From: Isosphaera pallida ATCC 43644
GTDB taxonomy: Bacteria; Planctomycetota; Planctomycetia; Isosphaerales; Isosphaeraceae
Direction: 5' to 3'
Assembly: GCF_000186345.1 (NCBI RefSeq)
Contig: NC_014962.1
Span: 372,001-436,000, forward strand
DNA length: 64,000 nt
Part shown: piece after piece, positions 1 through 64,000 of the stretch
How positions within the stretch are numbered: position 1 is the first letter of the stretch
Layout of the letters: every line of letters begins with the position of its first letter
Program-made: the position numbers and the translations under genes
The notes under the pieces: generated by a model
The model's input: the letters and a program-made list of their open reading frames with translations, nothing else
The model's database searches: none
Told to the model about the DNA's origin: nothing

Positions 1-621
1 GTCCGGCCGATCGGTTTGGTGTCGGGCGTCGGCGACGCTTCACGTGACGTGATGGATGGTCACGGTCGCAATGGGGTTGGCGGACGGGTTGCAGGGGTGA
101 TCATCCTCTGGTCCGTCCGCCCTCGCCGCTTCCGTTCACCTTGGAGTTGAGTTGATGGTTGAAGTCAATTGATCATGCCTTGATGGATCTCAAACCCTCT
201 TGATTGAGGAAACCATCACGCTGGCGACCTTGGACGACCCGTTGGTGTTTTGTTGAAATCGCAACAGGGAATGCAATTAATCTTGGTCGCGCGATCAAAA
301 ACGGATGGGTTGTCTGATTTTTCGAGAATCGGCATGGTTCACTCGGTCACAAGTTCCGTTTCTCCGCGTTGGACGGCATGAAGATGATGGTTTCTCATCG
401 CGCGAGGGGTGCGCGACTAGGCTTCGGAATCAGAACCTGGTTGGGAATTGGTGGATTCATCCATCCATCGAAGGGAAATCGAACCGAAGCGGAGTGGTCC
501 CGGCATCGGTTTGGGCCGCCGTGGCGGTTTGAGCGAGACTGAATCCTATGGGGGACGATCGGACTTACGAAAGTTCTCAGGGGATGCGTTTCGAGGATGT
601 CAGCGAGCGAGGGCAGGCGTG
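1..621. other. Leading region without a supported gene
   Basis: I see no convincing coding region, tRNA or repeat here. A 75-residue reading frame at 305-532 and the upstream extension of the kinase frame back to a TTG at 448 lack any recognisable domain. The region probably holds the promoter of the kinase-like gene. Nothing more specific can be supported. Confidence 0.5.
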
Positions 622-3609
622 ATGAGGACACCCTGGCCTACCCCGTCCCGGTTGGTCGGCGGGAACGTTCAACCAGTGGCCCCCCCGGTCCCCCAGCACG
701 GCTCGACGCCATCGCGTTGCGGGTCGTCGGTCCCCATCGGTTGCTCGGTTCCCGCCAGCTCCCATCCGATCGCGTCAGTCGTCCCGAACCCAAGTCGGAG
801 TTCGCCTCTCCTTTCATCGCCGGCGTCGCTTGGTTCTATGTCCATGTCGATGACCTCCTCCACCACCACTGTCAGCCCCTCTTTGGACGCCTTGGCTCTC
901 GCCCGGACCGAGACGCTGCCCGAAGGGGTGCTGTTGTGCGGCAAGTATCGGGTGATCCGCAAACTCGCGCAGGGCGCGGTGGCTGGCATCTGGCTGGTGC
1001 GTCACGAATTGCTCAAGGTCGAACGGGCGCTCAAACGGATTCCAGCTCCGCTGGCGCTTGAGGATCGGGTGCGCGGGCGTCTGGAGCGCCAAGCGCGAAT
1101 CATGTCTCGATTGGATCACCCCGCTGCCGTGGCGGTTCAGGATTGCGGCGTTTCCGACGGCGCGCCCTACCTGGAGATGGAGGCGGTGCGGGGACGCGCT
1201 TTGGAAGACGAATTCGCTACCACCACGTTCACCGCTGCCGACTTCGCGCCGCTGTTGGAACAGCTTTGCGACCTGCTTGACCAGGCGCATGGTCGTGGAA
1301 TCGTCCATCGGGATCTGAAAGCCTCTAAAATTTTGCGGCTGCGGGATCGTCGAGTCGGACGCGACCTCAAGGTGTTGGGGTTCGGCATGGCCTCGCTGGT
1401 GGAGGATCCCTCCCTCGGTGCCAACGATCCCTTGTTCATCGGCACACCGGCCTATGCCAGCCCCGAACAGATTCTCCGGGGTGTCACGGCCGCTCAGGGG
1501 GAGTCGATCGACTCCCTGCCCACTTTGGACGCCCGTTGCGACATCTATTCGTTGGGGGTGATCCTTTATAAAGCGCTCAGCGGGGTTTCCCCCTATCGGG
1601 GCAACCTCAATTCGATCCTATTTCAGAAGCTGAACAAACCGGTTCCCCGGTTCGACGAGGCGACACGTGCCCAGCTGCCGACTGGGATCGAAGAGCTGGT
1701 GCTGGCCTGTCTATCCAAAGACCCGCGCCAGCGTCCCGCCTCGGCGCACGAGGTTTGGGAGACGTTCCAAGCCGCCTTGAATCGGTCTTCGATCGCGCCG
1801 GTGACCGTCCCGCTTCCGGGAGAGGCCGACGCCCCAACCTCGGCGTTGCCGGCCGCCTCGCCCAAGTCCACGACCGCGTTGGAGGCCGCGTCCGCCTCCG
1901 TGGTCCCCGAGGATTCCAACCACCCCCCAAACTCATCTCCCACCCCGGCTGGTTCTCCGGCTGGTTCCTCCCACACGCTTGGGGGGTCCGAGACCGAGAC
2001 GCCGGACTCGACCACCGCGGCGATCGCACCCAGCGGAATTCCCGAGGACTCGCCGGGATATTCACTGCCTGACGCCGCCCGCTTGTTGGGAGTTCCGGTC
2101 GATCACCTTCGCGCCCAGGTCGAAAAAGGGTTGCTGACCGCCGTCAAGCGGGGCGATCAATGGCGCGTTCCCAATCAAGAGCTTGAGCGACGGTTGCTGA
2201 TTGGGGCTGAACTTGATCCCGCCTTGATGAACGATCCGGAATTCCTCGACATCGAGGAGCGTCTGCAACGCGAGCCAGATCGTCCCCGCCACGTTCTTCG
2301 GCGCGGCGACCTGTTTCTCAAGCATCGGGCTTATGAGCAGGCGATCGCGGATTACAGCCGAGCGATTCGGCTGGACCCCCGCGAACCGGAGGGCTTCCGC
2401 AAACGGGCGCTGGCTTATCGGTTGATGGGCGACTTCGAGCAGGCAATTCGGGATGGCTCGACCCTGATCGAACTAAGTCCCCGCGATCCCACTGCCTACC
2501 TGCAACGCGGTTACTCCTATCACCAGATCGGCGACTACGATCGGGCCATCGCCGACTACTCCAAGGCAATTCGGCTGGATCCCGGCGAAACCAGCGGCTA
2601 CTTCAACCGCGGACTGGCGTTGCGTGCCCGGGGAATGGAACTCGAAGCGATTCAGGACTACACCAGTGTTCTGGAGATTGACCCCAAAGATGTGTCAGCC
2701 CTTGTGAATCGGGGATTCACCTATCGACTCAGGGGCGAGTTCGAGAAGGCGATCCGCGACTACGACGAAGCGATTCGCCTGGCTCCCGACCACGCCCTGG
2801 CGCACCTCAATCGGGGCTACGCCTTTTCGGCCCAGGGGGATCACGAGCGGGCCATCGCCGACTTTACTCGCTCCATCGAACTCGAACCCCGCAACCCAGC
2901 CGCCTACTACAATCGGGGGTTCGCTTGGACCTGTCTGGGGCAATTCGCCCGCTCCATTCCCGACTTCACCCAGGCCATCGCGCTGGATCCCGAGGACGGT
3001 TCGGCCTACGCCAACCGGGCCTTCGCCCTGCACTCGCTGGGGGCCGTGGCGCAGGCGATCGAGGACTACACCCAGGCGTTGCAACGGCTGGGACGCGACG
3101 CCTCCACCTACTACAACCGGGGAGTGGCTCACCGTGACCGGGGCGACCATCGCGCCGCGATCGACGACTTCGCCGAGGCATTGCGGATTCAGCCCAGCGA
3201 CGTGGCCGCGGCGGTTAACCTGGCCGTTTGCCGACAAGCGGTTGGCGACCTGGAACGGGCGTTGGCCGACCTCAACGAGGCGATCCGCCTGGACCCCGAC
3301 GAGGCGGAAATCTACCTGATTCGCGGTCGCCTGCACCTGCAACGCGGCGACCCCACCCAGGCCGCCGCTGACTTCGCCGCCGCCCTCAAACTCAACCCCG
3401 ATTTACCCTCAGCGCTGCGTCTACGCGGTCTGGCTCTCTTCAAGCTGGGCAAGCGTCTAACAGCATTGCTCGATCTCAGTCGGTCGCTGCTGGCTCGTCG
3501 CAGCGTGCCTCCCTTGCGTCGCCGCCTCCGCCGCGCCCGGTTGCGGCTACCAGAAGGTGGTGGACCCCATCCGCTGGATCAGGACACCCGGCGCAACCGA
3601 ATGGAATGA
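622..3609 (+). CDS. Kinase-like (probable pseudokinase) protein with HTH and TPR repeats
   Basis: The 995-residue protein has three parts. A Hanks-type Ser/Thr kinase fold lies at about 107-387, an excisionase/MerR-like helix-turn-helix at about 480-526, and about twelve 34-residue TPR repeats at about 560-965. The kinase part keeps the ATP-site lysine (K138 in ERALKRI), the HRD aspartate (D231) and an ordinary activation segment (GTPAYASPEQ). The catalytic-loop Asn is Lys (HRDLKASK, K236), the DFG Asp is Gly (G253-F-G), and the glycine loop is degraded (AQGAVAG). Since both Mg-coordinating residues are lost, phosphotransfer is doubtful and a scaffold role is more likely (inference). No transmembrane segment is evident. 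I chose ATG 622 because GAGGG lies 8 bases upstream; ATG 838 is the alternative and has no ribosome site. The Pro/Ser-rich stretch before the kinase domain may therefore not be translated. Confidence 0.9.
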   Translation: MRTPWPTPSRLVGGNVQPVAPPVPQHGSTPSRCGSSVPIGCSVPASSHPIASVVPNPSRSSPLLSSPASLGSMSMSMTSSTTTVSPSLDALALARTETLPEGVLLCGKYRVIRKLAQGAVAGIWLVRHELLKVERALKRIPAPLALEDRVRGRLERQARIMSRLDHPAAVAVQDCGVSDGAPYLEMEAVRGRALEDEFATTTFTAADFAPLLEQLCDLLDQAHGRGIVHRDLKASKILRLRDRRVGRDLKVLGFGMASLVEDPSLGANDPLFIGTPAYASPEQILRGVTAAQGESIDSLPTLDARCDIYSLGVILYKALSGVSPYRGNLNSILFQKLNKPVPRFDEATRAQLPTGIEELVLACLSKDPRQRPASAHEVWETFQAALNRSSIAPVTVPLPGEADAPTSALPAASPKSTTALEAASASVVPEDSNHPPNSSPTPAGSPAGSSHTLGGSETETPDSTTAAIAPSGIPEDSPGYSLPDAARLLGVPVDHLRAQVEKGLLTAVKRGDQWRVPNQELERRLLIGAELDPALMNDPEFLDIEERLQREPDRPRHVLRRGDLFLKHRAYEQAIADYSRAIRLDPREPEGFRKRALAYRLMGDFEQAIRDGSTLIELSPRDPTAYLQRGYSYHQIGDYDRAIADYSKAIRLDPGETSGYFNRGLALRARGMELEAIQDYTSVLEIDPKDVSALVNRGFTYRLRGEFEKAIRDYDEAIRLAPDHALAHLNRGYAFSAQGDHERAIADFTRSIELEPRNPAAYYNRGFAWTCLGQFARSIPDFTQAIALDPEDGSAYANRAFALHSLGAVAQAIEDYTQALQRLGRDASTYYNRGVAHRDRGDHRAAIDDFAEALRIQPSDVAAAVNLAVCRQAVGDLERALADLNEAIRLDPDEAEIYLIRGRLHLQRGDPTQAAADFAAALKLNPDLPSALRLRGLALFKLGKRLTALLDLSRSLLARRSVPPLRRRLRRARLRLPEGGGPHPLDQDTRRNRME

Positions 3610-3719
3610 GTTGATTCAAGAACATCGATTCAAACTCCGATATGGACGTTCAAGAATCAGATTGTAAACTCATCCAGTGGGGGAGTTTCCTCCTTGTCGG
3701 ATTGCCGGATTGGGTTTGG

Positions 3720-6623
3720 TCATGGGTGGGGCAGCGCCACCCGTTCTAAAGCGGCCACTCGGGCGTGGGGCGTGGGAGCGTTGCCGCGGAGCAGGGCGTC
3801 GGCCAGCCTGGGGTCGGGAGGCTCGCGGGTGAGGATCTCGGTGCCTCCCTCGGCCAGAGGGCGGGCGGATTCAATGGTCCAGCCTTGGGTATGTCCCACC
3901 GCGTCGCGGACGATGAGGGTCCGTCCACTCAGTTGCTGGGGACGCGGCCAGGTTTCTGCGATCACGAAGCGGCCTTCCCCCGTGCCTGCGAGGGGACGGG
4001 GGGAGTCGGTGGTCCGTTGAATCGCCGTCAAGCGGCCTTCCCAGTGGGGCAGTTCGACCACCTGGCGGGTCCAGCCACGGTTCCAAATCAAGAAGGTTCC
4101 GCCCGCTAACCGCAGTTCGGCGGGGCAAACCCGGGCCGCCAAACCGTCGGTGCGGACAGTCGAGCCGTCGGCCAGCACCACCTCGATGGGCTCGAACGGA
4201 GTGGCGTTGAGGATGAGATGCTCCTCGCCCGCCCCGGTCTCCACGACCACGACCAAAGGCGTGCGGGGATCCTCTGTCTTCCACCCGGGTTGTTCGACCC
4301 GTCCCGCCCGTCGTAAGCCCGGTCGGTGGGAGTTGGAGTCGGCGGGAATCGGTTCGACCACGGCCGCGAACCGCGAAAGAAACGGCGGCGTGGAGTGATC
4401 CGCCGCCTTGGTCGAACCGTTGGGTGGGGTTGAGGGGGAGTTTTCTCGGCTTCGCGCCACCGCCCAGGCGGGACGACGGCGGGCCAGGTCCAGCCCATCG
4501 GGCACGTGAGCGGCGATCAGGTCGATGGGACCATCGTTGAGTCCGAACCACCGGAGACCTCCCCGCATATCGTCCGGTGGACAGACGAGTTGAAACGTGC
4601 CGGAGGCAATCGCCACCCGTCGCGGTTGGCTCCAATGCCCCGCTCCCTGAATGAACCACCGCCCGGTTTGGGCCGCCTGATCCTCCAAGAAGAGGATGTT
4701 GGGTTTAAGCAACGCCCGCGCTGGATCGCGGGGGTTGATCGGTTCGTGAGGGGCGGGGGTCGCTCTCCAGGCGGCGCGCCGTCCCGGCGCGGCTTGAATC
4801 AGCTGGTGATGGGTGGTTCCTCCCAACGCGGCGGCGAGGATCAGGCCATAAGGTGGTCCTCCTCCGACTGGCCTCGTGATCAAGAGGACTTGGGTCAGCA
4901 CGCCCTCGCGGTCGCGGTAAGCCCAGCGGTCGGTCATGCCGACCACCTGGAAATCGGGGTCGGCGGCGAAGAAGGCGAGGTCGGAGGGTTGTGGCGGGCC
5001 GGCGGAGCGGGCGGCGATTTCGCCGTGAGGAGTCCGGTCGATCACCACCGTGGTGTGCGACCAGACCGAACGCTCAAAGCCGTCCCCCCGCGCCGGTAGG
5101 TCGTCCAGGTCGCCCAGTACTGCCTCGCCGCCCACGAAGACCCGAAGCGCCAGGCGGGTTGAGGCGGTGGGGCCGCCGGCCACTCCGCGCAGGTCCAGAG
5201 TCAGCCGTTCGGAACCGTCGCCCGCCTCCAACCGCGCCCAGCCCGATCCACCCAGCACCCGAGGTCCCCTCACGTTGATCGACCGATCCAATCCCCGACC
5301 ATCCCGAAGGGTGAGAGAGCGACGGTCCGCATGGACCATCCTTTCAAAGGAACTCGAGAATTGGCGATCTTCCAACCCCGCCGGTCGGATTGCGTCCGGG
5401 TTCGCGTTCGCGGGGGACCAGGACCAGCAAGCCGCAGCGCTGAGCCATTCGGCCACACTCAAGGCGCGGGCTTGGTTGGGAATCTCCAAAGCGCGCCAGT
5501 CCCAGCCTCCCCGATCGGGCTGGCTCAACCAACCCCGGCACGCCTCCAACACTCGTTGTTGGCCAAGGAGGGTTCCTTCACGCCAGAGTCCATCGCGCGA
5601 GAAGCCCTGCTCGAAGAAGCGAACCAGTCGCGCCTGGGCGGACGCTTCGCGCGAGGCGCTGCCGAGAAGGCGGGCCAATGCCAATTCGCCCCGCACCACG
5701 CGTAGCGTCTCGGCATGATCGGGCTGAGCGTCGATGGCCGCGCCGGCCACTTCGGCGCAGGATTGGAACCAAGACAAGATGGAGGGGCGGGGATCGACCC
5801 GAAACAGGCTCCGATCGGTCCAGACCGGATGATGGCGCAATAGCGCATAGGCAAAGATCAGTTCCTCGGGAATTTCTTCCCAGGCGCGTCCCCGCCACCG
5901 TCCAAAGCCGCCGATTCCGGCGGTCGGGCCAAAGAGCTTGGGTTGATCGGGAAGGTCCAACCTAGGAACGTACTGGGGAACGACCTCGGCGAAGCGGGCC
6001 AGAAGAACCGCCGCCTTGCGCGCTCCGGCAGAAGCCTGGGGATGCTCGGGCCGACGAACGCCGCGGAACGCTCCATGAAGCGCCGCGGTGGTCAGATACC
6101 GACTCGTCGAATCGTCAATCAACGCTTGAAAATAGAGACGGATGGTTTGACCCGTTGCTTCGTCGAACCAGCGATGGTAGGGGTAGCGATGGAATGTGCC
6201 CGGCACGCTGGGCAGTTGGACGACCTCTTCGGGGACGCGGCCATCCACCTTGGCGGGAACAGTATCGTTGGGAAAGACTCGCCCGCAGCTGCGACAGGTG
6301 AGACGGTCAGGGATCTCCGGATTCCAGGTCAGCGGCTCTTGACGCTCGCCAGCGCGACAGGCCGGGCAGGCGCAGCCGCGAAAGCCACCCTGGGTTGGAA
6401 CGAGATCGGCCAGAGCTTGGGGAGTAAGGCGATCGAAAACCCGCCCCTCGGGACTATTCCAGAACCGCTCGACCTCTGCCTCGGACAGCGCGAAGGAGTC
6501 GAACGGCTCGATCCACTCGGCGGGCTGAGCGTGGAGTCCGTTGGAACCGACCCAACCACACCATACCGCGACAAAAAAAAGAAGAAACCGCGCCAATCCA
6601 AGCGGGCCACGCGGCGAGATCAT
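3720..6623 (-). CDS. Secreted heparinase II/III-type polysaccharide lyase
   Basis: This 967-residue protein starts with a signal peptide (about 1-32, ending in a GLHA-type cleavage region). A zinc-ribbon-like motif follows (CPAC at 86-89 and CRSC at 110-113), then an alpha-helical region with the layout of heparinase II/III or alginate-lyase-family enzymes, then a beta-rich C-terminal half with a DxR-rich linker. Such proteins are exported and cut acidic polysaccharides by beta-elimination. The N-terminal Cys pairs followed by an FPND motif are common in planctomycete members of the family. The start is supported by an AGGAGG box about 10 bases before the ATG. The substrate cannot be read from the sequence. 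It is transcribed alone, with its end facing the kinase-like gene. Confidence 0.75.
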   Translation of the reverse strand: MISPRGPLGLARFLLFFVAVWCGWVGSNGLHAQPAEWIEPFDSFALSEAEVERFWNSPEGRVFDRLTPQALADLVPTQGGFRGCACPACRAGERQEPLTWNPEIPDRLTCRSCGRVFPNDTVPAKVDGRVPEEVVQLPSVPGTFHRYPYHRWFDEATGQTIRLYFQALIDDSTSRYLTTAALHGAFRGVRRPEHPQASAGARKAAVLLARFAEVVPQYVPRLDLPDQPKLFGPTAGIGGFGRWRGRAWEEIPEELIFAYALLRHHPVWTDRSLFRVDPRPSILSWFQSCAEVAGAAIDAQPDHAETLRVVRGELALARLLGSASREASAQARLVRFFEQGFSRDGLWREGTLLGQQRVLEACRGWLSQPDRGGWDWRALEIPNQARALSVAEWLSAAACWSWSPANANPDAIRPAGLEDRQFSSSFERMVHADRRSLTLRDGRGLDRSINVRGPRVLGGSGWARLEAGDGSERLTLDLRGVAGGPTASTRLALRVFVGGEAVLGDLDDLPARGDGFERSVWSHTTVVIDRTPHGEIAARSAGPPQPSDLAFFAADPDFQVVGMTDRWAYRDREGVLTQVLLITRPVGGGPPYGLILAAALGGTTHHQLIQAAPGRRAAWRATPAPHEPINPRDPARALLKPNILFLEDQAAQTGRWFIQGAGHWSQPRRVAIASGTFQLVCPPDDMRGGLRWFGLNDGPIDLIAAHVPDGLDLARRRPAWAVARSRENSPSTPPNGSTKAADHSTPPFLSRFAAVVEPIPADSNSHRPGLRRAGRVEQPGWKTEDPRTPLVVVVETGAGEEHLILNATPFEPIEVVLADGSTVRTDGLAARVCPAELRLAGGTFLIWNRGWTRQVVELPHWEGRLTAIQRTTDSPRPLAGTGEGRFVIAETWPRPQQLSGRTLIVRDAVGHTQGWTIESARPLAEGGTEILTREPPDPRLADALLRGNAPTPHARVAALERVALPHP

Positions 6624-6745
6624 CGTGGGAGCTCCCTCCTTGGAGATGGTGAGGTTGGGCGACAGGTCGAGTCGAGCCCAGTCGCAACGAATTGGAACGG
6701 ATTGGAACAGAACGACGGTCCCAGCTTCACGCGCGGGGCGACCGC

Positions 6746-7168
6746 TTAGGTTTTGGAATCCCCCTCCCGCTCGGCCTGGTCGAGATCGCGGGTGGTCTTG
6801 GGCGGAGCCGGATTCAGATCCAGAGGATCATCTTCCTCGGCAATCGGCAACTCCGCGTCGCGTAACCCGGCCACAAGCCGTCGTAACACCACGGGGCCGA
6901 CGTATTCTCCTTCGGAGACCCGAAGCGCTCGCCGACTCGCGGCGGCCCGGGCCATTAGGTCGTCGCGGTGGAGGCGGCAAGCCAGGCCGTAATGCTTCAA
7001 CTCACGTTGGGAGCCGTCGCTCCAGGTGGCTCCGGCCTTATAGAGAGCCAGCCGTCCGCAATCGGGGACCGAACAGAGGGGAGGATATTCGAAGCGAAAC
7101 GTTTCATCCACCACTCGAACCGTCGGTATGGCGGACATGCTATGGGGTGGGACCGTTGTCGTGTTCAT
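6746..7168 (-). CDS. Small Cys-rich protein, putative zinc-binding, unknown function
   Basis: The 140-residue protein has a CSVPDC motif (C32, C37) and a later C64-x2-H67, a spacing that would suit a single zinc site. The segment between them carries a WSDG-x-ELK-x-YG sequence that I associate with small uncharacterised planctomycete proteins. The C-terminal tail is charged and probably disordered. The frame is open back to 7225, but that start gives an arbitrary extension. ATG 7168 and ATG 7138 are both possible, and neither has a clear ribosome site. It lies 122 bases upstream of the lyase gene on the same strand and could be cotranscribed with it. The function is not known. Confidence 0.6.
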   Translation of the reverse strand: MNTTTVPPHSMSAIPTVRVVDETFRFEYPPLCSVPDCGRLALYKAGATWSDGSQRELKHYGLACRLHRDDLMARAAASRRALRVSEGEYVGPVVLRRLVAGLRDAELPIAEEDDPLDLNPAPPKTTRDLDQAEREGDSKT

Positions 7169-7414
7169 CACGCGCCAGCGGGTTTGGAGGCTGGGAATCA
7201 AAACGCTGGGTCTTGATCCGACCAAACAAACGGGTGAGGGAAGATCGACTCAAGCCGGAACGAGTCAGACGGCGCGGAGAGGATTCGCTTGCGTCCCTGC
7301 ATTCCAAACTTAACACTCAGTCGAATCGGGGTCAACGCCGGCTCATGGCGGGAACCGCCGTGGTCGCCGAGCGGATTGTGGGAGTCGTTTTCCTGCCAAA
7401 GCCGGTTAGGTTAC

Positions 7415-7426
7415 AATACCGGTATT
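7415..7426. promoter_or_regulatory. 12-bp perfect palindrome upstream of yggS
   Basis: AATACCGGTATT is a perfect 12-base palindrome, 29 bases before the yggS start codon. Its position would suit an operator, but no cognate regulator is identified and it could be chance. Confidence 0.3.
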
Positions 7427-7455
7427 CTTCTCGATGCTTGGGAGCCGTTCCAGCC

Positions 7456-8343
7456 ATGACTCAGGCGACCGCCGCGACCACACCTCCACCCCGCGACGCC
7501 CTGGACCCGGCCGGGTCGGCCGCGTCCACCTCAGTCGTTGTATGGGATCGAGACCGCCTGCAAAGCGTGTTTGGAACCCTCCCGCTCGATCTGGAACGGT
7601 TGCGGGCCAATGTGGCAATGGTTCGGGGCAAGATCGCCGAGGCGGAGTCCCGCGCGGGCCGCCCGGCCGGTTCGGCTCGCTTGGTGGCGGTCACCAAATA
7701 CTGGCCCGCGGAGTGGTTGGCACCGTTGGCGGCCCTGGGAGCCGACACCTTCGGCGAAAACCATCCCCAAGCCGTTTGGAGCAAAGTCCCCGCGCTGGCT
7801 TCCTGGCGCGGACCCGACGGCGAGATCCTGACGATTCACTGGCACCTTATTGGTCATCTCCAATCCAACAAGGCCCGCCGCACTTTGCCAATGGTCGAAA
7901 TGATCCACGGGGTCGATTCGCTCAAACTCCTGAAGACCCTCGACCAACTCGCTGCCAATGTCGGGACGGCGACCACTACGTCCCATCCGCTTGCACGGGT
8001 CTGTTTGCAGGTGAATCTCTCTGGCGAAGCCAGCAAACACGGCTGGAGCGCCGAGGGTCTGATGGCCGACGCCCAGGAGATCGCCGCCTTGCGGTCGATT
8101 TCGATCGTCGGGCTCATGACCATGGCCGCGCTCGGCACCGACACCCGGACCGCCCGCCCCACCTTCGAGGCACTTCGGGAGTTGCGCGACCGCTTCGCCC
8201 AGGCATCGGGTCTGACCCTGCCAGAACTCTCTATGGGCATGTCCAACGACTACGAAGCAGCCGTCGAAGCCGGTTCGACCCTAGTTCGGATCGGCTCCGC
8301 CCTCATCGAGGGCGTGGCCCTCCAAGCACCGCCCTCAGTATGA
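7456..8343 (+). CDS. yggS: YggS/PROSC-type pyridoxal phosphate homeostasis protein
   Basis: The protein has 295 residues and the fold-type III PLP-binding barrel of the YggS/PLPBP family. Family marks are VAVTKYW with the PLP lysine K81, TFGENHPQ, HWHLIGHLQSNKARR, LQVNLSGEASKHG, GLMTM and LSMGMSNDYEAAVEAGST. Members bind PLP without a known catalytic reaction and buffer free PLP and amino-acid pools in the cytoplasm. It carries about 40 extra N-terminal residues compared with the roughly 230-residue E. coli protein, rich in Ala, Thr and Pro. ATG 7456 is chosen from a GGGAG box upstream; a much longer open frame reaches back to 6541 but shows no homology. It is followed by a YggU-family gene, the usual partner of yggS in many bacteria. 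Confidence 0.93.
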   Translation: MTQATAATTPPPRDALDPAGSAASTSVVVWDRDRLQSVFGTLPLDLERLRANVAMVRGKIAEAESRAGRPAGSARLVAVTKYWPAEWLAPLAALGADTFGENHPQAVWSKVPALASWRGPDGEILTIHWHLIGHLQSNKARRTLPMVEMIHGVDSLKLLKTLDQLAANVGTATTTSHPLARVCLQVNLSGEASKHGWSAEGLMADAQEIAALRSISIVGLMTMAALGTDTRTARPTFEALRELRDRFAQASGLTLPELSMGMSNDYEAAVEAGSTLVRIGSALIEGVALQAPPSV

Positions 8344-8410
8344 GCAACGTTTTGCAAAGACGTTCACACTGAAACTTTGACAGTTTGGTTCCTTGACATC
8401 TCATCGCACT

Positions 8411-8806
8411 ATGAGCCATTCTTCTCACCGCGCTCCCGGTACTGACAATTCCCCTCCGGAAGGGGAAGACGTCATCGAGGCCACCTCCGACCGCGCGGGG
8501 GGCACCTTGCTTGCGGTGATGGCGCGTCCTCGTTCGCGTCGTCCCGGCGTGGTGGGAACGTGGTGCGGGGCGGTGGTGGTGGCGATCGCCGCGGCTCCCG
8601 AGAAGGGCAAGGCCAACGCCGCGATTCTGGAAATCCTGGCCGACCTTCTAGGGATCGCCAAGAGTCGTCTCGACTTGGTTTCTGGAGCCACCGCCCGTTC
8701 CAAGGTGGTCCGAATCGCCGGTCTGGAGCCGGACCAGGTTCGCCAAGCAATTTCTGATCATCTTAAAAGGTTTACACTCAACGATCAAGGAAGATTGTGG
8801 GAATGA
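8411..8806 (+). CDS. yggU: DUF167 (YggU) family protein
   Basis: The 131-residue protein carries the DUF167/YggU fold at about residues 30-120. The core motif is APPEKGKAN-like (here AAAPEKGKANAAILEILADLLG), followed by KSRLDLVSGATARSKVVRI. The biochemical role of the family is not established. The gene lies 67 bases after yggS on the same strand, as in many genomes, and is probably in the same transcript. A TTG at 8393 would add six residues; the ATG at 8411 is preferred. The first 35 residues are probably disordered. Confidence 0.88.
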   Translation: MSHSSHRAPGTDNSPPEGEDVIEATSDRAGGTLLAVMARPRSRRPGVVGTWCGAVVVAIAAAPEKGKANAAILEILADLLGIAKSRLDLVSGATARSKVVRIAGLEPDQVRQAISDHLKRFTLNDQGRLWE

Positions 8807-8850
8807 GTCGCTTGGGATGACAAACCAAGTTGGCTCGTCTTGGAATACGA

Positions 8851-10386
8851 TCATGCCCACACACCACGGTCCAAGGTGCGATAACCGACCGCCTCGGCGA
8901 CGTGGTGGGGCTGAATATCGTCACTGGCTTCGAGGTCGGCGATGGTGCGGGCGACTCTCAAAACCTTGTCGTGAGCGCGGGCGGAGAGGCCCAGTTCCTC
9001 CATCGCGCCTTTGAGCAACGAGGCGCTTTCGGGCTTGAGTTGGCAGAACTTACGGACCTGGCGTGGAGTCATCCGACCGTTGACGACGAGGCCACCGTTG
9101 CGAAACCGTTCTGCTTGACGTTGGCGGGCGGCCATGACCTTCTGAGCAATTTGGGCTGAGGTCGGACCGGGGGGCGCTTCGGACAATTGAGTGAAGGGCA
9201 CGGCTGGAACCTCCACATGGAGGTCGATGCGGTCGAGCAGGGGGCCGCTGATCTTGGAGAGGTATTTTTCGACCTGGGGGGGCGAGCAGGAGCAGCGGCG
9301 TCGCGGGTCGGTCCGATAGCCGCAGGGGCAGGGGTTCATCGCCGCGACCAAGATGAAGTCGGCGGGAAAGGTGGTGGCGCGGAGAGCTCGGGAAATGGTC
9401 ACCTGACCATCTTCGAGGGGTTGGCGCATGACTTCAAGGGTTTTGCGGTTGAACTCAGGTAGTTCGTCGAGGAACAGCACGCCCTTGTGGGCCAGACTGA
9501 TTTCGCCGGGCTGGGGCACGCCGCCGCCGCCGACGAGGCCGGCGTCGGAAATCGAGTGGTGGGGCGAGCGGAACGGACGGGTGGCCATCAGCGCCTGACC
9601 AGGTTTCAGCAACCCCATCGCCGAATAAATCCGAGTGGTTTCCAGACTCTCGGCTGGGGTCAGCGGCGGCATGATCGTGCCCAGACGTTTGGCCAACAGG
9701 GTCTTGCCGGTGCCGGGTGGACCAATCATGAGCACGTTGTGACCGCCTGAAGCGGCAATCAACAGCGCTCGTTTGGCGTATTCCTGGCCTTTGACGTCGC
9801 TGAAGTCCTCCTCGGTTTTGGCGTGGGCGAGGTAGGTTTCGGTCAAATCGACATGGGTGGGTTCCATGTCGAGATGGCCGGAGAGGAAACCGACAGCCTG
9901 CGGGAGGCTGCCGATTGGGTAAACCTCGATCCCATCGACGACCGCCGCTTCGTTGGCGTTGGCCAGCGGCACGAGCAGCCCATCCATCCCGGCGCGGGCG
10001 GCTTCCAGAGCCATCGCCAGAGCTCCTTTGATGGGGCGGGTCGAGCCGTCCAATCCGAGTTCGCCTACCACGGCGTAACGACCGGGACGTTCAAGGGCGA
10101 CCTGGCCGCTGCCGGCCAAGACACCCAGTGCGATGGGCAGATCGAAGCCTCCGGCGTCCTTGCGGAGATCGGCGGGGGCGAGGTTGATGACGACCCGATC
10201 ACCCGGCAAATAATAACCCGAATTAGTGAGCGCCCGTTCGACCCGATAGGTGCTTTCCTTGACGGCGGTTTCGGCCAAACCCACCAGAATCACCTTGGAT
10301 TGGGCCGAGGGGGAGACATCCACCTCCACCTCGACGGCGGCTGCGTCGATGCCCACCAAGGTGTAGGAGGTGATTTTCGAGAGCAT
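8851..10386 (-). CDS. comM: YifB/ComM family AAA ATPase (Mg-chelatase-like)
   Basis: This 511-residue protein has an N-terminal Lon-like/ChlI-like domain (about 1-190). An AAA+ module follows, with Walker A GPPGTGKT at 222-229 and Walker B LFLDELPEF. A Cys-rich NPCPCGY insertion with further Cys residues comes next, then the Mg_chelatase_C helical domain. In naturally competent bacteria ComM is a branch-migration helicase that helps integrate donor DNA. In other species the role of YifB is less clear. ATG 10386 is preceded by GGGAGGGAG at a normal distance; the open frame extends 12 codons further without support. It converges with yggU, 44 bases away. Confidence 0.95.
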   Translation of the reverse strand: MLSKITSYTLVGIDAAAVEVEVDVSPSAQSKVILVGLAETAVKESTYRVERALTNSGYYLPGDRVVINLAPADLRKDAGGFDLPIALGVLAGSGQVALERPGRYAVVGELGLDGSTRPIKGALAMALEAARAGMDGLLVPLANANEAAVVDGIEVYPIGSLPQAVGFLSGHLDMEPTHVDLTETYLAHAKTEEDFSDVKGQEYAKRALLIAASGGHNVLMIGPPGTGKTLLAKRLGTIMPPLTPAESLETTRIYSAMGLLKPGQALMATRPFRSPHHSISDAGLVGGGGVPQPGEISLAHKGVLFLDELPEFNRKTLEVMRQPLEDGQVTISRALRATTFPADFILVAAMNPCPCGYRTDPRRRCSCSPPQVEKYLSKISGPLLDRIDLHVEVPAVPFTQLSEAPPGPTSAQIAQKVMAARQRQAERFRNGGLVVNGRMTPRQVRKFCQLKPESASLLKGAMEELGLSARAHDKVLRVARTIADLEASDDIQPHHVAEAVGYRTLDRGVWA

Positions 10387-10898
10387 GATGGGGGCACTCC
10401 CTCCCGCTTGGCCGACGCGCAAGCAGGGCGGACGTGGCCAACCTCCGCTCGCTTCATAGCGCGCAAAATCGACGCCCGGACGCGCCGCGACCAGTCGATT
10501 GCGGGATTATCCCCCTTGACGCGACGATTCGCCAGTCATCGCTTTCCCGATTGGCCGATTTCCCGTCAATCCTTCAAGATTTCCGCGTTGATGAGGCAAG
10601 GGGGATAGGGTTGGGATCGCTTCAGAGCGAAGGGGTGGTTTGGAAAGGGCGTTGAGATGCCCGGACTCGATTCGGCCTTGACCTGGGGGAAGCGTCGCGC
10701 TAGATTCGGCCTCATCCGGTTGACAGGTCCAGGCACGAAGGAGTGCGCCGGGGCGGTCGTTGACCAGGGGCCGCGGTCGATCGGGCTTTGCGACCAAGAA
10801 CAACGGTTGAGCGGTTGGACCTGGCTGCGAACCGATTCTTGTCCGAGGTGACCTGGTTGGTGTGTGGTTGATTGAAAACACACGCAAGGAGGCGAGGC

Positions 10899-13247
10899 AT
10901 GAGGCGCAGAGGCCCCGCGTGGTGGAGAGGCAAACGGCTCCCGGCCCCAGCTCTGGTGGCGGGGCTGACAATCGCCTGGGAGCTCGGGGGTGTGCCGCGC
11001 TTGGACGCCGTCGCTGTCGCTGTCGCTGTCGCCGACGACAATGGTTCCACCACTAGTAAGGTGACGCTTCGCACCGAGCAGACGGTGGGCGACCTGGCGT
11101 ACATCGCCAACCTCTCCGATTTGAGAGTCGAGGGGGTGGGGTTGGTTATCGGTCTGGATGGGACCGGAAGCGACGTGCCGCCGAGCCTATACCGCACCGC
11201 CCTGCTCAACGAGATGCGCAAGGCGCGGGTGGAGAATCCCGAGGCTATCTTGGCCTCATCGGCAACTGCCGCGGTCGTGGTGCGGATGAAGCTGCCCACC
11301 GGGGCCACCCGCGACGAATCCTACGATGTCGAGGTGGAGGCGGTCCCTGGCTCGGCGACCACGAGTTTGGCTGGCGGGCGTCTGCTCCGCGCTGAACTCA
11401 AGCAGGTGATGATGACTGAGCAAGGCCAGGCCGAGGGCAAGGTCCAGGCGTATGCCTCAGGCGCCATCCTGGCCGACGAGAAGACCCCGCGCAAGGGGGT
11501 GATCCCCGGCGGTGGTCGATCCAAGACCACCTTGCCCTACACCATTTTGATCAAGGAAGCGTTCCGCAGCGGCAAGACCGCCGCCTTGCTGCAAGGGGCG
11601 ATCAACACCCGGTTCCAACAGCGCAATGGCCGCGACGACCGCGGCGTGGCGCTGGCCAAGAGCGATCGCCACTTGGAGCTGATCCTGCCCCGGATTTACC
11701 GCAACAACCCCGAGCGGTTCTTCCAGGTGGTCAAACTGGTGCCCTTGGTGACCTCTGAGGCGATTGTTCGCAAGCGGATCGACACCTGGGGAGCCGATCT
11801 GATCGCACCCGAGACCTCCGGCCTGGCCGCGTTGCGGTTGGAGGCGTTGGGTGCGGCGGGCCGGGAGACCCTCAAGAAGGGGCTGGCCAGTCCCAGCCCC
11901 ACAGCGCGGTTTTTCGCCGCCGAGGCGTTGGCCTACCTGGGAGACGACTCGGGGGTAGACGTGCTGGCCGAGGCGGCGGTGGTCCGTCCGGAGTTCCGCT
12001 CACAAGCGTTGCGGGCGTTGGCCTCGATGGACCAAGCCCCCGCGCTTCTGAGATTGCGCAAGCTCATGGGGCATTCTGACCCGGCGTTGCGCTACGGGGC
12101 GTTCGACGCTCTGAGACGAGCCGATCCGTTCGATCCATCGTTGGGGCGGGTCGCGGTCTTCGACGCGCCCGCCGAGCAGCCTTGGGAGGAGGACGAGGTC
12201 TCCCAGGAGGATTCTCCACGTTGGGCGATGGACCTTCAACGGCCTCGCCGGCCAACCCGACCCCAAGACCCCTTTGCGCTTCACGTGGTCGATTGCGAAG
12301 GGCCCCCTTTGATCCATGTCAGCCGAACCCATCGGGCCGAAATCGTCCTATTTGGTCGGGGGCAGATGTTGGAGACCCCGATGGTTCTGAACTGCGGTCC
12401 CAACATCCTGATCAACGCCGCCGACGGCGACACCCAAGCCCAAATCAGCCGCATCGTTCCAGGCGCGGCCGAACGTCGGACCCTCTCCAGCCTGGATGTG
12501 GCGACCGTGATTCGGACCCTGGCTCAATTCGGCGCGACCTATCCCGAGATCACTTCGACGTTAGATCAAGCCCGCCATCGTCAAAACCTGGCCGCCACGC
12601 TGGTCTTCGACGCCCAACCGACCAAAACCGCCGACTATGACCGGGCGCTGATGTCAGCGGCGCTGCCGCCGGAACGTCAGTTCCGCGAGACCGCTGGGAC
12701 TGCGGTCGGTTCGGGTCCGGCCAGCCGTCTTGACGAGGGGGTGACACAGGCGGGTGCCGAGGCTCCGACGTCCCGCCGTCCCTGGTACGCCCGCCTTAAT
12801 CCCTTGGCCTGGCTCCGACGCGCTCGGACCTCGGACCCCATTGCCCAGGCGTCCGCTCGTTCTAAGGACACGAATCCGCCCAACGAGACCCCACCCCCCG
12901 CCAAGCTCGACGACCAAGTCAGCCGAGCCGGTCTGGAACGAGTGGAGGGCGTCACGTCGTCCCAAACCACGGTCCTTCGCAACGAGGAGCGGGAGCCGGC
13001 GGACAACGAGCGGGACGCCTCCGCCAAGCCCGCCCGGCGCTGGCGGCTCTGGCCATTCAACCGTCGTCGTGCGGTCGAGAAGGAGCTTGACGATGCTGCT
13101 GCCGCTGCCGCCTCCGCTGAAGCGACCGTCCGCCGGGGCTGGCTGAGCCGTTGGTTGGGGTGGGGCCGCGGTCGGAGCGACTCGGCAGCATCGGAAAGCC
13201 CTTCTGAGTCACTCCCCCCCGACAAGAGCGAACCCCAAGCGAATTGA
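10899..13247 (+). CDS. FlgI-like P-ring domain protein with HEAT-like insertion
   Basis: This is a 782-residue protein with a probable signal region (about 10-45, ending in an AVAVAVA run). A FlgI-like domain follows, marked by VGLVIGLDGTGSD, a Ser/Ala-rich VVVRMKLP strand and GGxLLRAELK. About 100 residues of HEAT-like helical repeats (about 313-411) are inserted. A second segment (about 531-573, DVATVIRTLAQFGAT and the following residues) resembles the FlgI C-terminal LVRALNALGAT region. The last 200 residues are low complexity with three Trp/Arg-rich motifs. FlgI normally has about 365 residues and forms the flagellar P ring around the rod. No other flagellar gene is visible here, so a non-flagellar envelope ring or secretion role is possible (inference). 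The start is firm: AAGGAGG six bases before ATG 10899. Confidence 0.8.
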   Translation: MRRRGPAWWRGKRLPAPALVAGLTIAWELGGVPRLDAVAVAVAVADDNGSTTSKVTLRTEQTVGDLAYIANLSDLRVEGVGLVIGLDGTGSDVPPSLYRTALLNEMRKARVENPEAILASSATAAVVVRMKLPTGATRDESYDVEVEAVPGSATTSLAGGRLLRAELKQVMMTEQGQAEGKVQAYASGAILADEKTPRKGVIPGGGRSKTTLPYTILIKEAFRSGKTAALLQGAINTRFQQRNGRDDRGVALAKSDRHLELILPRIYRNNPERFFQVVKLVPLVTSEAIVRKRIDTWGADLIAPETSGLAALRLEALGAAGRETLKKGLASPSPTARFFAAEALAYLGDDSGVDVLAEAAVVRPEFRSQALRALASMDQAPALLRLRKLMGHSDPALRYGAFDALRRADPFDPSLGRVAVFDAPAEQPWEEDEVSQEDSPRWAMDLQRPRRPTRPQDPFALHVVDCEGPPLIHVSRTHRAEIVLFGRGQMLETPMVLNCGPNILINAADGDTQAQISRIVPGAAERRTLSSLDVATVIRTLAQFGATYPEITSTLDQARHRQNLAATLVFDAQPTKTADYDRALMSAALPPERQFRETAGTAVGSGPASRLDEGVTQAGAEAPTSRRPWYARLNPLAWLRRARTSDPIAQASARSKDTNPPNETPPPAKLDDQVSRAGLERVEGVTSSQTTVLRNEEREPADNERDASAKPARRWRLWPFNRRRAVEKELDDAAAAAASAEATVRRGWLSRWLGWGRGRSDSAASESPSESLPPDKSEPQAN

Positions 13248-14242
13248 CCCGCTCCAATCCAATGACGCGCGGAGGGCGAGAGGGGGGGCCGTTGGTCGAG
13301 AGGAAGGAGCCGGGAGGACTTGGTTGCGTGCCTCGCCGGTTGTCCCGCGATAGGGGTTGGTTGGCGATCCGGTTCCAACGTTTGCTTTGTGAGGTGGGGA
13401 GGAGTTCGCTCCACCGCGCAACATGATTCCTTCGGCGTGGCCTCTTTGGAGTAGTCGTCCCGATCCTGGCCAATCCCCTCCCGCGGCCTTGGTGGGGTCG
13501 GGAATTGATCACGGCGATCCCTCCCACTTGCCGTCTTCGGAGAGGATGATTCCGACCACCCCGTCTGCCTTATCCGCCGAAGCCGGGTTGACCGACCGGA
13601 TTGATCCCGGCGGTGGACCCGGCTCGACCGTCTTAAAGTTCAAAGTTCCGGGCCGCAATGGATCGAAGATTAGTCCTGACGGACGGGTTCGCAGCGTCGC
13701 AACGATGGGAGTCAAGAGCAATCCGACTCCAATCGTCAAACCAGCGCGGCGGACTCCGCCCTTCGACCGATTGCGGTCGTCGGGACCGCTGAATCGATTG
13801 ACCTCCAGATCGTTCTGCCCCGGAACGGTCGCCCGAACCTCCCTGTTCTTCACGTCGCGCGAAGAATAGGAGACCGCCGAGTCGATTCGATTCATTGGTT
13901 GGGGAGTCGCACGATGGTTCGCCGATTCCTTCCCGAGAGGAGTCCAAGAGGAACCATCGCGCGTCGGGAGCGTTCAGACCATTCGCCCGGTTCCCGAGGG
14001 TGAAACGGTTGCGGCGAATCCCGGCGAGTCTGGACGGCGTCGCGTCACCCTCCGCGGGTGGGACGACCGTTTTGGACGGACTGGCTCCACTCCTCCCCCA
14101 CCCTGTCCCGTTGCTGCCCCGCTTCATTGACGCGGCGCGGTGCGATCCGCGAGCGGTCGAGATCGGAACCATCCGGAGGGGATCGTCCCAACCCCCCCGA
14201 GGTCTCGCGACAACCCGCACAAATGCGAGTGGAGTCCTCGTT
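13248..14242. other. 1-kb region with no firm gene
   Basis: No recognisable domain is present. The best candidate is a 128-residue minus-strand frame listed separately. A 9-base inverted repeat (CGATGGTTC at 13912-13920, its complement at 13951-13959) lies about 280 bases before the HTH-receiver gene and may be regulatory or chance. Confidence 0.4.
13509..13895 (-). CDS. Possible small protein with one hydrophobic segment
   Basis: This 128-residue frame has fairly GC-rich third positions. A single hydrophobic stretch (GLTIGVGLLLTPIVATL, about 53-69) is preceded by a basic patch, as in a small membrane-anchored protein. It has no recognisable domain and no clear ribosome site before its ATG. 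The opposite strand also has a long open frame at 13423-13869, so this could be a chance frame. I list it only as the best candidate in an otherwise empty 1-kb gap. Confidence 0.3.
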   Translation of the reverse strand: MNRIDSAVSYSSRDVKNREVRATVPGQNDLEVNRFSGPDDRNRSKGGVRRAGLTIGVGLLLTPIVATLRTRPSGLIFDPLRPGTLNFKTVEPGPPPGSIRSVNPASADKADGVVGIILSEDGKWEGSP

Positions 14243-14818
14243 ATGAAGAAAGTGTTTACGACCGGCCAGGTCGCTAAAATCTGCAAGGTCGCGCCCCGCA
14301 CGGTGTCGAAATGGTTCGACTCGGGGCGGTTGCGGGGCTATCGCATCCCCGGTTCTCAGGATCGACGCATCCCGCGGGAGCATCTGCTACGGTTCCTCAA
14401 GGAACATGGCATGCCCTTGGGAGAGCTCGAGGCAGAAGTCTATCACAAAGTTTTGCTGGTGGGTGCCGAACCGGACCTAGTCAAGGACCTGCAAAACCAC
14501 CTCCGCGAGTCGGACAACTTCAAGGTCGAAAGTGCCTCCTCCGGCTTCGAGGCGGGGATTCGGGCCGAGAGCTTCCATCCTGATTGTATCGTCATCGACC
14601 TGGCGGTGGGACGGATCGAAGCGGCTCAGATCGCCCACAACCTCCGCAAGTCCGAGGACCACCTCTCCACCATCCTCGTCGCCCTCACCAGTGATGAACC
14701 AACCCCCGAACTCACCGAGTGGGGCTTCAACGACGCCTTTAAAAAGCCGTTCGACGGAGCGCTGCTGGCCGAGCGACTCCGCCGCCTTATCACCACCAAG
14801 AAGGCCGAGGAACTCTGA
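14243..14818 (+). CDS. Excisionase-type HTH fused to response-regulator receiver
   Basis: The protein has 191 residues. Residues 1-55 form a helix-turn-helix of the excisionase/BldC/MerR class (TTGQVAKICKVAPRTVSKWFDSG, then GYRIPGSQDRRIPREHLLRFL). Residues about 70-185 form a receiver domain (VLLVGAEPDLVKDL, the likely phospho-acceptor D119 in CIVIDLA, and a KKPFD motif near the end). It would be a cytoplasmic DNA-binding regulator controlled by phosphorylation. The acidic pair near the start of a normal receiver reads AEPD, so phosphorylation strength is uncertain. No histidine kinase is adjacent. ATG 14243 begins the MKKVFTTG sequence typical of such HTH proteins; the long open frame upstream has no homology. 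Confidence 0.88.
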   Translation: MKKVFTTGQVAKICKVAPRTVSKWFDSGRLRGYRIPGSQDRRIPREHLLRFLKEHGMPLGELEAEVYHKVLLVGAEPDLVKDLQNHLRESDNFKVESASSGFEAGIRAESFHPDCIVIDLAVGRIEAAQIAHNLRKSEDHLSTILVALTSDEPTPELTEWGFNDAFKKPFDGALLAERLRRLITTKKAEEL

Positions 14819-15153
14819 TCGTCTTCCCTGGCTCCGCCCGCGATCCGGTTTCCTGGTTCTCTCACTTCACTCACGCTCGGCCCGCCCGTCCCCCAGCTTC
14901 ATGGACGGTCGCGGGCCGCGCGTGTTGCGACCCGTGGCCTTACGCTAAGTCCACCCACTTGCTTGGTTCGTCTCGACTTCAAACCGGATGCCCCCTGGTC
15001 AACTCTTTGGTCGATTCCTATAATCCGTTCGGAATCAACAGTTTCGACCGAAACGACGTGCCAGTGCTGCGCCGCTCTTGGTCGGGGTGGAGGTTCACGG
15101 GATTGGAAGGTGAGGATCCACGTTTGAACGGCGCGTCAGGTTTGCCCCAACCA
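14819..15153. other. Intergenic region before moaC
   Basis: Nothing supported is visible here. The moaC frame is open back to 14959, but those residues have no family match. Confidence 0.4.
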
Positions 15154-15714
15154 ATGTCGGGCTCGGTTTCCACGGAGTCCAGTCGTTCATTGGCCTCCCC
15201 TCTGACTCATTTCGACGAGCGTGGGGCGAGTCGGATGGTGGATGTGACCGCCAAGCCGATCACGTTGCGAATGGCACGGGCGGCGGGATGCTTGCGAATG
15301 GCTCCCGAGACCCTACGGGTGATTCTAGACCGCCGAGCCGCCAAAGGGGATGTGTTAGAGGTGGCCCGCCTGGCGGGTATTCTTGCGGCGAAACGAACCG
15401 ATGAATTGATCCCGTTATGTCACTCGTTGGGGTTGGAGGCGGTCGAACTGAGCTTTCACCCTTGCGACGACCAGCGGTTGAGAATCGAGGCCCGCGTCAC
15501 CACCCAGGGCCGAACCGGGGTCGAGATGGAAGCCCTCACTGCCGTCTCGATCGCTGCCCTAACTGTCTACGACATGGTCAAGGCGATTGACCGAAGCCTG
15601 GTCATCGAGTCGATCCGCCTAGAGGAGAAGACCGGGGGACGAAGCGGGCGTTTCCTGCATCCCGAGGCTCAATCCCACCCCAGTGACGGAATCGACACCA
15701 ACCCCGATTCGTGA
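15154..15714 (+). CDS. moaC: Cyclic pyranopterin monophosphate synthase MoaC
   Basis: The 186-residue protein matches MoaC along residues 17-165. It has LTHFDERGASRMVDVTAK, the catalytic lysine in AAKRTDELIPLCH (K80 with H90), and the YDMVKAID motif with D140 and K143. MoaC turns the MoaA product 3',8-cyclo-GTP into cyclic pyranopterin monophosphate, the first stable molybdopterin precursor. ATG 15154 gives the normal length plus a short Ser-rich N-terminus. The gene sits 3 kb before a molybdopterin oxidoreductase gene, which needs this cofactor. No moaA, moaD or moaE is visible in the window. Confidence 0.93.
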   Translation: MSGSVSTESSRSLASPLTHFDERGASRMVDVTAKPITLRMARAAGCLRMAPETLRVILDRRAAKGDVLEVARLAGILAAKRTDELIPLCHSLGLEAVELSFHPCDDQRLRIEARVTTQGRTGVEMEALTAVSIAALTVYDMVKAIDRSLVIESIRLEEKTGGRSGRFLHPEAQSHPSDGIDTNPDS

Positions 15715-15763
15715 CGCTCCGCCCATCCGGGGCCCGGCTTCAGGAATCCTAGACGACCAGTGG

Positions 15764-16810
15764 ATGCTCATGCTCAATGGTGGCGTGGCTGATGTTACGG
15801 GAACCGGTACGATGAGCGCTTCGACGATGTTGGGACAAGGACCGCGGATCGCCGACTTCCTCGCACCGATCGCTTCGGAACTGGCCGAGGCGGAGCGGAT
15901 TTTCGCCCAGGAGTTGGGCAGTCGTCATCCCTTTGTCCAGCAGCTCGTCGATCATTGCTCCGCGTTCCGGGGCAAACGGTTGCGTCCTGCCTTGGTGCTG
16001 CTTTGCGGGCAGGCCGTCGGTCGTTTGACCCCGGATCATCCAGTGCTAGCGGCTGTGGTCGAAATGATTCATACCGCCACGTTAGTCCACGACGACATTT
16101 TGGACGAGTCGCTGGTGCGTCGTCACGCCGCTACCATCAACGCCGAGTGGGGCAACGAAACCGCCGTGTTGTTGGGGGATTATCTTTTTACCCACGCCTT
16201 CCACCTGGCCGCCTCGCTAGAGAGCACCTTGGCCTGCCGGTGGATCGGTCGCGCCACCAACCTCGTCTGCGAAGGCGAGATGAACCAGGTACACCACCGC
16301 GGCGACCTCGACCTCGACGAATCGACCTACTTGGACATCATCCAGGGCAAAACCGCCGAACTCATCGCGGTCTCCTGCAAGTTAGGCGCTCATTACGCCG
16401 GGGCTGACGTGGAAACGACCGAACGTCTCGAACGCTTCGGGCGCGACTTAGGGAGTGCCTTTCAGATCGCCGACGACGTGCTGGATCTCTGGGGCGAGGA
16501 ACGGGTCGCGGGCAAGAGTTTGGGCACTGACCTTTTCAAGCAAAAGCTGACGTTGCCGGTCATCCGTCTCCTTAACGTCGCCCCCCTGGAGGTTCGCCGC
16601 GAGGTTCATGGGTTGCTCAACCAGCCTGGTCCCGAGACCCGTCGGCGGTTGCGCGACCATCTCAACGCCTATAAAACCCTGGACTACTCCTGGACCATCG
16701 CCGGGCGTTTCGTCGAGTCGTCGCTGGAGGCGTTAGCCATCCTCCCCCCGTCCCAAGCTCGGACGTTGCTGGAGGCAATGGCTCGTTCCGTCCTGCGTCG
16801 GGATCGTTGA
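15764..16810 (+). CDS. Trans-polyprenyl diphosphate synthase (IspB/HepT type)
   Basis: The 348-residue enzyme has the all-helical isoprenoid synthase fold. It carries the first Asp-rich motif VHDDILDE (D110-D114), RGKRLRPALVLL upstream of it, GDYLF, EGEMNQVHHR, the QGKTAELI helix, and the second motif IADDVLDLWG (D237 on). Such enzymes add isopentenyl diphosphate units to an allylic primer, giving the side chain of menaquinone or ubiquinone. Chain length cannot be fixed with confidence from the residues before the first motif. The start is uncertain: ATG 15764 or ATG 15812 are plausible, while a GTG at 15683 would overlap moaC. It lies 49 bases after moaC. Confidence 0.9.
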   Translation: MLMLNGGVADVTGTGTMSASTMLGQGPRIADFLAPIASELAEAERIFAQELGSRHPFVQQLVDHCSAFRGKRLRPALVLLCGQAVGRLTPDHPVLAAVVEMIHTATLVHDDILDESLVRRHAATINAEWGNETAVLLGDYLFTHAFHLAASLESTLACRWIGRATNLVCEGEMNQVHHRGDLDLDESTYLDIIQGKTAELIAVSCKLGAHYAGADVETTERLERFGRDLGSAFQIADDVLDLWGEERVAGKSLGTDLFKQKLTLPVIRLLNVAPLEVRREVHGLLNQPGPETRRRLRDHLNAYKTLDYSWTIAGRFVESSLEALAILPPSQARTLLEAMARSVLRRDR

Positions 16811-16826
16811 AAACCCGGCCGGGTTT
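16811..16826 (+). terminator. Short GC hairpin after the polyprenyl synthase
   Basis: AAACCCGGCCGGGTTT is a 16-base perfect palindrome directly after the stop codon. It could form a six-base stem with a GGCC loop. There is no following T run, so terminator function is only suggested. Confidence 0.35.
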
Positions 16827-16960
16827 CATTCATTCGGGTTTGGTTCCAAGGACAAATGCCGTTTGAGATGATCCCGGCTGAACGGTCGCGGTATGGCTCC
16901 GATAGCACGCCAGTGTTCTCGTCCACATTGCGAACCTTCAAGAGGATCGCAAAGGGCTGG

Positions 16961-18406
16961 TCAGGGTTTGCTCAGCTTGGCGCGGAGCAACTCCAACGCT
17001 TTATTGAGTTGCCGATCCTCGAACGCGGCTGGGTCGTCGGCGTTGTCCGTGGGGGGACGATCGTTGGCGGCCTCCTCCACAGGCTTGGGCTTGGGTTGGC
17101 CGTCGGTATTGAGGTTGGCTTCGGCCTGGTCTTCCCGCCCAACTTCGGGCTGAAGGATGTCGAGATCGCGGAGGCGGCGAGCCAACGCCCAGCGGCGGTG
17201 TTCCACCTCGTTGTATTTGATTTCGCAGTCAGGATCGGGGAAAACGCCCCACTCGTCGGTCTCCTTAGCGTCCTCGAAGCGGTGGATGTTCTTGCCTGAG
17301 GGACGCCAGTAGGTGGCGACGGTCAGTTTCAGCACGCTGACGCCGTCGGAAAGTTCAATCACATTTTGAACCGAGCCTTTGCCGAAGCTGCGCTGACCGA
17401 CCACCTGGGCGCGGCCGTGGTCTTGGAGACAGGCCGAGAGAATCTCGGAAGCTGACGCCGAATACTGGTTGATCAGAACCACCATCGGAATGTCCAGGAA
17501 ATCGCTTTCCGAAGCGGTGGCTTTGAACGTCCGTTCTTCGACGTTACGACCCCGGGTGCTGACAATCACGCCTTGGTCGAGGAACAGGTCGGAGACCTCC
17601 ACCGCGGCGCTAAGCAACCCGCCAGGATTGTCGCGTAAGTCGAGAATCAGCCCTTTGACCTCCTGAGACTTGAGCGTGTCCAGCGCCTCTTTGAGATCGG
17701 CGGCGGTGCGGGGCACGAAGGCCGTGAGTCGGATGTAGCCGATCTTGTGTTCGGGATCGAGCCAATACTCCCAGGAGCCGTCGGGACGGCGACGATCCCC
17801 CAGCACGCTGGGCACGTCGATGATGGATCGCGTGCAGATGACTTCGACGGGCTCGCGGGCGTTGACATGTAGCACTTTGAGCTTGACTTCGGTACCGGGT
17901 CGTCCTTGAAGCAACTCGATGACCTGGTCGGTGCTGAGACCGTCGGTCGAGCGGTCGTCCACTCCCAAAATCAGGTCGCCCGCCAGAATGCCCGCCTTTT
18001 GGGCCGGCGTGCCCGCCATAGGAGCGATGACCTTGAGCCGCCCGCTGGCCGTGTCGGTGCCTACCTGGATGCCGATACCGCCGAAGCTGCCCTCGATCGA
18101 ACGGCGGAACTGGTTCGACTCGCCCGCGTTGAAATAGGTGGAATTCTGATCCAGCTTGCGGCACATTCCCCGGAGCGCTTCTTCGATCAACTCCTTACGC
18201 GAGACCGGGCGAACGTAATTGGCCTGAGCCTGCTCGAGGGCTTCGACAAACAGGCCATAAAGCTCGCGGATCTCGTCCTCGTCGTCGGCCTGGGCGTGGG
18301 CGAAGCCGGACCAGACCGCCGGGGTCGCCCACAACCCGCCCACCAACGCTAGGATCGCCAGGCTTGCCCCGATCCTTGCCGCCACGCCACGCCGTTTGCT
18401 GGTCAT
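16961..18406 (-). CDS. ctpA: S41A C-terminal processing protease (CtpA type)
   Basis: The 481-residue protein has a signal peptide (about 1-38, ending AHAQ), an N-terminal helical part, and a PDZ domain (about 95-175, with GGIGIQVG, AGILAGDLILGVDD). The S41 protease core follows, with LDLRDNPGG. The catalytic serine S318 lies in QYSASASEIL and the lysine K343 in SFGKGSVQ, 25 residues later as in Prc. It would cut C-terminal tails of exported proteins in the periplasm or envelope. The C-terminal 80 residues are charged and poorly conserved, with an EDQAEAN-PKPKP-type linker. ATG 18406 has GGGGAGA upstream and gives the signal peptide directly. Confidence 0.93.
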   Translation of the reverse strand: MTSKRRGVAARIGASLAILALVGGLWATPAVWSGFAHAQADDEDEIRELYGLFVEALEQAQANYVRPVSRKELIEEALRGMCRKLDQNSTYFNAGESNQFRRSIEGSFGGIGIQVGTDTASGRLKVIAPMAGTPAQKAGILAGDLILGVDDRSTDGLSTDQVIELLQGRPGTEVKLKVLHVNAREPVEVICTRSIIDVPSVLGDRRRPDGSWEYWLDPEHKIGYIRLTAFVPRTAADLKEALDTLKSQEVKGLILDLRDNPGGLLSAAVEVSDLFLDQGVIVSTRGRNVEERTFKATASESDFLDIPMVVLINQYSASASEILSACLQDHGRAQVVGQRSFGKGSVQNVIELSDGVSVLKLTVATYWRPSGKNIHRFEDAKETDEWGVFPDPDCEIKYNEVEHRRWALARRLRDLDILQPEVGREDQAEANLNTDGQPKPKPVEEAANDRPPTDNADDPAAFEDRQLNKALELLRAKLSKP

Positions 18407-18780
18407 GATTGCTCGTCTCCCCGCTGCGTCCATCGTCCCGCGTTACTTCAACGCCACTGGGTTGCGTCGTATGCCGCCGCGAGTCCCGCACGTTGGGGTT
18501 GTGCTGTGCCGAACTCTTCGGTTGTTCAGTGTAGCCGATCCGCCCAACCCCGAACAAGACAACCGGAGGGACACCCTCCGCTGTCTCCGCCCTCGTTCGA
18601 CCCGACCCCCGCCTCGTTGAATGAGAGTGGTGGTCTCTCGACACGCATCGTATGATGCGGACAACAACCAATGCGGCGACAACGTGGCGGCGATCCTTCA
18701 GGACCAGGTGGAAGGTCAAGGAGGTTGTTCGATTCCGAACCAAGCCGCCCCAACCCGCCTTGTGGAGACGCGTTGAGCCG
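18407..18780. other. Divergent intergenic region between protease and oxidoreductase genes
   Basis: This 374-base spacer separates two divergently read genes and should hold both promoters. I could not identify specific boxes. The oxidoreductase frame is open through part of it, back to 18652, but the added residues match nothing. Confidence 0.45.
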
Positions 18781-20937
18781 ATGAGTCCCTCCGACCAGCC
18801 CGCGATCCCCAGAAACGGACTGGCGACCGCTTCTGCCCACCACGTTCGCAAGGTGGTCAAGGCGGTCTGCCCACTGGATTGCCCCGACACCTGCGGCATG
18901 GTCGTCACCATCGAACGCGGCAAGGCGATCGACTTGCGCGGCGACAAGGACCATCCTTTTACCCGAGGATTCCTCTGCCGCAAAATGGCCCGCTACCTCG
19001 ATCGGGTATACAGTCCCCAACGCCTGACCCAACCGCTCAAACGGGTTGGATCTAAAGGAGAAAGCCGATTCGAACCCATCGGCTGGGACGAGGCGCTGGA
19101 CACCATCGCCCAAGCAATGCGCGAGGCGATCAGCTCGCCGGAAGGGCCGCAGTCGATCCTGCCCTACAGCTATTGCGGCACGATGGGCAAGATTCAGTCC
19201 AGCGGCCTGGACCGCCGGTTCTTTCACCGGATCGGGGCCTCGTTGCTGGACCGAACTATCTGCGCCACGGCTGGTACGGTGGGTTATCAATATACGATGG
19301 GGTCCCCCCGCCACGGAGCCGACCCTCTCGCGGTCACGGGGTGTCGGCTCATTCTCAACTGGGGCTCCAACACCGCCAGTACCAACAGCCATTTGTGGTC
19401 GCTGATGATCCAGGCCCGCAAGACCCAGGGCGCATTGATCGTCACCATTGACCCCCATCGCTCGGAGACCGCCGCGCGGTCCGACCTTCATTTGCCGATC
19501 CGTCCCGGCACCGACGCCGCGCTCGCTTTGGGGTTAGCTCATGTGATCTTTCGAGAAGGTCTAGAGGACCGAGCTTTTCTGGAGAAAGCCGCGCACGGCG
19601 TGGCCGACTTCCGGACCCGCGCGTTGGAGGAATTCCCCCCTGAACGGGTCGCGGCGATCACCGGCCTGGAGGTTGCCGCGATCGAGGATCTGGCGCGGCG
19701 TTACGCCGCCACCCATCCCAGCCTAATCCGGCTCAACTACGGCCTGCAACGTCACCGCGGCGGCGGGATGGCAGTACGCACCGTCGCCTGCCTGCCGGTC
19801 CTGGTCGGAGCCTGGAAATATCCCGGCGGCGGCGCGCTGCTTTCCACCAGCAACAGCTTCGGTTGGAACGACGCGGCCCTGGAACGCCCCGACCTCATCC
19901 CCCCAGGAACCCGTACCGTCAACATGAACCAACTCGCCGAGGCGCTCCTGGGCGAATTGCCCGGTCCCCCGGTAAAGGTGCTTTATGTCTACAACTCGAA
20001 CCCCGCCGCTGTTGCCCCCGACCAAAGCCGGGTCCATCGCGGTCTGGCCCGCGACGACCTCTTCACCGTCGTTCACGACCTCTTTCTTACTGACACCGCC
20101 GACTTCGCCGATCTCGTGTTGCCTGCCACCTCGCAATTAGAACATCACGACATCCACGGCGCTTACGGCCACCACTTCGTCATGTACAACGCTCCGGCGA
20201 TCGCTCCCGTGGGCGAGTCGAAGTCCAATTCGGAGGTCTTCCGCTTGCTGGCCCAACGCCTCGGTCTAGAGTCGGAACTCTTCCCCGATGATGAGACCCT
20301 GATTCGTGAGGTCCTCAACGGCGGACCAGCTCTTCAAGGGATCACCTTGGAACGGCTCAAAGAGACCTATTCGATTCGTCTTAACCTGCCCAGTCCATTC
20401 GTCCCGTTCGCCGACGGGGCTTTTCCCACCCCCTCGGGCAAATGCGAACTGCGTTCCGAGACAATGGCCCGCGACGGTTACGACTCGTTGCCCACCTACA
20501 TCCCGCCGCGCGAGGATCCCCAAACCCGTCCCGACCTAGCGGCGCGGTTTCCCCTCCAACTCATCACCCCGCCTCACCCCCAGTTCCTCAATTCCACCTT
20601 TGCCAACGAGGAGCATCACCTCAAGCTGGCCGGTCCCCAGGTGGTCGAATTGGCCGCGGCCGACGCCCAAACGCGGGGAATCGCTGACGGCGACCGGGTC
20701 GCGGTGTTCAACGACCGGGGCCAGTTCGAGGCGTTCGCGCGGGTGGGCGACACGGTGCGCCCCGGCGTGGCGGTCGCGTTCGGCATCCACTGGAACAAAC
20801 AGGTTCAAGGTGGTCGCAACGTGAACTTCATCACCTCCACTGCCCTGACCGACATGGGCGGCGGAGCCACCTTCTTCGACAACCTGGTGGAAATTCGCAA
20901 ACTCGCCGACAACCCCGGATCGGAGGCCGGAACGTGA
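18781..20937 (+). CDS. Molybdopterin oxidoreductase (DMSO reductase superfamily)
   Basis: The 718-residue protein begins with an iron-sulfur motif (C30, C34, C38, then C66 in FLCRK). Molybdopterin-binding segments follow (LPYSYCGTMG, NWGSNTAST, TIDPHRSETA, RPGTDAALALG, SNPAAVAPDQ, LPATSQLEHHDIHGAYG), and a C-terminal molydopterin dinucleotide-binding domain from about 590. It would be a large catalytic subunit using bis-MGD. The substrate is unknown, and no membrane or electron-transfer subunit lies next to it. No twin-arginine signal is seen, so it is probably cytoplasmic. It ends in a GTGA overlap with the next gene. ATG 18781 is chosen over the unsupported upstream extension. Confidence 0.9.
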   Translation: MSPSDQPAIPRNGLATASAHHVRKVVKAVCPLDCPDTCGMVVTIERGKAIDLRGDKDHPFTRGFLCRKMARYLDRVYSPQRLTQPLKRVGSKGESRFEPIGWDEALDTIAQAMREAISSPEGPQSILPYSYCGTMGKIQSSGLDRRFFHRIGASLLDRTICATAGTVGYQYTMGSPRHGADPLAVTGCRLILNWGSNTASTNSHLWSLMIQARKTQGALIVTIDPHRSETAARSDLHLPIRPGTDAALALGLAHVIFREGLEDRAFLEKAAHGVADFRTRALEEFPPERVAAITGLEVAAIEDLARRYAATHPSLIRLNYGLQRHRGGGMAVRTVACLPVLVGAWKYPGGGALLSTSNSFGWNDAALERPDLIPPGTRTVNMNQLAEALLGELPGPPVKVLYVYNSNPAAVAPDQSRVHRGLARDDLFTVVHDLFLTDTADFADLVLPATSQLEHHDIHGAYGHHFVMYNAPAIAPVGESKSNSEVFRLLAQRLGLESELFPDDETLIREVLNGGPALQGITLERLKETYSIRLNLPSPFVPFADGAFPTPSGKCELRSETMARDGYDSLPTYIPPREDPQTRPDLAARFPLQLITPPHPQFLNSTFANEEHHLKLAGPQVVELAAADAQTRGIADGDRVAVFNDRGQFEAFARVGDTVRPGVAVAFGIHWNKQVQGGRNVNFITSTALTDMGGGATFFDNLVEIRKLADNPGSEAGT

Positions 20938-21707
20938 GCGATTCCCCCTCCTCCCCCCGCCCCTCGTCCGCTCCCTCGCCCTGGCCGCCGACCGCCGAGG
21001 ACGGGGTGTTGGCCGTCTTCGCCAAGCGTCCCGATCCCGGCGCGGTCAAGACCCGTTTGGCCGACGTCGTCGGAGCGAACGAGGCCGCAGCGCTGGCCGA
21101 AGCGATGCTGCTCGATCTAACCGAACTGTGGAGCGACCCCCGCCTCTGGCCTCTCGAGGCTCGCAAGGTCGTGGTCTTCGACCCGCCCGACGCCGGCCCC
21201 TGGTTCGATCAACGCCTGGGGCCTGATTGGGCGCTTCAACCCCAGGAACCCGGCGACCTGGGCCGGCGGATGCGCGGTTTTCTCGAAGCCGAGTTCGCCG
21301 AGGGACGGCGCCGCATCCTGCTGATCGGCTCCGACGCCCCCCACCTCGAACCGTCGTGGGTGGTCACCGCCTTCATGACGTTGGCCCACCGCGACCTGGT
21401 GATTGGTCCCGCCGCCGACGGCGGATATGTTCTCCTGGGCGCGCGCGATCGCGTCCCGCCGATCTTCGACCAAATCGACTGGGGGAGCCAACAGGTCTTG
21501 AATCAGACCCTCGACCATCTGGAAACCGCCGAGGGCCGAACTTTTAGCCTTGGCCTGCTGCCGGTCGGCTTCGACGTGGACCGCGTGGAGGAGGCGGTCG
21601 CGTTGCGCGGCTTGTTACGCGGCCTGCGCCGGGCCGGGGCTGATCACCGCTTGCTCCGGGTCGAAGCCTGGTTGGAGCGAATGCAAATCGCCGCAAACAT
21701 GGGTTGA
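20934..21707 (+). CDS. TIGR04282/DUF2064 glycosyltransferase-like protein
   Basis: The 257-residue protein has a GT-A-like nucleotide-sugar fold. Family marks are VFAKRPDPGAVKTRLA at the start of the domain, QEPGDLGRRM, IGSDAPHL at the position of the metal motif, and PAADGGYVLLG. Members near arsenic genes have been linked to arsenosugar synthesis, but no arsenic gene is seen here, so that activity should not be assumed. It starts with GTG, sharing four bases (GTGA) with the stop of the oxidoreductase gene, which suggests translational coupling. The first 22 residues are Ser/Pro-rich. Confidence 0.85.
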   Translation: MSDSPSSPRPSSAPSPWPPTAEDGVLAVFAKRPDPGAVKTRLADVVGANEAAALAEAMLLDLTELWSDPRLWPLEARKVVVFDPPDAGPWFDQRLGPDWALQPQEPGDLGRRMRGFLEAEFAEGRRRILLIGSDAPHLEPSWVVTAFMTLAHRDLVIGPAADGGYVLLGARDRVPPIFDQIDWGSQQVLNQTLDHLETAEGRTFSLGLLPVGFDVDRVEEAVALRGLLRGLRRAGADHRLLRVEAWLERMQIAANMG

Positions 21708-21806
21708 ATCGTGATCCAACGGACGCCGCCCAATCAGGGTCGGCGTCGGTTTCCGCCTCACCTCGGCACGTGGCTCAAATCAAGCAAGGCAAGGAGGGGG
21801 TTCGTC

Positions 21807-22655
21807 ATGCAGCGTCATGAGTGGGAACATGTTCAGGAAGCGTTGGCGCGGGTTCGGAGCGAGGCTCCCGAGGCGCGTCCGCGGGTGGGGATCGTGCTGG
21901 GCACGGGCTTGGGGGGGCTGGTCGAGGAGATTCGGATCGAAACGACGATTCCCTACACCGAGATTCCCTACTTTCCCCGTCCCACCGTCGAAGGCCACGC
22001 CGGGCGGTTTCTGCTAGGCACCCTGGGCGGGGTGCCGGTTGCGGCGATGGAAGGTCGTTACCACCTCTACGAGGGCTACAACGCCGCCCAGGTCGCTTTT
22101 CCCATCCGGGTCATCGCGGCGCTAGGGGCCGAACTCCTGATCGTCTCGAACGCCTCGGGAGGCATGAATCCCACCTACGACAAGGGCGACCTGGTCGTGA
22201 TCGACGACCACATCAACCTCATGGGTGCCAATCCTCTGATTGGTCCCAACGACGACCGGCTCGGCCCGCGTTATCCCGACATGTCCCGGCCTTACGATCC
22301 GGCTTTGATCAAACTGGCGATGGAGGAGGCGCTGAAATTGGGGATCGCCGTCAAGCGCGGGGTCTATGTCGGGGTGGTCGGTCCCAACCTGGAGACGCGG
22401 GCCGAGTATCGGTTTCTGCGTTTGATCGGGGCCGACGTGGTGGGGATGTCCACGATCCCCGAGGTGTTGACCGCAATCCACGCTGGCCTGCGGGTACTGG
22501 GTTTCTCGATCGTCACCGACCTATGCCTGCCCGACGCCCTGGAGCCGGTCGAGATCGCCGATATCCTGGCCACCGCCAACCGCGCGGAAGGCAAGCTGCG
22601 GCGTTTGGTCTTGGCGATCCTGGCCCGGTTGGATCAACCCGCCCCACGCAACTGA
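21807..22655 (+). CDS. Purine nucleoside phosphorylase
   Basis: This 282-residue protein is a trimeric-type PNP. It carries GIVLGTGLGG (phosphate loop), EGRYHLYEGY, NASGGMNP, GPNLETRAEYR and GADVVGMSTIPEV. It would split purine nucleosides with phosphate for salvage in the cytoplasm. At the position of the human N243 residue (ITN), which decides 6-oxopurine preference, this protein has Asp (VTDLCLPD, D238). Asp there is associated with acceptance of 6-aminopurines, as in engineered human PNP and in MTA phosphorylases. ATG 21807 follows AAGGAGGGGG at seven bases, so the start is firm. The gene is 99 bases after the DUF2064 gene on the same strand. Confidence 0.92.
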   Translation: MQRHEWEHVQEALARVRSEAPEARPRVGIVLGTGLGGLVEEIRIETTIPYTEIPYFPRPTVEGHAGRFLLGTLGGVPVAAMEGRYHLYEGYNAAQVAFPIRVIAALGAELLIVSNASGGMNPTYDKGDLVVIDDHINLMGANPLIGPNDDRLGPRYPDMSRPYDPALIKLAMEEALKLGIAVKRGVYVGVVGPNLETRAEYRFLRLIGADVVGMSTIPEVLTAIHAGLRVLGFSIVTDLCLPDALEPVEIADILATANRAEGKLRRLVLAILARLDQPAPRN

Positions 22656-22692
22656 GACGGCGCGGCCAGCCGATTCGCTTCATGTTTCATGT

Positions 22693-25476
22693 TCAGGGGT
22701 GAGGGCGGGCGGCGGCCTCCCAGTAACGGGTGAAGGTTTTCTCAAGTTCAACCAGCATTAGCGCGATCGCCGAAACCAAGAGGATAGCAATCCAGTCGGT
22801 CAAGTCGATCGGACCGGTGTGGAAGGCGGTTTGGAACGGGGCTGTGTAGGTCAACAGCAGTTGAAGCGCCACCATGACGACAACACCGACCAACAGCCAA
22901 TGGTTGCTAAAAAATGGAACCTTCCACAAGGGACGCCGCAGGGTTCGACTGGCGAAGAGGTAGAAAATCTCAACGAAGACGAAGACGTTAACGGCCACGG
23001 TTCGAGCGCGAACCTCATCTCCGGTTCGGAGTATTTCCCATTTGAACAGCCCGAAAGCTCCAATCAGCATGACGACGCCCACGATGACAATGCGTCGAAG
23101 CAACGAGGCGTCTAGGAACGAGCTTTTCGGGTCGCGGGGGGGCCGCGACATCAGGTCGGGTTCCTTGGGTTCAAAGGTCAACGTCATGCCGAGTAAGACG
23201 GCTGTTGTCATGTTGATCCAGAGGATTTGAACCGGCAGGATCGGCAGAACGGCACCGATGAGAAGGGCCGCCAGGATCACCAGACCCTCGCCAACGTTGG
23301 TGGGCAGGGTCCAGGCAATGAACTTGGTGAGGTTCTCGAAGACGCCGCGCCCCTCCTCGACGGCCGCGGCGATTGAAGCGAAATTGTCGTCGGTGAGGAT
23401 CATATCGGCAGCGTCCTTGGCCACGTCGGTGCCGGCCAGGCCCATCGCCACTCCGATGTCGGCCTGCTTGAGGGCGGGGGCGTCGTTGACACCGTCGCCG
23501 GTCATAGCCACGATGCGTCCGAGGCTTTGCAACGCCTGAACCAGTCTCAATTTTTGTTCTGGTGTGACCCGGGCGAAAACTGCCACACGGTCGGCGGCGT
23601 CGGCCAGTGCCTCGCCCTCAAGTTGAGCCAGTTGAGCGCCGGTCAGCGCCCGGAGACGACCATCCTCGCCGCTGGTGCCTTGCAGACCGAGTTGGCCGGC
23701 GATGGCCGAAGCGGTCGCGGCGTGGTCGCCGGTGATCATTTTGACCTGGATCCCAGCTCTCAGACAGTCGGCGACTGCTTGAATCGCCTCAGGGCGGGGC
23801 GGGTCGATCATGCCTTGCAATCCGACGAACTCCAGACCATCCCGCAGATCCTCGTGAGTGAGGTGGTGCCGATCCGGCGGCAACTCCTTGCGGGCGAAGG
23901 CCAGCACCCGTTGTCCTTGCAAGGCCATGTGCGCGGCCTGGTCTTGGATCGCATCGCGATCGATTCCGTCGCAACGATCGGTCACTTGTTCGACCGACCC
24001 TTTGACTAGCACCAGGCGGGGACGGCCCGGCCCTTGGTCATGAAGCGTGGCCATGTATTGAAATTCCGACTCGAACGGCAGTGAGTCGACGCGGGGCAGT
24101 CTTTCTTGGAGATCCTCGGCGAAGAGTCCGGCTTTGGCGGCGGCCACTAGAAGGGCGGTCTCGGTGGGGTCGCCCTGGGCGTCGAGGCGACCATCAGCGT
24201 GGCGAACCAGGTGGGAGTCGTTGCAAAGTAGTCCGATGGTCAAGCAATCGATCACCCTTGGAGGAAGGGGGTCCACGTCATGCGAGGAAGACTCGCCCTC
24301 GTCGGGGTCTTGGACCGGACGGATGGCTCCCTGGGCGGAGCCGCCCTCTCCCTCCACCTTATAGAATCGGTCCCCCGCCTTGAGTTGGACCACCGCCATG
24401 CGGTTTTCGGTCAGGGTGCCGGTTTTGTCCGAGCAGATCACCGAGGTGCTGCCCAGTGCCTCAACGGCTGGCAGCTTGCGGATGATGGCGTGGCGCTTGG
24501 CCATGCGCCAGACGCCGATGGCCAACACGATGGTCACCGCTGCGGGCAGGCCCTCAGGGATCGCCGCGACCGCCAGGGCCACCGAGGCGTGAAACGTGTC
24601 GGCCGCCGAGTCGCCTCGAATCAGGCCGATGACAAAGGCGATTCCCGCCAGGCCCAGAATCACCACCATTAACCAGCGACTGAACCGGGCGATTTCGCGG
24701 GTCAACGGCGTGGCCAGATCCTCGGCGCTAGACATGAGTTGGGAGATGCGACCCACCTCGGTGTGGTCGCCGGTGGCGACCACCAGACCCGACCCGCTGC
24801 CGAAGGTCACCAGCGAGGAGGCAAACGCCAGATTCACCCGATCGCCCAACGGGGTGTTGGCTTCGAGAATCCCTTGACGTTTCTCGATCGGCACCGATTC
24901 GCCGGTCAGAGCCGCCTCGGCGATGCGTAGATCACGAATTCGAACCAAACGCAGGTCGGCGGGAACCTGATCGCCTGAGGCGAGCCTCACGAGGTCTCCC
25001 GGCACCAACTCGGTGGCCGAAACTTTGCGGGGACGACCCCCGCGGATCACCGTGGCCTCGGCCACCATAGTCCGGGCGAGGGCGTCGATCGCCTCGGCCG
25101 CCTTGGATTCCTGCACGAAGCCGACCACGGCGTTGACCAGCACCACCCCCAAAATCACCGCCGCGTCGATCCATTCCCCTAACAGCGCCGAGACGACCGT
25201 GGCGACCAGTAGGATGTACACCAGCGGCTGATGGAACTGGAGCAGCAGCGCCATCCACCAGGGGGTTCCCGCGCGGGGGGTCAGAGCGTTGGGTCCGTAC
25301 CGTTCTCGGCGGCGAAGCGCCTCCTCCTCGCTCAGACCGCGTTCGGGGTCGGTCTCCAACCGCCGGCACACCTCATCGAGTTCCAAGGTGTGCCAGGCGA
25401 TCGGAGTTGACGCGGGGTCTTGGGACTCCAATTGGATCCCGACGCGATCGGGGCGGGTGGTCGTCTCGGTCGTCAT
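22693..25476 (-). CDS. Cation-transporting P-type ATPase (IIA-like, CtpF/PacL type)
   Basis: This 927-residue membrane pump has the full P-type plan. An N-terminal cation ATPase domain is followed by two membrane spans, the actuator domain ([11 protein letters not shown]) and the [10 protein letters not shown] fourth membrane helix. Then come the phosphorylated Asp D350 in [12 protein letters not shown], the nucleotide domain, [20 protein letters not shown], and four to six C-terminal spans. The M6 segment reads WINMTTAV where calcium pumps have WVNLVTDG, so the acidic cation ligand is absent. This is typical of CtpF-like pumps, and the ion is uncertain. ATG 25476 starts MTTETTT; the open frame reaches 25671, but that extension has no membrane or family match. 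Confidence 0.92.
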
Positions 25477-25818
25477 CACGGGAGAATTCCACGAGAAGGG
25501 AAGCGGGGAGCGTCGCCGACGGCAAAGGAGCGCTGGAAATTCATCGCGGCGACCACCGAGGTCGCGTCGGATCGGAAACCGATCGTATCGTCCAGTTCCA
25601 CGTCGGAGACGGAAGAAGTTCGCCGGACACGCTCCGAACGCATCGGATTGTAAACCACGACGTTCCCCCAAGCGACCACCCGCCCCGCTGGTCGCTTCTT
25701 GCCGAGGACCATGCTACGATCGCTACCGACGCTCCCCGACCTTCGGCCTGATGCGGTCGGTCGCAAGCCAACAGGGAGCCGTCTTCAAGCGAACAACGCT
25801 TCAAGTCAAGGCACGACG
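25477..25818. other. Divergent intergenic region before the D-aminoacylase gene
   Basis: This 342-base spacer lies between divergent genes. It presumably holds two promoters. No tRNA, repeat or extra gene is supported. Confidence 0.45.
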
Positions 25819-27393
25819 ATGTTCGACGTGATTCTCAAAGGGGGATGGGTGATCGACGGCGCGGGTGGTCCTCCCTTTCGGGCCGACGTGGGCCTGCTCG
25901 ATTTCATGATCGCCGCGGTAGGACGGCTCGACGAGGCGACTGCTCCGTTGATGCTGGATGTGAGCGAACGTTACGTCGCGCCCGGATTCATCGACGCTCA
26001 TGTGCATGGTGACCTGAGCTTGTTGGCCGATCCCCACGGCGTTGGCCTGGCAGCGCTCAAGCAGGGGATCACGACGTTCGTCATTGGTCAGGACGGCACC
26101 TCGGTCGCGCCAGGACGCCCCGAGACGATCGCTTTTCTAAGACGCTACGCCGCCGGGTTCAACGGCGATCCCGCTTCGGTCCCAACCACCTGGGAGAGCG
26201 TCGCGGACTACCTGGCGCGGTTCGACCGCTCGACGCCTCTGAATGTGGCTTATCTGATTCCCAACGGCAACCTCCGGCTCGACGCGATCGGTCACGACCC
26301 CCGGCCCGCCGGCGACGAGGACCTCGCGGCGATGGTCCGGGCCGTCCGCGAGGGGATGGAGGCTGGCGCGGTCGGGGTCTCCTCAGGATTGGACTACCTG
26401 CCCAGCAAATACGCCGACGCCCGCGAACTCGCCGCTCTCGCCCGCGAGGCGGCCCGATTCGACGGAATCTATGTCACGCACATGCGCGGGTATGGTCATC
26501 TGGCCGCGCGAGGGGTGGCCGAGGTCGTCGAGATCGCCCGACGCTCCGGCGCGGCCTGTCACATCTCGCACTACAACGGTCCCGCCGAATTGCTGCTACC
26601 CCTGATCGACTCGGCCCGCGCCTCGGGCCTGGATCTGACCTTCGACACCTATCCCTACGAGGCGGGCAGCACGATCCTGAGTATGGTGGCCTTGCCCGAG
26701 GAATCGCAGGCCGGCGGCATCGAGGCGACCTTGGAGCGTCTGGCCGACCCTACCCACCGCGACGACCTGAGACGCACCTGGTTCAGCCCCGAGAACGCCA
26801 CGCGACGGACCTTTCCTCTGGAAGGCATCCGTTTAGCAATGGTCGATCATCCCGACTGGTGTTGGGCCGAGGGGCTGACCCTGGCTGATGCAGCTGCCCA
26901 AGCCGGTCTCGACCTCGCCGACCTGGTTTGCGAGCTGCTGGTCGTCACTCAGTTAGCGGTGGGCACCGTGGTCTTCGCTGGCGACCGCGCGGAGGCCGAC
27001 ATCCGGGCGATTCTTCGCCACCCCGCGCACATGGCCGGGTCCGACGGCATCTATCTGGGTGGACGTCCTCACCCTCGGGGCTTCGGCGCGTTCGCCCGCT
27101 ACCTGGGTCGTCACACCCGGACCCTGGGCGACTATTCTTGGGGCGAGGCGGTCGTCCACCTGGCTAGTCACGCCGCCCGCCGCCACCGCCTGACCGATCG
27201 CGGTCTGCTGCGGCCCGGCTACGCCGCCGATATCGTGGTCTTCGACCCCCACGCCGTCAACGATCGCGCCGACTACGCCGACGGCAAACGCCTCGCCGAA
27301 GGAGTTGATCACGTCTTTGTCAATGGAATCCTCGCTCTTCATGACGGTCGGCCCACCGGTGCCACCCCCGGCCGCGCCTTGCGGCGGGGATAA
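25819..27393 (+). CDS. N-acyl-D-amino-acid deacylase-type amidohydrolase
   Basis: The 524-residue protein is a metal-dependent amidohydrolase of the D-aminoacylase/dihydroorotase superfamily. It has an ILKGGWVIDGAG beta-strand start, the PGFIDAHVHGD metal motif, and QGITTFVIGQDG. Also present are SSGLDYLPSKYA, YVTHMRGYG, CHISHYNG and a GSDGIYLGGRPHPRGFGAFAR loop with a conserved Asp. The C-terminal strand PGYAADIVVFDP closes the composite beta-sandwich. It would remove the acyl group from N-acyl-D-amino acids or a related substrate. The exact substrate is not fixed by the sequence. ATG 25819 has a CAAGG box upstream and fits the family start. Confidence 0.88.
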   Translation: MFDVILKGGWVIDGAGGPPFRADVGLLDFMIAAVGRLDEATAPLMLDVSERYVAPGFIDAHVHGDLSLLADPHGVGLAALKQGITTFVIGQDGTSVAPGRPETIAFLRRYAAGFNGDPASVPTTWESVADYLARFDRSTPLNVAYLIPNGNLRLDAIGHDPRPAGDEDLAAMVRAVREGMEAGAVGVSSGLDYLPSKYADARELAALAREAARFDGIYVTHMRGYGHLAARGVAEVVEIARRSGAACHISHYNGPAELLLPLIDSARASGLDLTFDTYPYEAGSTILSMVALPEESQAGGIEATLERLADPTHRDDLRRTWFSPENATRRTFPLEGIRLAMVDHPDWCWAEGLTLADAAAQAGLDLADLVCELLVVTQLAVGTVVFAGDRAEADIRAILRHPAHMAGSDGIYLGGRPHPRGFGAFARYLGRHTRTLGDYSWGEAVVHLASHAARRHRLTDRGLLRPGYAADIVVFDPHAVNDRADYADGKRLAEGVDHVFVNGILALHDGRPTGATPGRALRRG

Positions 27394-27402
27394 AGCTTTG
27401 GT

Positions 27403-27437
27403 GGGATGAGACGCAACAAAACGGGATGAGACGCAAC
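27403..27437 (+). repeat. 15-bp direct repeat, two copies
   Basis: GGGATGAGACGCAAC occurs at 27403-27417 and again at 27423-27437, separated by five bases. It lies just after the amidohydrolase stop and 84 bases before the next gene. It may be a regulator site or a small duplication. Confidence 0.75.
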
Positions 27438-27520
27438 TGCGTTCCCCAAATGCAATCGCGTCGCCGGACCCGCCCGCCTCCTCACCCCTGCCACCGCTCC
27501 GCTTCGTAGGAGACCCGCCC

Positions 27521-30043
27521 ATGACGCTCCCCCCCTCCATCCGCGTCGTCCTCGCTTTGTTGCTTTGGATGACCGTGGCCCTTGCGGGTTCCGGGACGTT
27601 GGCCCCTGCCTCGGTGACGATCGCCGGACATCGCTGGGTAGACGATGCGGGACGACCCCGGGCCGTCGTCCTGAACCCGGACGAAATGCGGCGACTGGCC
27701 CGCCCGGCGTCGATTCGCGTCCTGGTCCCTCAAGGCCGAGTCTGGAACCGCATCCCGCCCCAGGACGATCGGCCAGGACGGATCATCCTGCGACCCTCAG
27801 GATCGTTCGACGCCCGGGCTCCCCTGGTTTGGATCACGGCGGGACGTTTGGAAGCCGGTTCGGACGCTGTCGAGATCGTTCTGGACGTGGACGGAACGCC
27901 CCAATCGTCCTGGGATGTTCCGCTTGACGTTCTCCTTGCGACGGAAGGCAACGGCTCCAACGCTTTAACCGACGAAGGGTTGAGGCGGTTCATTGAACGG
28001 ACGCGGGGACGCCGCGACGCCACGGCCACCGACGACGCCCGCCGCGCCCAAGTGCGGACCAATCAACAAGGGATCGATTTCGACCCGCCCGACCAGGCCC
28101 ATGCTTGGAAAACGCGCGCCGACGAAGTGCGGGAACGTCTGTGGGTGACGTTGGGACTTACCCCCGGCTTCGACAAGGGACCACTGCGACCCAAGGTCTT
28201 CGGACGTTTCGAACGCGATGGCTACACGATCGAAAAGGTGTGGATCGAAACGTTGCCTGGCCACTTCTTAGGCGGCAACCTGTATCGACCCCTCACGCCG
28301 TTGCCCGAGGGACGCAAGCGTCCCGGCCTGCTCTCACCCCACGGTCATTATGCCGAAGGGCGAATGCACCCCGACGCTCAAGCGCGTTGTGTCCAATGGG
28401 CCCGGATGGGCGCGACGGTGTTTCTCTATGACATGGTTGGCTATCACGACTCCAAACCATTCGGCCACAGCTTCGCCGACGAGCGTTTGATTCCCTACGG
28501 CCTGGGGCTGGCAGGTCTGCAAACCTGGAACTCGATCCGCGCCTTGGAGTTCCTGCAAAGCCTGCCCGACGTGGACCCAGCCCGGATCGGTTGCACCGGC
28601 GAGTCGGGCGGCGGAACCCAGACCTTTTTGCTCACCGCGGTTGAACCTCGGGTGGCTGCCGCCGCGCCGGTGGTCATGGTCTCCGAAGGCTTCCAGGGCG
28701 GTTGCGTCTGCGAGAACACTCCAGGACTAAGAATTGGCACCGACAACGTGGAAATCGCCGCCCTCGCTGCTCCCCGCCCGCTCAAGCTGGTGGCCGCCAC
28801 CGGCGATTGGACCAGCAATACCATGACCCGAGTGCTGCCGCCTCTTCAACGGGTTTACAGCCTTTGGGGCGTGCCTGACCATGTGTCGGCTTCGCTGTTC
28901 GACTTTGGCCACAACTACAACCGAACCAGTCGGGAAGCGGTCTATCCATTTCTCGGTGAATTCCTAGGATTACCGGGCTGGGATCGGTCCCGTCCCCAGG
29001 CCGAACCGCCGTTTACCCCCGAGGAGGCGGCCACCTTGCGAGTGACCCGCGACGCCGACGCTCACCAACCTGAGCATCCCGATGATCTTCCCAGCATCAG
29101 CGACAACGTGGCTCCCTCGGAACTCGCCACCACCATGATTGCTCAGGTCCAACGACGGTTGGAGGCGATCGGTCCCTTGTCCGATCCGGCGGTTTGGACC
29201 CAGGGAGGGCGGGCAACCTGGGGGGCGATTCATCGGGTCCGGGTGAATGCCGCGCCGCCCGAAGCCGCCCGGATCGCGGTCCAATCGCTGGGATCGACCC
29301 AAGGCGGGGAGGCAGTGGTCGTTGAACACCTGGACCTTCGCCTAAAGCCGTTCCGAGGCGATCAGGGCCGAGTGGTCCCGACCGTCCTCTGGAGTCGCGC
29401 TGACGCCGCCGCGCCTGGCTCGTCGCGCCGGGTCGCGGTGGTTGTCTCGTCCTACGGCAAAGCGGCCTTGGTTGAGCCAAACGGCCAAGCCTCAGCGCTC
29501 ACCGAGGCGCTTTTAGCAGCCGGGTTCGACGTGGCGGGATTCGATCCGTTGCTGATTGGTGAATCGTTCGATCCCGGAAAACCGACCGCCCGACGCCCCG
29601 ACACGGTTCACTTCGCCACCTACAACCCGAGTCTGGTGGGCGATCGCCTGGGCGACCTGGCACTGGTGGTGGGTTGGTTGCGGAGTCGGGACCAGACCCG
29701 TTCGATCAGCTTGGTTGGGTTGGGAGATGGCGGCGGAGCCTGGACGTTGCTGGCGTTGCCCAACCTCGGACCAATCGCCCGCGCCTGGGTCGATTTGGGC
29801 GAACAGGGCGACGACGCAATCGACCTGCCGGGCCTGCTCCAGTTCGGCGGCCTGGCCGGAGCCTCCGCGTTGTGCGCTGAGACCCCCCTGACAATCGCCC
29901 GACCCGCTGCTCAATTCCGCCGCGATTGGCCCCGCGCGGCTCGGTTGGCCCAGTTCGGCGCAGTGGGGGAACTCGAATTCGTCGAGGAAGCCCCACAAAT
30001 CGATGCGCTAGTGCAACGACTCGACGATGGATCGAGTCTTTGA
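27521..30043 (+). CDS. Secreted double alpha/beta hydrolase (acetylxylan-esterase-like)
   Basis: The 840-residue protein has a signal peptide (about 1-23). An alpha/beta hydrolase domain similar to acetyl xylan esterase or DAP-type enzymes follows (SPHGHYAEG, an oxyanion-side loop, nucleophile elbow GESGGGTQ with S362, and a GHNYNR His near 467). A second, shorter hydrolase-like half starts at about 620. There the elbow reads GLGDGGGA, so Asp 736 replaces the Ser and this half is probably not a serine esterase. Such proteins deacetylate plant or algal polysaccharides outside the cell. ATG 27521 is preceded by GTAGGAGA, a good start. It lies 127 bases after the D-aminoacylase gene. Confidence 0.8.
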   Translation: MTLPPSIRVVLALLLWMTVALAGSGTLAPASVTIAGHRWVDDAGRPRAVVLNPDEMRRLARPASIRVLVPQGRVWNRIPPQDDRPGRIILRPSGSFDARAPLVWITAGRLEAGSDAVEIVLDVDGTPQSSWDVPLDVLLATEGNGSNALTDEGLRRFIERTRGRRDATATDDARRAQVRTNQQGIDFDPPDQAHAWKTRADEVRERLWVTLGLTPGFDKGPLRPKVFGRFERDGYTIEKVWIETLPGHFLGGNLYRPLTPLPEGRKRPGLLSPHGHYAEGRMHPDAQARCVQWARMGATVFLYDMVGYHDSKPFGHSFADERLIPYGLGLAGLQTWNSIRALEFLQSLPDVDPARIGCTGESGGGTQTFLLTAVEPRVAAAAPVVMVSEGFQGGCVCENTPGLRIGTDNVEIAALAAPRPLKLVAATGDWTSNTMTRVLPPLQRVYSLWGVPDHVSASLFDFGHNYNRTSREAVYPFLGEFLGLPGWDRSRPQAEPPFTPEEAATLRVTRDADAHQPEHPDDLPSISDNVAPSELATTMIAQVQRRLEAIGPLSDPAVWTQGGRATWGAIHRVRVNAAPPEAARIAVQSLGSTQGGEAVVVEHLDLRLKPFRGDQGRVVPTVLWSRADAAAPGSSRRVAVVVSSYGKAALVEPNGQASALTEALLAAGFDVAGFDPLLIGESFDPGKPTARRPDTVHFATYNPSLVGDRLGDLALVVGWLRSRDQTRSISLVGLGDGGGAWTLLALPNLGPIARAWVDLGEQGDDAIDLPGLLQFGGLAGASALCAETPLTIARPAAQFRRDWPRAARLAQFGAVGELEFVEEAPQIDALVQRLDDGSSL

Positions 30044-30131
30044 TATAAAGAACCTCTCTCCACCAAATCCGTGGCAACCTGCCCCGATGCGGGATACGCC
30101 GATCGTCCCGCGTCATTTGGGTAAGAATCGC

Positions 30132-30560
30132 ATGAATGAACATCAATTTCGAGCCTTGCTGGATTGGTTCGCGCGGGTTTCGGCCCTGGGCGATGCCCTG
30201 GGAAGCGAGTCAACCGATTCGGGGGTGGTGTTGATCACCGCCGCCGAATCGGTTGGCGAGGCGGTTCGGACGCTGCTTCCCCGCGACTGGTCCACGCATC
30301 CCTTGGCCTGGCGACGGTTCGAGGCGGAGTTTTTGGGCCCCTTGCTGGCCGGACCCCAAACGCCTCCCCACTTGGCCCAAGCCGCGCGAACCTTCCTGAC
30401 CTCCTGCGATCCTCTTGAACCCGAGGGGTTGCTGGTTGGTCCCCCGGAATTCGATCCCGGAGCGCCAGATCGGGGCGGTTTTCATGTGGGGCTCTTCCTC
30501 CACGCTCGCCCCCAAACCGGCTGGAATCTCTTAATTTTGTTCCCCAGAGTCGAGACGTGA
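30132..30560 (+). CDS. Hypothetical cytoplasmic protein
   Basis: This is a 142-residue acidic protein without signal peptide or membrane segment. It is helical at the N-terminus (MNEHQFRALLDWFARVSALGD) and ends in a beta-rich GGFHVGLFLHARP stretch. I do not recognise a family. It lies 88 bases after the esterase gene and may be cotranscribed. ATG 30132 is chosen; in-frame starts at 30087 and 30027 would extend it, the last overlapping the esterase gene. The codon use matches its neighbours. Confidence 0.6.
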   Translation: MNEHQFRALLDWFARVSALGDALGSESTDSGVVLITAAESVGEAVRTLLPRDWSTHPLAWRRFEAEFLGPLLAGPQTPPHLAQAARTFLTSCDPLEPEGLLVGPPEFDPGAPDRGGFHVGLFLHARPQTGWNLLILFPRVET

Positions 30561-30665
30561 ATCGACACTATTTCAAGTTCAGAAGATATCAAATCATTGA
30601 GTATGCTGTGCGACGTTGGCGTGGGAGGCTGTGTCGCGGGAGTCTTCCAAGTCGTTCAAGGTTGC

Positions 30666-31319
30666 TCATCCCCAACGGATTCCGTGCTGTTGGCAATAGG
30701 TTTTCCAGTTCTGACGCAGCCACCAGAACGAGTCGAAGTCGGGTTGAAGCAGATAGGGGTTGGACTGGCGTTGTTCGCCGAGGGTGGAGGTGGGCGTGGC
30801 TCCGTAGTCGTGGCCGGGGTGGAGTTCCAGATGGTCGGGTAGCGTGAGGAGACGGCGATGGAGGCTGTCGTAGTGGACGCGGGCCTGCGCCTCGTTGTGG
30901 GTGCGGCCCACGCCACCGATGAAGAGTTCGTCGCCGACGATGAGTTTACGGTTCTCGATCTCGATCAAGATCGAATCAGCGCAATGGCCGGGATGGTGCC
31001 AAGCGTGGCAGGGAATCGAGCCGACCTGGAAGGTTTCGCCGTCGGCCAGTGGGCGATCGACGCCGGGGAAGTCGGGGTGGGCGGCCAACGGCGCGCCGGT
31101 GGCGCGCTTGAGGTCGTCCAGGCCGGCGATGTGGTCGCGGTGGGAGTGGGTGGCCAGAATCAACACGATCCGGCCGCCTAGAGCCTGGACGGCGTGGAGG
31201 TGCTTGTCCGGTTCGAAGCCGGGATCAACCGCGGCGTATTCGCCGGTGGTCTCATCGCCGAAGAGATAGGCCAGATTTTTGTCTGGGCCCATTCGGAGGA
31301 TTTCAAAGCGTGCGGGCAT
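30666..31319 (-). CDS. MBL-fold metallohydrolase, glyoxalase II-like
   Basis: The 217-residue protein has the metallo-beta-lactamase fold with [10 protein letters not shown] (zinc His/Asp ligands), the HPGHCADS histidine, a [11 protein letters not shown] motif with the bridging Asp, and a C-terminal LHPGHDYG histidine. Glyoxalase II enzymes hydrolyse S-lactoyl glutathione; shorter bacterial relatives act on other thioesters or persulfides. The spacing fits a hydroxyacylglutathione-hydrolase-like enzyme, but the substrate is not proven. The start codon at 31319 lies inside the 3' end of the upstream degraded gene (17-base overlap). It converges with the hypothetical gene at 30132. Confidence 0.9.
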
Positions 31320-32235
31320 GGCGGAACTCGGGGGGCAGGAATGCCTGGGCGATTTCGCCTTCGTTGACGGTGGGGCGTTCCGGTCGTCCCTTGTGAAGAT
31401 AAATCAACTTGGTGTGGTCAAGACCCATGAGCCGCAGGATGGTCGCGTGGAGGTCGTGGACGTGGAGCCGGTCCTCGACGGCGTGCAGGCCGATTTCGTC
31501 GGTCGAGCCGACCACCTGACCGCCCGGCACGCCGCCCCCGGCCATCCACATCGTGAAGCCGTAGGGGTTGTGGTCGCGGCCATCCCCCTTTTCGGACTGA
31601 GGCGTGCGGCCAAATTCGCCGCCCCAGACCACCAGCGTGCTTTCCAGAAGTCCGCGTCGTTTGAGGTCTTCAAGCAGACCGGCCACCGGTTTGTCCATTT
31701 CGCGGCAGCGTTCGGCGTGGTTCTTTTCAATCTGGGCGTGCGAATCCCAACGGCTACCTGCGCCATGATACAGTTGGATGAAACGGACGCCGCGCTCGAC
31801 CAGACGGCGGGCCAGCAGGCAAGTGCGGCCGAAGGGTGTGGTCACCGGGTCGTCCATGCCGTAGAGCGCTTTGGTCTCTTCGGTCTCGTTGCTGAGATCG
31901 ACCGCCTCGGGCGCTTCGGCTTGCATTCGGAAGGCCAGTTCGTAGCTGCGGATGCGGGCTTCGAGTTCAGTTTGGTCAGGGTGAAGGGCGGCATAGTTGC
32001 GGTAGCGCCAGACGTGGGGGCGGTCGGCGTCCTGGCGATAGCCGTCCGATTCGGAATAGCGGACCAGATCAAGCCAGTGACGGGCCTGACGTTCGGCGTA
32101 GCGGGGGGAGGCCAACAGACGATCGACCAGCGCGGCGTAGGCGTCGGCCTCGGGCGTGGGGTCGTTCATGAAGGCGTCAATCTCTTCGGGGGAAGGAGGG
32201 AGTCCCCAGAGGTGGAAGGTCAGTTGGCGGCGAAG
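31303..32235 (-). pseudogene. Deletion-fusion remnant: PSD1/DUF1549 start joined to DUF1501 end
   Basis: Read on the minus strand, about 32235-31995 encodes a typical internal segment of a planctomycete PSD1/DUF1549 protein ([41 protein letters not shown]). From about 31992 the same frame continues as the C-terminal half of a DUF1501 protein ([63 protein letters not shown]). These domains normally belong to two adjacent full-length genes, so one in-frame deletion appears to have joined them. The signal, cytochrome and most catalytic parts are gone. The first ATG (32169) would give a 288-residue chimera. It is probably nonfunctional, though the frame is still open. Confidence 0.8.
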
Positions 32236-32249
32236 CGGGTGACAAGGGA

Positions 32250-32516
32250 TCAGGAGGGTTCGACGCCGACCGTCTCAACGGCGGGAACGCCGTCGTCGCC
32301 GATAGCTTCGACAGGGCAGCCTTCAAGGGCTTCGCGGCAGCGCGCTTCCTCCTCGGGGGTCATCGGCTGACGTTGAACAAAACTATAACGTCCGGGGCGG
32401 TGGCGCGCAAAGTGACGAGGTGCGGTTTCTCGACAGAAATCGCAGTCGATGCAGGTGAGGTCCACATAAAAGCGGCCCGGACGGTTCTCGGGCACTTTCT
32501 GGTCGAGGTCGGCCAT
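32250..32516 (-). CDS. Small [4Fe-4S] ferredoxin
   Basis: The 88-residue protein is a single-cluster ferredoxin. Cys ligands appear as C22-x2-C25-x2-C28 near the start and C67-Pro near the end (GCPVEAIG), with an extra C60. It would carry electrons in the cytoplasm. It is followed at 14 bases by the fused remnant and preceded by ilvC at 168 bases on the same strand. The partner enzyme is not identified; a reductive step elsewhere in the cell is more likely than a link with IlvC. The start at 32516 gives a normal family length. Confidence 0.88.
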
Positions 32517-32582
32517 GACGCGGCGATCCGATTCGGGGCGGGAACCGAGGCGGGGGGACGCGAGAGAGGAGGATTTGGATGA

Positions 32583-32635
32583 GGAGGCGAGCGCGGCGTA
32601 ACTAACAGTTCAGATAACCAGGCGCGCTCGCCTCC
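32583..32635 (-). terminator. 13-bp perfect inverted repeat after ilvC
   Basis: The arms GGAGGCGAGCGCG (32583-32595) and its exact complement (32623-32635) enclose a 27-base loop between ilvC and the ferredoxin gene. The long stem could end or protect the ilvC transcript. There is no U run, so an intrinsic terminator is uncertain. Confidence 0.55.
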
Positions 32636-32684
32636 GCCGGATCAGTTTAGACCAATAGACAACGCGGTCGCGCGGCGCGTCGGC

Positions 32685-33689
32685 TTAGACAGTCTTGGCG
32701 TCGATCCAGGTCATGAGCGACCTCAGACGTTTGCCGACCTCCTCGATGGGATGCTGGCGTTCCCGACGCTTGATCGCGTTGAAGGTGGGGCGGTTAGCCT
32801 TGTTCTCCAGAATCCACTCCTTGGCGAACTGGCCAGACTGAATCTCATGCAGGATTTTGCGCATCTCGACGCGGGTTTGCTCGGTGATAATTCGGGGACC
32901 GCGGGTGTAGTCGCCGTATTCGGCGGTGTTGGAGATGCTGTAGCGCATGTAGTTGAGACCACCCTGGTAGAGCAGATCGACGATGAGTTTGAGTTCGTGC
33001 ATGCACTCGAAGTAGGCGCTTTCGGGCTGATAGCCGGCTTCGACCAGGGTTTCGAAGCCCATTTTGACCAGGGCGCTGACGCCTCCGCATAGGACGACCT
33101 GTTCACCGAAGAGGTCGGTTTCGGTTTCCTCAGCGAAGGTTGTTTGGAGGACGCCGCCGCGGGTACCGCCGATTCCTTTGGCGTAGGCCAGCGCCTGGGC
33201 TTTGCCGGCGGGGGTGGTGGTTTCGGTGGTGGCGATTAGGCAGGGGACGCCGCCGCCCTTGACGAACTCAGAGCGGACCAGGTGGCCGGGACCTTTGGGG
33301 GCCACCAGGGCGCAATCGACCCCAGGGGGAGGGACGACCTGACCGAAGTGGATGTTGAATCCGTGCGAACAGAGCAACAGGTTGCCCGGTTTGAGATGAG
33401 GTTTGACGTCGCGCTCGTAGATGTCGCCCTGCACTTCGTCGGGCAGCAGAAGGTTGATGAGGTCGCCCGCTTGGGCCGCCTCAGCCGCGGAGACCGGTTG
33501 GAAGCCGTCCTTGACGGCCGCCTCGTAGTTGGCCGAGCCGGGGCGTTGGCCCACCACCACCTTCAAGCCGCTGTCCCGAAGGTTAAGCGCCTGGGCGTGG
33601 CCCTGACTGCCGTAGCCGATGATGGCAATCGTCTTGTCCTTAAGCAAACCGAGGTCGGCATCCTGATCGTAATACATCACCGCGGGCAT
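32685..33689 (-). CDS. ilvC: Ketol-acid reductoisomerase IlvC
   Basis: The 334-residue class I enzyme starts [13 protein letters not shown] and carries the Rossmann motif [10 protein letters not shown] (G25-G30), the cofactor-specificity loop near R49 and S52, and LLPDEVQ. It also has PKGPGH, the magnesium motif [10 protein letters not shown], and [17 protein letters not shown], where the acidic ligands lie. It isomerises and reduces acetolactate or acetohydroxybutyrate using NADPH in valine, leucine and isoleucine synthesis. The length is typical of class I enzymes. The frame is open to 34103, but ATG 33689 is the family start, with a GAGAG box upstream. It follows ilvN on the same strand, with a 289-base gap. 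Confidence 0.96.
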
Positions 33690-33978
33690 CGCATCTCTCG
33701 CTTTTCTTCTCAACTCATCGCGCGACAATCTCGACGGACCGCGTCCGTCGCCGGCCGATTCCCAGGCGTTTTGAACGAGACGGGACGCCGGAGAATCGTT
33801 CCTGTTGCGTAAAACCAAACCATTAGCATACCGCATGTTCGTCGTGGCCGCTGGGGAGCCGCCACGACGCGACGAATGGACCGGACCAATCCAGGTGTGA
33901 ATGTGAGGCGAGCCAGAGTCGAACTCGTCGGGCAAACCGGCACAGGACGATTCAATCGGTTCCGTACCGCGGTCACCG

Positions 33979-34554
33979 TCACAAGCTGGAGTGACCGACC
34001 ACCACACCGCCGGGTTCAGGGGGGAGGGTGGCGCGATCGACCGGACGCACCGAGTCGCGCACCAGGGCAATGCGTCCGGTGCGGGCGAGTTCGGCAATGC
34101 CATAGGGCCGCATCAGTTCGATGAACGCCTCGACCTTTTTGGCGGTTCCTGAGACCTCCAGCATCATGAGGCTAGGTCCGACATCGACGACCCGAGCGCG
34201 GAAGTCGTCGGCCAGGCCGCGGATTTCTGAACGCTGCTCCGGGGTCGCCCGGACTTTGATGAGCATCAGGTCGCGCTCGACGAACTCTTCCTTGGAGATG
34301 TCCAGCACCTTGACGACGGTGACGATCTTTTCGAGCTGCTTGCGGACTTGTTCCAGGTGGCGGTCGTCGCCGACCACCACGAAGGTCATCCGCGAGAGTT
34401 CCGGCGTCTCGGTCTCGCCCACCGCCAAGCTGTCGATGTTGAAGCCCCGCGAGGCCAACATCCCCGCCACGTGCGACAGTACCCCCGGTTGGTTCATCAC
34501 CAGCGCCGAGAGCACGTGACGACGCCAACCCGTGTCCTGCAACCCGTCACTCAT
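33979..34554 (-). CDS. ilvN: Acetolactate synthase small (regulatory) subunit IlvN
   Basis: The 191-residue protein has an N-terminal ACT domain (about 13-86, [34 protein letters not shown], then MTFVV) and the ALS_ss_C domain after it ([34 protein letters not shown]). It binds valine and controls the large acetolactate synthase subunit, the first step of branched-chain amino acid synthesis. The large-subunit gene is not in this stretch, although it usually lies directly upstream. ATG 34554 is preferred over the one three codons earlier. The protein is slightly longer at the C-terminus than the E. coli type. Confidence 0.94.
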
Positions 34555-34980
34555 CCAATCCATCCTTCACGCGGAAACACCAAATCGCGCCGGGATGGAC
34601 CCCTGTGGTCCCTCCCCAACCCAAGGGCCGCTTGGTCGCTTGGAAAGGGAGACCAGCCCCACCGCGCCGTTGGGACAGATAGTCCGACAAACCCCTTCCC
34701 CAAGGCCCTGATTATAGACCCTCCACCGGGTTCTCCGCCACGAGCGTCCTTCCGATTCTCAACCTCCGCCCCAACCCCCGACACAAGCAGTCGGTCTGGC
34801 AACGCGGCGCGCGGGCGGATAAACTTCATCCGTCGGCGCGACGATCACGGCTGAAACCAACGGACGGAACCATGACGACACCAAATCCGCTCCGAACCTC
34901 TTTCAAAGTGATGTCGATCCGACTATTTTTATAGAACCATGATGTTTGTCAACTTGAACCAAGATGTAGGGTGGACAACA
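34555..34980. other. Intergenic region between ilvN and the TIGR03067 gene
   Basis: This is a divergent spacer of 426 bases. No riboswitch, leader peptide or attenuator was recognised upstream of ilvN. Nothing else is supported. Confidence 0.4.
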
Positions 34981-35466
34981 ATGGCCAGCCGAGGCGTGCT
35001 TTCATGGGGGATGGTCGGTTTGCTCTCAATCCACGTGGGGTGGGCTTCGCCGGTTCGGATCGACGATCATGGCCGAGATCACGAGACTGAACTGGCTCGC
35101 ATGGTGGGCGTGTGGACGGTGACCTCCTGGGAAGCCGAAGGCAACAAGCTGCCGGCCGCCTCGATCGAGGACGCCCGAATGACTATCCGTAAGGATGGCT
35201 CGTTCTCCGTGCGCTTGGGAGGCGCGAACCTGCGGGGGACCATCCGGTTCGATCCTTCCTCCAAACCGGCTAAGTTCGATGCGACAACGATTGACGAATC
35301 CGGTGAAGAGTCCTCGTTCGAAGGGATTTACAAAATTGAACTCAAAGAGGGATTCATCGTCTGGACCGTTTGCGTTGGAGCGCCGGGAGGTGGACGCCCC
35401 GTCGAGTTCGTCTCCGAGGCTGACGCGGGCACATCGTTGATGATCTTTCGCAAACCGTTGGAGTAA
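34981..35466 (+). CDS. TIGR03067-type secreted planctomycete protein
   Basis: The 161-residue protein has a short signal peptide (about 1-22, SWGMVGLLSIHVGWA) and one TIGR03067-like domain. The domain shows LARMVGVWTVTSWEAEGNKLP, a TIRKDGSFSV strand, FDPSSKPAKFDATTIDESG, EGIYKIELKEGFIVWTVCVG and a final LMIFRKP strand. This lipocalin-like domain is abundant in planctomycetes, and its function is unknown. ATG 34981 with GGGTGG upstream is preferred; the frame opens at 34939. The protein is probably periplasmic or exported. No partner gene is coupled to it. Confidence 0.8.
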   Translation: MASRGVLSWGMVGLLSIHVGWASPVRIDDHGRDHETELARMVGVWTVTSWEAEGNKLPAASIEDARMTIRKDGSFSVRLGGANLRGTIRFDPSSKPAKFDATTIDESGEESSFEGIYKIELKEGFIVWTVCVGAPGGGRPVEFVSEADAGTSLMIFRKPLE

Positions 35467-35760
35467 TTCTGCCACGGATGGACGGTTGGCCTTGGAACTG
35501 ATTGCTCCTTTGAAACCCTCACCTCTCCACGCTTATGGCTTCGTCAATCCCCGAGATCGCGGCGTTGGGTTTGGGAATGGGTTACACGCCAGGCTTTAGG
35601 GACGACCATCGCCCTCCTGCCTTGCGCCGAGTTGAGCGAGAAGGCGGGAGGGGCGATCCGGGGCAAGGTGGGTTGGGGATGGTCTAACGAGGTTTGCGTC
35701 GATCCGATCCGAGCGTGGCGACGCGGTGGGAGCGAACACGATCTTGGGCTGGGGCGTTGT

Positions 35761-37158
35761 TCAGGGGGTCATGCCGCCGAGAGCTTCGACATTGAGGCCG
35801 CGACTGGAGTTGATGGCGGAGAGCACTCCTTCGATGAGGCGTCGTTCGAGGTAGGAACGGAGACGGTCGTTTTCGACCTCGGCAATCCATTCCTGAGCCG
35901 CCTTGACCAAATTGCGTCGTCCCATCGACTCCGCGACCGCGCCGAGAGCTTGGGCGATGTTATACAGGTCGCCGTCGAGCAGAACGACCGCGGCGCGAGC
36001 GTCCTCAAAGCGTCCCACTGCGACGAGGACATCGACGAGCGCCCGGGCCAGGACGTTGCGGACGTCGCCAAGCGGCAGGGAAGCGATGGCGCGGGCGGCT
36101 TCGCTGAAGGCTTGGGTGGCGAGGTCGGCGTGGGCTTCCTGGGTTCGGGAGCGGGCCAGAACGTCGGCCAGAGCGAGGTACGCTTCAGAGCGGGCCTCGG
36201 GACCGGCGATGGCGCGGGCCAATTCGAAGGCCAGGGTGAACCGTTCGCTGCGAGCCGCGTTGCGGACCACTTCGAGCTTGGCGTTGTCTCGGAAGAGGGG
36301 CCATTCGGTCTGGAGGGCGATGTCGAAAGCCAGTTGAATGATGCGGTCGCCTCGTTCAATCAGCGCGTCGAGGTCGTCGGCGAGGTCGGGACGCCGTTCG
36401 GGGCCCAGGTTCAGAGGACTGAACATTTCCCGAGCCCGGTTGGAAAGCTCCTCGGCGATCAGCAGGCGACCCTCGTTGCGGTAAATGGGCGAGGTCATCG
36501 CTTTGATGAGGGTCGAGGCCTCCTCGCCGATCTTGAGAATCAGGTCAATGATTTGGAGGCGATCGACCTTGGAGGTTTCCTCATCCTCTGCGATGGGGAT
36601 TGGTGCCAGGTCGGGAACGGCCTCGCGGAGCAACTCGGCGGTGAGTGCCATGAGATTTCGGATGATTCGTTCGAGTCGCAAGTCCCGTTCGCGTGAGGTA
36701 TCAACACGCAAAGCGGCCTGACCGGCTTCGATGAGGGCGTCATAGGCCTCGTCGTAGCGTCCGACATAAGTCAACAGCGCGCCGACCTTCTCCAACGCAC
36801 GAGCGCGGGCTCGGGGATCGACGATCGCTCGCGCGTTGGGCAACACCTCTTTTTCAAGCTCTTCGATTTGCTCCGTAGTGAGATTGGAGGAGTCGAAGTC
36901 GATCGGTTCGTCGTCGCCCGAGAGAGTGGTCCGTTCACCCTGAGCCAGGGGAGCGTTGGGCGGGGTGGTGGGGGCATCCGTCGCCGGGTTCGCCGGGCGG
37001 GAGGGGCCTGGAACGATTCGGGGCGCGGGCAGTTCCTGCCCACGGGTTCCCTCCGCGCTGGTTCCGACCAGGAGCAATCCCACCGTCCAAACCAAGGCCG
37101 CGTCCCACAACGATCTTGGACGCGGAGGGCTATTGCCGTCAATCAACAACGTCGGCAT
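35761..37158 (-). CDS. Secreted alpha-helical repeat protein, unknown
   Basis: The 465-residue protein has a hydrophobic segment early (about 18-35, LWDAALVWTVGLLLVGTSA) that should act as a signal peptide. A Pro-rich linker follows, then about 370 residues of alternating amphipathic helices with Ala/Arg/Leu-rich patterns (ARALEKVGALLTYVGRYDEAYDAL-type, AYLALADVLARSR-type). The pattern is TPR- or Sel1-like but divergent; it could be a solenoid binding surface outside the cytoplasm. No catalytic motif is seen. ATG 37158 is chosen because GAGGAAGGA lies before it; upstream ATGs at 37188 and 37248 are unsupported. It reads alone on the minus strand. Confidence 0.65.
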   Translation of the reverse strand: MPTLLIDGNSPPRPRSLWDAALVWTVGLLLVGTSAEGTRGQELPAPRIVPGPSRPANPATDAPTTPPNAPLAQGERTTLSGDDEPIDFDSSNLTTEQIEELEKEVLPNARAIVDPRARARALEKVGALLTYVGRYDEAYDALIEAGQAALRVDTSRERDLRLERIIRNLMALTAELLREAVPDLAPIPIAEDEETSKVDRLQIIDLILKIGEEASTLIKAMTSPIYRNEGRLLIAEELSNRAREMFSPLNLGPERRPDLADDLDALIERGDRIIQLAFDIALQTEWPLFRDNAKLEVVRNAARSERFTLAFELARAIAGPEARSEAYLALADVLARSRTQEAHADLATQAFSEAARAIASLPLGDVRNVLARALVDVLVAVGRFEDARAAVVLLDGDLYNIAQALGAVAESMGRRNLVKAAQEWIAEVENDRLRSYLERRLIEGVLSAINSSRGLNVEALGGMTP

Positions 37159-37410
37159 GAGTGAGCGTCCTTCCTCGAAACGACTCATCGGAAGCGTGGC
37201 GACGTAATCGCCGGAACCCATCGCTCCGACCGTCGGGCGGGACGGCACCCGTGCCCAAGCCCGACGTGGGTCGGCCCGCCGGATGGGAAGCCATCCCTCC
37301 CTATCCCCACGCGCGGCGAGGCGATCGAAATGGGGCGGGCCACGCGATCCATCACCTTCGTTTTCGACCGAAGACCCGCGCTGCGTTCGATCCTCCCGTC
37401 CTGCTTTGGC

Positions 37411-38736
37411 TCATTCACCCCTTGCAAACAGCCTTTTCGGGTTAGTCCGCATGATCCGCTCAGCCAGACCCAGCGCCCGTTCCTCGCTCCAGCCCCGCCC
37501 GCGCACCCAGTCCTCGGCCAGCACCTCGGCCAGCACTCTCTGGAACATGCGGAACTTGGGCAGAATGAATTCAAGTTTGTAGGCATCCGAATAATAACCG
37601 ACAATCTTGGTTTGCGGGACTGCCTGAAGTTTGGCCCGCAGGTCAGTGGCGATGAAGGCAGGAAGGTTGGAGTACCACCAGTGACCCATTGCCACCACGT
37701 TGGGGAAAATCCAGGCGTAGGAGACCAGTTCCGGGGCCGCGTCGGGGGCCAGGGTCGAGATTGGAAAGGTGACGTCGGGGAATTGGTTGAAGAGTTCGTG
37801 ATAATCGTGCAGGCTGACTCGCCGGTCGTAAAGGTCGCGGCCACCGGCGACGCCGGCGGGGTAAACGTCGCGTCGAGGGCCGATCATGAGGTCGAAGGGC
37901 AAACGATAGTCGCGGCAGAACTGGGCGAGGGTCCAGAACACGGTTTGCTGAACCAACCGCGCTTCGTCGGGACGCAGTTCCAGACCATGCAGGGCGCGAC
38001 GGATCGGGGTCGCGGCGCGGGTGACGTCGGGCGCGACGGCCTGGAAGTCGGGCGGCAGACTGATGGCGCAGGCGCGTGCTCCCTTGGAGACGAACCGATC
38101 GAACAGCACGCCGAGGGCGTTCTTGAGTCCCTCAATGTCCTCGACCGGCAGGTTGGTCGTGTTGCGCAGACGCTCGCTGGTGGTGGGGCGATCGAGCTTG
38201 AGCACCAGGTCGTCGGTGCGTAGGCAGGGAACATATCGAGAGGTATCCCAACCTTCGAGGGGGTCGTCGAAGTCATTGGTGAGGAAAACGGCTTCGAGTC
38301 CGGTGGTGGTCCAAACCCGGTCGTCCCAGGCATTGGCCTCGGCGGGCGACTCCTTGAGGGCGTGGTCGTAGAGGAGGTCGATGGTGTCGGGGCCGATCGG
38401 AGCGTGAACGTCGTCGAAGCCGTGAAAGACCCGGGCGATCTCGGTTAACCAGGAGAATTGCACGGTGTTGTCAATGCGATCGAGCCAACCGGCCAGGTTG
38501 CGGGAACGCTGGCGGGGATCGAGCGCCGGATCGACCAATTCGGCGGGCATTCCGGCCGAATGGGCGAGTTCGGTGTAGTAGTGATAGCCCAGGATTTCGT
38601 CGAAACGCCGGGCCGCCGGCGCGTGGGGGTTGATGTGGGAGTGGGGGTCGTAGATCGGCCAGGAGGCGATCACCTCAAACAAGCGCCGAGTCAAAGCGTC
38701 TGAAATGGTGTCGGCGTGGAGAAGGGCGGCGGACAT
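37411..38736 (-). CDS. Glucuronate isomerase-like amidohydrolase superfamily protein
   Basis: The 441-residue protein resembles uronate isomerases. A metal motif is seen at YDPHSHINP. Also present are an HYYTELAHSAG helix, an FLTNDFDDPLEGWD strand, a PIGPRRDVYPAG region, and a C-terminal HWWYSNLPAFI plus SDAYKLEFILPKFRMFQRVLAEVL stretch typical of UxaC-like enzymes. UxaC interconverts glucuronate and fructuronate. This protein is slightly shorter than the 466-residue E. coli enzyme and divergent, so another sugar acid is possible. ATG 38736 is chosen because the longer frame adds 41 residues of no match; a GGAG lies 13 bases upstream. It is not in a recognisable uronate operon. Confidence 0.78.
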   Translation of the reverse strand: MSAALLHADTISDALTRRLFEVIASWPIYDPHSHINPHAPAARRFDEILGYHYYTELAHSAGMPAELVDPALDPRQRSRNLAGWLDRIDNTVQFSWLTEIARVFHGFDDVHAPIGPDTIDLLYDHALKESPAEANAWDDRVWTTTGLEAVFLTNDFDDPLEGWDTSRYVPCLRTDDLVLKLDRPTTSERLRNTTNLPVEDIEGLKNALGVLFDRFVSKGARACAISLPPDFQAVAPDVTRAATPIRRALHGLELRPDEARLVQQTVFWTLAQFCRDYRLPFDLMIGPRRDVYPAGVAGGRDLYDRRVSLHDYHELFNQFPDVTFPISTLAPDAAPELVSYAWIFPNVVAMGHWWYSNLPAFIATDLRAKLQAVPQTKIVGYYSDAYKLEFILPKFRMFQRVLAEVLAEDWVRGRGWSEERALGLAERIMRTNPKRLFARGE

Positions 38737-39209
38737 CACAGTGGGACTCCGATCGAGAGGCTCCCTGGGATGGTGGGAGCGTGGTTGCTCAAAAACCCTC
38801 GCAAGACGAGGTGGGGACGATCCGACATAATCGGAAGGTTCGGTTTTGGCCAAATCCATTCAAATCCGGCGGGCGGAATATAATGCGTTTGATGCGGTTC
38901 GGCTTGCTTGCGGTGAACTTGCGGTGAACAATCCCCCACGGGCAACAGTGCGCTGAGGGAATGCGTCAGGTGCGTTTGAATCCCGGAATCCCTTCTGATC
39001 CAGCAGTTCTCGCCGCTTTGGAATATTTTAATCAATCGATTTGAAATCACGATCCTGGAACCGGTCAAAGGAATCACAAACGCTCCCTTTGGATTATGAT
39101 CCATTCAGGATGTTCTTGGGCGGATCTCCTTCAGAAAAAGGATTCAATCGTACAAGTATAAACGTCTTTCAAATATTTGAAGTTTGAACAATTTTGGGTC
39201 TAAATAGAA
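38737..39209. other. AT-rich intergenic region
   Basis: This 473-base spacer is clearly richer in A and T than its neighbours, mainly from 38990 to 39210. A minus-strand frame of 122 residues across it has no domain and is rejected. It probably holds the promoter of the isomerase gene and the end of the phosphodiesterase operon. Confidence 0.5.
39168..39181. repeat. 14-bp perfect palindrome in AT-rich spacer
   Basis: TTCAAATATTTGAA lies 28 bases downstream of the operon that ends at 39210. It could be part of a terminator or a protein-binding site; the base composition makes a chance match possible. Confidence 0.4.
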
Positions 39210-39725
39210 TCACTCGATATATCCTAGTCCCCGTAGACGCTCCTTGACCAGTTCATCCTCGTCGGGGTCGGCGGCAGGAGACTGGGCCAGGGTTTCCTGG
39301 AGCGTGGCGATCCAGCTGATCAGGGAGGCAGGCTCAAGGGTCTCGGTGGGCGGGTTCGAATTGGCATAACCGGGAGGCGTCACCACGAGGAAGACGCCGC
39401 CTTGGGGGGAACCAGCGATCACCAGCGCCAGGACGTTGCCCCGAGGGCCGCTGCCCGATTGAAACGCGCTCAGCAGTTCGGTGATAGCTCCGTCGATCCG
39501 GTCGGGAGCGGCGTCGAGTTCGAGGTCGAGGTCGAGGTCGAGCCGGGAGACGGTGGTCCACCGATTCTGGACCAGGTTGGACCAGATGGGGTCGGCGGGG
39601 TCGGCGGTGGTTAGTTCACCTGACTGGCCCGAGGCGGCTAGACCGGCTAGTGAGGGCAGCCGGGGGTCGTCGAACAGATCCAGCGGGCGGGACGACTTGA
39701 GGGTGATGAACGCCAAATGGGTCAT
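39210..39725 (-). CDS. Small protein coupled to the phosphodiesterase gene, unknown
   Basis: This 171-residue protein is acidic, with no signal peptide and no domain I recognise. It starts MTHLAFITLKSSRPLDLFDDPRLPSL and has a run of alternating Asp-Leu residues (encoded by repeated GAGGTC on the plus strand, 39522-39541). A more ordered hydrophobic strand, NVLALVIAGSPQGGVFLVV, lies near 103-121. Its C-terminus ends DELVKERLRGLGYIE, a sequence that resembles the tail of some phosphodiesterase or sulfatase family proteins. The start codon overlaps the stop of the phosphodiesterase gene by four bases (ATGA), which indicates coupled translation. The function is unknown. Confidence 0.7.
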   Translation of the reverse strand: MTHLAFITLKSSRPLDLFDDPRLPSLAGLAASGQSGELTTADPADPIWSNLVQNRWTTVSRLDLDLDLELDAAPDRIDGAITELLSAFQSGSGPRGNVLALVIAGSPQGGVFLVVTPPGYANSNPPTETLEPASLISWIATLQETLAQSPAADPDEDELVKERLRGLGYIE

Positions 39726-41599
39726 GGGATGAGACTCCGTCCTTCCCACTCGTCAGGAGCGGGGACGCCGAGGGCCTTGGTGATCGTGGGGGCTAGGTCG
39801 ATCAAGCGTGGAGCTGGTCCGGTCGCCGCTGCGCTGTCGTAGGGGCGGTTCATCGCCAGGAAGCCGGGCACGCGGTCGGGGTCGATCACATGATCGCCGC
39901 TCCAGGCGTGGTCGTTGTCTTGGAAGGTCGCGTCATCGACCCGGCCGGCGGACGACCCCCAGGCCACTCGGTAGCCCGGCGCGAAGTGGACCAGCACATC
40001 GCACGCCCGATTGACATAGGGACCCTGGAAGATCGCGTCGCGGCACAAGGCGCGAGTAATCGCGGTTTGGCCGGTTTGGGGGTCGATCAAACCCGTCAGA
40101 CCAGCCGCGATTCGCTCGGCGAGGTGGGCCGCCTCGTCGGGTGGCACGATCCCCTGCGCTTCGCGGCCTTGCAGGTTGAGGAAGATCGCTCCAAGACCCA
40201 CTGAGTAAGCCTGGGTATTCGACCAGTCGATCCCTTGAAGGTAGTCGCCCGCGGGGTCGCCGGGAGCGATGTTGGGCTTGGGGGTGAGCAGACCTTGATC
40301 CTGCAGCCAGGCGTTGAGTCCCACACCCCGGCGGAAGTCGTCGAAGCCGTGGTCCGACAGGGCGATCACCAGGGTTTGGTCGTCGGCCGCCTCCAGCGCC
40401 AGGCCGGCCATCGTGTCGGCCCGTTTATAGGCATCGAGGATCGCCGCGGCTCCTTGTTCGGTGCGGGGACGGCCCCGATGAGCCGGGTGAGCGTCGTCCC
40501 AGTAGCGCCAGAAGAGATGTTGAATGCGATCCGGAGTATCGAACAAGCAGAAGATCAGACCTTCGGAGGAACGATTGAGGGCATGGCGCAGCATCGCCTC
40601 ACGCTCGCGCCAGCAGAGGTCGCATTGGTTGAGGAAGGCGGCTTCGTCGAGTCGGCCGTTGGCGAGGCCGGCGTGGTCTTCGACCATGCCGGTGGTAGCG
40701 TAGAGGCCCAGGGTGTCGGCGAGGTCGCCTGCGTATTCGGGCGGCTCGCTAATAGGGAACAACGGGCTGTGGGGGTCGAAGTTGACCGGCGAGGCGTAGA
40801 GACGCACTGGCGGGTCGTTTCGTTCCAGACGCCAGCGCACGATGCCCCGGGTCGAACGGAGCAGGCCGGCTTTAAACTTCACCCGGGTCCAGCCGCTCCA
40901 CACGCCGGGTTCCAAGGCGACCGGACCGCCTTCGACGCCTTCCAACAGCAGGCCGGGGCCGTCGGATCGGGGCTTGAGTTTGATTTCGCGAACCAGGTCG
41001 CCCTTGGCGTCGCGGGGACCGATCAAGCTGCCCACGAGTTCACCGTTGGGCTTGCGTTCCAAACGAACGACCCGCTCGCTCTCAAGCGCCCGCACCTCGG
41101 GTTCTTCGGTGAAGAAGGTGGCAGTGCCGAAGCCTCCCCGGAGGTCGGGCACGCCTAGACCCGAGAGCAGACGAATTTGGCCCTGGCCGGGGTCGGGTGG
41201 ATAGGCGCAGGGGGGACGGAGAACTTGCGAAGGGATGCCCGCCCGCGCAAGAACCGACCAGACCGGATCGCCGCCGCGCAGGTTGACCACCCTGGGTGGC
41301 AGCAAGGGGTTGGGACGTTCATAGCGGTTCAGCGCCATATCGACCCGATGGCTGGCCGGGTCGCGGGTCAGGAAGTCGAAGATGCCGTGGCCGCCGGGGT
41401 TGCGGCTGGTGGCGAAGCTCGACCAGGCCACCGGAGTTTGCGCAGGGGCGGTGGTGGCCACGGTGGAGAAGCCGCCGCGTCGGCGAAGTTCGGCGAGGTG
41501 AGGCAATTCACCGCGTCCTTGAAACTCCTCGATCAAGCGGGGCGACAAGCCGTCAAGACCGATCACAATGACGCGGCGAACGAAGCGCGTGGAACTCAT
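39722..41599 (-). CDS. Type I phosphodiesterase/nucleotide pyrophosphatase family protein
   Basis: The 625-residue protein has the alkaline phosphatase superfamily core. The first metal Asp is D16 in VIVIGLDGLSP. The probable nucleophile T55 lies in APAQTPVAWSSF, an FCLFDTPDRIQHLFWRY segment carries metal-binding Asp and His, and SDHGFDDFRRG supplies the second Asp-His pair. It has no signal peptide. In related systems the protein is preceded by or fused to a short membrane segment, here supplied by a separate gene. Such enzymes hydrolyse phosphodiesters or transfer phosphate groups, often on lipids or nucleotides. The start at 41599 overlaps the upstream stop as ATGA. The family assignment is good, the substrate open. 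Confidence 0.85.
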   Translation of the reverse strand: MSSTRFVRRVIVIGLDGLSPRLIEEFQGRGELPHLAELRRRGGFSTVATTAPAQTPVAWSSFATSRNPGGHGIFDFLTRDPASHRVDMALNRYERPNPLLPPRVVNLRGGDPVWSVLARAGIPSQVLRPPCAYPPDPGQGQIRLLSGLGVPDLRGGFGTATFFTEEPEVRALESERVVRLERKPNGELVGSLIGPRDAKGDLVREIKLKPRSDGPGLLLEGVEGGPVALEPGVWSGWTRVKFKAGLLRSTRGIVRWRLERNDPPVRLYASPVNFDPHSPLFPISEPPEYAGDLADTLGLYATTGMVEDHAGLANGRLDEAAFLNQCDLCWREREAMLRHALNRSSEGLIFCLFDTPDRIQHLFWRYWDDAHPAHRGRPRTEQGAAAILDAYKRADTMAGLALEAADDQTLVIALSDHGFDDFRRGVGLNAWLQDQGLLTPKPNIAPGDPAGDYLQGIDWSNTQAYSVGLGAIFLNLQGREAQGIVPPDEAAHLAERIAAGLTGLIDPQTGQTAITRALCRDAIFQGPYVNRACDVLVHFAPGYRVAWGSSAGRVDDATFQDNDHAWSGDHVIDPDRVPGFLAMNRPYDSAAATGPAPRLIDLAPTITKALGVPAPDEWEGRSLIP

Positions 41600-41760
41600 T
41601 GATCCCGATTCAAGCGGAACACTCGACGCAGCAGGGTCTTGGCCATCACCAACGCCGAACGTCCCAGCAGAAGGGCCCCGCCCAGGACGGTCGCTAGCGC
41701 CGAGGCCAGCGGCATCGTGGTTTCGGGACCGAAATAGGAGAACACGATGAACGATGACAT
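41596..41760 (-). CDS. 54-residue membrane protein upstream of phosphodiesterase
   Basis: The 54-residue protein has an FSYFGPET motif near the start, one hydrophobic helix (about 17-34, PLASALATVLGGALLLG), and a basic C-terminal end (RRVFRLNRD). A similar short YIGPGAG-type segment is found fused to or next to phosphodiesterases of this family in other bacteria, so it may anchor the enzyme at the membrane (inference from family knowledge). Its stop overlaps the next start as ATGA, and AAGGGG lies nine bases before ATG 41760. A longer frame to 41868 has no support. Confidence 0.7.
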   Translation of the reverse strand: MSSFIVFSYFGPETTMPLASALATVLGGALLLGRSALVMAKTLLRRVFRLNRDQ

Positions 41761-42267
41761 GAGACACCCCTTGGGCGAGTCCGTTGAAACGGTGGTCCCC
41801 ATGAAGAACATCCGCGCCGGATCAAACAAACGATTGGCACCATGACCATTTCCAGGTCGCGGGATCACCGGGGCGAACGGGGGTGGGGTGTCTCAAGCGT
41901 GATGGCCGGTGTCGCAGCGACGGTCTGAGACTACCAGGCAGGAGCCGATCGAGCAACCGGAAGACACGCGAGGGAACCACATAGGGAACCCGGCACAGCG
42001 GATGAACGGCGATCGTATCTTGGGTCCTCCATCGTCGCCTCCCGGCGGTTAGCTTCAACCGACCTTAAGCACGAGCCACCTGGGCAAGTCGGGTCGAATC
42101 GATCAAAACAGCTGGTTGGTCAAGTTCGATCCGACTCCCAGGCGGTCCAAGGGTGGCGCAAGAGGGGAAATTCATTGCATCAGGGGGACAGCTTGTCCGG
42201 CTCGTCGTGCCGCGCTGGTCAAGCGAGGGGTAGGGAGGCCAATCCCCCAGTGGGACACCTCAATCGT
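41761..42267. other. Intergenic region
   Basis: This 507-base spacer separates two minus-strand units. Short frames on both strands carry no recognisable domain. Nothing more can be supported. Confidence 0.4.
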
Positions 42268-44829
42268 TCAATCGTTGGCACCGTTTTGGCGGAACATCGG
42301 GTGTTGCCGATCGCCCCGCGAAAGCATGAAGGCCATGAGGTCGAGGATCTCCTCCTGGGTAAGGGTGTTGAGCAGACCCTCGGGCATCATCGAGATCGGT
42401 GATGGCAGGATCTCCTCGATCGCCGACCGCTTGATCGACACCATCGCGTCGGGGTTGAGCATGTCGGTGTTGATCATCAGATTCTCGTTGTTAAGATTGA
42501 CGATCCGCCCTGTGACCACTCGACCGTCATCGACCAGGATTTGGACGGCCTCATATTGGTCGGAGATGGTTTTGCTGGGGTGGATGATCGACTCCAGCAA
42601 GTCTCGGGGGGAGAATCGGTTGGCAATGGTGGTCAAGTCGGGACCGGTTGAACCGCCGTCGTCGCCGAAGCGGTGGCAAGAGTAGCAGTTGGCCGCGGCG
42701 AACATCAAGCGGCCTTGGTCGTAGTTGCGGCCTTTGGCTAACGCCTCGCCGCTCACCAGGGGCTCAAGCTCCTCCAGGGTCCACTCCTTGACGAAGGGGC
42801 GTGAGGGCAGCACTTCGGCGACCACCTCTGGCTTGGCCTCCAGGATCGGCTGCAGTTTGGCCTTCTGCTCTTCGGACAGGTTGGCGACCGCTTCGGCTTT
42901 GATGTTGCGGATGAACCCAACCAGGCTGTGCCCCCCCTTATAGGTGGACGCCTTCACGAACCAACGGAAGTAACGTTCCCGCAACTCGTCGGTCCAACCC
43001 ACCTGGGCGACCCGTAGCGCCAAAGCGTAGTCGATCTGCTCCTCCTGGGTGGGGGCTTTCTCCATCAGGTCGATTGTCTTGGCGACCACGTCGTCGGACT
43101 GAAGGTACACCAGAAGTTTGCTCAGTTCCGAGTCGAGCCGCCGCGAGCCAGCGGGATACAGGTCGTTGAGCCGATCGGCCACCGTTTCCCGAATGTGGGA
43201 GGGCGGTTCGCCCTGGCGGATGAAGCTCAGGCCAAGAATGCGGAGCGCCTGGATCTTTTGATCCTCGGTCGTCAGGTCCAGCGAAAGCCGGTCCAACGCA
43301 TGCAGCAGAGGCTCCTGGTATTGTTGACCACCCTGGCGGGCCAAGGCCAGCAGCGCTGTCAACGCCCCTTGAATGCGTGGTTCGTTCAGAGCGCGGTCGG
43401 CCCAAGTTTCGACCGGCTGCGACTCGACCGCCAGACGAGCGGCGTAACGCAGGAAGCGGTCAGGGGAATCCAGGAACGGCCAGGCAGTTTCGACCGCCTT
43501 GGGATCGACTACCCCGTGGAACGCCTCGAGCGCCCGGCGTTGAGCGCGGGCTTCGGAGCCGGCGTCGGGGGTGGGTTGAGTCGTGACCGGTGTGGTGTCC
43601 TCCGAGCCGACGTAGCGCACCCGATAGAGTCCCGAGGTGGTGCGGCGGCCACCCAGGGTGAAATAGATCGCGCCGTCTTGGGGACGCACCACGATGTCGG
43701 TCAACGCCAGGGGTTGGCCAGTGACGAACTCCTCGGCGACCGCGTCATAGCTGGAGCCGTTAGGGGTCAGATGGACCGCGTAGAGCTTGCCGTAGCTCCA
43801 GTCGCAGATGAACAGCGCTTCTTGGTATTTGGACGGGAACTTGGCCCCATAACCAAAGACCACGCCGGTGGGAGAGCCTGGACCAATGTTGAGAATGGCG
43901 GGCAGCGAGTCGGGGTAGTCGGGCGGCCACTTGCCGGTGCCCGAACGCCAGCCGAATTCCGAGCCGCCAGTGGCGTGGTTGACTCGCGTGGGACGATACC
44001 AGGGGGTGTTCATGTCCCACTCCATGTCGGAGTCGTAGGTGAACAGTTCCCCATCTTTGTTGTAGGCAGCGTCGTAGGGGTTGCGGTATCCTGAGGAGAT
44101 CAGGGTCCATTCCTTGCCGTCGGGCGAGACGCGGGCGATCCAGCCGCCGGGAGCCAGGCGTCCCACGGCGTGGCCGCTGGCGTCCCACATCCGGGGTAGC
44201 AGTTGGTCCTCGCCCCAGTTGGATGGCAGCATGGTGCGGTCGAACTCGGTGATGTCGGTGTGGTTGCCCGCCACGATTGTCAGACTTTGGCCGTCAGGCG
44301 ACAACACGATAGCATGCGGGCCGTGTTCGCCCGATCCCTTCAGAGGACGCAGCAATTCCACCTCGTCGAATTGGTCATCACCGTCGGTGTCACGCGCCCG
44401 GTAAAGGCCAGTCACGTTACCCTGACGCCCTTCAGAGACCATCACGTAAAGACTGTCGAAGGCGTACAACAAACCATGCGCGCTGCCGATGTCGATCGCT
44501 AGCGGCTCCACCGTCGGTGGTTGGTCCTCCTGGTCCGAAAGCGTGATCCGGTAGAGCTTGCCGTACTGGTCCGAGGTAATCAGCCGGCCTTGGGGGTCCA
44601 GCGTCATGCTCACCCAGGAACCCTGTTCGGGCGGGACGGCGTAGATCAGCTTGACCTCGAAATCCTTAAGGGTCTTGAAGTTCGCGGCCGCATCGTTCAG
44701 CTTGGAACGGACCGCGGACGGTTCATCATCGCCCCGCGTCGGCGAGGATGGGCCAACCCACGCGGCAAGCGCCACGCCTGCGACCAACAACGCGGTCGGA
44801 CGGATTGCTAAGTGAACGCATTCCAACAT
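42268..44829 (-). CDS. Secreted beta-propeller protein with C-terminal cytochrome c domain
   Basis: The 853-residue protein has a signal peptide (about 1-36). A six-bladed-type propeller similar to sugar dehydrogenase or PVC membrane-bound dehydrogenase proteins follows (about 75-410; DPQGRLITSDQYGKLYR, GLYRARDTDGD, SSGYRNPYDAAYNKDGELF, NHATGGSEFGWRSG). An alpha-helical middle part comes next. The C-terminal domain has a haem motif C715-Y-S-C-H719 and a late Met-rich end (MLNPDAMVSIKRS, SPISMMPEGLL) that could supply the axial ligand. It would sit outside the cytoplasm and pass electrons. The substrate is unknown. ATG 44829 follows AAGGA at ten bases; a longer frame starts at 44910. It faces a decayed arylsulfatase. 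Confidence 0.85.
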   Translation of the reverse strand: MLECVHLAIRPTALLVAGVALAAWVGPSSPTRGDDEPSAVRSKLNDAAANFKTLKDFEVKLIYAVPPEQGSWVSMTLDPQGRLITSDQYGKLYRITLSDQEDQPPTVEPLAIDIGSAHGLLYAFDSLYVMVSEGRQGNVTGLYRARDTDGDDQFDEVELLRPLKGSGEHGPHAIVLSPDGQSLTIVAGNHTDITEFDRTMLPSNWGEDQLLPRMWDASGHAVGRLAPGGWIARVSPDGKEWTLISSGYRNPYDAAYNKDGELFTYDSDMEWDMNTPWYRPTRVNHATGGSEFGWRSGTGKWPPDYPDSLPAILNIGPGSPTGVVFGYGAKFPSKYQEALFICDWSYGKLYAVHLTPNGSSYDAVAEEFVTGQPLALTDIVVRPQDGAIYFTLGGRRTTSGLYRVRYVGSEDTTPVTTQPTPDAGSEARAQRRALEAFHGVVDPKAVETAWPFLDSPDRFLRYAARLAVESQPVETWADRALNEPRIQGALTALLALARQGGQQYQEPLLHALDRLSLDLTTEDQKIQALRILGLSFIRQGEPPSHIRETVADRLNDLYPAGSRRLDSELSKLLVYLQSDDVVAKTIDLMEKAPTQEEQIDYALALRVAQVGWTDELRERYFRWFVKASTYKGGHSLVGFIRNIKAEAVANLSEEQKAKLQPILEAKPEVVAEVLPSRPFVKEWTLEELEPLVSGEALAKGRNYDQGRLMFAAANCYSCHRFGDDGGSTGPDLTTIANRFSPRDLLESIIHPSKTISDQYEAVQILVDDGRVVTGRIVNLNNENLMINTDMLNPDAMVSIKRSAIEEILPSPISMMPEGLLNTLTQEEILDLMAFMLSRGDRQHPMFRQNGAND

Positions 44830-45001
44830 CAGAGGATGTTCCTTATTCATCAAACGCGGGCGGGAGGAGAGGAGAAGGCGGGCGGGGGGCACGAGGCCCA
44901 ACTCAACCAATTCTGCCGGACCTCCCGATCAGATTGCAAGGGAAGGCCCGACAAACTCCGATGCGTGGGCGGTTCTCCGGTTCGAGATCGGGCGGGGGCG
45001 C

Positions 45002-45870
45002 TCAACGCCGATTGGAGCGGCGCTGGCTAGGGGAGTGGGATCGAGGAGGATCGAGGCGGGTGATCGTGACGAAAAACGCGCTACGGGTCCGATCGTCGGG
45101 AGCAGTCAGGGGAGTTTCGAGCCGCTGGGCACCGACCGCTTCGATCCCATCCCACTCAAGGATGGCTGCCGAATCGTCCGTTTTCAAGTCGATCGTCGCC
45201 CAGGACGCGCCACAGACCACTCGCGCGGTCGTCGTCCCCGAGGGAACCGGCCGATTGCGAGAAACCGGACAGGACCGCAACACGACGCGACAGTGGCCCG
45301 CGCGTTCGACGTTGCCCGCCTACCAACCTTGGACGTTCCACGGGTCGCGCTCGAACAGGATTTGGTCCCAGGGGACCTCGGGATCGTGCCAGTCGTGGCA
45401 AGTGAGCGTTGCGACAGAGCACGCGGCCCAACTGAGGGGGAACCTGACCAGGCCTTCGCGTGTCTGGCGCGTCGAGACGGCGTTCCACCATTCAAGATAG
45501 GCGCGCCGCAGCGTTTCGACGAGTTGGGGATGATCAGCCGCGAGGTCGTGGGTCTGCGACGGATCGTCGTCCAGGTTGTCGAGTTCATCCCGGTTGACGA
45601 GTCGCCAATGTCTCTGCAGGACGCACGATGGCCGCCAAAGTGCGGGATTTCGACCCGTTGCGAGGGATGATCAAAGTCCGTTAGGCGGGGATGGCTGCGG
45701 CAGGGCGCGCCTCTGGCACTTCGGCCAGCGACGAGCCGTCGAGCGAGTCGAGCGCGGGGTGGGATGGTCCGCACCATGAGGCCAAGGTCGGCAACAGATC
45801 GACATGGGCGCAAAGCCCGGAAACATGCCGCCGGCCTCCACGGACCCGTTTGCGTTCATCTCGCTCTTGT
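45002..45870 (-). pseudogene. Decayed arylsulfatase C-terminal fragment
   Basis: Three minus-strand frames each carry part of a sulfatase tail in the right order. The first is AHVDLLPTLASWCG at about 45815-45775, ending in TAA at 45681. Next is FDHPSQRVEIPHFGG at about 45680-45635 in a second frame. The third is RHWRLVNRDELDNL, DPSQTHDLAADHPQLVETL and TCHDWHDPEVPWDQI from about 45625 to 45325. That last frame meets a TAG at 45320-45322 and continues to 45002 with the usual end region. At least two frameshifts, one nonsense codon and a missing N-terminal half (no CxPxR site) make it nonfunctional. Confidence 0.8.
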
Positions 45871-46093
45871 GAACCAACTTCCAAAGCGTCGCCAGAGACC
45901 CTTCCAGGCGTTCCTGCCGTCCGACAAGCTCGGCTCCCAAAGACAACGGTTAACCCATTTGGTGCTTATTGATTGAAATCGCTTCGGCCCGGATCGCTCG
46001 CGTGCAACGGCGTGTTCGCCTTGTCGGACGGGACGAACGGACGTAGGATCGCTCGGGGTTCCACGATCGACTCCAGGGAGGGAGGATTCATCC

Positions 46094-47104
46094 ATGAGCG
46101 CCGCCGATCTTGCTTCGAGCTGCCACGCCGCGACAGTCGCACCCCAACCGCGCGGTCAAATCCGACCCGCGACCCGCTCCGAATCCCGTCCCCCCCGGCT
46201 CTCGGTGGTGATCGCGTCGATCAATGGGCGTGAAGTGCTCGAACCGACTCTGGACGCGCTTGACGCCCAAACCATCCGCGACGAGATGGAAATCCTGGTG
46301 GTCGAGGCGGTTGGGGGCGCGACCCGCGCCCATCTGGCCGAGAGGCTGCCAGTGGTTCGCGTCATTCCGGTGCAGGAACGGATGAGCATTCCCAGGCTGC
46401 GCGCTTTAGGGGGCCGGGCCGCGACCGGCGACGTGGTGGCGATCCTCGAAGACCACGTGGCGGTGGTGCCTGGCTGGGCCGAGGCCATTGTCGCGGCCTT
46501 CGAGCGAACCGACGATCCGACTCTGGCGGCGGTGGGCGGCCCGGTTCTCAACGGTCGCCGTGGCTGGGTCGATCGCGCCGCCTTCCTCACCGAATACACC
46601 CCGTTTCTACCGCCGCTTCAACCCCGCGACCCCGCGGCCGTGCCCAATCTGGCGGGCAACAACATTGCCTACCGTCGCGCTTGGTTGGAACGTCATCTCG
46701 ACTTGTTGGAACAGGGCCGGTGGGAGTCGTGGATCAACGCGGCCATCCTTCGGCAAGGGGGACGTCTAGAGGCGCGGGACGCCGCGGCCGTGCGTCACAT
46801 CAAGCCGTTCACCTTGGCGGACTTCCTAACGCAACGGTTTTGGTTCTGCCGCTCGTTCGCCGGAATGAGGCGGGCGGACCAATCCCCGGTCGTTCGTCTA
46901 ATCCATGTCGCCGGGTCGCCGCTGCTGCCGGCCCTGCTGCTGGCTCGAATCGCCCGCGCCGTTTGGATCGACAAGCGGCCCGGTCACCGCGCCGACTTTC
47001 TGGCCTGCCTGCCGCTGATCCTACTGTTCCTGACCGTCGGCGCGGCCGGCGAACTCGTGGGATATCTCTGGGGGACCGGTGGCAGTTTGGAACGAGTCGA
47101 GTGA
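46094..47104 (+). CDS. Family 2-type glycosyltransferase
   Basis: The 336-residue protein has a GT-A domain: PRLSVVIASINGREVLEPTLDAL for nucleotide binding, GGRAATGDVVAILEDH for the metal-type motif, a GNNIAYRR acceptor region and an ESWINAAIL stretch. A hydrophobic helix lies near the C-terminus (about 300-325, FLACLPLILLFLTVGAAGELVGYLW). It would transfer a sugar to a lipid or cell-surface acceptor at the membrane. The start at 46094 follows a strong GGGAGGGAGGA box. It ends in a GTGA overlap with a second, related gene. Confidence 0.82.
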   Translation: MSAADLASSCHAATVAPQPRGQIRPATRSESRPPRLSVVIASINGREVLEPTLDALDAQTIRDEMEILVVEAVGGATRAHLAERLPVVRVIPVQERMSIPRLRALGGRAATGDVVAILEDHVAVVPGWAEAIVAAFERTDDPTLAAVGGPVLNGRRGWVDRAAFLTEYTPFLPPLQPRDPAAVPNLAGNNIAYRRAWLERHLDLLEQGRWESWINAAILRQGGRLEARDAAAVRHIKPFTLADFLTQRFWFCRSFAGMRRADQSPVVRLIHVAGSPLLPALLLARIARAVWIDKRPGHRADFLACLPLILLFLTVGAAGELVGYLWGTGGSLERVE

Positions 47105-48096
47105 GCGTTTTTGAGAATCACAAGGTGCTGAGGGAGACGAATGCAACCCGTCGCGCTGCAGAGCCGAGACTGGCGGTGGTGATCACCAGCGCGGACGATC
47201 CGGCGAGGTTGGTCCAAGCGGCTCGTTCGGCCTGGTCCTCCTGCCGCGCGCCGGAGCGGGTGACGTGGTGGTTGGTAACCACGTCCCAATGGGTTGAAAC
47301 CCTTGAGCGCGATCAGGCGACCTGGTTCGAGGGCATGGGGCCGGCGAAGGTCCGCCTTCTGGTGGTTTCGTCCGACGCGGTCGAGCTACAACGGGCCGAC
47401 GCGGTTTGGCAAATCGATGCCGATTGGGTGATCTTCACCGAAGCAGGATGCCGACATCCGGTGGGTTGGGTCGAGGATTGGATCGAGGCAATTCAACGGG
47501 CCGAAACGCTGGGGATCGAGGCGGTGGGGGGAACGGTCGAACCAGCGGAGGAAGTTCTCCGTGACCGTCTCACGCTGGCAGTCTGGCTACATGAATATAG
47601 TCATGCCTTAGCGGACTCACTGACATCAAGGCGGCCGGCCGGATGCGATGCTGCGGTGGCGGTCACATGGGCGCGACGCTTGGCGGCGGAGCGTGGCCGG
47701 TTGTTCGACCACGAGTGGACCCGGCCCGGACGGGCCGAGGCTCGCCGCCGGGGGGCTCCAGTGCGTTACGCTCGGCCAATTCCTCCGGACGGATGGATCT
47801 CCGAACGGATTCGCGCGGGCCAATCTTATGGACAAACTCGCCCGATCGCCCAATGGGCCGGGATGTTCTCCTGGTGCGCGGCTCTGGCGTTGACCCCGTT
47901 GATCGCGGCGGCTCAGATCCGCGGCTTGCTCGGTTCGATCCGGATCAGCGCGAGGGGGCGCGGTTTGGCGCGACGGGCGGGAATCGCTCTGATTGGAGTG
48001 GTGCTGGGCTGGAGTTGGGGGGAGGCCTGCGGTCGTTTGGGTCGGGCGACCCCGCGTGACGAGGATTCCCGCCCGGTTCCCGCGACTTCCCCTTGA
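47101..48096 (+). CDS. Second glycosyltransferase-like membrane protein
   Basis: This 331-residue protein starts with GTG inside the stop of the preceding gene (GTGA). It has a shortened GT-A-like part (PRLAVVITSADDPARLVQAA, WQIDADWVIFTEAGCRHPVGWVEDW, EAVGGTVEPAEEV) and two hydrophobic segments near the C-terminus (about 250-272 and 286-302). Normal GT2 acceptor-side motifs are not clear, and the sequence differs from the first protein, so it may be a partner rather than an independent enzyme. The upstream extension of its frame is only the shadow of the first gene. The coupling to the first gene is clear; the activity is not. Confidence 0.68.
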   Translation: MSVFENHKVLRETNATRRAAEPRLAVVITSADDPARLVQAARSAWSSCRAPERVTWWLVTTSQWVETLERDQATWFEGMGPAKVRLLVVSSDAVELQRADAVWQIDADWVIFTEAGCRHPVGWVEDWIEAIQRAETLGIEAVGGTVEPAEEVLRDRLTLAVWLHEYSHALADSLTSRRPAGCDAAVAVTWARRLAAERGRLFDHEWTRPGRAEARRRGAPVRYARPIPPDGWISERIRAGQSYGQTRPIAQWAGMFSWCAALALTPLIAAAQIRGLLGSIRISARGRGLARRAGIALIGVVLGWSWGEACGRLGRATPRDEDSRPVPATSP

Positions 48097-48206
48097 CCCT
48101 GACCGCGCTGGTTCTACCCTGACTCCATCGCCTCCCACACGCCACAGGAGGCCTCGGGATGGATTCCCCCCGTCGAGTCGGGAATCCAACGGGAAGGAGT
48201 GAGAGG

Positions 48207-48896
48207 ATGTCGTTATATTCAGCCACTGAACGGGTTCCCGAACCTGGTTCGGCTCCTCGGGAGATGCGTGTGGACTACAAGCGCGCCTCATTGAGCGAGT
48301 CGGATGTCCATCCCGACCCGATCACGCAGTTCGGGGTTTGGTTCGAGGAGGCGGTGGCTCATGGTTTGCGCGAACCCAACGCCATGACCCTGGCGACGGT
48401 TGGTCCCGACGGGCGTCCCTCGGCCCGGATCGTGCTGCTCAAGGGGTACGACCCGCGGGGGTTCGTCTTCTTTACGAACTACGAGAGCCGCAAGGGCCGC
48501 GAGCTTTCGGCCAACCCCCACGCCGCCTTGGTCTTTTTCTGGGCCGATTTGGAGCGTCAGATTCGGATCGAGGGAATGGTGGAACGAGTTGATCCTGACG
48601 AATCCGATGATTATTTCAAGAGTCGTCCGCTGGGGTCGCGTCTGGGGGCGTTGGCTTCTCGTCAAAGCACGGTCATTCCCAACCGCGACGTGCTGGATCG
48701 GCGTTTGGCCGAACTGGAAGCGCAGGTTCGGGCGGGCGACGTTCCCCAACGTCCCGACTGGTGGGGGGGATATCGTGTGACCCCGTCGGAACTGGAGTTC
48801 TGGCAAGGCCGTTCCAACCGCTTGCATGATCGTCTACGTTATCGTCGGGATGAATTGTCGCCTTCGGGCTGGAGGATCGAACGCTTGTCCCCTTGA
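48207..48896 (+). CDS. pdxH: Pyridoxamine/pyridoxine 5'-phosphate oxidase PdxH
   Basis: The 229-residue FMN enzyme has [22 protein letters not shown] at the start, [75 protein letters not shown] and the C-terminal [16 protein letters not shown] with the substrate-binding residues. It oxidises PNP or PMP to PLP, the final step of vitamin B6 synthesis or salvage. ATG 48207 is preceded by GGGAAGGAG. The normal family C-terminus (IERLSP) overlaps the end of the opposite macroglobulin-like gene by 58 bases. Confidence 0.95.
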
Positions 48897-51800
48897 GCGG
48901 CTGAGGCGGTGGGAGCGACCAGTGTGGGCAAAGGCAGGCGGGCGATGGTGTCGGGGTCGTCCCAATCGACCACCTCGACGGCTCCCAGGATGGCGCGCCC
49001 CGGCGTCCGCGCTTTCCAGCAAGGAAGCAGCCGCGCGGTGAGCCGCGTGGCTTCGGGTTGGGGTGGGACGCGGATCAACACCGTAACGCCCGAGCCTTCG
49101 TTGGTGCGACGGCGTTCGAGCAAAGCGACGTCGCCTGGTCGGGCCTGGCTCTGATCGGTCTTCGAGGCGTCGGCGTCCTGCGACGCGGACGCGGTCGATG
49201 GGGTTGACGGGGTCGCGTCGTCGTGGTCGTCGTCGTTGACAAGTTCCAGGTCCACCCGTTCCAAACTCAGGCCCGGAGGTTCGGGCAAGGTGACGGCGAC
49301 GACGCGGGGCCGTTGGTCTTGGGGGACCGATCGCCAGTCGAGTTGGAGGCGAGGACTCCAAACCATCCCGACATTCAGCGTGAGGGATTGCGAGGGATCG
49401 ATCGGGTCGAGCCATCGGACTGGTAGCCGCGGGTGAGGGGTGGCCGTGGCGACCTCGGGTTCGATCCAGCGCGCTCGAAGTAACACCGGAGCGGCCAGTT
49501 GCGTGAGATCCGCCTCCTCTTGTTGCATGGTGGGGATCGAGGTTGGTCCGTACCATTCCAGACGCCAGCGAAGGGTGGCTGAGCCGGGTTCGGAGGGGTC
49601 GGTGGGAGGGGTGACCGCCAGACGTGCGTGCGCCACGGTGTCGGTCAGGTCGAGACGTTGGGGTTGGCCGAGCGGTCCCAGGGGAAGCTCCCAAAGCCTT
49701 GGTGTGCCAGCCTCGCCTGCGCGGAGGAGCAACTGCGTGGGCACCCGGATTCGCGCCGAGCCGAGTTGGCGAGACAACGACCAGACCGCCCATGCGGTGG
49801 CTTCCGCGGAGAGCCAGACGCCTTGGTGCTGACGCCATTGCCAAAGGTGTTCCGTGGCGGCGTCGAGCAGTTTGGTGAGATTGGGAAAGAATGGCACGGC
49901 CGTTAGGGTCAAGCTGGACAGGGCGGTGGTGGCTTGCGCCGCTGCGCGGCCTCGGCAGCCGAAAACGGTCTGGCCGGTGGTCCAGAATGGACCCGGCGGC
50001 GCGGGGTCGTTGGGGAGGGATCCAAGCGAGCGCAAACGTCCCAAGAGGTGAAAGTCGCTTTGAATCTCACGCGACCGGGGCGAGAGCTCGTTGTTCATCA
50101 AGCTGAGAAGGATGAACGCCTGGGCGTAGGCATCGTTGAGGTCGCGACGGAAGAAATCGGTTTGAAGGGAGATAGCGGCTCCCGGCATGGCTCCGGAGTG
50201 TCCTCCAGACCAAAGTCCGATTGCCCGGAGCAAATACTGATCGCGGGTCTGACGAGTGTACATCCAGGAGGGAGTCATAATAGGGCCTCCCGACCTGAAG
50301 GCGGGATCGGGGGCGTTGTTGCGCGATCCAGGTTCTGGGAGGATTTCCTTCGTGATGGGCGTGGACGAGGAAGGTTCCTCGCTGGGGGGGACGCCGGGCT
50401 GATCGACCCGGGATGTCCGTTGGGGGAGGCGGGGGAAGCCTGACTCGGGGCCGACAAGTTCGGGAGGGACGAACCGGGGACCGGCCTCGATTGCCAGTCC
50501 GCCAGAGCGGGAGAAGGGTTCGGGAACCGGAACGAAACGCCTCACCGGCGTCAGCTCGATGATCAGCGCTTCAAGACGTCGCCGACTCTCGCGCTGAAGG
50601 TCGAGATCGGCCGCCAATCGGCTTTGACGACGAGCGATCAAAGCGTGGACCAGCGCCGTGGCCAAGGGATCGGCGGGTTCGTTTCCCCAAGGGGAGAGGT
50701 TGCCCGAAGAGTCGGCCCGTTGACGAAGGTTTTGGAGGGTGGCGTCGAGAAGGTGATCCCAGAAGACGCGGTGCTCGGCCGCGAAATCGGGCAGAGTGAA
50801 GCTGACGGGATGGGCCAACATCAGGATCGGCCACGCTCCAAAGACCAACTGATCGACTGTGGGAGCGGCTTGCCGCCAAGCGGTTTCCGCCGCGTCGGCC
50901 AGGGCGTCCCAGCGCGAGGGATGGCCCACCAGATCCACTCTGAGATGGGTGGTGACGGGATCGTCCAACCGCGCGGAGGCCGGCAAGGCCAACTCCAACG
51001 TTCGGGGGGCGTTGGGGCCAATCAAGCCGCCCACCGTGAGCCAGCGGATTCGCCCCGGTGGGTCGATTATGGCGGAACGTTCGCGCCAAGCCGTCGGCGA
51101 TTGGGTTGTTGAGACAGTGTGGAGCGGCGTCGAGGAGGAAGTTGAAGTCGATTCCACCCACAGCTTCAGGACAGCTTCGCCCGCGACACGGGCCTGGAGC
51201 GCGAGGGAGAGACCCACGACACCTCCGGCGGGAACGACAATCGTTTGGGTGGTTTGGGTTTCAGAGAAGCCGGGTGGGTCCGTTTCCTTATCCTGGTGCG
51301 ATGAGGGCGTGGAGAAGACGAGGCCTCCTTGGACTCGCCAGGTGATTTGTGCGACGTGGTCGTGGGAGCCGTCGTTCCAAACCCAAGCGACCGCGTCGGA
51401 TTGGTCGCCCAGGGTCCAGTGGGACGGCAGGTAAAGCTCGGCCCGGAGCAGTCTCGGAGTGGTCTGGGCTTGTTCCCAGGCGATGGTTCCATCGGAATGA
51501 GCTAGAAAAGTCTCGATCCGCCAGCCCTGGGGGGGGACGATCCGCTCGGGAGCGTCGCCCCAAGCGCGGGGCGCGTCGAACCAGACGCTTAGGTCAGGAG
51601 AAGGGGCGGTATGGGTTGCGTCCGTCGGCGAGTTCAGGCGGATCCAACGCAACCAACGGGGCGGAGCCGACTTGAAAAATTCGCCGCGATTGTTGATCCC
51701 AGCGGGGCGGCTGCGATTGGGCAGCTCCGGTGGGCGCGCCGCCGATTGATCAACCTCAACGCGTTCGCTAGTAACGTTGGAATGACCCTCCCCGTCCGAA

Positions 51801-53794
51801 GAGGGACGACGACTGGCGGAATCGCGGTCTTCGGGAGCCAAGGCGGTGAGTTGGGGCACGTTGCGGAGGGAGGCTGCGGAAGAACCGTCGCCCTGAAGCG
51901 CCGTGACGGCTCGGGAACTCATCCAAGTTCCAAGAGTCCGTGAGGTCTGGTTGAGGAGGCTGGCGCGATGGGCGAGGGTGTCCGCGGCGTGTTGGTCAAA
52001 CACGACTCCCCACTCTTCGAGCCGGGCGTCTAGGAGGTCGAGCGAATCGTCCAGGCGGTTGGGGGTGACTGTCAGGGGTTGAATCACGCCCAACACCAAA
52101 CCATCGAGAGGGCCGTCGTCAGCACGTTTCGGTCTGGCGCTGAGCGCTGGCACCGACTCGTGTTGCTTGAGCAAGGTATCGGTTGAAGAGGGCCACGGCG
52201 GTTCGGCGTCCGACCAGAACGGTCGCAGACGCGCCTGGGATGGTCCTTCCACGCCAAGGCAAAGCCAGCGGGTAACAACCGTACCATCGGCCTGGGGGCG
52301 GAGGTAGCGCACATCGACCACGCCTCGGATCATTTCCGGGATGGTCAAACGTCCAATGCCGGTTCCGTTGGTCAAGTCGAGAGTCAATCCGGTGACCATG
52401 TTGCCGTTGGCCAGCAGGTCAAGCGTTCCGGGAATGGGGCCAGGCTGGTCGTGGACTTGAATCGTCACCGAAGACCCAGCCGCCACGCAGGGGCGATCGG
52501 CTCGAAGAGTAGGCAGGGTGTCGGGGTCGTTGGTGGAGGAAGCGGGTGAAACGGCGTCGGCGGTTTGGGAGGGGGTGAGGGTCACCGGCGTAGGATGCGG
52601 CAGGGGCACGACCAACGACGCGGAGGGGGCGGTGAACGGCTCACTGAACTCGACGCGGGCGACGAGTTCGAGGGCCCCTGAATCCAGCGGGGGGTCGAAA
52701 CTCCAATCCGCCAGACCCAAGGAGTTAGTCACCACGCGGATGGGCGCAGCAGGTGATGGAGATGCCGTCGCCGAGCCCAAGTTGATCCAGCGGCCTTCCA
52801 GGACCACAGACAATCCGCCGCGTGGCGCGCCTCGGCCATCCCGCGCCAAAAGCCAGCCCCGAAGCGCGGGGTTGGAGGGATCGGGAGGCCGAAGCCCCAA
52901 AGCGAGTCGGGGCGTGAGCGGATCGAGCGGGGGATCGATCCGCAGTCCCCATTCGTTGACGCCGCCACTGGAGCGCAGTTTGACCACATATTCGCCGGGC
53001 GGCAGACTCCGGGCGGTGATGAATTGGAGTTCGGCGATTCCGTGCGCGTTGGTTCGAGCCTCGCTGAGGCTGACGACGGTTCGCTCAGTGTTGAGCAACT
53101 GAGCCTCAACTCGGCGATTGACCAGAGGAGTGTGGCCGGGAGCCGAAGTCATCCAGGCGAGGATGTTGAGAGGTTCGCCCGCCTCGATCCGGTGGCGGTC
53201 GATCAACGCGGCCATTCGCTCAGCGCGTTGCAGTCGCACGGCAACTTCGAGGGTTTCCCGAGCCCGTTGCCGACGCGCGGAGAGAACCAATTTATAAGAT
53301 CCTTCAGACCAATCGGGCCATGTGACGCTGGGAGCGGCAGTTCCAGTGGCGTCGGTGGTCCAGGTGGCCAGGCGTTTGCGTCGGGTGCCGCGATCCACCA
53401 GTTCGGCGGTGACTTCCACCCCCGGCACGCCTTGCCATCTGGGGGAGGATGAATGGGAGGTTGAACCGGATTCCAAGTTCGATTCAGCGTGGGCCTTCAC
53501 AATCCAGACCCGCAGCGCTTCAGTGGACCCGATCGAGGGGGCGTCGGGAGGCCAAAGACGGATCTCGAAATCGGCGGCGACCGGACGATTCCACCACCAG
53601 ACGACCGCCGCCAGCGTGGCGATCAACACGGCTCCGACCGCCAGGGGTTTAACCAGCGTGGGCCATCGGCGTGGTTGGCGGCGGGTTAGGTCAAGGGAAT
53701 CGCCAGGGAATTCCGAGGTGTTTCCAACCACGTCGCCTTCTCCTCGACCACGAACCGAAGGAAGCTCCCAAGCGCAAGAAGACCACGTCGCCAT
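48839..53794 (-). CDS. Large alpha-2-macroglobulin-like membrane-anchored protein without thioester
   Basis: The 1651-residue protein has a short cytoplasmic N-terminus and one membrane helix (about 48-68, [22 protein letters not shown]). Repeated beta-sandwich MG-like domains follow ([39 protein letters not shown] and similar), then a helical toroid-like section. In bacterial A2M proteins that section carries the CxEQ thioester. At the expected place (about residue 979) this protein has Thr-Val-Asp-Gln ([12 protein letters not shown]), so the thioester is absent. A second toroid mark is [14 protein letters not shown]. Bacterial A2M proteins trap proteases outside the cytoplasm or support the envelope; here a structural role is more likely (inference). 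No penicillin-binding-protein gene is adjacent. The start has no strong ribosome box. Confidence 0.75.
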
Positions 53795-54128
53795 TGTTCA
53801 GGGTCGTAAATGGTTTCAACGCCCCGAACCTAACAGCGAGGGTCGAAAACAGCGCGATGAGGGGCCGCGTCCACTCTCAAGGCTCGATCCCATGCGAACA
53901 GGGGCCGCATTGGATGAACTCACTGAAAAAGCTTAGGGTAGAGTAGCCTTGACCCCCCCAATCGGCGACGCTCCAACTTGGGAAATCAACTCGCTGGATG
54001 GGTGGTCCGCCCTTGCGACGTTGGCAACTTGGTGGTCACCATGCAATCCACCGGAGCGGCGGGGGATTGACTCCCCTTATGAAGGCGGTATCATTCGGCA
54101 TCCTTGGGATCAAAGCAAACGCCCTCTT
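53795..54128. other. Intergenic region between macroglobulin-like gene and tRNA
   Basis: This 334-base spacer should hold the promoter of the large minus-strand gene and that of the tRNA. Nothing else is supported. Confidence 0.4.
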
Positions 54129-54214
<86 letters not shown>

Positions 54215-54868
54215 CCTTCGACATCTCACTGATCGAGCAACAAAGTCACGCGACGTGGCCGCCGTCCCCGACAGATGGGGATTGCTGAAGCCAAGTTTGC
54301 AACCTCCCTCGTTTTCTTCGAAACAGGGCGTGTTCCAAATTGGTAACCACGCCGACCATTGATTGAGTCCCAATCATCCATCCAATGGTTCGCGCTGAAA
54401 CCAAACCGAATCCCGTCAACCAGGGGCGTTCTCGATCTTGAGACGCTCCCCAACCAAGAGCGTGTGTCCAAACCAACCGTAATCTTGACAGATCACCTTG
54501 TTGATGGCCGAGAGCACGGCATGAATGACTCATGGGCCAAGACATGCCGCTTCGTTTGGGATAATGAGTTTCACCGACAATTTATCCAGATCATTCTAAT
54601 CAAGGATCAATGGAATTGACGGAAAGCGACTTGTTCCCAACCAATCCCTGAGTCCCGATCCCAACCAAGTCGCTCTGGCTGATCAGAACATTAATATAAA
54701 TTGGCTCTTTTGAAAGATCGATTTATCGTTGTTAAACGGCGCGGTTTGAAGACCGCGCCATTCAACAACGATCGACAGGGTGTGGTTAGTTGGCGGGGGG
54801 AATGATTTTTCTTTTCCTGCTGTTCCGAGTGGCGTTTGAGGCGGTTGCGTTGGGTAAGGTGATTGGAT
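54215..54868. other. 654-base spacer after tRNA-Leu, partly AT-rich
   Basis: No gene is supported. The central part is AT-rich (around 54560-54730), ending in the long hairpin listed separately. No integrase, att-like repeat of the tRNA end or mobile element was found, although tRNA-Leu genes are common integration sites. Confidence 0.45.
54725..54772 (-). terminator. Long inverted repeat downstream of the two-repeat secreted protein gene
   Basis: Two 21-base arms (54725-54745 and 54752-54772) pair over 19 positions, with the two others forming wobble-type mismatches, around a six-base loop. It lies about 100 bases after the minus-strand gene ending at 54869 and probably ends or stabilises that mRNA. 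There is no good U run, so an intrinsic terminator is not proven. Confidence 0.6.
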
Positions 54869-55675
54869 TTAGGGAACGCGGGAATCCGACGTCGTCTCGG
54901 GAGTGGCGGGAACGTTGCCGCGGCGGCTTCCCTTGAACGTGACGGTACCGAAGGCGGGGCCGGCGTCGTACTCGACTTCGCCTTCGATGCGATCGTCGGT
55001 CACGTTGCCCTGATAAACGATCGCCACGTCGAGGTCTTGAATGACCACGGCCAGTTTGAGGGTCAAGGTGATGCCGTCCCATTCGATCGTCTTGATGGGC
55101 GTATCCTTGATTCCGGTCGAGCGGTAAATGCCGGTGAGTTTGTTGTCGTCGCCGACCTTGATCTCCACCGTGGGTTTGAACACTTGGCCTTCGGCGGAAA
55201 GTTCCAAGTCCCAAACTCCGACTACTCGTTCTGGCGAGGCGTCGGGGGCCTTGCGGGTGCCGATCACCTCGGCGATGCCCGAAGCGTCCTGAGCCTTGTA
55301 TTGCACATCACCCACGAAACGGTCGTTGACCACTTGACCCTGAAATGCCAGATCGACCTTGTCGCCTTGGAGCGTGACCGTCAAGGAGAAGGTTAGGCGC
55401 GAGCCGTCCCAGTGGATGGTGTCGGTGGGCGTTTCCTCCACGTCGGCGTCGCGGTAGACTCCCTTGAGGTTGCCTTTGGCGTCGGTTTTCAACGTCAGCG
55501 TCGGCTCAAAGGTCCGTCCTTCCGCCGTGATCTTGAACGACCAGTATCCGACCACTTGTTGCGGAGAGGCGGTTGGCTTGGAGTTGGAATCATTGTCCGA
55601 GGGTTGGGCCGCGACTGAACCCGCCGTCGCCGCCACGAGAAGCATCACCACCACACCTTGAGTCAAGCAACGCAT
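54869..55675 (-). CDS. Secreted protein with two tandem copies of an unknown domain
   Basis: The 268-residue protein has a signal peptide (about 1-23). Two copies of one domain lie at about 38-128 and 148-238, offset by 110 residues. Each copy starts VVGxW, then AEGxxF-x-PT-x-x-x-K, a LxGxYR strand, TxTIxWDG and a late xDRxxGxVxY strand. The repeated strands suggest a lipocalin-like or TIGR03067-like beta-barrel, but I do not recognise the exact family. It is probably exported. ATG 55675 is preceded by GAGGAAA at a good distance. The duplication is clear in the residues. Confidence 0.75.
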   Translation of the reverse strand: MRCLTQGVVVMLLVAATAGSVAAQPSDNDSNSKPTASPQQVVGYWSFKITAEGRTFEPTLTLKTDAKGNLKGVYRDADVEETPTDTIHWDGSRLTFSLTVTLQGDKVDLAFQGQVVNDRFVGDVQYKAQDASGIAEVIGTRKAPDASPERVVGVWDLELSAEGQVFKPTVEIKVGDDNKLTGIYRSTGIKDTPIKTIEWDGITLTLKLAVVIQDLDVAIVYQGNVTDDRIEGEVEYDAGPAFGTVTFKGSRRGNVPATPETTSDSRVP

Positions 55676-55924
55676 GACGTTTCCTCAACCACGAACGAAT
55701 CGACGTTGGACTGAAGCGGACCAATCGTCCACGCTGCCTAGTGTAGCGAGTGAAGCGTCAGGTGGAGCGAGGATTGCATGAAATCGCCGTGAAATCTTGG
55801 CGATTCGACTCGAAGGGGGCCGAGGTCCTCACTGGACAACATCGCAACCATCCCCCAAGGGTCGTGTTTGGTGGTGTGGTGAGGCCGTCAAGGTGGGCTG
55901 AAAATGGTCCGTTTCGGCCTTCCC

Positions 55925-56269
55925 TCAAGCGTTGCGAAAGATGAAATAGACCGCGCCCACCAGACACAAGCCCGCCCAGAAATAATCCCACTTGAGCGGT
56001 TCGCGCAGATAAAACACCGAGACAGGGATGAATACGCTGAGGGTGATGACTTCCTGCAGAATTTTGAGTTGGCCCACGTTGAATTGCGTGTGTCCAATCC
56101 GATTGGCCGGAACTTGAAAGAGATATTCGGCCAGCGCGATTGCCCAACTCATCAACGCGGCGATAAACCAGGGTTGATGGTTGAGTTCCTTGAGGTGGGC
56201 GTACCAGGCGAAGGTTATGAAGATGTTGGCGATGGTCAACAACAGAATCGTCTGAACCAGAACCGGCAT
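55925..56269 (-). CDS. DUF486/DMT-family small membrane protein
   Basis: The 114-residue protein has four predicted membrane helices (about 5-25, 34-52, 68-88 and 95-112). It matches the DUF486 group of the DMT superfamily in length and in HTQFNVGQLKILQEVITLSVF and VFYLREPLKWDYFWAGLCLVGAVYFIF. The substrate is unknown; members look like half of a drug/metabolite transporter. ATG 56269 has GAGGGAGA upstream. It lies 195 bases downstream of the CE1-type esterase on the same strand and may be in its transcript. Confidence 0.85.
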   Translation of the reverse strand: MPVLVQTILLLTIANIFITFAWYAHLKELNHQPWFIAALMSWAIALAEYLFQVPANRIGHTQFNVGQLKILQEVITLSVFIPVSVFYLREPLKWDYFWAGLCLVGAVYFIFRNA

Positions 56270-56464
56270 TAGAACGGTCTCCCTCGGTCACGATCGGTTC
56301 CGCGGGCACCGACGCTCGCGGGGGGCATCGGGCGTGGCATCGAACCACGGACGAGCATTTGACGCAAGCCGAGGGGGAATTGTTCACGACCAGGCGGGTC
56401 ATCACCCAAGGCAGGCCGACCATCACGGGATGCGACCCTTGGAGCAGGACGGTTCGCGTGAAGG

Positions 56465-57628
56465 TCAGGGTTTGAACAGCAAGGGGGCGAACTCGGCCAG
56501 GTTGTCGCGCCAGTTGAGCCAGGTGTGTCCTCCCTCGGTCTCCTTCGAGATGACTTCAAAACCGTGGCGCTGGAGCATCGTCACGGTCGCCCGCGAGGTC
56601 TTGAGAAGAAAATCCTCCTTGCCAATCGCAAACCAGACCAGCTTGAGACCCTTCTTGAGGTTGGCGTCGTCCAAAACCGCTTTGCGCGCCTTCTCCCACT
56701 GGTCGCTGGGAGCATCAGCCCCAAATCCGCCAGCGATGCCGAAGATCCCTGAACTGAAAATGCCGAGATAACCGAACTCGCCGAGATGATCGATGCCGAT
56801 GAGAAGGGTCTGATAGCCCCCCATCGACAAGCCGGCCAACGCGCGATGGGCCCGATCGGCGATCACCCGGTAACGGGTCTCGATCAGGGGGATGATCTCC
56901 CGGGTGAATTCCTGAGAAAACTCTTCCATCTGACGCTCGAAGGCATTTTCCTCGGGCGACGCGCCGAAACGAAACGGTCCGGTGTGGCCGTGAGGCATCA
57001 CCACGATCATCGGCTCGGCGCGGCCCGAGGCGATTAGGTTGTCGAGAATGACTCCCGCACGGCCCACCGTACTCCAGGAGGCGTCGCAGTCGGTGGCACC
57101 GTGAAGCAGGTACAGCACCGGATAGGTTCGTTCCCGGCTGGTATCATAGTCCGGAGGTGTGTAGACGTGCATTCGACGAAACCGCTTGAGGGTTTGGGAG
57201 TAATAATCCACCCGAGCCACGGCCCCCTGGGGTGTCCCCTCGCGTCGGTCGAACAACTCCGAACCGGGGACCTCCACCAGACTGAAAACGCTGTCGTTGG
57301 TGGGACTGACGTTGGGGTTGTTGGAGTCCAGAACGATGGTGCCGTCCACGTTGAATGCGTAGCGGTAGGCTCCGGCGGGGACCGGGCCAATCTTAACTTC
57401 CCAGACCCCACGCTCGTTTTTGGTCATCCCTACCCCGGCGAAGCCCAGACCGGGGAGGTCGCTGCTGGTCAACCGCGCTGTGTCTGCCTTGGGAGCGAAC
57501 ACGCGGAAGGTGATCTGACGCTCCGACGACACTTCGGGCGATGGAGCCGCCACCGGCTGCGCGTTCACTTCGATCCACCCAATGGTCCACGCCACCCACC
57601 CGATTCCAATCCAACGAACTATCTTCAT
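56465..57628 (-). CDS. Secreted CE1-type esterase with N-terminal E-set/CBM48-like domain
   Basis: The 387-residue protein has a signal peptide (about 1-23). An early-set beta domain lies at about 35-110 (FRVFAPKADTARLTS, GVWEVKIGPVPAGAYRYAFNVDG). An esterase D/CE1 alpha/beta hydrolase follows, with YPVLYLLHGATDCDASW and the nucleophile S268 in AGLSMGGYQTL. A late Asp (GKEDFLL) and His (GGHTWLNW) complete the triad. This layout is typical of feruloyl or acetyl xylan esterases and enterochelin-esterase-like enzymes. It acts outside the cytoplasm on acylated polysaccharides. ATG 57628 is preceded by GAGGAGG; the open frame to 57841 adds residues with no match. Confidence 0.88.
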   Translation of the reverse strand: MKIVRWIGIGWVAWTIGWIEVNAQPVAAPSPEVSSERQITFRVFAPKADTARLTSSDLPGLGFAGVGMTKNERGVWEVKIGPVPAGAYRYAFNVDGTIVLDSNNPNVSPTNDSVFSLVEVPGSELFDRREGTPQGAVARVDYYSQTLKRFRRMHVYTPPDYDTSRERTYPVLYLLHGATDCDASWSTVGRAGVILDNLIASGRAEPMIVVMPHGHTGPFRFGASPEENAFERQMEEFSQEFTREIIPLIETRYRVIADRAHRALAGLSMGGYQTLLIGIDHLGEFGYLGIFSSGIFGIAGGFGADAPSDQWEKARKAVLDDANLKKGLKLVWFAIGKEDFLLKTSRATVTMLQRHGFEVISKETEGGHTWLNWRDNLAEFAPLLFKP

Positions 57629-58037
57629 TAGTTGCCTCCTCATCCCCCGAGAACCGCGGGGGTTCAACACGCCCGCTCCCGGGACGTATCGCCCCGCGCG
57701 TTGATGCGTTTCGACATGACCACCCCATTCCTTCTCAAACCCGACCCAGCCGAGCAAGAGGGCGAGACGGGAATTCCGAAAATCCGACCGGGCAATCCTT
57801 TGACAAAACTTGAGAACGGATGGATGATGCGCCAATGTCAAGGTTGACGTAGGGGATGCGGTTTGTCACGCCTTGAGTGGGTGTTTCGAAGTCCGCCGCC
57901 ATAACCCCCTTCGACAAGCCGGCTATCCAAGTCCAACGCATGGGTGGGAGCGCCAAGCCCACGTCGAGACGCAACGTCGGACGGAAAGTTGACCCAGGAT
58001 GCGATAGACGAACCAAGTTGCAAGACGAGCAAAGGTG
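57629..58037. other. Divergent intergenic region
   Basis: This 409-base spacer lies between the esterase gene and the DsrE-like gene, reading away from each other. It should contain two promoters. No other feature is supported. Confidence 0.4.
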
Positions 58038-58664
58038 ATGAGACGCTTCTTCAAGTTTCGCTTTCATGGAACGCGCTCGATCGCAGTCGGTGCGATGGGA
58101 GCGGCGTTGGTGGCGACATTGGCGGGAATGATTTGGAACGGCGGCGGGATGGTGACGGTCCGCGCTTGGCCGGTCGTTCAGGAAACTGAGGTCGAGTTCG
58201 TCTTCCCGATCATCAAACGCTACGGTGGCGTCGTCGCGTTGCCGGACGCCGCCGAGCCAGTCCTCGCGGGCACCAAAGCGATTTGCGACCTAATGGGTCG
58301 AGGCAAGACGCCGGACCAGCCCTTGCCAGGTTTGGTGCGTTTGGCAGTCCTGTTGAATCTCGCAGGCACCCAAGGGTTGAAACCCGATTCCTTCGATCTG
58401 GTGGTGATTCTTCATGGCGACGCCACCGAATCTGCGCTCAATGACGCGGCTTATCGTCGCTCGCAGGGGCACGACCATCCCAGCGGCGAGTTGATCGACC
58501 AGCTGGTGGCTGCGGGAGTGAAAATCAATGTGTGTGGGCAATCCCTATTACGCAAACATCTCGATCCGCGCGATGTTCGTCCCGGCGTGACCATCACCGC
58601 CTCGGCGATCTCGACCATCCTCAATTATCAGTCCCGAGGGTATCCCTATATTCCTTCCCATTGA
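58038..58664 (+). CDS. DsrE-like protein with N-terminal membrane anchor
   Basis: The 208-residue protein has one hydrophobic helix near the start (about 14-31, AVGAMGAALVATLAGMIW). A DsrE/YrkE-type alpha/beta domain follows (LNLAGTQGLKPDSFDLVVILHGDATESAL, IDQLVAAGVKINVCGQSL, and a Cys near 169 in the position of the family Cys). Members bind or pass sulfur, or have unknown roles. The domain probably faces outside the cytoplasm because of the anchor. ATG 58038 is chosen with AAAGG upstream. A sulfatase gene starts 29 bases later, so the two may share a transcript. Confidence 0.82.
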   Translation: MRRFFKFRFHGTRSIAVGAMGAALVATLAGMIWNGGGMVTVRAWPVVQETEVEFVFPIIKRYGGVVALPDAAEPVLAGTKAICDLMGRGKTPDQPLPGLVRLAVLLNLAGTQGLKPDSFDLVVILHGDATESALNDAAYRRSQGHDHPSGELIDQLVAAGVKINVCGQSLLRKHLDPRDVRPGVTITASAISTILNYQSRGYPYIPSH

Positions 58665-58693
58665 GTTCGTTCGTGCGACCCGGGACGAGGCTG

Positions 58694-60175
58694 ATGAAAC
58701 ATTCAATGTCCGCTTGGTGGCGCATCGTCGCGCTCGCGGCGTGGATTGGAGTGGGAGCGGTTGGGACCGTCGGACCCACGGCGCAGGGAGCGGACGATCG
58801 CCCGCCCAACATCGTCTTCATTTTGGCCGATGACCTAGGTTGGACCGATCTAGGTTGCCAGGGATCAACCTACTATGAGACGCCGCACCTCGACCGTCTG
58901 GCGGCGCAGGGAATACGGTTCACCCAGGCGACCACCGCCGGTCCCAACTGTCAACCAACCCGCGCCGCCTTGATCACCGGGCAATACGGGCCGCGCACCG
59001 GGATCTACACCGTCGGCTCGATCGAACGGTTCAACTGGCGTCTCCGTCCCTTGCAGCCGGTAGATAACGTCGAGACGCTCGACCCGTCGGCTGTCACCTT
59101 CGCCGAGGTCCTCAAGTCGGCCGGATACGCCACCGGGTTCTTCGGCAAGTGGCACCTGGGCGACGGTCCTAGCCACCCGTGCCGCCAGGGATTCGACGAG
59201 GCGCTGGTGACGACGACAACCCATTTCCATTTTCGAACCAATCCCCCCGTCGAACTTGAGGACGGCGTATACCAAGCCGACTTTTTGACCGATCGGGCGG
59301 TCGAATTCATCAAGCGGCACCAAGCCGGGCCATTTTTGCTCTGCGTGCAACACTTCGCAGTCCATTCCCCCTATCAGGCCAAGCCGGAATGGATCGAGCA
59401 GTTTCGATCCAAAGCGGGGGCACCCGGCCACCGAGACCCAACTTACGCCGCGATGATCGCCAGCGTCGATGAAAGCGTAGGACGGATCGTCGCTCAAATT
59501 GACCGATTGGCGCTCGATCGTCAGACTTTAGTGATATTCACCAGCGACAATGGTGGAGTGGGCGGCTATGCCCGCGAAGGGTTGCGTCGCAGCCAGGATG
59601 TGACCGACAACGCCCCGTTGCGGGGTGGCAAGGGGATGCTCTACGAAGGCGGCATTCGCGTGCCGTTCCTAGCGCGATGGCCCGGGCGGGTGCCCAGCGG
59701 CGTGGTCTGCGACGAACCGATCCAGAGTATCGATCTGTTTCCAACCCTTCTGGAATTGGCCGGGGTCGCGCCTCCCGCCGACCTGGTGTTGGATGGGACA
59801 AGCTTCGTCGGTCTGCTCGAAACCGGACGACTTCAAACTGACGTGGAGCGCCCTCCCTTGTTCTGGCACTTTCCCGGCTATCTCGGGGCAGGGGAGGACC
59901 AATGGCGTGCCACTCCAGTCGGGGTCGTTCGCGCGGGCGACTGGAAGTTGATGGAATTCTTTGAAGATGGGCATTTTGAACTGTACAACCTTAAGGACGA
60001 CCCTGGCGAGACCTGCAATCGTGCCGCTGACCAGGTCGAGAAAGTGGCCGAGCTTCACCAGCGATTGATCGCCTGGCGACGCGCCATCAACGCTCCGATG
60101 CCGACCCCCAACCCTCGGCGTCCACCGGCGGACAAGCCGGTGAAACCGGTCCCCGTGCCGTCGCAACCGGGTTGA
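58694..60175 (+). CDS. Secreted sulfatase
   Basis: The 493-residue protein has a signal peptide (about 1-33, ending AQGADDR). The sulfatase core shows NIVFILADDLGWTDLGCQGSTYYETPHLDRLAAQG, then the formylglycine site C86-Q-P-T-R90. GKWHLGD, ACVQHFAVHSPYQ-like residues with the family His, and TSDNGGVGGY follow. The C-terminal part ends GDWKLMEFFEDGHFELYNLKDDPGE. The enzyme removes sulfate from sugars or other esters outside the cytoplasm after Cys86 is oxidised. Polysaccharide sulfatases are very common in planctomycetes. It begins 29 bases after the DsrE-like gene, with a GAGG box. The Pro-rich tail is likely a linker. Confidence 0.93.
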   Translation: MKHSMSAWWRIVALAAWIGVGAVGTVGPTAQGADDRPPNIVFILADDLGWTDLGCQGSTYYETPHLDRLAAQGIRFTQATTAGPNCQPTRAALITGQYGPRTGIYTVGSIERFNWRLRPLQPVDNVETLDPSAVTFAEVLKSAGYATGFFGKWHLGDGPSHPCRQGFDEALVTTTTHFHFRTNPPVELEDGVYQADFLTDRAVEFIKRHQAGPFLLCVQHFAVHSPYQAKPEWIEQFRSKAGAPGHRDPTYAAMIASVDESVGRIVAQIDRLALDRQTLVIFTSDNGGVGGYAREGLRRSQDVTDNAPLRGGKGMLYEGGIRVPFLARWPGRVPSGVVCDEPIQSIDLFPTLLELAGVAPPADLVLDGTSFVGLLETGRLQTDVERPPLFWHFPGYLGAGEDQWRATPVGVVRAGDWKLMEFFEDGHFELYNLKDDPGETCNRAADQVEKVAELHQRLIAWRRAINAPMPTPNPRRPPADKPVKPVPVPSQPG

Positions 60176-60188
60176 GGAGAGTCTTGCG

Positions 60189-60686
60189 ATGCCGCCATCA
60201 AGGATCGAGGTGGTTGAGGGCGATCTGCTCGATCAACCGGTCGAAGCGATTGTCAACCCTTGGAATCGGAATGTGATTCCCTGGTGGCTTTTATTGCCCC
60301 AGGGTGTCTCGGGGGCGGTCCGTCGTCGGGCCGGTCGAGAGCCATTTCGTCAGTTAGGCCGGATGGGACCAATTCGGTTGGGCGAGGCGGTGGCCACCAC
60401 GGCGGGACGCTTACCGTTTCGGGCGATCATCCACGTCGCCGGAATTAATCTGCTTTGGCGCTCCTCGGAGGCGTCGATCCGAACCGCTACCCGCAACGCA
60501 GTCGCCTTGGCGGGACGCCTGGGCCTCAGTTCGATCGCGTTGCCTCTGATTGGGGCCGGAACCGGCGGCGCTTGTCCGGAGCGGGTGTTAGAATGGATGC
60601 GTGAGGAATTGAGCCGATGCGATTTCCAAGGCACGGTCAGGATCGTCCGTTTCGCCCCCAAGTCGTCCAGGGGTGACCACTCTTGA
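60189..60686 (+). CDS. Macro-domain protein
   Basis: The 165-residue protein is a single macro domain. It starts EVVEGDLLDQPVEAIVNPWN, then GVSGAVRRRAG, IHVAGI and ALPLIGAGTGGACPERVLEWM. Macro domains bind or hydrolyse ADP-ribose and related nucleotides. The WN in place of the more common AAN near the start may affect binding. It follows the sulfatase gene by 13 bases and is read with it. The link with sulfatase or signalling is not clear. Confidence 0.88.
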   Translation: MPPSRIEVVEGDLLDQPVEAIVNPWNRNVIPWWLLLPQGVSGAVRRRAGREPFRQLGRMGPIRLGEAVATTAGRLPFRAIIHVAGINLLWRSSEASIRTATRNAVALAGRLGLSSIALPLIGAGTGGACPERVLEWMREELSRCDFQGTVRIVRFAPKSSRGDHS

Positions 60687-60750
60687 GACCCTCAAGCGAT
60701 GGCCGGTTGGAATCGCTCCACACACTCAACGTGATCGGCCCGATGATGCG

Positions 60751-62085
60751 TCAATGGGTATGAATCCCCCCCTCTGAGCGGAGGCAGCGGCCGATTTGAC
60801 GGGCGGCTTGGCGGAGGCGTTGGACATTCTCGATCAGGGCCAGCCGCAGATAGCCCTCGCCCAGTTCGCCGAAGCCGCTGCCGGGACTGACGGCGACCTC
60901 GGCCTCTTCGAGCAGCTTCATAGCAAACTCGACCGAGTTCATCCGCGACCGCCACGGTTCGGGAATGGGAGCCCAGATGAACATGCCGGCCTTGGGCGGG
61001 GTGATGTTCCAGCCTTGACGGTTGAGGCTGTCCACTAGCGCGTCGCGTCGGGCCTGGTATTCCAACACCTGAGCCTGGCGGGCTGGCTCGCCGTGCCGCA
61101 ACGCCACGATCGCCGCAATCTGCACCGCTTGAAACAGGCCGTAATCGTAATAGCCCTTGATCGCCTTGAGGGCTTGGAGCATCCGGGAGTTGCCCACAGC
61201 GAAGCCCACCCGCCACCCGGCCATGTTGTAACCTTTGGACATGGTGATCAGTTCGCAGCCCACCTCCTTGGCCCCCGGCGTGGCCAGGAAGCTGGGCGGC
61301 TCGTAACCGTCGAACCCAACGTCGCCATAGGCGAAGTCGTGAATCACCACGAAGCCGAACCGTCGCGCTAAGGCCACGACCTCACGGAAAAAGTCGCTCT
61401 CGACCACCACTCCGGTTGGGTTGTGGGGAAAGTTGAGAATCAGCGCTTTGGGACGCGGCGTAAGGCTCTCGCACACCCGCACCACGTTCTCCAAAAACGC
61501 CTCCGGCCGTCGCACGTCCAAGGCGATCACATTCGCGGAGGCCAGCGCGACAGCGTGAACGTGGATCGGGAAGCTGGGGGCTGGAACCAACGCGGTGTCG
61601 CCTGGACCGAGAAGGCCTAAGCACATGTGGCTAAAGCCTTCTTTGGAACCGATGGTGGCGACCACTTCCGATTCCGGGTCGAGTTCGACGCCGTGACGGT
61701 TGCGATAACGGATAGCCACTTCCCGACGCAGGTTGTAAATCCCGGTGGCGACGCTGTAGCGATGGTTGCGGGCGTCGCGGGCAGCCTCGCAGAGCTTGTC
61801 AATGATGGTTTGAGCGGGCGGGTCGGTAGGGTTGCCCATCCCCAGGTCGAGAACGTCGATCCCGGCGCGCCGCTTGCGGTACTTGATTTCGTTGATCTTG
61901 CCAAATAGGTAGGGCGGCAGCTTCAACACCCGCGAGGCGAACTCGACGTTCATCTCGAAATTATCGTGTTCCTCCTCGAACTCCCGATCCCGTTCGGGAC
62001 GGATGCTGGACGTGTCGGACGCGGTGGGAAGGGAGGACGGCGTGGAGGCGGGCGAATCGGATTCGGGCGATTCAGGCACATTCAT
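60751..62085 (-). CDS. Class I/II aminotransferase (alanine/LL-DAP aminotransferase-like)
   Basis: The 444-residue PLP enzyme has a disordered first 30 residues. The fold-type I core shows [60 protein letters not shown] and [27 protein letters not shown] follows, then the PLP lysine K284 in [14 protein letters not shown]. The layout is close to AlaC-type alanine aminotransferases and to LL-diaminopimelate aminotransferases. The exact substrate needs more than sequence reading. ATG 62085 begins MNVPESPE and has no strong ribosome box; other starts upstream are not better. It converges with the macro-domain gene. Confidence 0.88.
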
Positions 62086-62411
62086 GACGACAGCACCGGG
62101 GGAATCGAATCGTGGTGGGCCAGGGGCGGGCGCATGGTTGAACGACGTTGCGCGGTTGGAACGGCCCGCGACCACCCTTCCCGATTGTAGCCCATGTCGA
62201 TTCCAGGCGGGATCTGCCCAATCGAAGCAGCCCGCGCCGATGGAGTGCCTTGGCGTAGCAGACCATCGGCGCGGGCCGCAGTGGGACCACAGCGTGTGTC
62301 AGTCGTGGGGGGGGGGGCGTCGCGGTCGGACCAGGGTTGGGTCCGATCGGGCAGGTTGGGATTAGGATTGGATTGCGCGTCGCGTCGCGTCGCGTCGCGC
62401 GTTCAATCGGC
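62086..62411. other. Spacer with a CGCGT microsatellite
   Basis: This 326-base spacer separates two minus-strand genes. It contains a G-run near 62310 and the tandem repeat listed separately. No gene is supported. Confidence 0.45.
62376..62395. repeat. Tandem repeat (CGCGT)x4
   Basis: Four perfect copies of CGCGT lie just downstream (on the minus strand) of the isomerase stop. Such a 5-base tandem repeat can vary in length between strains. Confidence 0.9.
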
Positions 62412-63761
62412 TCAGTTGTTGGACGGCTTGACGCTTTGGGCCTCCTTGCGGATTTGCTCGCGGAGGCGTTCGCGTTCGCGGATCATTTCGGGGGTGACTC
62501 CGGCGGGGACCGGTAGCTTCAATTTGGGGGATTGGGCCCCTGGGCCGTCCGCGACGGGCGGCGGTGTGATGGTCTTGGGAGCCGGCGCGGTTTGGGGGGG
62601 GGCGGACTGTTCTTGGTCGTTGTTGGAGGCGCGACGAATTGCCGCGTCCACGCCGGTGGCGGGATCGGGGTCCTCGTTAGCCATCTTGATATGGCCGGTC
62701 AAGCGATTTTCGATCTGCGCCCGCTTCATCAGAGCGTTGAACACCTCGCCCATCTTCTCTTTGATCTTGGTGTCGCGCACCAGTTCCTCAAGTTGGGCGG
62801 CAATGGCCGGATCGTTGGGATCCTTAGCCTGAGCCGGGATGACCGCTTCGCGCTTGAGAATGATCCAGGAGGTTTCCGAGACCTGGATTGGGCCGGTGAT
62901 GTCGCCATCCTTGGGCTTGTGACTGGGATCCTTGTCGTTGGGATTGCCATCGACGAGTTGGGCAAACGCGGCCGCCGAAACGGTTTCGGGAGCGGCGTGC
63001 CGCGAGATCGGCTCGGCGATCAGACCACCCAGCGAGCGGGTGTTCAGATCCATTGACCGCTCCATGGCGATCTTCTCGAATCCACCGGGGTTGGCCTTAA
63101 GCTCTTGCCAGATTTCCTGGGCAACCCGTAGCTTGTCCACCATGATCATCCGGCAGCGCAGCTTGTCGCCGTAGGTCGCGTCGAAGGCGATCTGAAGATC
63201 CTTGGGGGTGATCTGAACCAGCGGCTCGGCCAACTTGCGTAGCGCCAGGGTGGGATAAATGATGTCGCGGGCGTATTGTTCGGGGCTGATGCCGCGCTCC
63301 TTGTAGAGGGTTTTGAGCCAAGCTTCGCGGGAAAGACCGGCCATGCGTTGCGCGACTGAATCAATCTCGGCATTGATCTCCTCGGCGGTCACGCTCAGAC
63401 CTTGCGCTTGGATCGCCTGGTCGATCAGCACGCGGGCAATCAACGTCTCCAAAATCTCGACACCCCGACGGGCCACGCACTCGTCCGAGAGCATCTGGCG
63501 AGTGATCACCTGGCCGTTGATCACCGCCACCGGATCGCTGGGATTGACGGGAATTGCCACCGGCTTGAGTTTGGGTGTGGTGGTGTCGGTTGGTCCCGAA
63601 GGAGACGGCAGCGCGGTTGGGGCCGGAGGGGGAGTGTTGGCGTTTCTTCCCTCGCGGGTTTGTCCCAGTACGGGAACCGCCGCGCTCAGGCTGACAACGG
63701 CCACCAGCGACGGTCGCCAGACCGTCGAATCCAAAACCATGCGAATGCGGGTCGTGATCAT
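62412..63761 (-). CDS. Secreted parvulin-type peptidyl-prolyl isomerase (SurA/PrsA-like)
   Basis: The 449-residue protein has a signal peptide (about 1-33). A Pro-rich linker leads to a SurA_N-like helical part (VAVINGQVITRQMLSDEC, GVEILETLIARVLIDQAIQ). A PpiC-type domain at about 205-330 shows RMIMVDKLRVAQEIWQELKANPGGFEKIAMERSMD, GGLIAEPI and GPIQVSETSWIILKRE. A charged C-terminal tail ends with EMIRERERLREQIRKE. It would help fold or carry exported proteins outside the cytoplasm. ATG 63761 gives the signal peptide; the longer frame to 63995 crosses a TGATC repeat and has no match. Confidence 0.85.
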   Translation of the reverse strand: MITTRIRMVLDSTVWRPSLVAVVSLSAAVPVLGQTREGRNANTPPPAPTALPSPSGPTDTTTPKLKPVAIPVNPSDPVAVINGQVITRQMLSDECVARRGVEILETLIARVLIDQAIQAQGLSVTAEEINAEIDSVAQRMAGLSREAWLKTLYKERGISPEQYARDIIYPTLALRKLAEPLVQITPKDLQIAFDATYGDKLRCRMIMVDKLRVAQEIWQELKANPGGFEKIAMERSMDLNTRSLGGLIAEPISRHAAPETVSAAAFAQLVDGNPNDKDPSHKPKDGDITGPIQVSETSWIILKREAVIPAQAKDPNDPAIAAQLEELVRDTKIKEKMGEVFNALMKRAQIENRLTGHIKMANEDPDPATGVDAAIRRASNNDQEQSAPPQTAPAPKTITPPPVADGPGAQSPKLKLPVPAGVTPEMIRERERLREQIRKEAQSVKPSNN

Positions 63762-63795
63762 GCGCTGGGGACTCCCTTCCCTTTGGGTCATCGTC

Positions 63796-63815
63796 TGATC
63801 TGATCTGATCTGATC
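63796..63815. repeat. Tandem repeat (TGATC)x4
   Basis: Four perfect TGATC units lie 35 bases upstream of the isomerase start on the minus strand. Length changes here could affect the promoter or leader of that gene. Confidence 0.9.
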
Positions 63816-64000
63816 TAGGCTCGTCTGGTCGAGGCTCTGCTGACAACCATGCCTAGAGTGGTCGAAGTGTGAATGGTCGCCTTTGGATTCCACGATCGGG
63901 CCGGGGGGTCGCGGGCGACGGTCTGGACGATTGCAGCGCGATGCCCGGCCTTGGCTTGACGTCTTCCTCGGCGGGACTTTAGGGTTTTCCGACAAACCGG

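Follow-up and report, generated by a model that had tools for sequence, protein, structure and literature searches.

The locus analysed here is closest to the PF01663 / nucleotide pyrophosphatase family of the AP superfamily, of which its phosphodiesterase (PDE, gene 2) and intact copies of a second phosphodiesterase, designated AP2, are members. Its third gene derives from AP2 and has neither the metal and nucleophile residues of that family nor a Pfam match. AP-superfamily members without standard catalysis are already a known kind, and one is YejM/PbgA/LapC of the enterobacteria, which apparently lacks proper catalytic residues (PMC7773988). Gene 3 resembles YejM in being an AP-superfamily protein without standard catalysis for which another role is proposed, but YejM, an integral membrane protein, is large and includes a periplasmic domain, whereas gene 3 encodes 171 amino acids without a membrane segment, and in the lineage of gene 3 the catalytic loss recurs many times in different groups of organisms. 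Docking peptides are also a known kind. The encapsulation peptides of encapsulin cargo proteins and of microcompartments are short conserved helices or peptides which are joined through a flexible linker to varied carriers. The C-terminal RLxGLGY[ILV] tail of gene 3 and its relatives is likewise short, placed behind a flexible linker and found on varied carriers, and to our knowledge it matches none of the known peptides of the encapsulin or microcompartment type. Searches of the open-access literature for the tail motif, COG3379 and planctomycete AP-superfamily pseudoenzymes returned nothing relevant, the motif query having matched inside ordinary words, and no description of a shared C-terminal tail with exchanged carriers, or of repeated wear-down of an enzyme to a tail carrier, was found in that literature.

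Layout of the cassette

The window is the 64-kb stretch of the Isosphaera pallida chromosome from position 372001 to 436000, and the three frames of the cassette all lie on its minus strand (Table 1). An earlier note on this DNA had described three genes joined by two ATGA overlaps, and both overlaps are real, with their coordinates confirmed. The four-base overlap between the PDE and gene 3 was found in 26 of the 28 Isosphaeraceae loci in which the two genes are linked and in many loci of other phyla, and this recurrence argues that it is not due to chance. In most relatives gene 1 and the PDE are separated by a gap and do not overlap. The GC contents of gene 3 at the three codon positions (0.69/0.49/0.77) match those of the PDE (0.70/0.51/0.77), as for a real gene. 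The cassette in general consists of a YxGPE membrane peptide, a PDE and an AP2, and Isosphaera has one reduced form of it. A promoter and terminator scan gave a number of sites not above that in shuffled sequences. An anti-phage defence system was rejected because no PADLOC defence model matched any of the three proteins up to E 0.1.

Table 1 Features of the three-gene cassette in the I. pallida window
Feature	Window coordinates	Strand	Description
Gene 1	41596..41760	-	54 aa, single-helix membrane peptide of type YFGPETxxPxxSxxA...GR
Gene 2 (PDE)	39722..41599	-	625 aa, type I phosphodiesterase, PF01663
Gene 3	39210..39725	-	171 aa, eroded, catalytically dead AP2 relative
ATGA overlap, gene 1 / PDE	41596..41599	-	Special to Isosphaera
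ATGA overlap, PDE / gene 3	39722..39725	-	Conserved across relatives
Gene 3, residues 1-42	39600..39725	-	Retained AP2 N-terminal strand-helix segment without the metal-binding Asp
Gene 3, residues 155-171	39213..39263	-	C-terminal tail DEDELVKERLRGLGYIE

Gene 2 scored 119.9 bits against PF01663 (curated cut-off 23; E 2.3e-34), and an orthologue is present in 35 of 45 Isosphaeraceae genomes. The metal-binding Asp and His residues D16, D357, H361, D416, H417 and H570 are invariant in 32 aligned orthologues, as are the candidates for the Thr nucleophile (T49/T50/T55). Sequence searches for solved relatives gave none for the PDE and weak sulfatase matches only for AP2, and the predicted PDE model resembles NPP enzymes and phosphonoacetate hydrolase. 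Gene 2 would encode an active cytoplasmic type I PDE, whose hydrolytic activity is predicted from sequence, and it carries no C-terminal LGY tail.

Gene 1 has no Pfam or NCBIfam match above any cut-off. A YxGPE/D peptide lies upstream of the PDE in 25 of the 35 Isosphaeraceae loci, and such peptides also precede the PDE in Gemmatimonadota, Gemmataceae, Pirellulales and Rokubacteria. Conservation of the 54-residue frame, on which the earlier note had made its reading depend, holds for these 25 loci and does not extend to those of Paludisphaera (6 genomes), Tautonia sociabilis, G005 and G010, where gene 1 was not found; the 10 loci without it also include G024, whose upstream side is cut by a contig end. 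In L175, L177 and L181-L190 (Phycisphaerae and others) the PDE relative itself carries a YIGPGAG segment at its N-terminus, which supports the earlier suggestion that gene 1 is the split-off counterpart of this segment. Gene 1 would then be the membrane anchor part of the module, split from the PDE.

Ancestry and erosion of gene 3

The third protein had been taken for an added part that matched nothing. Up to E 10 it matched nothing in Pfam or NCBIfam, and its relatives were located by position because a direct search with it gave no significant full-length relative among 44 family members. Gene 3 nevertheless aligns to AP2 at both ends. In an ungapped comparison of its first 42 residues with AP2, 0 of 5000 shuffles reached the observed similarity, and its tail aligned to the AP2 tail with an hhalign value of 5.9e-7. 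With the tail removed, gene 3 scored 12.5-14.9 bits against models of the AP2 lineage, compared with at most 6.4 bits for several hundred scored shuffles. Homology outside the tail, together with the same slot and overlap, assigns gene 3 to the AP2 lineage, and on these sequence comparisons it is an eroded homologue of the AP2 that normally holds the slot. An orphan or an added new subunit was ruled out by synteny, intermediates and HMM tests. Relative to AP2, gene 3 no longer has any of the catalytic residues and is shorter by about 320 internal residues; the columns of the catalytic set D, T, D, H, D, H, H hold K, a gap, D, three gaps and S, and the lone D sits in a low-complexity stretch. 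An in-frame repeat, LDLDLDLELD (window 39513-39542), lies where relatives have deletions and possibly arose through slippage during erosion.

The AlphaFold2 model of gene 3 is a compact alpha/beta structure (pLDDT 79, pTM 0.67). The structural matches listed for it are almost all from the AP superfamily, with autotaxin and Xanthomonas (Xac) NPP in the lead, and 129-142 residues were aligned to autotaxin, Xac NPP and sulfatases, at Z values of 9.1-8 that are little above the tool background for unclear models (7-8). The first Foldseek match was YejM (best E 2e-3). From this model, gene 3 is predicted to keep the core of the AP-superfamily fold.

The downstream side of the PDE was readable in 32 of the 35 Isosphaeraceae loci, and AP2 or a remnant of it is linked there in 28. 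The fixed cassette and shared gene order expected in the earlier note are largely borne out; the linkage of the third gene fails in Singulisphaera and Aquisphaera, where AP2 is unlinked from the PDE. Eighteen of the 28 linked slots hold an intact AP2 of 485-500 aa with the catalytic set D-T-D-H-D-H-H, two (G031, G032) hold a copy of full length or nearly so in which this set is broken, and eight are shortened to 171-357 aa (G028, 357 aa; G041, 296; G005, 264; G039, 261; G042, Tautonia sociabilis, 244; G008, 196; G029, 175; Isosphaera, 171). The catalytic set is accordingly lost in 10 linked copies, and the tail is kept in all 28. When a short gene 3 was scored on the PDE tree of the Isosphaeraceae, at least five changes on well-supported branches were needed, so shortening occurred independently at least five times. 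Paludisphaera (genus g17) alone contains intact copies (G030, G027), dead full-length copies (G031, G032), a deleted copy (G028) and a minimal one (G029). Dead copies also occur outside the linked Isosphaeraceae loci, in the unclassified bacterium JZ-2 (L124) and two Terriglobia (L161, L171), and unlinked from a PDE in Aquisphaera (L275) and an Acidobacteriales genome (L253). RLxGLGY[ILV] ends every dead copy found, within and outside the Isosphaeraceae.

Between the reduced copies G039 and G041 dN/dS is 0.29 (PDE, 0.12), from which it follows that eroded copies are not free of constraint. Pairs of intact AP2 gave 0.07-0.22, and pairs with a dead or shortened copy mostly 0.32-0.69. These higher values, the catalytic loss and the large deletions would be expected of a decaying, functionless AP2 pseudogene, but at least five independent reductions have kept the open frame, the start overlap and the tail, and the G039/G041 ratio and the coding-like GC pattern also speak against decay, so that this explanation is strongly disfavoured and very improbable. 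G005 has an intact AP2 that lacks the tail and is encoded away from the PDE (L273, C188:94015-95463), and beside the PDE it has an eroded copy with the tail (L093:6993-7784), which suggests a natural separation of two roles, that of a catalysis-competent AP2 and that of a tail carrier.

The C-terminal tail and its carriers

The tail has the consensus [DE]xx[IV]RxRLxGLGY[ILV], and its R, L, G, L, G and Y are invariant in all aligned relatives of gene 3. Its carriers were surveyed in 80 loci from Planctomycetota, Acidobacteriota, Gemmatimonadota, KSB1, Verrucomicrobiota, Rokubacteria and others, where the usual carrier is an intact or dead AP2 adjoining the PDE. The sole other proteins found in I. 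pallida with a C-terminal RLxxLGY are two AP-superfamily enzymes. In L129, L138/L139 and L173 (KSB1/Verrucomicrobia clade) the PDE bears the tail in cis through a 44-45-aa extension, and a linked third gene is absent there. In the tree these cis-tail PDEs group together as a single clade inside the AP2-linked ones, so the tail was probably retained as the linked AP2 disappeared. In L176/L198, L178 and L229 the carrier is a basic protein, 51-64 aa long, encoded directly after the PDE. Tailed proteins of 60-67 aa, whose ribbon-helix-helix resemblance comes from matches below cut-off, lie beside PDE paralogues in KSB1 and others (L201, L203, L204, L215, L217, L221-L224, L248, L249). Neither the tail nor the small 51-67-aa proteins had a profile-library match above any cut-off.

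These carriers bear on whether the folded core of gene 3 is itself the functional part. Gene 3 could be an allosteric or structural partner of the PDE, the dead half of an old AP1/AP2 heterodimer, with a tail that merely aids assembly. The core is predicted to fold and is present in every reduced Isosphaeraceae copy, and YejM/PbgA, the first Foldseek match, is an AP-superfamily protein apparently without proper catalytic residues (PMC7773988). Such a pseudoenzyme subunit is nonetheless unlikely, since the cores of the reduced copies have diverged to 23-31% mutual identity while the tail is invariant, some PDE relatives are accompanied by tail proteins of 51-67 aa in which an AP core is absent, and a linked AP2 is missing from the cis-tail clade.

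Another tailed protein occurs in the KSB1-class genome G049, where an APS kinase (L278:9450-10073) ends in KKRLSDLGYI. The same glycan-type cluster encodes an ATP sulfurylase to which an AP2-like phosphodiesterase domain is fused (L278:10339-12972), with PDE paralogues, glycosyltransferases and a polysaccharide deacetylase-like gene as neighbours. Near the KSB1 cluster, a sulfatase (Pfam match) and a sulfatase-like protein (L279:15520-17376 and 17597-19000) end in LGYIR and LGYIK, and by these ends the tail reaches beyond phosphodiesterases. In several of these clusters the small tailed protein has as its neighbour a membrane protein of roughly 272 aa with no Pfam match (L279:6848-7669, L281:11694-12515, L283:4572-5399, L284:6640-7458 and similar), a possible candidate for the tail receptor.

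Carriers as unrelated as PDEs, AP2, sulfatases, small proteins and an APS kinase, and a strictly C-terminal position as a predicted short helix after a flexible linker, would also suit a sorting or cargo label directing its carrier to a compartment, a membrane complex or a protease, in the manner of the encapsulin and microcompartment peptides; gene 3 would then be a carrier that has no need to bind the PDE. No shell or receptor gene was seen adjoining the cassette within the 64-kb window, however, and both the fixed ATGA coupling and the exchange between cis and trans with a single PDE family favour a role specific to the PDE, which makes a general label of this kind quite improbable. When a cis-tail PDE was modelled with AlphaFold2, its tail came out as a short helix of low confidence (pLDDT about 53-60), set off by a disordered linker below 50, and did not dock; only three of the aligned sequences had the tail, and the model gave no confident docking site. 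An undocked tail is expected for a tethered ligand and is not proof of one.

A proposed docking tail supplied in trans

The reading that we favour is that the cassette is a membrane PDE module in which gene 3 probably provides a membrane-associated PDE with a C-terminal docking tail in trans. It draws on the homology of the AP2 slot, the parallel erosion with the tail kept, the tail in cis and the small tail proteins, and also on the split in G005, the alignment of gene 3 without its tail, the AP-like matches of the AlphaFold2 model and the constraint between the two reduced copies. Having arisen from an AP2 co-translated with the PDE, gene 3 would keep a small folded core and the tail, and would act as a holder that brings the tail in trans to the PDE complex; it looks as if the tag rather than catalysis is the part that matters in the eroded gene. 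The tail would serve for docking or as a label, with recognition of its free end by a receptor that may be the PDE itself, gene 1 or some other membrane protein. Descent from AP2, the repeated independent loss of catalysis, the tail at the end of every dead copy found and its presence in cis on the PDE or on other carriers are established at the level of sequence. From these we infer a complex at the membrane in which gene 3 is bound to the PDE and the tail is docked to a partner; a tight complex of the three proteins is plausible.

Several observations were counted against a docking tail. Eroded copies evolve faster than the PDE, the tail of the cis-tail model is undocked, and Singulisphaera and Aquisphaera have a tailed AP2 that is not linked to the PDE, the Singulisphaera copy being intact and located elsewhere in the genome. 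Four Gemmatimonadota PDE loci (L145, L150, L157, L168) lack a tail both on the PDE and next to it, and no tailed AP2 was found in the genome of one of them, G051. L168 has a very long branch.

A broader proposal, advanced tentatively and with somewhat less confidence than the role of gene 3 itself, is that RLxGLGY[ILV] may be a docking code that stands on its own, is so far undescribed and belongs to a membrane module spread over several phyla, with interchangeable carriers (the PDE, AP2 whether active or dead, small proteins that are basic or resemble ribbon-helix-helix domains, an APS kinase and sulfatases) and with whole enzymes repeatedly worn down to near tag-holders. One small family offers a series from active enzyme through dead full-length copy and deleted copy to minimal carrier in which one short element is kept. 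Two questions thereby become testable, namely what the RLxGLGY tail of these widespread PDEs binds and why pseudoenzymes persist. A further outcome is an unnamed family of proteins of 51-67 aa for which the profile libraries searched have no description.
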